20,780 nt of DNA from a virus. The stretch spans positions 1 through 20,780 of the IMG/VR virus record IMGVR_UViG_3300009128_000162. One strand, given 5' to 3'. Under the pieces are notes generated by a model. It was not told where the DNA came from. It saw nothing but the letters and a program-made list of their open reading frames with translations, and made no database searches. Below are positions 1 through 20,780 of this stretch, one piece after another; within the stretch, counting starts at the first letter, position 1; every line of letters starts with the position of its first letter. A program made the position numbers and the translations under genes.

Positions 1-14
1 CTTTCTTCACTCAT
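1..14 (-). CDS. possible start of a further downstream gene (partial)
   Basis: An ATG at 14-12 (ATG AGT GAA GAA) overlaps the last 8 bases of the sulfotransferase gene and runs off the left edge. Short overlaps of this kind are common in this window, so a next gene starting here is plausible, but only four codons are visible and nothing can be said about its product. Confidence 0.25.
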
Positions 15-621
15 AAGTATATCCCATATATTTTATTTCATTTTTATATTTTTTCTCAACTTCAGCAATACTTTCAGGTGTATGTAAATCCCTCCAATGC
101 TTAACATCTTTTTTACCTGCTTTCACTTTAGTGTTTTGCCATAACTCTTTTGGTATGTCTATATTAAACTTTTCATTTAACATATCATACATTTCACCCA
201 TGTCTTCATACTTAAACACTTTATCAACTTGCACACCATCTTCATTAGCATACATATTCCAGTCGGTTGGTATTAAATCGCATTCACGCACGTATTTAGA
301 CAAATCGTTCTCTGCAATTCCTGGAAGATATGGTTTGATTTGTTTATGCCAATAGAACGCACTCACTACTTTATCCCATGGGTTTCGTTCTATCGTGAAT
401 TTATATAATGAATCCCACGCATATGGTCTAGGTTTAGCAATTTCGTGCCAAGGCAAATGACCATTAGTATCTGGTGGGCAATTCAAAGCAGGAGTACCGT
501 CTCTAGTTGAACCAGTACAAACATCAATACCTCTTAGATGAGGATACAACAATTTCTCGAATGTAGATCCTGCTGTCTTTCTTGTCTTAACAAAAATAAA
601 GTCGTGAAATTTTACAATCAT
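7..621 (-). CDS. sulfotransferase family protein
   Basis: The 204-residue product has the two PAPS-binding signatures of sulfotransferases. Near the N-terminus, residues 12-20 (KTRKTAGST) form the 5'-phosphosulfate loop, directly after a beta strand. Residues 79-87 (RNPWDKVVS) carry the Arg and Ser of the 3'-phosphate-binding motif. Such enzymes move a sulfuryl group from PAPS to a hydroxyl or amine, often on a glycan. The length fits the small carbohydrate-type sulfotransferases. No signal peptide or membrane segment is visible, so a cytoplasmic role is inferred. Its ATG overlaps the stop of the upstream TylF-like methyltransferase by 4 bases (ATGA), so the two are probably translated together and may act on the same saccharide or small molecule. 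The acceptor substrate is unknown. Confidence 0.82.
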   Translation of the reverse strand: MIVKFHDFIFVKTRKTAGSTFEKLLYPHLRGIDVCTGSTRDGTPALNCPPDTNGHLPWHEIAKPRPYAWDSLYKFTIERNPWDKVVSAFYWHKQIKPYLPGIAENDLSKYVRECDLIPTDWNMYANEDGVQVDKVFKYEDMGEMYDMLNEKFNIDIPKELWQNTKVKAGKKDVKHWRDLHTPESIAEVEKKYKNEIKYMGYTYE

Positions 622-1289
622 TGTGTAACTACTACCGTTGCTCCTTGGAACCAGTTTCTGGAAATAGGAACAACCTTACGGTCAAATTTTTCAATCCACT
701 CATTCATTGCTTTCCATTCGTGTTGTTTCCATGTAGTATATAATACTCTATTTGCTTTACTTCTTGGAGATGCTTCTCCAAACACATGTCTCCAACAAGC
801 AAGTTCATCAAATCTGATAATAGTTCCAGGAACGATTAAATGATTAAGACTATCAAGTATAGTCACGGTTGATGAGTAGATATCACAATCAACATGCAAA
901 TAACCAATCTCTTGTTTATTATATTCGGTGTCTAGGAATTCTGGAATAGTTTTATCAAACCAACCTTTCCATAGTTTAACGTTCGATTCAACCATAGGAA
1001 CTGTACCTTGACAATCAAATGCTTTTTTGTCAACTTTCTTTTGGCCCATATGCCAATCTTCAGGCAATCCTTCAAATGAGTCAAACCCATGGAATTGTAG
1101 ATCTGGTCTTTGCTCAGCAATACAATTAATAGTTGTGCCACTAAACACACCAAATTCTAAATTGAGTTTATCTTTTGGTAATTTTTCTGCTAACCATTTA
1201 AGTTCACGAAGTCTGACAGCATTAGTGTCTGTATCATCCGATTGAAACTTAAACTTCTTTATATTATCAAATTCTTTTATGTTCATCAT
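618..1289 (-). CDS. TylF/MycF-like SAM-dependent O-methyltransferase
   Basis: The 223-residue protein has a class I methyltransferase layout. Residues 45-51 (EFGVFSG) form the SAM-binding glycine loop, and residues 67-79 (HGFDSFEGLPEDW) match a segment typical of the TylF/macrocin O-methyltransferase family. Residues 132-139 (HVDCDIYS) and D161 in RFDEL provide the acidic cluster that binds the metal in MycF-type enzymes. These enzymes methylate sugar hydroxyls. Two in-frame ATGs stand at 1289 and 1286. No Shine-Dalgarno sequence precedes them; instead a perfect-consensus promoter ends a few bases upstream, so the mRNA may start at or beside the second ATG. The sulfotransferase gene follows with a 4-base overlap, suggesting a two-enzyme module that decorates a glycan. 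Target unknown. Confidence 0.82.
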   Translation of the reverse strand: MMNIKEFDNIKKFKFQSDDTDTNAVRLRELKWLAEKLPKDKLNLEFGVFSGTTINCIAEQRPDLQFHGFDSFEGLPEDWHMGQKKVDKKAFDCQGTVPMVESNVKLWKGWFDKTIPEFLDTEYNKQEIGYLHVDCDIYSSTVTILDSLNHLIVPGTIIRFDELACWRHVFGEASPRSKANRVLYTTWKQHEWKAMNEWIEKFDRKVVPISRNWFQGATVVVTQ

Positions 1290-1292
1290 ATT

Positions 1293-1321
1293 ATTATAAT
1301 CTACTTCTTCCTATTTGTCAA
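1293..1321 (-). promoter_or_regulatory. perfect-consensus sigma70-type promoter, near-leaderless
   Basis: On the minus strand TTGACA (1321-1316) is followed by a 17-base spacer and TATAAT (1298-1293). Six bases later comes the second ATG of the methyltransferase gene, so the expected +1 is at about 1286. The -35 box lies inside the last codons of the upstream GIY-YIG-like gene. This is a host-type (early) promoter by sequence; activity is inferred. Confidence 0.75.
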
Positions 1322-1816
1322 GTTATATTCTTCATTTATTATTCTATCATCAATAATGTGTTGTGGTTTCCTGTGCCACTTACCGTTGATATTATCATTC
1401 AGAAAATCTTCGCTCTCAAGCACATCATGTAAGAATTGTTGCTTAACTTCTTCATAGTTACAATCCCCTCGAGTCTTATGCAACGATAGTATTGTCCGTT
1501 TGAAGGAGTCCTTTCCTCTCTCCTTTACTAACTCCTTAAGATACTCAGACGAACCATAATAGTTCTTCCAATCAGACTCAGTACGTTGTCTGCGGACGAA
1601 TCCTTTCTTTTTTCGTATTGAGTAGAAGTATTTCCTTCCTATGTACAATTTACCGTCTGGAGTTTCGATGACATAGACAAAACCTTGAGATTTACCTATA
1701 TCATCACTGTCAAAATCCTTCCCATTAAATTGCCACTTGTTAGTGTATTCAATCTTCTTCGGCAAAACTTTTCTCACTAAAGTCTGAATATTTGTCATCG
1801 AAACATTCGTCATCAT
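1301..1816 (-). CDS. GIY-YIG-like endonuclease
   Basis: The 171-residue protein carries a divergent GIY-YIG core: FVYVI at residues 46-50 and YIGRK at 58-62, separated by a short turn (ETPDGKL), with R61 in the expected catalytic position. Downstream, WKNYYGSS (83-90) and NYEEVKQQF (120-128) resemble the conserved helix segments of phage GIY-YIG nucleases, the Glu in the latter being a candidate metal ligand. Phage proteins of this kind include homing endonucleases, but this gene is free-standing with no visible intron. Its start is uncertain: ATGs at 1816, 1813 and 1798 all lie inside the preceding zinc-ribbon gene (up to 68 bases of overlap) and none has a clear ribosome-binding site. The -35 box of the next promoter lies in its 3' end. 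Confidence 0.68.
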   Translation of the reverse strand: MMTNVSMTNIQTLVRKVLPKKIEYTNKWQFNGKDFDSDDIGKSQGFVYVIETPDGKLYIGRKYFYSIRKKKGFVRRQRTESDWKNYYGSSEYLKELVKERGKDSFKRTILSLHKTRGDCNYEEVKQQFLHDVLESEDFLNDNINGKWHRKPQHIIDDRIINEEYNLTNRKK

Positions 1817-1955
1817 CTATATCTGATAAGTCTGTGTCATATGAACAAAAGGGACAGTATAAAGGTTCTGCTCCCTCAATCAAATCTTGTTCGTATGAAA
1901 GTGTGTATTCATTGCCACATGAGTGACAAGTCAATTCATATACGACCTCTGCCAT
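1749..1955 (-). CDS. small zinc-ribbon protein with acidic tail
   Basis: This 68-residue protein has two CxxC pairs, C10/C13 (CHSC) and C34/C37 (CPFC), spaced as in a zinc ribbon, followed by a strongly acidic C-terminal tail rich in Asp and Glu. The ATG at 1955 is preceded by GAGGAG at good spacing, and the gene begins immediately after the nrdB stop codon, so it is a translated member of the operon. Such small zinc ribbons often bind nucleic acid or a protein partner, but no specific function can be assigned. The tail is encoded by the region that overlaps the following GIY-YIG-like gene. Confidence 0.72.
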   Translation of the reverse strand: MAEVVYELTCHSCGNEYTLSYEQDLIEGAEPLYCPFCSYDTDLSDIDDDECFDDKYSDFSEKSFAEED

Positions 1956-3161
1956 TTATTTCTCCTCGTATGCTTCTGCCCAAGTGCCAGTCAATCCTGC
2001 CACTTCGTATTCTGTTACTCTGTTCTCAAAGAAGTTTGTATGATCAGCACCATTCAATACCCATTCCAACCACGGTAATGGATTATCCTTTACCTTGAAA
2101 TTAGGTTTAAGTCCCAACTGCAACAATCTTCTATCAGTTATGTATCTTATATATTCTTTTACTTCTTCTGCTTGTAGACCCTCGATACCGCCAACTTCAT
2201 ATGCCAAGTCGATAAACTTATCTTCAAGTTTAACAGCAGTCTTTGCCATCTTATATATTTCTGCCTTAAATTCGTTGTCTACAATTCTAGAATGCTCAGC
2301 ACAGAATGCCTTAAACAATTTAGAATTACCTTCAACGTGCATAGACTCGTCTCTAATTGACCACTCCACAACTTTACCCATTCCTTTCATTTTACCAAAA
2401 CGTTGGAAGTTAAGTAGCATTACAAACGATGCGAATAAACTAATACCCTCGTTGAATACCATCTTTGCTAAAGCAAGTCCAGTTCCGTGTAATGTATTAG
2501 AATCAGATGCCATCATAAAATCAACTTTGTCAGTCATTTCTTTATATTCAAGGAATGCGTGATACTCTGAATCTGGCAATCCTAACGTTTCATTAAGTAA
2601 TGCATAAGCACGTTGATGAATACCCTCACGTGCTGCGAACGAACCAAGCATATTTCTAATCTCGTTGTTCTTAAACTTTGGCAGGAATAAGTCATAGTAG
2701 TTTTGACCAACAGCAACATCAGACTGAGTGAATAGACGTAGGATATTAGTAATATATTCCTTTTCTTTCTTCGACATTTTATTACCTTTCCAATCAGTAA
2801 CATCTTCTGACAAATCAATTTCGTCTTCAATCCAATGTGCTTTCTCGTGACGAGTAGTTACATCTACTGCCCATGGGTAATGGAACGGTTTATAAGTTTC
2901 AGAGAACTCCATCAAACCACCAGACGTTTTCTTAATAATCGTATCAGCAACCTTCATTAAATCGTCATAACCACCAATATGCTTTTCGTCAATAAAGATT
3001 TGAGGAACGGTTCTTACCCCAGGAATCTTTTGTTGCATTGCTAAAAATTGCTCTTCGTCATACAATACATTTTCTGTGTATGTATAACCGTGCCTATCAA
3101 ACCAGTCCTTTGCTCTTACGCAAAATGGGCAACTTGGTTTACTGTAAATAACTACATTCAT
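1956..3161 (-). CDS. nrdB: glutaredoxin-ribonucleotide reductase beta subunit fusion
   Basis: A 401-residue two-domain protein. Residues 1-75 are a glutaredoxin: CPFC active site at 11-14, the cis-Pro segment TVPQIF (51-56) and GGYDDL (63-68). From about residue 85 onward it is a class I ribonucleotide reductase radical subunit with a complete set of likely metal ligands: D148, E179, H182, E238, E272 and H275. Y186 sits at the position of the radical tyrosine (EGIHQRAY). With NrdA it reduces ribonucleoside diphosphates to deoxyribonucleotides in the cytoplasm, and the fused glutaredoxin would recycle the disulfide formed in NrdA. AGGAG precedes the ATG at 3161. It lies 9 bases after nrdA. Grx-NrdB fusions are known in a few bacteria (for example Facklamia ignava) but are unusual. 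Confidence 0.93.
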   Translation of the reverse strand: MNVVIYSKPSCPFCVRAKDWFDRHGYTYTENVLYDEEQFLAMQQKIPGVRTVPQIFIDEKHIGGYDDLMKVADTIIKKTSGGLMEFSETYKPFHYPWAVDVTTRHEKAHWIEDEIDLSEDVTDWKGNKMSKKEKEYITNILRLFTQSDVAVGQNYYDLFLPKFKNNEIRNMLGSFAAREGIHQRAYALLNETLGLPDSEYHAFLEYKEMTDKVDFMMASDSNTLHGTGLALAKMVFNEGISLFASFVMLLNFQRFGKMKGMGKVVEWSIRDESMHVEGNSKLFKAFCAEHSRIVDNEFKAEIYKMAKTAVKLEDKFIDLAYEVGGIEGLQAEEVKEYIRYITDRRLLQLGLKPNFKVKDNPLPWLEWVLNGADHTNFFENRVTEYEVAGLTGTWAEAYEEK

Positions 3162-3170
3162 AATATTCTC

Positions 3171-4943
3171 CTAACCTTGACAAGCAGCACATTCTTCTTG
3201 ACTACCGAAGTCTTCAATTTCACTGTGGTCTTTTAATCTTTCTCTTTCAATTTTCTCTGCTACGTTTTCTGCTCTATTGCTAGATTCAGTTCTTAAGTAA
3301 TATAATCCCTTACAACCATATCTCCAAGCATCATAATGTACTGTATGTAGATATGCTTTAGTTGCTCCAGCAGGGAAGAAGATATTCAAACTTTGTCCTT
3401 GACATAAATATTTCTGTCTAACACCACCGTGTCTAATAACCCAATCTTGATCAATTTCAATAGCAGTCTTAAATACGTTCTTAGTGTGTTCATCTAACCA
3501 ATCAAAGTGTTGTACAGAACCACCAGAAGTAATAATACTAGACCATGTTTCATCATCATCCTTACCTAACTTCTTAAGAACCTTTTTCAAATACTTATTC
3601 TGTGTTAAATGAGAACCAACCCTAGTCCTTGATGTGAATGCGTTTGCTTTCCACGGTTCGATACTCGGGGAAGTTCCTCCAATCAAACTTGAATTTGCAT
3701 TCGGGGCAATTGCTAAAAGATGTGCGTTTCTACGACCAGTACCTTTCATATCAGGTGCTTCACCCCTTTCTTTACCTAGTTTTAATGATTCTTCAATTGC
3801 TTGATTTTGAATGTTTCTAAAAATTCTAGTATTCAATGCTAAAGCATCTCTAGACTCAAACGCAATATTATGCTTCTGTAAGTATGCGTGGAATCCCATA
3901 GCACCTAATCCTAATGAACGTTCTTGTTGAGCGCTATACTTTGCCTTGCTGATTTCATAACCTGCGTGGTCAATAAAGAATTGTAATACATTATCAAGGA
4001 AACGAGTTAAGTCGGCAATCATTGTAGTATCTTTCCACTCATCATATTTCTCAAGATTAACAGACGACAAACAACATACTGCTGAACGTTCTTCGTTAGT
4101 CGGTAAATGAATTTCGTTACATAAATTAGAACCGTGAATCTTTAATCCTAAATCCTTTTGAGTTTGAGGCATTGCTTTATTAGCAGTGTCAATGAAATTA
4201 AGGTATGGTTCTCCAGTTCTGTATCGTGTTTCTAATAACAATTCCCATAACTTACGTGCTGATATATTTTCCCTAATCTCACCAGAATCTGGATCCTTTA
4301 AGTCCCAATCTAATCCAACTTCTACTGCTTCCATAAATTCGTCTGGCAAGTTTACTGCGTGGTGTAAATTTAAGTTCTTACGATTCACATCACCAGTCGG
4401 AATACGCATATTAATAAACTCAACAATATCTGGATGAGAGATATCCATATATGATGCGTATGAACCTTTACGTGTTCTACCTTGACGATATGCGGTCATA
4501 TCAGAATCAACTGTATGAAGGAATGGCATAGGTCCAGGAGCAATATCACTCACGGCACGAATGTCTGACCAATGACCTCCAACACCACCACCTTTAACTG
4601 ACAACCATCTCAATTCAGACGTGTGGTCAATAAGACCTTCAAGTGAATCTGGAACGTATGTTAAGAAACAACTAATTGGTAATGCCTTTACTTTGTCTCC
4701 AGGCATCGGTGCGTTTGATAGAATTGGACTACTAAACATAAACCAACCATTAGCAACTGCATCATATACACGTTGTGCTAATTTCATATCACCATAACTA
4801 TACGCAACACTTGCTCTAGCAAATGCATGCTGTGGTGACTTTTCGTCTTTCTTGCAATAGTAGTCTTTTAATAACTTCTTTGCTTGTTTGGATAACTTCC
4901 TGTCTTTCTGTGTGTTTATCTCGACACCCAAATATTCAGACAT
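3171..4943 (-). CDS. nrdA: ribonucleotide reductase alpha subunit, class I, lacking the ATP cone
   Basis: The 590-residue catalytic subunit is shorter than the usual 750 or so because the N-terminal ATP-cone domain is absent: the first redox cysteine, C92 (PISCF), lies close to the start, whereas in E. coli it is residue 225. The active site is intact: N273/C275/E277 in SNLCNEI (thiyl radical site), the partner redox cysteine in the AVCC segment (290-291), the phosphate-binding GGTSPSIEP (422-430), and Y548/Y549 (LYYLRTE) for radical transfer. The C-terminus ends in CAAC (585-588), the swinging disulfide that accepts electrons from glutaredoxin or thioredoxin. Loss of the ATP cone would remove classical dATP feedback inhibition. 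GGAG precedes the ATG. The gene lies between thyX and nrdB in one operon. Confidence 0.95.
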   Translation of the reverse strand: MSEYLGVEINTQKDRKLSKQAKKLLKDYYCKKDEKSPQHAFARASVAYSYGDMKLAQRVYDAVANGWFMFSSPILSNAPMPGDKVKALPISCFLTYVPDSLEGLIDHTSELRWLSVKGGGVGGHWSDIRAVSDIAPGPMPFLHTVDSDMTAYRQGRTRKGSYASYMDISHPDIVEFINMRIPTGDVNRKNLNLHHAVNLPDEFMEAVEVGLDWDLKDPDSGEIRENISARKLWELLLETRYRTGEPYLNFIDTANKAMPQTQKDLGLKIHGSNLCNEIHLPTNEERSAVCCLSSVNLEKYDEWKDTTMIADLTRFLDNVLQFFIDHAGYEISKAKYSAQQERSLGLGAMGFHAYLQKHNIAFESRDALALNTRIFRNIQNQAIEESLKLGKERGEAPDMKGTGRRNAHLLAIAPNANSSLIGGTSPSIEPWKANAFTSRTRVGSHLTQNKYLKKVLKKLGKDDDETWSSIITSGGSVQHFDWLDEHTKNVFKTAIEIDQDWVIRHGGVRQKYLCQGQSLNIFFPAGATKAYLHTVHYDAWRYGCKGLYYLRTESSNRAENVAEKIERERLKDHSEIEDFGSQEECAACQG

Positions 4944-4952
4944 AATATACTC

Positions 4953-5615
4953 CTATGAAATTTCTTTTGCTAACGGGAAGATCTCAGTAATTGCTTTTGC
5001 ACATGCTACTGCAATTTCCATATGTTCCTTTTGTGTTCCGTTTGCACTTCTTAATTGAATGTAATGGATCCAACTTCTAATGGTACCATTCATATACATT
5101 CTCGATTTTGTCAATCCTTCAGGTAATACTGCTCTTGCTTGTTCCTTCGCAATACCATTTTTGATTGCCCAATTATAAGCATCATTTGCTACTGCTATTA
5201 CATCTGATTGAACATCTACCCAAGTTTCTTGTAATTCTTCATTATCAGTTTCAACTGAGTTTTGACGATTCTTAGTATCTTGTAATCGTGCTTGTCGCAC
5301 CTCAAATGCTAAATCGTTTGTTGGATCTGCATAACGTTGACTAAACTCTTGGAATGAAAATGAACGATGACGTAGGATTTGACGAGCAATATCCCTAGTA
5401 GTTTCAATCTCTAGACATGCCGATACCATTTCGAGTGGACTCCAATGTGCATGCTTGATCAAATACTTGATAAGTTTTTCACTTGTTTCTTTATTAATTT
5501 GGTTTGATGGATTTGATACTTTAGCACAGAATGCTACTAACTCTTGAATATCATCTACTTCACTATCCATCATCTCTGAAGTAGGTTGACTATAACTAAC
5601 CAATTTCACTTTCAT
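4953..5615 (-). CDS. thyX: flavin-dependent thymidylate synthase ThyX
   Basis: The 220-residue protein shows the ThyX signature RHRxxSxxxxSxRY (RHRSFSFQEFSQRY, about residues 82-95), which binds FAD and dUMP. Its length is normal for the family. It also has the C-terminal pattern RSWIHYIQLRS near residues 180-190. It methylates dUMP to dTMP using methylenetetrahydrofolate and NADPH, so together with NrdA/NrdB it feeds dNTP synthesis for phage replication. GGAGAAAA upstream of the ATG serves as ribosome-binding site and belongs to a 16-base sequence repeated at the other end of the neighbouring oxygenase gene. The nrdA gene follows 9 bases downstream. Confidence 0.96.
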   Translation of the reverse strand: MKVKLVSYSQPTSEMMDSEVDDIQELVAFCAKVSNPSNQINKETSEKLIKYLIKHAHWSPLEMVSACLEIETTRDIARQILRHRSFSFQEFSQRYADPTNDLAFEVRQARLQDTKNRQNSVETDNEELQETWVDVQSDVIAVANDAYNWAIKNGIAKEQARAVLPEGLTKSRMYMNGTIRSWIHYIQLRSANGTQKEHMEIAVACAKAITEIFPLAKEIS

Positions 5616-5624
5616 ATTTTATAT

Positions 5625-5640
5625 TTTTCTCCATTCACTT
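5625..5640 (-). repeat. 16-bp direct repeat, copy 1 (thyX side)
   Basis: The 16 bases reading AAGTGAATGGAGAAAA on the minus strand are identical to those at 6168-6183. This copy spans the oxygenase stop codon and supplies the thyX ribosome-binding site. The repeat unit spacing is 543 bases, exactly the length of the oxygenase reading frame. Confidence 0.9.
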
Positions 5641-6165
5641 GTTAAAGAATATACTTAACGACATTCTATACTTATCTGCAATTCTATTTTGGTGTTTTAT
5701 GTTATGAGGAATATTCCCATCAAAAACCACAACCCTATTAGGTGTAAACCTAGAACCATAGACTATTTCTTTATTATCTTCATCATAAAATAATGTTTCA
5801 CCACCCCATCCATCTTGCCATTCCATATTCAAATAATACAGCACGACAGTTTTGGGATGTGTATGCGACCAATGAGAATCGCTTAACGTATCTACATTAA
5901 CCTCACATCTACTAAATTTATCCATACTCAATTCATTATCAGAAAGAATTCTTTTAGTATTCTTATGATCAAAAAACTTTGAATTCTCCAAGTCTTCTTT
6001 TGTCCAACTAGAATGAGTATAACTTTCTGTGGTGTTCATCAAGTCATTCCATCCAACAATAGAAAATTTAGAATTCTGACAAAACGAAAATATATCTTGT
6101 TGTTTTTGTAATGGAAACACATTATCATACACATTCACATTCTTCATCGGACTAAACTTATTCAC
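5635..6165 (-). CDS. 2-oxoglutarate/Fe(II)-dependent oxygenase
   Basis: The C-terminal half has the jelly-roll pattern of prolyl-hydroxylase-type oxygenases: a His-rich segment (SHTHPK), YYLNMEW, WGGETLFYDED, VVVFDGNIPHNI (distal His) and RMSLSIFF (2-oxoglutarate-binding Arg). The first metal motif reads HTH rather than the usual HxD, so the facial triad may be altered. Substrate unknown; relatives in phages are thought to hydroxylate proteins or nucleotides. I prefer the GTG start at 6165 (176 residues): it overlaps the primase stop as GTGA and has GGAG six bases upstream. The ATG at 6177 (180 residues) has no ribosome-binding site and would put GGAG inside the gene. The frame is bounded by 16-bp direct repeats and looks like an inserted cassette. 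Confidence 0.83.
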   Translation of the reverse strand: MNKFSPMKNVNVYDNVFPLQKQQDIFSFCQNSKFSIVGWNDLMNTTESYTHSSWTKEDLENSKFFDHKNTKRILSDNELSMDKFSRCEVNVDTLSDSHWSHTHPKTVVLYYLNMEWQDGWGGETLFYDEDNKEIVYGSRFTPNRVVVFDGNIPHNIKHQNRIADKYRMSLSIFFNK

Positions 6166-7184
6166 ACTTTTCTCCATTCACTTAAACGTGTTTTGGCACC
6201 CAAACCTTGAAACACGTTATTACTTATAATACTTTGAATTTCTTCTAGATCTCTTCCACCTAAGACCATATCGTTTATATCTTTCTCCTCTATATAGTCA
6301 GGGAAAATACCAACCTTATATCCAGAATTAACTCGTTTCTCTATCAGACCTACAATTTCTTTGTTTCTCGGTTCGTTGTCGAAAACGAATACAATATCAT
6401 CAGTCCCAATTTTATCAATACTTTCGTTGCTTATTCCGGATCCTGCCATCGCACATGCGTTCTCCACGAATAAACTGTCAATTGGACCTTCAACAACGTA
6501 GACCGTCTTGGTTCTATCAATTGTATCTAGTCCAAATATTTTAGGTGCTTCTTCATTCACCTTAACTGTTATGTATCTCAAGTCAGTCTTACCGAATGCT
6601 CTGCCTTGAAATGCAATCAACTCACCATTAGTATCCACGAATGGGATGATTAATCTTGGTTCGTCTTTCTTTATGTCACCGTATTTAGTTGGAGCAAACT
6701 TCTTTGCAAACTCATAAAAACGAGGAGCATAATATAATTTATAATGTTTTGAATTTGGTATCTGACGTTTCTCTACCCATAACCTAGCAGGATGATCAGG
6801 TGCTAATTGTGATATTTTCTTCAGATCCTTGAGAGCAGTCTTTTGATATGCAGGTTTCTTCTTAAACTTTAATGCTGTATTAGTTGATGCGTTAGTTTCT
6901 TTTGGTTTGTTATTACCAAACTTCTCTAATACGAATTGCTTATGTAACTGCGGATTGACATGCTTAATTAGGTTGGGTAATGATGCACCCTGACCACAAT
7001 TATGGCATTTGAAAATGTAGTTGCCCTCTTTCTGAAACACGTATCCACGTGCTTTGTTCTTATTCTTCTGAGAATCTCCGCAATATGGACATCTCATATT
7101 GTAAAGGGTGTCGTCTTTACGTTTGAATTGTTCTAATTGGGAAGATAAAAGGTTGAGATATTTGGTATCAATATAATCACTCAT
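6162..7184 (-). CDS. DNA primase, T4 gp61-like
   Basis: The 340-residue protein has the two-part layout of bacterial and phage primases. At the N-terminus is a zinc ribbon with C32/C35 (CPYCGDS) and C60/C63 (CHNCG). The central and C-terminal part holds a TOPRIM-type catalytic core: VVEGPIDSL with E232, VFVFDNE with D269, and KDINDMV with D302 and D305 as metal ligands. It would synthesise RNA primers for the lagging strand together with the phage helicase (gp41 in T4), which is not in this window. It is the first gene of the operon behind a near-consensus promoter at 7191-7219. Its last codons (LSEWRKV) lie in the 16-bp repeat that borders the oxygenase gene. Confidence 0.92.
   Translation of the reverse strand: MSDYIDTKYLNLLSSQLEQFKRKDDTLYNMRCPYCGDSQKNKNKARGYVFQKEGNYIFKCHNCGQGASLPNLIKHVNPQLHKQFVLEKFGNNKPKETNASTNTALKFKKKPAYQKTALKDLKKISQLAPDHPARLWVEKRQIPNSKHYKLYYAPRFYEFAKKFAPTKYGDIKKDEPRLIIPFVDTNGELIAFQGRAFGKTDLRYITVKVNEEAPKIFGLDTIDRTKTVYVVEGPIDSLFVENACAMAGSGISNESIDKIGTDDIVFVFDNEPRNKEIVGLIEKRVNSGYKVGIFPDYIEEKDINDMVLGGRDLEEIQSIISNNVFQGLGAKTRLSEWRKV
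6168..6183 (-). repeat. 16-bp direct repeat, copy 2 (primase side)
   Basis: Identical to 5625-5640. This copy encodes part of the primase C-terminus (SEWRK) and supplies GGAG for the oxygenase start. Recombination between the two copies would remove the oxygenase gene and leave primase ending SEWRKI, still in frame with a stop, upstream of thyX. Confidence 0.9.
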
Positions 7185-7190
7185 TAAGTA

Positions 7191-7219
7191 ATTATACTAT
7201 AAAACCCCCTGAATGTAAA
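7191..7219 (-). promoter_or_regulatory. sigma70-type promoter of the primase-nrd operon
   Basis: On the minus strand TTTACA (7219-7214) is followed by a 17-base spacer and TATAAT (7196-7191), ending 6 bases before the primase ATG at 7184. One mismatch from consensus in the -35 box. The expected +1 is at or next to the ATG, so the transcript may have almost no leader, as also seen at 1293-1321. Confidence 0.65.
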
Positions 7220-7222
7220 GTT

Positions 7223-7597
7223 TTACTTCAGATCTTTATGCTGTGTTTTAATATCAACGAAACGAAGTTTTTCTTTAACCTCGTGTATCATCTCTTTCAT
7301 ATGACGGTTTTCTGATTGCATTTCAGTCAGTTTAACTATAACGTCTTGTTGAGTCTTAGGATATTTTTCACGGAATGTAGAGTTTACAGATACTTCTTCT
7401 TTAATTACACGTTGAGTAGTAGTTATTTCAGATGCCCACCATACAGCAGTTACGGTTTGTAGAAAGATTGCACCTAGCATAGCAATTGCTGAAGACTTTA
7501 ACCATTGAGGTAAATCTTGTTTAGAACCACGTAATGCTACCAGTTCTTGTTGAACCAGTGCTAATTGTACTTCTATTGTATCGACTCTTTTTTCCAT
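7223..7597 (-). CDS. single-pass membrane protein with coiled-coil flanks
   Basis: The 124-residue protein has a heptad-like N-terminal helix (residues 1-27), a hydrophobic segment at about 36-56 (from SSAIAMLGAIF to VWWASE) long enough to cross the membrane, and a charged, helix-prone C-terminal part (about 85-115) likely to form a coiled coil. No enzyme motif is present. Small phage proteins of this shape include holin- or lysis-associated and membrane-anchoring proteins, but the family is not recognised and lysis is only a guess. It is the last gene of the late-type region and has its own T4-style late promoter box 29 bases upstream of the ATG. Confidence 0.65.
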   Translation of the reverse strand: MEKRVDTIEVQLALVQQELVALRGSKQDLPQWLKSSAIAMLGAIFLQTVTAVWWASEITTTQRVIKEEVSVNSTFREKYPKTQQDVIVKLTEMQSENRHMKEMIHEVKEKLRFVDIKTQHKDLK

Positions 7598-7625
7598 AAC
7601 TCTTAACCTGCGTTAATATTTCAAA

Positions 7626-7633
7626 TATTTATA
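7626..7633 (-). promoter_or_regulatory. T4-type late promoter box
   Basis: TATAAATA on the minus strand, an exact match to the T4 late consensus, 29 bases upstream of the ATG at 7597. T4 late promoters consist of this -10 box read by the gp55 sigma factor, with no -35 element. Confidence 0.7.
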
Positions 7634-7638
7634 TATTA

Positions 7639-8457
7639 TCAATTATCAACAAGGATCAATTCAAAGTCTGCAGCAACTGTTTGACCAGTAGATGCTTTAA
7701 TTCTCATATCGATGTCGTTTTTTTCTGGTATTCTAAGTGGCGTATTAAGTTTTGATGTATGAGCAGAACTGTATAATGCTGCACTTTGTCTGATTCTAAA
7801 TACACCACCAAATTCTTTAATAAACAACCCAACAACAACAGATTGACTCTTATTAGAACTTACTTGCATTTCGTTAAGATACGCAGTCTTTCCTGCTGGC
7901 ACAGTATATACTGTCTGTAACGTTTGACCCATTTCTTCTTTAATTTCAGTCACTACTGTTGAACCATTCTTAACTTCGATAGCACCAACATTAGTGTCGC
8001 CAGATAAAACATAAGCACGATTAACTCTTAAGAACGTTTGAGAACCTGCTGCAGTTGGAGTAGCACCAGTCATTGTGAAGTCTTCTTCAGCGAAGTTATA
8101 TGATGCATCTAAACCTTGAACACGTATAGTTAAAGCACCAGATCCCCCTGCTGCGTCTTGACCAGAACTTGATACAACTGTTACTGTGTTTGCTGCCAAG
8201 TCCCAAGGATATTCGTGTTGACCAGAAGTTTCTCCTGCTGTCCAAATTGTAGACCAATTTGCTGATGACGAAGTATCAATTAACCCAAACTTATGGACTC
8301 TTGAATAACCAGAAACTGTATTTGCTGAAATAGGAATATTAGATGCTGCACCAAAACTGTTAATAATGTTTCCGTCTTTATCCGACAACATATTGACTTC
8401 AAAGATAGTCGTGCCGTTATCTAAGTAAGAATGAGTATCTTTCCTATACTGAGCCAT
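7639..8457 (-). CDS. probable virion structural protein
   Basis: The 272-residue product is rich in Ser, Thr, Gly, Ala and Val with alternating beta-strand-like segments (for example NTVTVVSSS and GALTIRVQG), and has neither Cys nor catalytic motifs. This composition is typical of phage tail, fibre or head-decoration proteins. The C-terminal half (from about residue 180, YTVPAGKTAYLNEMQVSS) resembles a jelly-roll repeat seen in many marine phage structural proteins as I remember them. It sits after four other structural-type or conserved phage genes behind the late promoter at 10563. The exact location in the virion cannot be told. Confidence 0.62.
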   Translation of the reverse strand: MAQYRKDTHSYLDNGTTIFEVNMLSDKDGNIINSFGAASNIPISANTVSGYSRVHKFGLIDTSSSANWSTIWTAGETSGQHEYPWDLAANTVTVVSSSGQDAAGGSGALTIRVQGLDASYNFAEEDFTMTGATPTAAGSQTFLRVNRAYVLSGDTNVGAIEVKNGSTVVTEIKEEMGQTLQTVYTVPAGKTAYLNEMQVSSNKSQSVVVGLFIKEFGGVFRIRQSAALYSSAHTSKLNTPLRIPEKNDIDMRIKASTGQTVAADFELILVDN

Positions 8458-8458
8458 G

Positions 8459-9013
8459 TTACAGTCCTAGTGCCTTGAAGAAGTCTTTACGTTCTTTAAT
8501 CTTTTTACGTTTTGCTTGATTTTCTAGAAAACGTCTTATGAATGCTTTAGTTTTTTTATTGCGTCCATCCATTTTCCAATGTACTGGATCGTCACCAGTG
8601 CCAGCAACAGCAGTACCAGTTACGTTTGCTGGAGCATCCTCTGCTAACATTTCATTAAGTTTCTTAGTTGTAGTTTCGTCTAACATAGTCATTTCCTTTG
8701 TTACTCCCTCAAGTAATTCTTCTTGAGTGTAATCCTTTTTATCATTAGCACTTTCTTTAATCAACCAAAGTGCTGCAGCAAAAGAACCCAACCTAGTGCT
8801 ACCACCTGGAAGTTTCTCTAATAACCTTTTAAGATTAAAAACTAAACGGTCATAATAACCATAAGCATCGTGTTCTTCTTTAGACTCTGCTTCTTTTAGT
8901 TTCTTACCTTTTTTATCTACCAGACCCAACTTAAATGCTTCGGTCTTTTCCCATGGAGTAGTCAGTCGTTTCACGAACTGATACACCAAAAATAGATCCA
9001 TTGCCTTTGCCAT
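8459..9013 (-). CDS. conserved phage protein of unknown function
   Basis: A 184-residue, largely helical, charged protein. The N-terminal segment MDLFLVYQFVKRLTTPWEK and the central LVFNLKRLLEKLPGGSTRLG look like a protein family conserved across T4-like marine phages, as far as I recall, with no assigned function. The middle (about 100-130) is Glu/Thr-rich and the C-terminus is strongly basic (KNKK... KRKKIKERKDFFKALGL type). It sits between two structural-type genes in the late region with one-base spacing from the next gene, so a role in virion assembly is likely but not shown. Confidence 0.65.
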   Translation of the reverse strand: MAKAMDLFLVYQFVKRLTTPWEKTEAFKLGLVDKKGKKLKEAESKEEHDAYGYYDRLVFNLKRLLEKLPGGSTRLGSFAAALWLIKESANDKKDYTQEELLEGVTKEMTMLDETTTKKLNEMLAEDAPANVTGTAVAGTGDDPVHWKMDGRNKKTKAFIRRFLENQAKRKKIKERKDFFKALGL

Positions 9014-9400
9014 TTAGATTGTCCTTAAAATTTTAACTATTCCACCATCTAATGGAATTTCGTTGTCTAATATCTTTTTACCCTTAACCAAACCAAGTTC
9101 AGTTGGATAATAATTCAAAAACATTAAGAAAGGTTTTAAGTAGTCTAAATAATCGTCGAGTTTAAGGAATAGAATTCTAGTCATTCCTCTAGACTCAAAC
9201 ATATTATAAAGAATCAACATATGATTTAATATCAAACGTTCTTTTAACTCACCAGTTTCTCTATACTTTTTGAATAGTCTTTTAATATATCTTATTCTTT
9301 TCAAGTCATCGTGAAATTCAAGTAAATCCGTACAATGCGGATTCTCATAACTTTTCATTGCAAATAACTGAAAATTCTCATCAGTCAAATTTTCAAACAT
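9014..9400 (-). CDS. conserved phage protein of unknown function
   Basis: A 128-residue alpha-helical protein without Cys pairs or catalytic motifs; recognisable segments are EFHDDLKRIRYIKRLFKKY (about 28-46) and LKERLILNHMLILYNMF (about 52-68). I recall similar small proteins in T4-like marine phages next to tail-fibre-type genes, but the function is unknown. It lies 3 bases after the fibre-like gene and abuts the next gene, so it is part of the same late transcript. Confidence 0.65.
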   Translation of the reverse strand: MFENLTDENFQLFAMKSYENPHCTDLLEFHDDLKRIRYIKRLFKKYRETGELKERLILNHMLILYNMFESRGMTRILFLKLDDYLDYLKPFLMFLNYYPTELGLVKGKKILDNEIPLDGGIVKILRTI

Positions 9401-9403
9401 AAT

Positions 9404-10036
9404 TTAGAATGTACTTAATGCAACCCTTTTAATTGTATTAGAATCAGTAGTAATATATAAGTATGTATTGCTGTAAAAAATAGTTCCTGCTGTTATACCC
9501 TCTGTTGTAGCATTTGATGTTGCTGGATCAGACGATTTAGTAGAAATAACCAAAGCAGGCGTAGTAGAAGTTCCAGTGAACGTCGCATCAGAAATCGGTG
9601 CTTTTAATGCGAGTGATGCAGCAGCAGAAGAAATTTCTGATTCGTTTACTGAAACTCTGGAATTTGTGTTAGCAACATAACTTTGGAAGTCTGTGTTAGT
9701 TGTATAAGATCCAGCAAACGATTGAACATATGTATTTGTCGCATAAGTCGCAGCAACATTCGCCATTTGGATCCTATCTTCAACATAAGTCTTAATATTA
9801 ACACCACCTACAACTACATTAGAACTAAACGTTGCAGTTTCACCAGTATGATTTGTGTTAGCAGTAAATGTTGTTACACCTTTATGAGTTGTATCAACAA
9901 CAACATTTCCAAACAAATTACCAACTGTCACCTTTTTACTTTCAGGTGTTCCTGCTGGGTCATTGACGACCATTAATAGATCGTCTTGACTCAGAGTATT
10001 AATTGCTGAAAGTGCAGAAACCTTTTTATCTGCCAT
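9404..10036 (-). CDS. tail-fibre-like structural protein
   Basis: The 210-residue protein is rich in Thr, Ser, Asn, Ala and Val. Residues 143-156 (LALKAPISDATFTG) match the LKAPxxxxTFTG repeat common in phage tail fibres, and Asn-Thr patterns (TNTY, TTNT, VANTNS) recur between residues 59 and 126. The C-terminus (GTIFYSNTYLYITTDSN) resembles the beta-rich end domain of short fibre proteins. The N-terminus (MADKKVSALSAINTLSQDD) is a type often seen in marine phage virion proteins. It probably contributes to a fibre or attached appendage and so to host contact. It is shorter than main adhesins, which suggests an accessory fibre. Confidence 0.7.
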   Translation of the reverse strand: MADKKVSALSAINTLSQDDLLMVVNDPAGTPESKKVTVGNLFGNVVVDTTHKGVTTFTANTNHTGETATFSSNVVVGGVNIKTYVEDRIQMANVAATYATNTYVQSFAGSYTTNTDFQSYVANTNSRVSVNESEISSAAASLALKAPISDATFTGTSTTPALVISTKSSDPATSNATTEGITAGTIFYSNTYLYITTDSNTIKRVALSTF

Positions 10037-10051
10037 AATCTATACCTCTAA

Positions 10052-10537
10052 TTATTCAGGTAGTTTAGCATCGTCTGCAGCATCGCCAGTGATTGAAGAA
10101 CCAGCAACTAATGTTTCATAGAACACACGACCAGCACGACCACCAGTGCCTTCAGTACGTCTGTTCCAACCTGCGTGAGTAACATTGTCTGCTTCTGTTC
10201 CAGCAGTATTAGCATATGCCATCTCGTCAGTAGATACACCATAAACGTTACGTGCATCAGCATTTTCAGCATATACAATTGATAATGGTTTTTCAGAAAC
10301 TACATATGCAGAATTTGAAGAAGCACCTACAATTGCAGATCCAGTAGCAGATGCTACAGTTGCAACAGTTGCGTTTGCGATAGCAGTGAATACATACTCA
10401 TTACCACCAACATTTAAAAAATCACCAACTTCAAAATTAGTTAGTGTTGTGCCAGAACCAACAACAGTTGTATTCGCAGCAGTTACAGTCACCGAACCAG
10501 CGACCGTTTTTCCATCAGAATTGCCCCATAGTGACAT
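10052..10537 (-). CDS. probable virion structural protein
   Basis: A 161-residue Ala/Val/Thr/Gly-rich protein starting MSLWGNSDGK. The first half (residues 12-75) is a repeated beta-strand pattern containing VVGSGTTLTNFEVGDFLNVG, a type found in phage fibre- or decoration-like proteins. The second half has few hydrophobic stretches and a short Arg-rich patch (GWNRRTEGTGGRAGR). No catalytic motif is visible. AAAGGAG precedes the ATG. It is the first gene after the late promoter box at 10563-10570, which supports a virion role. Homologues in other T4-like marine phages are recalled as uncharacterised. Confidence 0.62.
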   Translation of the reverse strand: MSLWGNSDGKTVAGSVTVTAANTTVVGSGTTLTNFEVGDFLNVGGNEYVFTAIANATVATVASATGSAIVGASSNSAYVVSEKPLSIVYAENADARNVYGVSTDEMAYANTAGTEADNVTHAGWNRRTEGTGGRAGRVFYETLVAGSSITGDAADDAKLPE

Positions 10538-10562
10538 AACTTTCTCCTTTATTTTATTAACT

Positions 10563-10570
10563 TATTTATA
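10563..10570 (-). promoter_or_regulatory. T4-type late promoter box
   Basis: Exact TATAAATA on the minus strand, directly after the stop codon of the preceding gene and 26 bases upstream of the ATG at 10537. It should drive the structural-type genes 10052 down to 7639. Confidence 0.72.
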
Positions 10571-11239
10571 TTACTTGTTTGCTAATTTCTCAGCAACTGC
10601 TTCCATTACTGCTTCAGCACGGTCACCGTACTTTGCAAAATTTTCTTTCTTCAAAGACTTTAGGATATTCTCTTTCTTATCACCACAACCCTCATCCAAC
10701 TTTGGTTCAGTATCAACTACTTCAGCACCAGAGTCATTTACAGATGGAGTATCTTTATCATCCTTCTTCTCTTTCTTTTTCTTCTTTTTAGGTGCTTCAT
10801 CTTCAGCATCGTCGTCAGCACCAGAAGGAGTTTCATCTGCCTTATCTACATCCTCTTTTGCCATTGCTTTAGAGATTGCCTTACGTTTCTTATGGATGTA
10901 CTCATCAGAATCGTCTTCATCACCATCGTTGTCGATATCTTTATCTTTACGGTCTTTGAATTTCTTCTTAACTGCTTTAGGTTGAACCTTATCTAAACCC
11001 TCACCGTCGTCAGACTTATCGTTAGTGTTATCTTCTGCTAAATGAGCATCAACACCTGCAGTTGATTTCAAACCCCATTTCTTTGCTGCCTTTTGAGCAG
11101 CATCATATGCAGATGAAGCATTCTTAACTTCCATTTTACCTTTTTTGGCATGGACTACAATAAAATCTCTGCCTTCAACAACTGATTGAATTGCTTCTTG
11201 TAACGAGTCGTTGCTTAATAATTCTTTATAACTTTTCAT
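10571..11239 (-). CDS. putative prohead core/internal protein with Ca-binding-like loop
   Basis: A 222-residue, highly charged, low-complexity protein. It opens MKSYKELLSNDSLQE, which resembles the T4 capsid-targeting leader with a possible prohead-protease site after E15 (LQE/A). Residues 101-112 (DIDNDGDEDDSD) fit a DxDxDG EF-hand-like or dockerin-like calcium loop, followed by basic residues (YIHKKRKAISK). A run of acidic residues then Lys (150-162) follows. Further LxE sites occur at LAE69 and LDE183. The end (from about 190) is helical. Composition and position suggest a scaffold or internal head protein, but no enzymatic role is seen. It is the last gene of the unit starting at 13919. 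Confidence 0.6.
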   Translation of the reverse strand: MKSYKELLSNDSLQEAIQSVVEGRDFIVVHAKKGKMEVKNASSAYDAAQKAAKKWGLKSTAGVDAHLAEDNTNDKSDDGEGLDKVQPKAVKKKFKDRKDKDIDNDGDEDDSDEYIHKKRKAISKAMAKEDVDKADETPSGADDDAEDEAPKKKKKKEKKDDKDTPSVNDSGAEVVDTEPKLDEGCGDKKENILKSLKKENFAKYGDRAEAVMEAVAEKLANK

Positions 11240-11247
11240 AATAGTTC

Positions 11248-11910
11248 CTATACCTTTAATTTTTGATTGCTTGTCTTAAAATCTTTCTTTCTCATTATCG
11301 TTTTAGATATTAAGTCAAACTCCTTACCATCCCATTGTAAAACAAATGGTAGATTAATATCTGTCTGCATGTCATTCAAAACTGCTTGAGCATCGTCACC
11401 CATTTTAGCAATCTTCTTTCCATGCTTTTTATACGTTTGTCTGAATAACCTAGTTAATTCAGCAACACTAATCTCTTTTCCATTTCTTGGGTCATTAACC
11501 CTATCTAAGAAATGTTTTGTAAACTCAACATCAATACCAACTTTAGCAAATATTTTATCAGCAAACTTTTCAACAGTTGCTAAATCTACTTTAGATACTT
11601 CTTCGTTAATATCTTCATATCGGGTATTACGATCCAATATCTTAGCAAACTCTTTAGGTTTAATTCCTAATATATTTGCTGCTTTAGTTCTTGCAAGACC
11701 TTTCGGGTTAGCAACAAAAATCCCAGGAGTTTGTTGTGCCTGAGGATTTCTATTATAATGCCTAACCATGTCATGGTACAAGTCTAATGCTTGTTTATAT
11801 TTCTTACCATGCATAGCACGGTTAAATGCATGCATAGTCTTTTTACCAATAATAGATTTGATTATATCTTTTAGAGTTCCCTCTTCAATATATTCCTTAA
11901 AAGATTTCAT
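11248..11910 (-). CDS. capsid-targeted phage protein, two-domain, function unknown
   Basis: The 220-residue protein begins MKSFKEYIEE/G, aligning residue for residue with the T4 internal-protein leader (F at 4, E at 10). The N-terminal domain (about 11-95) is helical and basic. A possible internal cleavage site, INE103, lies in a linker at 98-104. The C-terminal domain (about 127-212) carries KHFLDRVNDPRNG and FDLISKTIMRKKDF, patterns recalled as conserved in marine T4-like phages and compatible with a small alpha/beta RNase-toxin-like fold, though that assignment is speculative. Its ATG overlaps the stop of the preceding gene by one base (TAATG), so translation is likely coupled. Confidence 0.68.
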   Translation of the reverse strand: MKSFKEYIEEGTLKDIIKSIIGKKTMHAFNRAMHGKKYKQALDLYHDMVRHYNRNPQAQQTPGIFVANPKGLARTKAANILGIKPKEFAKILDRNTRYEDINEEVSKVDLATVEKFADKIFAKVGIDVEFTKHFLDRVNDPRNGKEISVAELTRLFRQTYKKHGKKIAKMGDDAQAVLNDMQTDINLPFVLQWDGKEFDLISKTIMRKKDFKTSNQKLKV

Positions 11911-13919
11911 TATCTCTTAACTTCGTCTAATCTAATATCTTCAGTAATTTTATGTTCTCTTGCAAAGTCAATAACTTCATTAATGTTTTCAAAACCAATA
12001 TGAGTGAAGTCTTTACCTTTCTTAACCATACCTGCTGGTTGGAAACGAGCATTATGATGAATGTCTTTATGTTTGAAACCAAACACATAATTATCTTCAT
12101 TGATTTCACCAGAAGAAATAACTTCATCTTCAAATGTCAAAAATGCTACTGAACCTGATGAGTATGCAACATAACTACCAGAACCCTCTAAAAATAGTTT
12201 AGTAGTTTCTGTAATATCACCAAATCTAGCATATTCAATTACATCGTCTGCTTTCTTAAATCCAATATGAACCCATTTGCCACGTTTAATCTCTTTAGCA
12301 CCTTTAGGTAATTTATTATTACCATCAATCTTTTCAAATGCCATTACAAACATGCCATCTTTCTTAACACCAGTAACAATTTGTTTGCCTTTATATCTTA
12401 ATGATAAACGAACACCAACAGATGATTTACCATCAGCAGTTAATTCATAATCGCCTTTTTTAGTAAGAGATACACCTTCATCAAGTTCAACTTCTTCCTT
12501 CATAGGAACTGCTTCGCCAGAATGTCCTTTGTCCATCCAGTACTTAACACCTTTATCATCAGTTTCAGTACCCATTTTCTTAGCATTGAATTTAGAACCG
12601 TACTGCTTCTTAAAATATGCTTCTGCTTCTTTCTTAGAAAATACTTGACCTTTCTTAACTTCATCAAGTTCAACAGACTCATAAGTAGATGCAAGGTCTG
12701 CAATTCTTAATAGTTTTGCACCTGCTTTCTTATCCACTTTAGTTGCTAATTGTTTTAGACGTCTGTTAATAGCACTTGCTTGTTTCTTTGGTGCCATATT
12801 AACTGGATTTGCTAAACCATTTAATGCATTAGCAATCTTCTTATATTCAGGTTTCTTTGCAAGGTTTCCTAGTGCTTTAGTCACACCACTGATAGATCCT
12901 TCTTCAAGTTCAACTTTCTCTTCAACAGACTCCATACGTCCTTTAACAGCAAGAACTTTATATGTACCACCTACACGGTCAACTGAGTTACCACGTTTAG
13001 CATACTTATCTGCTTCTGGTTTAGTTTTGAATGTTTTACCACCTTTAACTGCTTTACCCTTTTTGTCGTAGTATTGGACGTTGAAGTAATCTTCTTTAAG
13101 TTCTTCTTCGAACAATGAATCTAAATCAGTTTCATATTCAACTGTTTCTGCTGTGCTTCCAGGGAATTTGTAATTACCTTTACCACGTTTCTTTTCTTGA
13201 ATAATATTGGCAGCAAGAAATGAAATATGAGGAATTTTAGCATCTCTAATTTGTTCTAAAGCATTGTCAGGTAATTTTCTGAAAGACTTTACAACTGCTC
13301 GGAATGCAGGACTGCCTGTGTTAATAGTTTTCTTATTACCAAATTCTTTACGCAACTTATCAATTTGTGACTTAGAAAAATTTGCTTCATCTAATTCGAC
13401 ACTCTCAGTAATCTTATTTTTAGTAAAGTAATCTACAACGTCTTTAGGTTGATCAAATGATACTTGACCTTTCTTACCTTTAATATTCATCCACCAAGAA
13501 TCAGAACCAGAGTCAAAATCACCAGTAGAAATAACCTTACCTTTATATGTTACTGCTGAGATGTCTTTCTTTTCATCTTTACCAAATACATATTGCCCTT
13601 TCTTAGCACGGACAGAAGTAATCTTAGTAGGTGCTTCAGTTAATGCTTCTTCGAACATTGTGTCTAAATCACTATTTTGTTCTACACCTTCGTTTGCAGT
13701 CTTCAATGCTTTAGCAACCATAGGGTTATCACCTAATCCTTTGCTCATCTTTTCGATTCTATCATATGCTCTATCGAAGTTACCTCTAGAACGTTTAGCA
13801 ATAGCAATTGCCTTTTTAATAAGACTTGCTTGATACTTTGCTGATTCGTCAATCTCTTTTTGAATGGCATTGTCTTCATTAATATTATGAAGATTTTTAA
13901 TTGTTGACATTAAATTCAT
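11910..13919 (-). CDS. repeat polyprotein with multiple prohead-protease-like sites
   Basis: A 669-residue Lys/Glu-rich protein made of short modules separated by ELDE-type sequences: ESVELDE at 172-178 and 414-420, KVELEE at 335-340, EEVELDE at 475-481 and RLDE at 663-666, plus INE15, LTE95, LKE276 and ITE660. All fit (L/I)xE, the T4 gp21 prohead-protease consensus. Three diverged copies of a beta-rich unit of about 75-90 residues end in ITE: around 101-172, 484-571 and 579-660. DLDxxFEExL occurs at 84-93 and 265-274. The protein probably enters the prohead as a core or internal protein and may be cut into peptides. Start chosen at 13919; a second ATG at 13910 is possible. It has its own late promoter. 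Confidence 0.72.
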   Translation of the reverse strand: MNLMSTIKNLHNINEDNAIQKEIDESAKYQASLIKKAIAIAKRSRGNFDRAYDRIEKMSKGLGDNPMVAKALKTANEGVEQNSDLDTMFEEALTEAPTKITSVRAKKGQYVFGKDEKKDISAVTYKGKVISTGDFDSGSDSWWMNIKGKKGQVSFDQPKDVVDYFTKNKITESVELDEANFSKSQIDKLRKEFGNKKTINTGSPAFRAVVKSFRKLPDNALEQIRDAKIPHISFLAANIIQEKKRGKGNYKFPGSTAETVEYETDLDSLFEEELKEDYFNVQYYDKKGKAVKGGKTFKTKPEADKYAKRGNSVDRVGGTYKVLAVKGRMESVEEKVELEEGSISGVTKALGNLAKKPEYKKIANALNGLANPVNMAPKKQASAINRRLKQLATKVDKKAGAKLLRIADLASTYESVELDEVKKGQVFSKKEAEAYFKKQYGSKFNAKKMGTETDDKGVKYWMDKGHSGEAVPMKEEVELDEGVSLTKKGDYELTADGKSSVGVRLSLRYKGKQIVTGVKKDGMFVMAFEKIDGNNKLPKGAKEIKRGKWVHIGFKKADDVIEYARFGDITETTKLFLEGSGSYVAYSSGSVAFLTFEDEVISSGEINEDNYVFGFKHKDIHHNARFQPAGMVKKGKDFTHIGFENINEVIDFAREHKITEDIRLDEVKR

Positions 13920-13953
13920 TTTGAATTCCCTGATTTTTTAATCGTTATGATAC

Positions 13954-13961
13954 TATTTATA
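13954..13961 (-). promoter_or_regulatory. T4-type late promoter box
   Basis: Exact TATAAATA on the minus strand, 34 bases upstream of the ATG at 13919. It should drive the polyprotein gene and the two genes after it. It overlaps the last codon and the stop of a small possible reading frame (13957-14067). Confidence 0.7.
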
Positions 13962-14067
13962 ATTTATTCTTTATATACTTTATTGCTTGTGGGATTAATA
14001 ACCATATAACACTCATACGGACTTTCATCATTAACCACCAAGAATCATCCTCACTTAAAGGTTGCAT
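13957..14067 (-). CDS. possible 36-residue membrane-type micropeptide
   Basis: In the 164-base gap between two genes there is an ATG (14067) reading 36 codons to TAA. The product starts MQPLSEDDSWW and continues with a hydrophobic stretch (VIWLLIPQAI) and a basic end (KYIKNKL), which looks like a small membrane-associated peptide. No clear ribosome-binding site precedes it and its stop overlaps the late promoter box. It could be a chance frame. Confidence 0.35.
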   Translation of the reverse strand: MQPLSEDDSWWLMMKVRMSVIWLLIPQAIKYIKNKL

Positions 14068-14083
14068 CCAAGGGAATATGAAG

Positions 14084-14521
14084 TTAGTCTTTTTCATCAA
14101 ACATATTCTCGAATGTATTAGGTTTTAAAGCATCCTCAAATAATGCGTCTAAATCTACTGATTCGTTTTTCTGACCACGTGCCATCTTAACTCTTTCAAC
14201 TTCTTTCTTACGAACTTTAGGCATTAGTTTCTTAGCAAGTGCTTTAATCTTAACTGGAGTTGCCTTTCTAGCAACCATCTTATCAACCGACATCTTTTCA
14301 GATGGACTTAACTGAGCATAATTCAAACCTTTCTTACCAGCAACTTTTTTACGAAGTTTTACTTTTGCTGCTTTCATTGCTTTCTGCATCAACTTCTCAG
14401 GTGATGCCATACGTTTCGCCATACGTTTTCTTGACTTTGCCATCTTAGGTGCAAGACGTTTCATCAGACGACCTCTTGCCATCCTCTGTTGTACTGTCAT
14501 CGGTTTACGATCTTCGTTCAT
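14084..14521 (-). CDS. highly basic conserved phage protein
   Basis: A 145-residue, very basic protein (Lys, Arg, Met and Ala dominate residues 14-118), with TVQQRMARGRLMKRLAPKMA near the start and IKALAKKLMPKVRKKEVERVK at about 93-113. I recall a family with this pattern in T4-like marine phages, next to the P-loop kinase-like gene. It ends in an acidic tail, ESVDLDALFEDAL, the same motif that occurs twice in the 669-residue polyprotein. It lacks the capsid-targeting leader of its neighbours (it begins MNEDRKPM). The charge suggests DNA or RNA binding, perhaps inside the head. It lies one base after the kinase-like gene. Confidence 0.65.
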   Translation of the reverse strand: MNEDRKPMTVQQRMARGRLMKRLAPKMAKSRKRMAKRMASPEKLMQKAMKAAKVKLRKKVAGKKGLNYAQLSPSEKMSVDKMVARKATPVKIKALAKKLMPKVRKKEVERVKMARGQKNESVDLDALFEDALKPNTFENMFDEKD

Positions 14522-14522
14522 A

Positions 14523-15479
14523 TTATTCGCCTTTTAATGCTTTTTGAAAGTCAGACTTCGGAATGTTATCAACAACCCAACCATATAACTGCTTCATTAC
14601 ATCTGCTTCTTTAGACATAGGTTTACCACGTTTCTTCAGTGTTAAGTATGTGAAGTCTTTAACAACTGCTGAATTAGGTTTCTTCTTAAATTTACCAGTT
14701 TCTTTATCATACTTCTTCATATTAGATGTTCTATCAGCACCAGTTGGTTCAAAGAATACTGTGTTTTGTTGGTTGTTCAAAATAACGTGGATCTCTCCAT
14801 TGATTTGCATCTTCTTACCTTGACCAGTAACATATTTGTAAACTGTTTCAGATGCACCCTTATGAGTTTGTAACATAATATCACTAGGAACTACACGTTC
14901 CCTTCCAGCATTTTGCTTAATAGCAATTTTATAGTTAGTCAATACCCATACTAAATGAATGTTTGCTGGATTATAACCTGCTTTTAATAGACGAGGTAAG
15001 AACTGAGCAACATCTTTAGTGTCTTTAGCAGTAATATCAAACATAATGTTAGGCAACTTCTTTCTATCTTTAAGTTGCGATAACATCAAATCAAGTGTCT
15101 TATTCTTTAATCCTAATTTCTTAATGAAAAAATGAAGTTTACTAACATCAGCAGGTTTCTTCATATCCAAACCTTTAATCTCTTCATACTCACCCATAGG
15201 AATCTTAGTTCCTGCTTTAGACATTTTAGCATACTTCTTAGGATTATCCTTAATGTCAGCAATATCCATAAACGTTTTCTTCCATTCATCAACATCACGC
15301 ACTTTGAATAACTCTTTCTGCATAAAATTAGATGAAGCGAATCCTTTACCAGACCCAGCACCACCTGCAAGAAATACGATTTGACCGTCTTTACGACCAT
15401 TGTTCAGCATAATGAGTTTCTCTTCAAGGTATTCCTCAAAGAGTTTTTGTTCTGTTATGAATTCGTTAAACTTTTTCAT
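14523..15479 (-). CDS. capsid-targeted P-loop kinase (zeta-toxin-like)
   Basis: A 318-residue protein with a T4-type leader, MKKFNEFITE/Q (F4, E10), and then a nucleotide kinase fold. Residues 34-46 (IVFLAGGAGSGKG) are a beta strand and Walker A loop, and D148 in NIMFDITA ends a second core strand. HLVWVLTNYKIA (about 175-186) and GRERVVPSD (192-200) resemble the lid region with its arginines. The layout recalls zeta-toxin/UDP-sugar kinase or polynucleotide-kinase-like P-loop proteins, and the substrate is unknown. The C-terminal 90 residues are basic and unassigned. The protein would be packaged in the head and ejected with DNA if the leader works as in T4. It follows the 91-residue gene without spacing. 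Confidence 0.72.
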   Translation of the reverse strand: MKKFNEFITEQKLFEEYLEEKLIMLNNGRKDGQIVFLAGGAGSGKGFASSNFMQKELFKVRDVDEWKKTFMDIADIKDNPKKYAKMSKAGTKIPMGEYEEIKGLDMKKPADVSKLHFFIKKLGLKNKTLDLMLSQLKDRKKLPNIMFDITAKDTKDVAQFLPRLLKAGYNPANIHLVWVLTNYKIAIKQNAGRERVVPSDIMLQTHKGASETVYKYVTGQGKKMQINGEIHVILNNQQNTVFFEPTGADRTSNMKKYDKETGKFKKKPNSAVVKDFTYLTLKKRGKPMSKEADVMKQLYGWVVDNIPKSDFQKALKGE

Positions 15480-15755
15480 TTATAATTCCTCGAAATACCT
15501 TTTTGCGTCTGCTAATTTTGAATACTTTGCTATTCCACCACGTGACAATTCTCTCGCTTTACCATCGTTTATCATCATAAACCATTTTTCAGAACGAGAA
15601 GTTCCCAATCTGATAATAACATACTTGCCTGACACATATTCTATTTCAGGAATGTATGCTTTTTGTGGTACAAGTTTTGCGTTTTCTTTTGAAACTGTTT
15701 TGTTCATCTTCCATTTAAGAGAACCTTCAGTCAAATATTCGATAAACGATTTCAT
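15480..15755 (-). CDS. small capsid-targeted protein of unknown function
   Basis: A 91-residue protein opening MKSFIEYLTE/G, one of the clearest matches to the T4 capsid-targeting leader (MK, F at 4, E at 6, L at 8, E at 10). The mature part, about 81 residues, is basic, with beta-strand-like segments (IEYVSGKYVIIRLG and KWFMMINDG) and a short C-terminal helix ending YFEEL. No family is recognised. The size is similar to T4 internal proteins such as IPI (mature form about 76 residues), which act on host defence. It starts by TAATG-type overlap with the preceding gene and abuts the kinase-like gene. Confidence 0.66.
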   Translation of the reverse strand: MKSFIEYLTEGSLKWKMNKTVSKENAKLVPQKAYIPEIEYVSGKYVIIRLGTSRSEKWFMMINDGKARELSRGGIAKYSKLADAKRYFEEL

Positions 15756-15967
15756 TACCTTGGGTTTACTCTACCTGCACGCATAATAACATCACGCAGT
15801 TTTGTAACATGATGTTCCATATTAATGATTTGGTCATGTAAATCTGGAGCATCTTCACCTTTTGTTAGTGCTTGAATTTCTCTCATAAGATTCTTAGTCA
15901 AAGACATCATATTCTTAAGATGCTTTCCTTCAACTTTACCTTCTTGTAAATCTGTATATTCTATCAT
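15755..15967 (-). CDS. small helical protein with possible protease site
   Basis: A 70-residue, mostly helical protein. The N-terminus (MIEYTDLQEGKVEG) contains LQE/G at 7-10, a possible prohead-protease site, though the leader is less typical than its neighbours. The rest (HLKNMMSLTKNLMREIQALTKG and onward) is compatible with two helices. No family recognised. Its ATG overlaps the end of the nucleotidyltransferase gene by 4 bases (ATGA), and its stop overlaps the next ATG. Confidence 0.6.
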   Translation of the reverse strand: MIEYTDLQEGKVEGKHLKNMMSLTKNLMREIQALTKGEDAPDLHDQIINMEHHVTKLRDVIMRAGRVNPR

Positions 15968-16545
15968 AGTTTCATTCCTTTCTTTACTGTGTTAAATACT
16001 GCTTGAGCATCTCTATCTGATACACCTTTAGGCATGCCTGACTTAAACGCATCAAAGTCATCGTTCTTTACGTGGTTTCTCATATCTGTACCAGAAACCC
16101 CTTGTTTTCTTTCACCTGAGTTTATCACCTGAAACTTATCAAAGTCGTAGTGAGGTTTAGTTTTATCCTTTTGATCAACGTATGGTCTGATTCTTTTCTC
16201 GAAGTCAGCAACTCTATCACCACCAACAACCATTGACACATCCCTATAACCTTGATCAGACAACCATTCAAGTATTTGGAATGGAGTCTTTAGTTTAGGT
16301 TCATCCATTATAGATGCTTTAGGGAAAAACTTCTTAAGATACTTTAACTTATCTTTATACGGGATTGGATTCTTTTTAGCATCGTTAGACTGAGATGTGA
16401 ATATCATTCCAGTACCACCACGTGCTTGTTTAACCACAAAGTCAATTAACTCACCGTGTCCTTTCGTAATTGGATTGAATCGACCGAATGTAAACACAAC
16501 TGGTTTATTCTTTGCTTCTGCTAAATGTTCTTTGAATCCTAACAT
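15964..16545 (-). CDS. capsid-targeted nucleotidyltransferase (NMN adenylyltransferase-like)
   Basis: The 193-residue protein combines a T4-type leader, MLGFKEHLAE/A (F4, E10), with a complete HxGH-superfamily nucleotidyltransferase. Residues 16-30 hold VVFTFGRFNPITKGH (the GRFxPxTxGH nucleotide-binding motif), VGGDR at 107-111 is the central motif and SGTDMR at 151-156 is the SxTxxR phosphate-binding motif. The nearest known types are nicotinamide-mononucleotide adenylyltransferases (NadM/NadR) and related cytidylyltransferases; the substrate cannot be fixed by eye. If it makes NAD+ from NMN, delivery from the head could restore NAD at the start of infection. It overlaps the genes on both sides by 1-4 bases, indicating coupled translation. 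Confidence 0.82.
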   Translation of the reverse strand: MLGFKEHLAEAKNKPVVFTFGRFNPITKGHGELIDFVVKQARGGTGMIFTSQSNDAKKNPIPYKDKLKYLKKFFPKASIMDEPKLKTPFQILEWLSDQGYRDVSMVVGGDRVADFEKRIRPYVDQKDKTKPHYDFDKFQVINSGERKQGVSGTDMRNHVKNDDFDAFKSGMPKGVSDRDAQAVFNTVKKGMKL

Positions 16546-17177
16546 TATAACTTATTCCTTTGTGATATCGGCATCTTCCAGAACGAACCGTCCTTCATTG
16601 CCTTTGCCTTCTTAACACTCCACATTGTTTGGATTTTTATAGTTTGTCCGTACATTTTATGAAATAATTTTGCCACTGTTTTTGCTGATTTATCAAATGC
16701 TTTCTTATCTTGTTTTAAAGCAGCATCAATCATAGCATCATTATGCTTACGCATTGCATCATCACTCTTATTCTTACCAGCAATTTTACCTGCTTTAGAT
16801 GCAGTACCTTTATTTTTAAAACCTTTTATACCAGATTGACTATCGTCACGTTTTAAAACTTCTTCAATCTCTCTTGGTTTACGTTTAGATCCTTTAAGTC
16901 TGCTCTTTTCAGCACGACCTCTATTTACTGAAGCATCTTCGTATCCTACGATCTTACCATTAATATGAGATGCATCCATTCCTTCGTGTTCTGGTTTTCT
17001 ATTCTTTCTATTATACCTGTTTAATTCGGCACGATATGCTTTCTTTTCATCAGATGATTGAAACTTATCATACTCTTTTCTATAATCTCTAACGTGACAC
17101 CACTTACATCCAGGAACTGGTTTAAGTGCCTTATCTTCTATTACAGTACAAAAGTCTTTAAATGTTAATGTTTTCAT
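16545..17177 (-). CDS. HNH-like endonuclease, probably capsid-targeted
   Basis: A 210-residue, very basic protein. After an N-terminal segment MKTLTFKDFCTVIE/D, which keeps the VIE/D form of a protease site but is longer than the typical leader, comes a CxxC pair (C24/C27, CKWC). DASH (68-71) and VNRGRAEKSR (84-93) follow; such DxxH...N-R-G arrangements occur in small phage HNH-type nucleases, with H71 and N85 as candidate catalytic residues. The C-terminal half is Lys/Ala-rich helical with an unassigned tail. It may cut host or competing DNA, but activity is not proven. One-base overlap with the nucleotidyltransferase gene. Confidence 0.62.
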   Translation of the reverse strand: MKTLTFKDFCTVIEDKALKPVPGCKWCHVRDYRKEYDKFQSSDEKKAYRAELNRYNRKNRKPEHEGMDASHINGKIVGYEDASVNRGRAEKSRLKGSKRKPREIEEVLKRDDSQSGIKGFKNKGTASKAGKIAGKNKSDDAMRKHNDAMIDAALKQDKKAFDKSAKTVAKLFHKMYGQTIKIQTMWSVKKAKAMKDGSFWKMPISQRNKL

Positions 17178-17178
17178 A

Positions 17179-18408
17179 TTAACCCCAATTCTTTATTGCG
17201 TTGAAATTATTCTTACTAAACTCTAACCTATTCACCAACTTAACTGCTGAATTAGATAACGTATCTATGGCGACAAACCCTTCCGGACCAGTCACTTCAT
17301 ATCCAGTTGCCGTCTTGATAAAGGCAGGTATCTTATTAACCTTTTCCATCTTCTTAACAAGCATTAACTTAATATCAGCAACATCATCGTGCCACTGCAA
17401 TGCATATGCAAGTGTACCACCAATTTTACGGTTCTTATTGATTATATTTATTAAATCTTTAAGTGATGCTTCCTTCTTTGCTCTACCCTTTTCAGTCTTT
17501 AGTTTAGCAATCATTGGATTATATCGTTTTCTTAGGAACTCAATGAAACCACCAACTGCTTGTTGTCTGCCTGAGAACTTCTTACCTTGTTTAGTTAGGT
17601 CGTTGATATAGATCTTCATATTGAATGCAATCTCAGTCTTACCAAACATAATCTCTAATGATTTCTTATCAAGTAAAGATAGTTCTTTCTTAGCAGATGC
17701 TAATCTCTTTTGAATGAATTTCATCTCATCAACTGTAAGAGAAGCAGTACCAGATACGTCTGAGAAATTGGTATCAGTAAACCATACGTCTTTAGTCTTT
17801 TTCAGTTTAGAGATATCGATTTTAAATTGGGCAGATAAGTCAGCGATTGTATCACCAGTATAAGTTGTGTGCCATACAACACCAACCTTTGCTTTAGTTA
17901 TTTTCTTTGCAAGATCTGTTCCTGCCGGAATGGCATATGTAATTGTATTAGGTGTAAAGGTAACATACTTCTCGTCATCAATTGTTTCCTTCTTTAAGTC
18001 TGAAGGGATGAACATAAAGTCGCCTTGAATAATACCTTTAATACCCATCTTGGGGAATTCTTTAAGAGCAATCTTCATTTTCTCAGCAAGACTTCCTGCG
18101 TGTCCGTGATTCTTATCTACATCTTCTGCAGTATAATTTATCTTAGGACTTCTATTGAATACCGCCTTAGTGCCTACAAAGAATTTACCATTCTCAGGGT
18201 TGATACCAGCAACAATACTCGGCGCACCATCTACCTTCGCTTGGATGTTTAAAGGTTTCTTGGAGTGTCCTGCTAATGTTTGAGCAATATTATCAAGGAT
18301 CTTTAATGCCTCAACACCACCTGCATAACCATCATCAAAGATAGCATCTTCTAGATGTTCCAGATGTGTAAGTTTTGCTTCATTTAATATTGTCTTAAAT
18401 CTTTTCAT
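17179..18408 (-). CDS. capsid-targeted KxDG protein, possible RNA/DNA-ligase-like nucleotidyltransferase
   Basis: The 409-residue protein begins MKRFKTILNE/A, a clear T4-type capsid-targeting leader (F4, E10, LNE/A). Residues 58-64 (KVDGAPS) match motif I (KxDG) of covalent nucleotidyltransferases such as polynucleotide ligases and capping enzymes, followed by KFFVGTKAVF (75-84), IIQGDFMF (126-133) and VGVVWHTTYTG (175-185), in the order expected for the remaining core motifs. I recall this as a conserved, uncharacterised family in T4-like marine phages (possibly DUF6267, from memory). Ligase activity is inferred. The C-terminal 200 residues are helical and unassigned. It overlaps the gene upstream by one base (TAATG). 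Confidence 0.7.
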   Translation of the reverse strand: MKRFKTILNEAKLTHLEHLEDAIFDDGYAGGVEALKILDNIAQTLAGHSKKPLNIQAKVDGAPSIVAGINPENGKFFVGTKAVFNRSPKINYTAEDVDKNHGHAGSLAEKMKIALKEFPKMGIKGIIQGDFMFIPSDLKKETIDDEKYVTFTPNTITYAIPAGTDLAKKITKAKVGVVWHTTYTGDTIADLSAQFKIDISKLKKTKDVWFTDTNFSDVSGTASLTVDEMKFIQKRLASAKKELSLLDKKSLEIMFGKTEIAFNMKIYINDLTKQGKKFSGRQQAVGGFIEFLRKRYNPMIAKLKTEKGRAKKEASLKDLINIINKNRKIGGTLAYALQWHDDVADIKLMLVKKMEKVNKIPAFIKTATGYEVTGPEGFVAIDTLSNSAVKLVNRLEFSKNNFNAIKNWG

Positions 18409-19697
18409 TAGTTCTTCAACTTCATTTTAAATCCAAGTTTATTTCCTGCTGCATATCCTGCCCAACCAAACTGGAACTCTGCTTCTTTGAAGAAATTACT
18501 TTGGAATGTCATATTCTTTTTCTTAACATCTACATTAGTTTGTATCAATGTCACTTGACGAGCAACGTTTGTTAAAGAAGTTTTTATTTCTTTATCATCA
18601 TTTAATATCTTCCATATAGATTCACCTAGTGGAGAGATAACAAGTCTTAATGTATCTGATGCATTTTTAATTTTATCTGTTGGTTTGTATTTTAATACCG
18701 TCCATAGTGGAGTGAGTAGTTTAATAACTTCCTCATTTTCTTTACCCTTTAAGAACGACTTAACCGATTCAAGTGTAATGTTTTCATAATTAACATTCAT
18801 AATCTCAGCAAGTTTCTTAATTGCTTTAGTTTCCATAAACTGGTGCAACATAATCATTTGTTGTTTAGTAGGATTCTCATTAACAATCTTGAATATGACT
18901 AAAGACTTCTCTGTGCTGTGATCAGCATTGGCAGTCTTAGCACGGTTATTAATAGCATCGATAATATTTTGAATAGTCACTTTACCACCACCGCCTGACT
19001 TAACAGATATCGGATATCTAACACCCATTCTAACACCGTAGAAGTCAATTAACTTTTCATTAGAAGCAGTTGGAAAGAATGCTTCTTTAAAACCTAGTGA
19101 AGACATTGCCCAGATTGCTGCAAGTATCTCACCGAAGTCTGCTGATACTTTAGCAAGATCTTTAGTTGTAAAGTCTATATCAGGGTTTAGGTTAATCTTA
19201 TTTCGTTTAGTCTTAGCATCATTCATTAAACTAATTAATGCAGTTGCTACTTCATCATCATACTTCGATTTAAGTAATGGACTAACGATACCAATGATTT
19301 GTTGTATATTAACTTGATGACCTGCTAAACCCATATTGTCAGGGTTGAGGTCTTTGTTATTGAATAACTGACCACCAGCAGAACTTCTTCCGATAAAGTT
19401 ATTAACCCAAGGGATTGTAGTTCCTTGAGGAATGTTACCAATCTTCTTAGTTGTAACTAATGCATATGTATCAAACTTTTGAGAGATACTACCATCATAC
19501 TCCACAACTTCAAGACTATGCTTTCTGAAGAACTGGTTGAATTTCTTTTCATCCATATCTAGAGGGAATCTTACGTGATATGCACCACGACTTGAGTCAG
19601 TGGTCTTTATCTTGATAGATTTTTTGATATGAGTTTTTAATGATGAGATAGAACGGTCGACTCGTTCTTCATTAAATAACTGCGTAAAAGATTTCAT
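18408..19697 (-). CDS. capsid-targeted protein with PD-(D/E)xK-like nuclease core
   Basis: A 429-residue protein and the first gene of the late cassette. The leader MKSFTQLFNE/E matches the T4 form (MKS, F4, E10) but has F instead of L/I at the P3 position. In the centre, FGEILAAIW (E190), NEKLIDFYG (D218) and YPISVKSGGGG (K233) resemble the E...D...xVK pattern of the PD-(D/E)xK nuclease fold, with Ser in place of the second acidic residue. The region before it (about 85-180) is helical, and the C-terminal 150 residues are unassigned. It may be a DNA-cutting or DNA-binding enzyme delivered into the cell. A TATAAATA box lies 29 bases upstream of the ATG. Confidence 0.6.
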   Translation of the reverse strand: MKSFTQLFNEERVDRSISSLKTHIKKSIKIKTTDSSRGAYHVRFPLDMDEKKFNQFFRKHSLEVVEYDGSISQKFDTYALVTTKKIGNIPQGTTIPWVNNFIGRSSAGGQLFNNKDLNPDNMGLAGHQVNIQQIIGIVSPLLKSKYDDEVATALISLMNDAKTKRNKINLNPDIDFTTKDLAKVSADFGEILAAIWAMSSLGFKEAFFPTASNEKLIDFYGVRMGVRYPISVKSGGGGKVTIQNIIDAINNRAKTANADHSTEKSLVIFKIVNENPTKQQMIMLHQFMETKAIKKLAEIMNVNYENITLESVKSFLKGKENEEVIKLLTPLWTVLKYKPTDKIKNASDTLRLVISPLGESIWKILNDDKEIKTSLTNVARQVTLIQTNVDVKKKNMTFQSNFFKEAEFQFGWAGYAAGNKLGFKMKLKN

Positions 19698-19726
19698 ATG
19701 ATGTATTATACTCTAAGTTTAACACA

Positions 19727-19734
19727 TATTTATA
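19727..19734 (-). promoter_or_regulatory. T4-type late promoter box of the capsid cassette
   Basis: Exact TATAAATA on the minus strand, between the tRNA gene and the first cassette gene, 29 bases upstream of the ATG at 19697. Closer to the ATG a TATAAT (19710-19705) also appears but has no matching -35 box. Confidence 0.72.
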
Positions 19735-19748
19735 ATAATTTAAGAATA

Positions 19749-19824
19749 TGGTGCCGAAGGCCGGACTCGAACTGGCGACCTACTGATTACAAATCAGTTG
19801 CACTACCAACTGTGCTACTTCGGC
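19749..19824 (-). tRNA. tRNA-Thr (anticodon UGU)
   Basis: The 76-base minus-strand sequence folds into a full cloverleaf. The acceptor stem pairs GCCGAAG with CTTCGGC; the anticodon stem ACTGA/TCAGT holds the loop TTTGTAA with anticodon TGT, reading ACA codons; the T arm has GTTCGAG in its loop. Discriminator A and the 3' CCA (19751-19749) are encoded. The ACA codon is A/U-rich, as expected for a tRNA supporting an AT-rich phage. It lies after the hairpin array, possibly on the transcript from the promoter at 20365-20393. Confidence 0.95.
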
Positions 19825-19834
19825 ATAATTAGGT

Positions 19835-20011
19835 GAGCAGTTTTTGGCAGGAGACATGCTCGGGTCTGGGGGATGCGTCAAAAAAACATAACAAAAGGAG
19901 GCACGCATCCTCTATGAAAAAGGGAGTACTGTGTAGAGGTCGTTGATTGAGTCGAGAGTATTTACACAGTACTCGTGGTAGTTTTATTAGGGGAGGAAGT
20001 CTAAACTACCA
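19835..20011 (-). ncRNA. array of four hairpins with CUCC-containing loops
   Basis: No gene lies in 19825-20000. On the minus strand four inverted repeats follow each other: 20011-19976 (9-bp stem TGGTAGTTT), 19974-19924 (12-bp stem GAGTACTGTGTA), 19910-19871 (8-bp stem GGATGCGT) and 19861-19835 (5-bp stem GAGCA). The loops of the first, third and fourth contain CTTCCTCCCC, GCCTCCTTTT and GTCTCCTGCC; the second has GACCTC. These resemble the 3' end of 16S rRNA (CCUCCUUU). The first hairpin overlaps the metallopeptidase stop codon. The second is followed by CCTTTTTC and might terminate transcription. A noncoding or regulatory RNA is inferred, not shown. Confidence 0.55.
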
Positions 20012-20330
20012 AAAGACTTCTATATTTTTCTGCTAATACATTTTCTAAATCATATGCTTCAACTTCGTTAGCATCATATCCATCAGAATATTGTTTTACA
20101 TGAACCATTTCGTGACACAACGTAACAAGCATTTCATCATTATCTAAACTTTGCTCAATCTCAATTTCATATTCAATTTCGTCTTCTTCAGTAACAAGGT
20201 TATCATTATGACACCAACCTTTAACTCCTTCTTCCTCAAATAAGTCGTCTAGGTAGACATGAACATTAATCTCGTCACGAATCTTTAATTCTTCTTTACA
20301 AAACTCAACAACATTATCAATATTAATCAT
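20001..20330 (-). CDS. small HExxH metallopeptidase-like protein
   Basis: The protein of 109 residues contains LCHEMVHVKQY with H73, E74 and H77, the HExxH zinc motif, and a downstream NEVEAYDLE (88-96) giving a likely third ligand (E91). This resembles small phage and bacterial zinc proteases of the gluzincin/SprT type, though it is short and has no signal peptide. The N-terminal half (about 45-65) is very acidic. Start: I chose ATG at 20330; extending to a TTG at 20339 would add MRF and has no support. GAGG lies three bases before this ATG, closer than usual. A perfect promoter stands 35 bases upstream. It may cleave a host or phage protein early in infection. Confidence 0.78.
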   Translation of the reverse strand: MINIDNVVEFCKEELKIRDEINVHVYLDDLFEEEGVKGWCHNDNLVTEEDEIEYEIEIEQSLDNDEMLVTLCHEMVHVKQYSDGYDANEVEAYDLENVLAEKYRSLLVV

Positions 20331-20364
20331 AAACCTCAACTCAATTCACTCAACCAACACTTAT

Positions 20365-20393
20365 ATTATACTATACTTTTTACTAAATGTCAA
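20365..20393 (-). promoter_or_regulatory. perfect-consensus sigma70-type promoter
   Basis: On the minus strand TTGACA (20393-20388), a 17-base spacer and TATAAT (20370-20365). The expected +1 is near 20358, giving a leader of about 28 bases to the metallopeptidase ATG. It should be read by unmodified host RNA polymerase, which would give early expression of the metallopeptidase, hairpin array and tRNA. Confidence 0.82.
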
Positions 20394-20430
20394 GTCTTTT
20401 TTCAAAATAATTCCATTGTTTATATTAAGG

Positions 20431-20780
20431 TTATCTACTAACATTGTTCATAAATTGACTCATACAAAAACGTCCATACTGCTTTCCTTTATATTCGTCA
20501 TCAATAGATATCTCCGAAACGGAATGATTAACATTGGCAGGGAACAAAATAGTCAAATCATTTGTTACTTCAAATGTCAAATTGTGTTCAGGAAAACTTA
20601 TCTCACCACCTTTGAATTTTTTAGGTTCTTTGAAAAACCAAGATACTGCTGTAACTACATTCATATCTCTATGAGAATCATAATAACAAGCATCCTCATA
20701 ATAAGAAACTAAAGTTGAGTCTGCATTAAAATTTAACCCATCATAATACCAAGATTCTTTAACCTTTTTATTATCAAATA
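20431..20780 (-). CDS. 2-oxoglutarate/Fe(II) oxygenase, 3' part (truncated at window edge)
   Basis: The reading frame stays open to the right edge (first full codon at 20778), so the true start lies outside the window; an internal ATG at 20664 gives only the last 77 residues and would lose the first metal ligands. The visible 115 residues contain YYDSHRDMNVV with an HxD pair (H36 and D38 of the visible part), then FKGGEISF, LTILFPANVNHSVSEI with the distal His, and KQYGRFCMSQF with the Arg that binds 2-oxoglutarate. This is a complete HxD...H facial triad, unlike the HTH form of the oxygenase at 5635. Substrate unknown. No hairpin terminator is apparent before the promoter at 20393. Confidence 0.8.
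   Translation of the reverse strand, partial: FDNKKVKESWYYDGLNFNADSTLVSYYEDACYYDSHRDMNVVTAVSWFFKEPKKFKGGEISFPEHNLTFEVTNDLTILFPANVNHSVSEISIDDEYKGKQYGRFCMSQFMNNVSR

Follow-up and report, generated by a model that had tools for sequence, protein, structure and literature searches.

A stretch of about 186 bases on the minus strand of a marine, T4-like phage, running from 20020 to 19835 and consisting of two pseudoknots and two hairpins, is firmly shown by comparison with its relatives to be a conserved structured RNA, and would represent a new family with strong covariation. It is well supported that the loop of one hairpin, HP2, would target the leaders of early mRNAs. On balance, with a probability of roughly 0.52, we read the array as a trans-acting antisense RNA that would repress phage early mRNAs after release from an early operon, with pseudoknots capping its ends.

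The structured RNA and its operon

The window, that is, the whole stretch of DNA analyzed, is a 20,780-base IMG/VR record from a T4-like phage with genes including RNR, ThyX, a 2OG oxygenase, DUF6267 and a cytidylyltransferase. By the DUF6267 protein, the nearest annotated phages are Methylophilales phages, cyanophages, pelagiphages and C48C1. The locus reads on the minus strand in the order promoter, metallopeptidase gene, array, tRNA-Thr and TATAAATA:

20365..20393, minus strand: sigma70-type promoter of the metallopeptidase/array operon, TTGACA-17-TATAAT, 12 of 12 consensus matches
20349..20359, minus strand: GTTGGTTGAGT, a variant of the leader box at the operon transcript's 5′ end, able to pair with the HP2 loop with one G-U
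20001..20330, minus strand: first gene of the operon, encoding a small metallopeptidase-like protein (HEMVH), weak PF20573 match below the curated cut-off
19977..20020, minus strand: PK1, H-type pseudoknot; S1 20020-20014/20002-19996, L1 20013-20011, S2 20010-20003/19984-19977
19924..19974, minus strand: HP2, 12-bp hairpin; arms 19974-19963/19935-19924, 27-nt loop 19962-19936
19942..19952, minus strand: HP2 loop motif ACTCAATCAAC, exact antisense of the leader box GTTGATTGAGT
19871..19910, minus strand: HP3, hairpin GGATGCG/CGCATCC; loop 19903-19878 with conserved CTCCTTT(T)GTTATG and a T run
19835..19867, minus strand: PK4, H-type pseudoknot; S1 19867-19864/19855-19852, S2 19861-19857/19839-19835, loop ending in AAAC
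19749..19824, minus strand: tRNA-Thr(TGT), found by ARAGORN and Rfam, 10 nt after PK4
19728..19735, minus strand: TATAAATA, resembling a T4-type late promoter, ahead of the next gene; read by eye, position approximate

The array lies directly 3′ of the metallopeptidase gene in every array-bearing relative, and a near-identical promoter lies 5′ of that gene in all of them. The only family match of the ORF, a weak one, is to the DUF6782 metallopeptidases, and in the window its stop codon falls inside PK1. The tRNA-Thr is present in the window and in L001 and absent from most relatives; the L011 group has a tRNA-Met upstream, and the other array loci have no tRNA. TATAAATA also occurs 3′ of the array in the aligned relatives, and this putative late promoter would separate the array from the downstream late unit. 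A search of the array 3′ end for an intrinsic terminator with a U tail found none, the only terminator-like match being inside the tRNA. The array is predicted to be transcribed on the minus strand, from 20020 to 19835. In L001, a nearly identical relative (2480-2520, compared with 20040-20010 of the window), an insertion with a -10-like GGCATAATATAAG sits just 5′ of PK1 and the metallopeptidase C-terminus is altered; this GGCATAATATAAG is possibly a separate promoter for the array.

The initial annotation had placed four consecutive inverted repeats, with stems of 9, 12, 8 and 5 bp, in the gap between the metallopeptidase ORF (20330-20001) and the tRNA-Thr (19824-19749). They are there on the minus strand, with stem lengths about as claimed. 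The middle two are hairpins as described, but the outer two are H-type pseudoknots, both stems of which covary in both cases. A pairing of 19996-20002 with 20014-20020, taken at that time to compete with the first hairpin, does exist but competes with nothing, being stem 1 of PK1. The 200-nt strand folds at -46.2 kcal/mol vs. -28.8 ± 3.3 kcal/mol for shuffled sequences (z = -5.2; 0/200 as stable).

All four domains are kept in ten distinct homologs. In a MAFFT alignment of these ten arrays, scored on the six-stem structure, 88.4% of cells are paired, vs. 37-43% when the partners are slid. Compensating stem changes in related phages, which the initial annotation had named as a check on its RNA, are present, with both-sided changes in 20 of the 43 pairs. 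The covariation is 0.278 vs. 0.151, and neither this value nor the 20 pairs was reached by any of 500 shuffles, although the shuffles overstate the significance somewhat because the alignment and model were built from related sequences; the slid control keeps the relatedness. At the DNA level the array shows 76-89% conservation, vs. about 50% identity for the adjoining metallopeptidase protein. Stems were also compared after segmentation by hand, which removes local misalignment but uses segments chosen to pair. By this comparison both-sided changes affect 7/7 pairs of PK1 S1 (GAAGTCT/AGACTTC) and 5/8 of PK1 S2 (GGTAGTTT/AAACTACC), as well as 9/13 pairs of HP2; on the MAFFT alignment the HP2 figure is 8/12, and PK1 has fewer such changes with its stems still covarying. 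The first loop of PK1 is U-rich. The stems of PK4 (S1 AGAC/GTCT, S2 GAGCA/TGCTC) covary in close relatives, and the arms of HP3 are GGTTGT/ACAACC in L045/L046, where the loop core CTCCTTTGTTA is unchanged. By eye, extra pseudoknot-like units are stacked 5′ of PK1 in L013 (1263-1355), L010 (1195-1262) and L020 (2173-2230); in some of these units loop 1 contains a small hairpin. The L013 units include a second PK1-like knot upstream of PK1.

Relatives were collected with the DUF6267 protein as bait (41 loci, with the array in many) and with pattern scans, which added more; the pattern matches L049 and L050 were rejected as coding sequence. A 429-aa protein used as bait recovered only a near-identical contig and C48C1, and a metallopeptidase profile scan gave no further array lineage. 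The covariance-model search proposed in the initial annotation was carried out with a model, R1, which matches the array only in the window's lineage (E about 1e−37 or better, on a short calibration). G025 is matched over the PK4 part only, and no array was detected by R1 in C48C1 or in the box-bearing fragments G003, G004, L303, L308 and L333. At gathering and relaxed thresholds, Rfam 15 returned the tRNA alone in the window and no family for the array.

Complementarity of the HP2 loop to early-mRNA leaders, and of HP2 and HP3 to Shine-Dalgarno sequences

Both pseudoknots were absent from the initial annotation, as was the strongest signal of the locus, an invariant HP2 loop complementary to the leaders of early transcripts. 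The HP2 loop in the window is AAUACUCUCGACUCAAUCAACGACCUC, and within it the RNA ACUCAAUCAAC is the exact reverse complement, over 11 nt, of GTTGATTGAGT. The loop keeps ACTC...ACTCAATCAAC in all distinct arrays except L004 (ACTCAATCA), while the HP2 stem varies. In the relatives, the box GTTGATTGAGT lies 6-7 nt after the -10 element of sigma70-type promoters, which would place it at about +1 to +11 of the transcript.

On longer contigs of the relatives, GTTGATTGAG(T) follows good -10/-35 pairs 5′ of cobT-like, cobS-like, HD-type and small early ORFs, and a reversed-pattern control gave 0 matches. By reading of their sequences rather than by family search, the genes behind the box were assigned as CobT-like peptidases, CobS-like ATPases, HD-type hydrolases and small ORFs. 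Among the matches listed from viral contigs, a scan that takes in chance matches, the box stands 6-7 nt after TATAAT in 18/24 cases with a good -35 and in 13/76 without one. The marine phage contigs L308 (3238, 3716, 7473), L303, L333, L255, L184 and L186 likewise have the 5′-terminal leader GTTGATTGAGT behind sigma70-type promoters. This common leader may possibly be a tag of early transcripts.

Against 82 non-redundant leaders, ACTCAATCAAC scores 12 in a single strong peak, with at most 4 elsewhere in the RNA; 60 shuffled RNAs scored 4.3 on average and 9 at most. For most pairs, predicted HP2-leader duplexes have energies of -17 to -23 kcal/mol vs. about -10 kcal/mol for shuffles, and the window's own leader, GTTGGTTGAGT, gives -22.8 kcal/mol vs. 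about -13.5 kcal/mol. The cobS and cobT leaders compared, like most metallopeptidase leaders, have energies far below those of shuffles; L010, L035 and L045 do not. In most lineages HP2 is predicted to pair with the leader of its own operon. The metallopeptidase leader of L017, TTGATTGAGT, is an exact 10-nt complement of the HP2 loop. The metallopeptidase leaders of L045/L046 have no convincing pairing with HP2, and those of L010 and L035 are weak in this respect. In several duplexes, the upstream ACTCC/ACTCT of the HP2 loop pairs with the Shine-Dalgarno (SD) region in the correct antiparallel order. The HP2 loop contains what is expected of a phage antisense RNA, a conserved unpaired segment complementary to the translation-initiation regions of phage mRNAs.

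In favor of antisense targeting, the array and the boxes occur on one contig in G001, G002, G010 and G014, and in 150 of the 156 kb of the complete relative C48C1 neither the array nor an exact box was found, the best promoter-proximal near-match being TTTGATTGAG. Several observations count against it, among them the poorly pairing metallopeptidase leaders of L045/L046, L010 and L035 and the marginal pairing of HP3. Contigs with perfect boxes in G003 and G004, which are fragments, gave no array. No covariation of loop and box was seen, loop and leader being conserved instead. The change of CAAC to CATGG in the L004 loop is not fully followed by its leaders.

The CCUCC or CUCC that the initial annotation read in the loops occurs in three of the four; HP2 lacks CUCC, and only the CUCCUUU of HP3 is invariant in the relatives. 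No other domain of the array conserves such a stretch: four relatives (L010, L013, L020 and L004) have lost the one in the PK1 loop, CCUCC, and most relatives lack the loop segment of PK4 that holds its CUCC. This leaves the idea of a shared CCUCC loop as organizing principle without support. HP3 keeps CTCCTTT(T)GTTA while its stem varies, and ACUCC occurs in the HP2 loop of several homologs. SD sequences, AAAGGAGU for example, are matched by the HP3 sequence ACUCCUUU and by the ACUCC segment of HP2; as had been suggested, binding to ribosome-binding sites is likely to be part of the action. HP3 was rejected as an anti-leader element, its complementarity being at the SD level only, and its pairing with leaders is marginally better than that of shuffles. 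Complementarity between the HP2 and HP3 loops was checked by eye and no convincing kissing interaction was found.

Pseudoknots of the PK4 type outside the array

The 3′ pseudoknot of the array is, by its pattern, to be placed in a widespread, undescribed phage motif. The motif, N3-C C UGAGCA U G-N3 nn AAAC UGCUC(A), forms a small H-type pseudoknot and occurs at more than 200 phage and bacterial loci (L059-L178, L379-L471, L055-L058 and L478). The phages have unrelated hosts, and in them as in the bacterial genomes it sits immediately downstream of a stop codon and ahead of a gene or tRNA, with up to three copies per stretch. Among the matches listed from viral contigs, at least 139 are distinct, a few of them from loci already collected; stem 1, which was not part of the search pattern, has at least 3 pairs in 132/139, and 131/139 lie outside ORFs by a simple ORF caller. 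By the same caller, the listed matches lie a median of 21 nt beyond the preceding stop codon, with a lower quartile of 9 nt, and often 16-40 nt ahead of the next start. Contigs of bacterial and archaeal genomes have the motif in 93 stretches, and stem 1 has at least 3 pairs in 73 of the 95 matches. A tRNA starts within 60 nt downstream in 8 of the 227 matches listed and ends within 60 nt upstream in none, with about 0.4 expected.

The motif is found in crAss-like phages, in roseophages, where it lies between the genes for class II RNR and glutaredoxin, and in Arthrobacter phage Amigo, where it separates the SSB gene from a tRNA-Gly. We found no Rfam family for it, and a literature search for motif sequences listed unrelated papers with chance matches. 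In the crAss-like phage cr7_1 (L058, 1590-1820), a tRNA-like sequence apparently split by a long insert is followed by two PK4-type pseudoknots and then by the DNA primase gene. A sub-threshold match to a type III hammerhead-like sequence (30 bits, E 0.008) lies at L392 2285-2336 (Butyrivibrio), about 1.3 kb from a PK4-type pseudoknot.

Proposed mechanism, alternatives and known systems

The array would be transcribed from the early (sigma70-type) metallopeptidase operon and then released by processing. In the window's lineage, RNase P acting at the adjoining tRNA-Thr would set the array 3′ end, 10 nt after PK4. PK1 and PK4 would cap the ends and shield them from nucleases; nuclease-resistant ends are suggested because there are pseudoknots at both ends and no terminator. 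The exposed HP2 loop would pair with the box GTTGATTGAGT that a set of early mRNAs carries at the 5′ end, while its ACUCC/ACUCU segment and the HP3 loop would pair with their SD sequences. Occlusion of leader and SD would block ribosome loading, and therefore the early genes, including the RNA's own operon by feedback, would be shut down as infection proceeds. The sequences themselves show the structure, its conservation, the layout of the operon and the complementarity between loop and leaders on shared contigs. From these we infer that the array represses rather than stabilizes, that it is set free as an RNA of its own and pairs with its targets inside the cell, and that the knots protect it from nucleases. 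Stabilization by masking of the mRNA 5′ end is a possible alternative outcome of the identical pairing. More tentatively, and at somewhat short of even odds, a single dedicated structured RNA could act as the early-to-late switch, reading a common 5′ tag on early mRNAs as the RNA counterpart of RegA, with a 3′ cap drawn from a widespread, undescribed class of pseudoknots that lie between cistrons and would mark the 3′ ends of mRNAs near genes and tRNAs.

A different account, which we consider rather unlikely, is that the array is a cis-acting 3′ UTR that makes the metallopeptidase mRNA more stable at its 3′ end and shields it from the tRNA or the late unit downstream, its loops being kept for protein or tertiary contacts and the leader match being a contact with its own 5′ end. 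The constant position behind the metallopeptidase gene, beside a tRNA in some lineages and without an intrinsic terminator, speaks for it, as do the PK4 modules found elsewhere after stop codons and before genes or tRNAs and the pairing of HP2 with the operon's own leader in most lineages. Left unexplained are the invariance of two long loops and the better match of HP2 to the perfect boxes of cobS type than to its own leader; moreover, L045/L046 keep the HP2 loop though their own leader is unpaired. The box could instead be a promoter element acting on DNA or on initial transcription, matched by HP2 through coincidence or shared ancestry, with another role for the RNA. Boxes on contigs with no detected array and the lack of visible loop/box covariation would fit, but by our own estimate the chance that 11 nt are exactly antisense to a single-stranded loop which is itself invariant is about 1 in 10,000 to 100,000, and none of 60 shuffled RNAs reached the observed leader score; we give this reading very little credence.

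Two further readings start from HP3. A decoy directed at the ribosome, in which anti-SD loops sequester SD sequences at large or imitate the 3′ end of 16S rRNA, draws on the CUCCUUU of HP3 in all homologs and the ACUCC of HP2 in several. It appears improbable, as relatives do not conserve the CCUCC of PK1 or the CUCC of PK4, the energies of HP3 with leaders are marginal and the strongest complementarity is to a box other than the SD. The mimicry of 16S rRNA, named as one possibility in the initial annotation, is not supported, since the anti-SD stretches of PK1 and PK4 vary or are absent. The HP3 loop (19903-19878) also contains UUGUUAUGU, the core of the RegA SELEX consensus aaAAUUGUUAUGUAA of phage T4 (PMC3014915). 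The array might be a RegA sponge or a RegA-controlled RNA, with the HP3 loop UUUGUUAUGUUU bound by the phage RegA, which is encoded by 8 of the 9 relatives tested. We hold this to be a slim chance, as L035/L045/L046 have UUGUUAAAUGUUU and HP2 is left unexplained.

If the antisense reading is true, a single RNA addresses an entire set of early genes via a short common 5′ tag, a simple regulatory design of which we found no report for lytic T4-like phages in the literature searched. The array RNA is of value by itself as a structured family. An explanation is needed for the PK4 module, which occurs between genes both in bacterial genomes and in phages whose hosts are very different bacteria; it may be a general device to end or protect messages without a terminator.

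Cuckoo/CcsR RNAs have repeated stem-loops with CCUCC-type loops. Membership in this alphaproteobacterial group, raised in the initial annotation, is not borne out: repeated CCUCC loops are absent across the homologs and the architecture differs. No DUF1127 gene was found beside the array, the neighboring ORF being the weak DUF6782 match. Like the CcsR RNAs of the CIN1 locus (PMC10253847), the array has several stem-loops behind a small protein gene in one transcript, its processing being only inferred; unlike them, it is phage-encoded, has pseudoknots, and has neither a DUF1127/CcaF1 gene nor a series of homologous sRNAs with conserved CCUCC loops. The intrinsic terminator with a U tail that marks an Hfq-dependent sRNA was not found at the array 3′ end. 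Type III antitoxin RNAs (ToxI, CptI) resemble the array in their small H-type pseudoknot modules, and L010, L013 and L020 have extra knots upstream, but the units of the array are not identical repeats. This class was rejected, no ToxN/CptN/TenpN-type toxin gene being recognized among the flanking ORFs (metallopeptidase, 2OG oxygenase-like, a family-less protein and DUF6267).

The gene 32 mRNA of T4/T2 also has an H-type pseudoknot in a T4-type phage mRNA, located in the 5′ leader, where it nucleates gp32 binding (PMC3014915). The knots of the array instead flank a multi-hairpin RNA, and those of the PK4 type follow stop codons in many unrelated phages. In its proposed effect the array resembles the RegA protein of T4, which shuts down early T4-type mRNAs in general at the ribosome-binding site (PMC3014915), but it is an RNA and would recognize a fixed leader box by base pairing, in phages that also have RegA. 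Closest in proposed mode are the antisense or base-pairing RNAs of phages, namely lambda OOP, P22 sar, VP882 VpdS and lambda PreS (reviewed in PMC12197685), of which OOP and sar act on phage mRNAs. Like them, the array is a phage RNA with proposed pairing to mRNA near the translation start. Unlike them, it is capped by pseudoknots, without an intrinsic terminator and apparently derived from a protein-coding operon, and it would address a leader common to many early mRNAs of a lytic T4-like phage.
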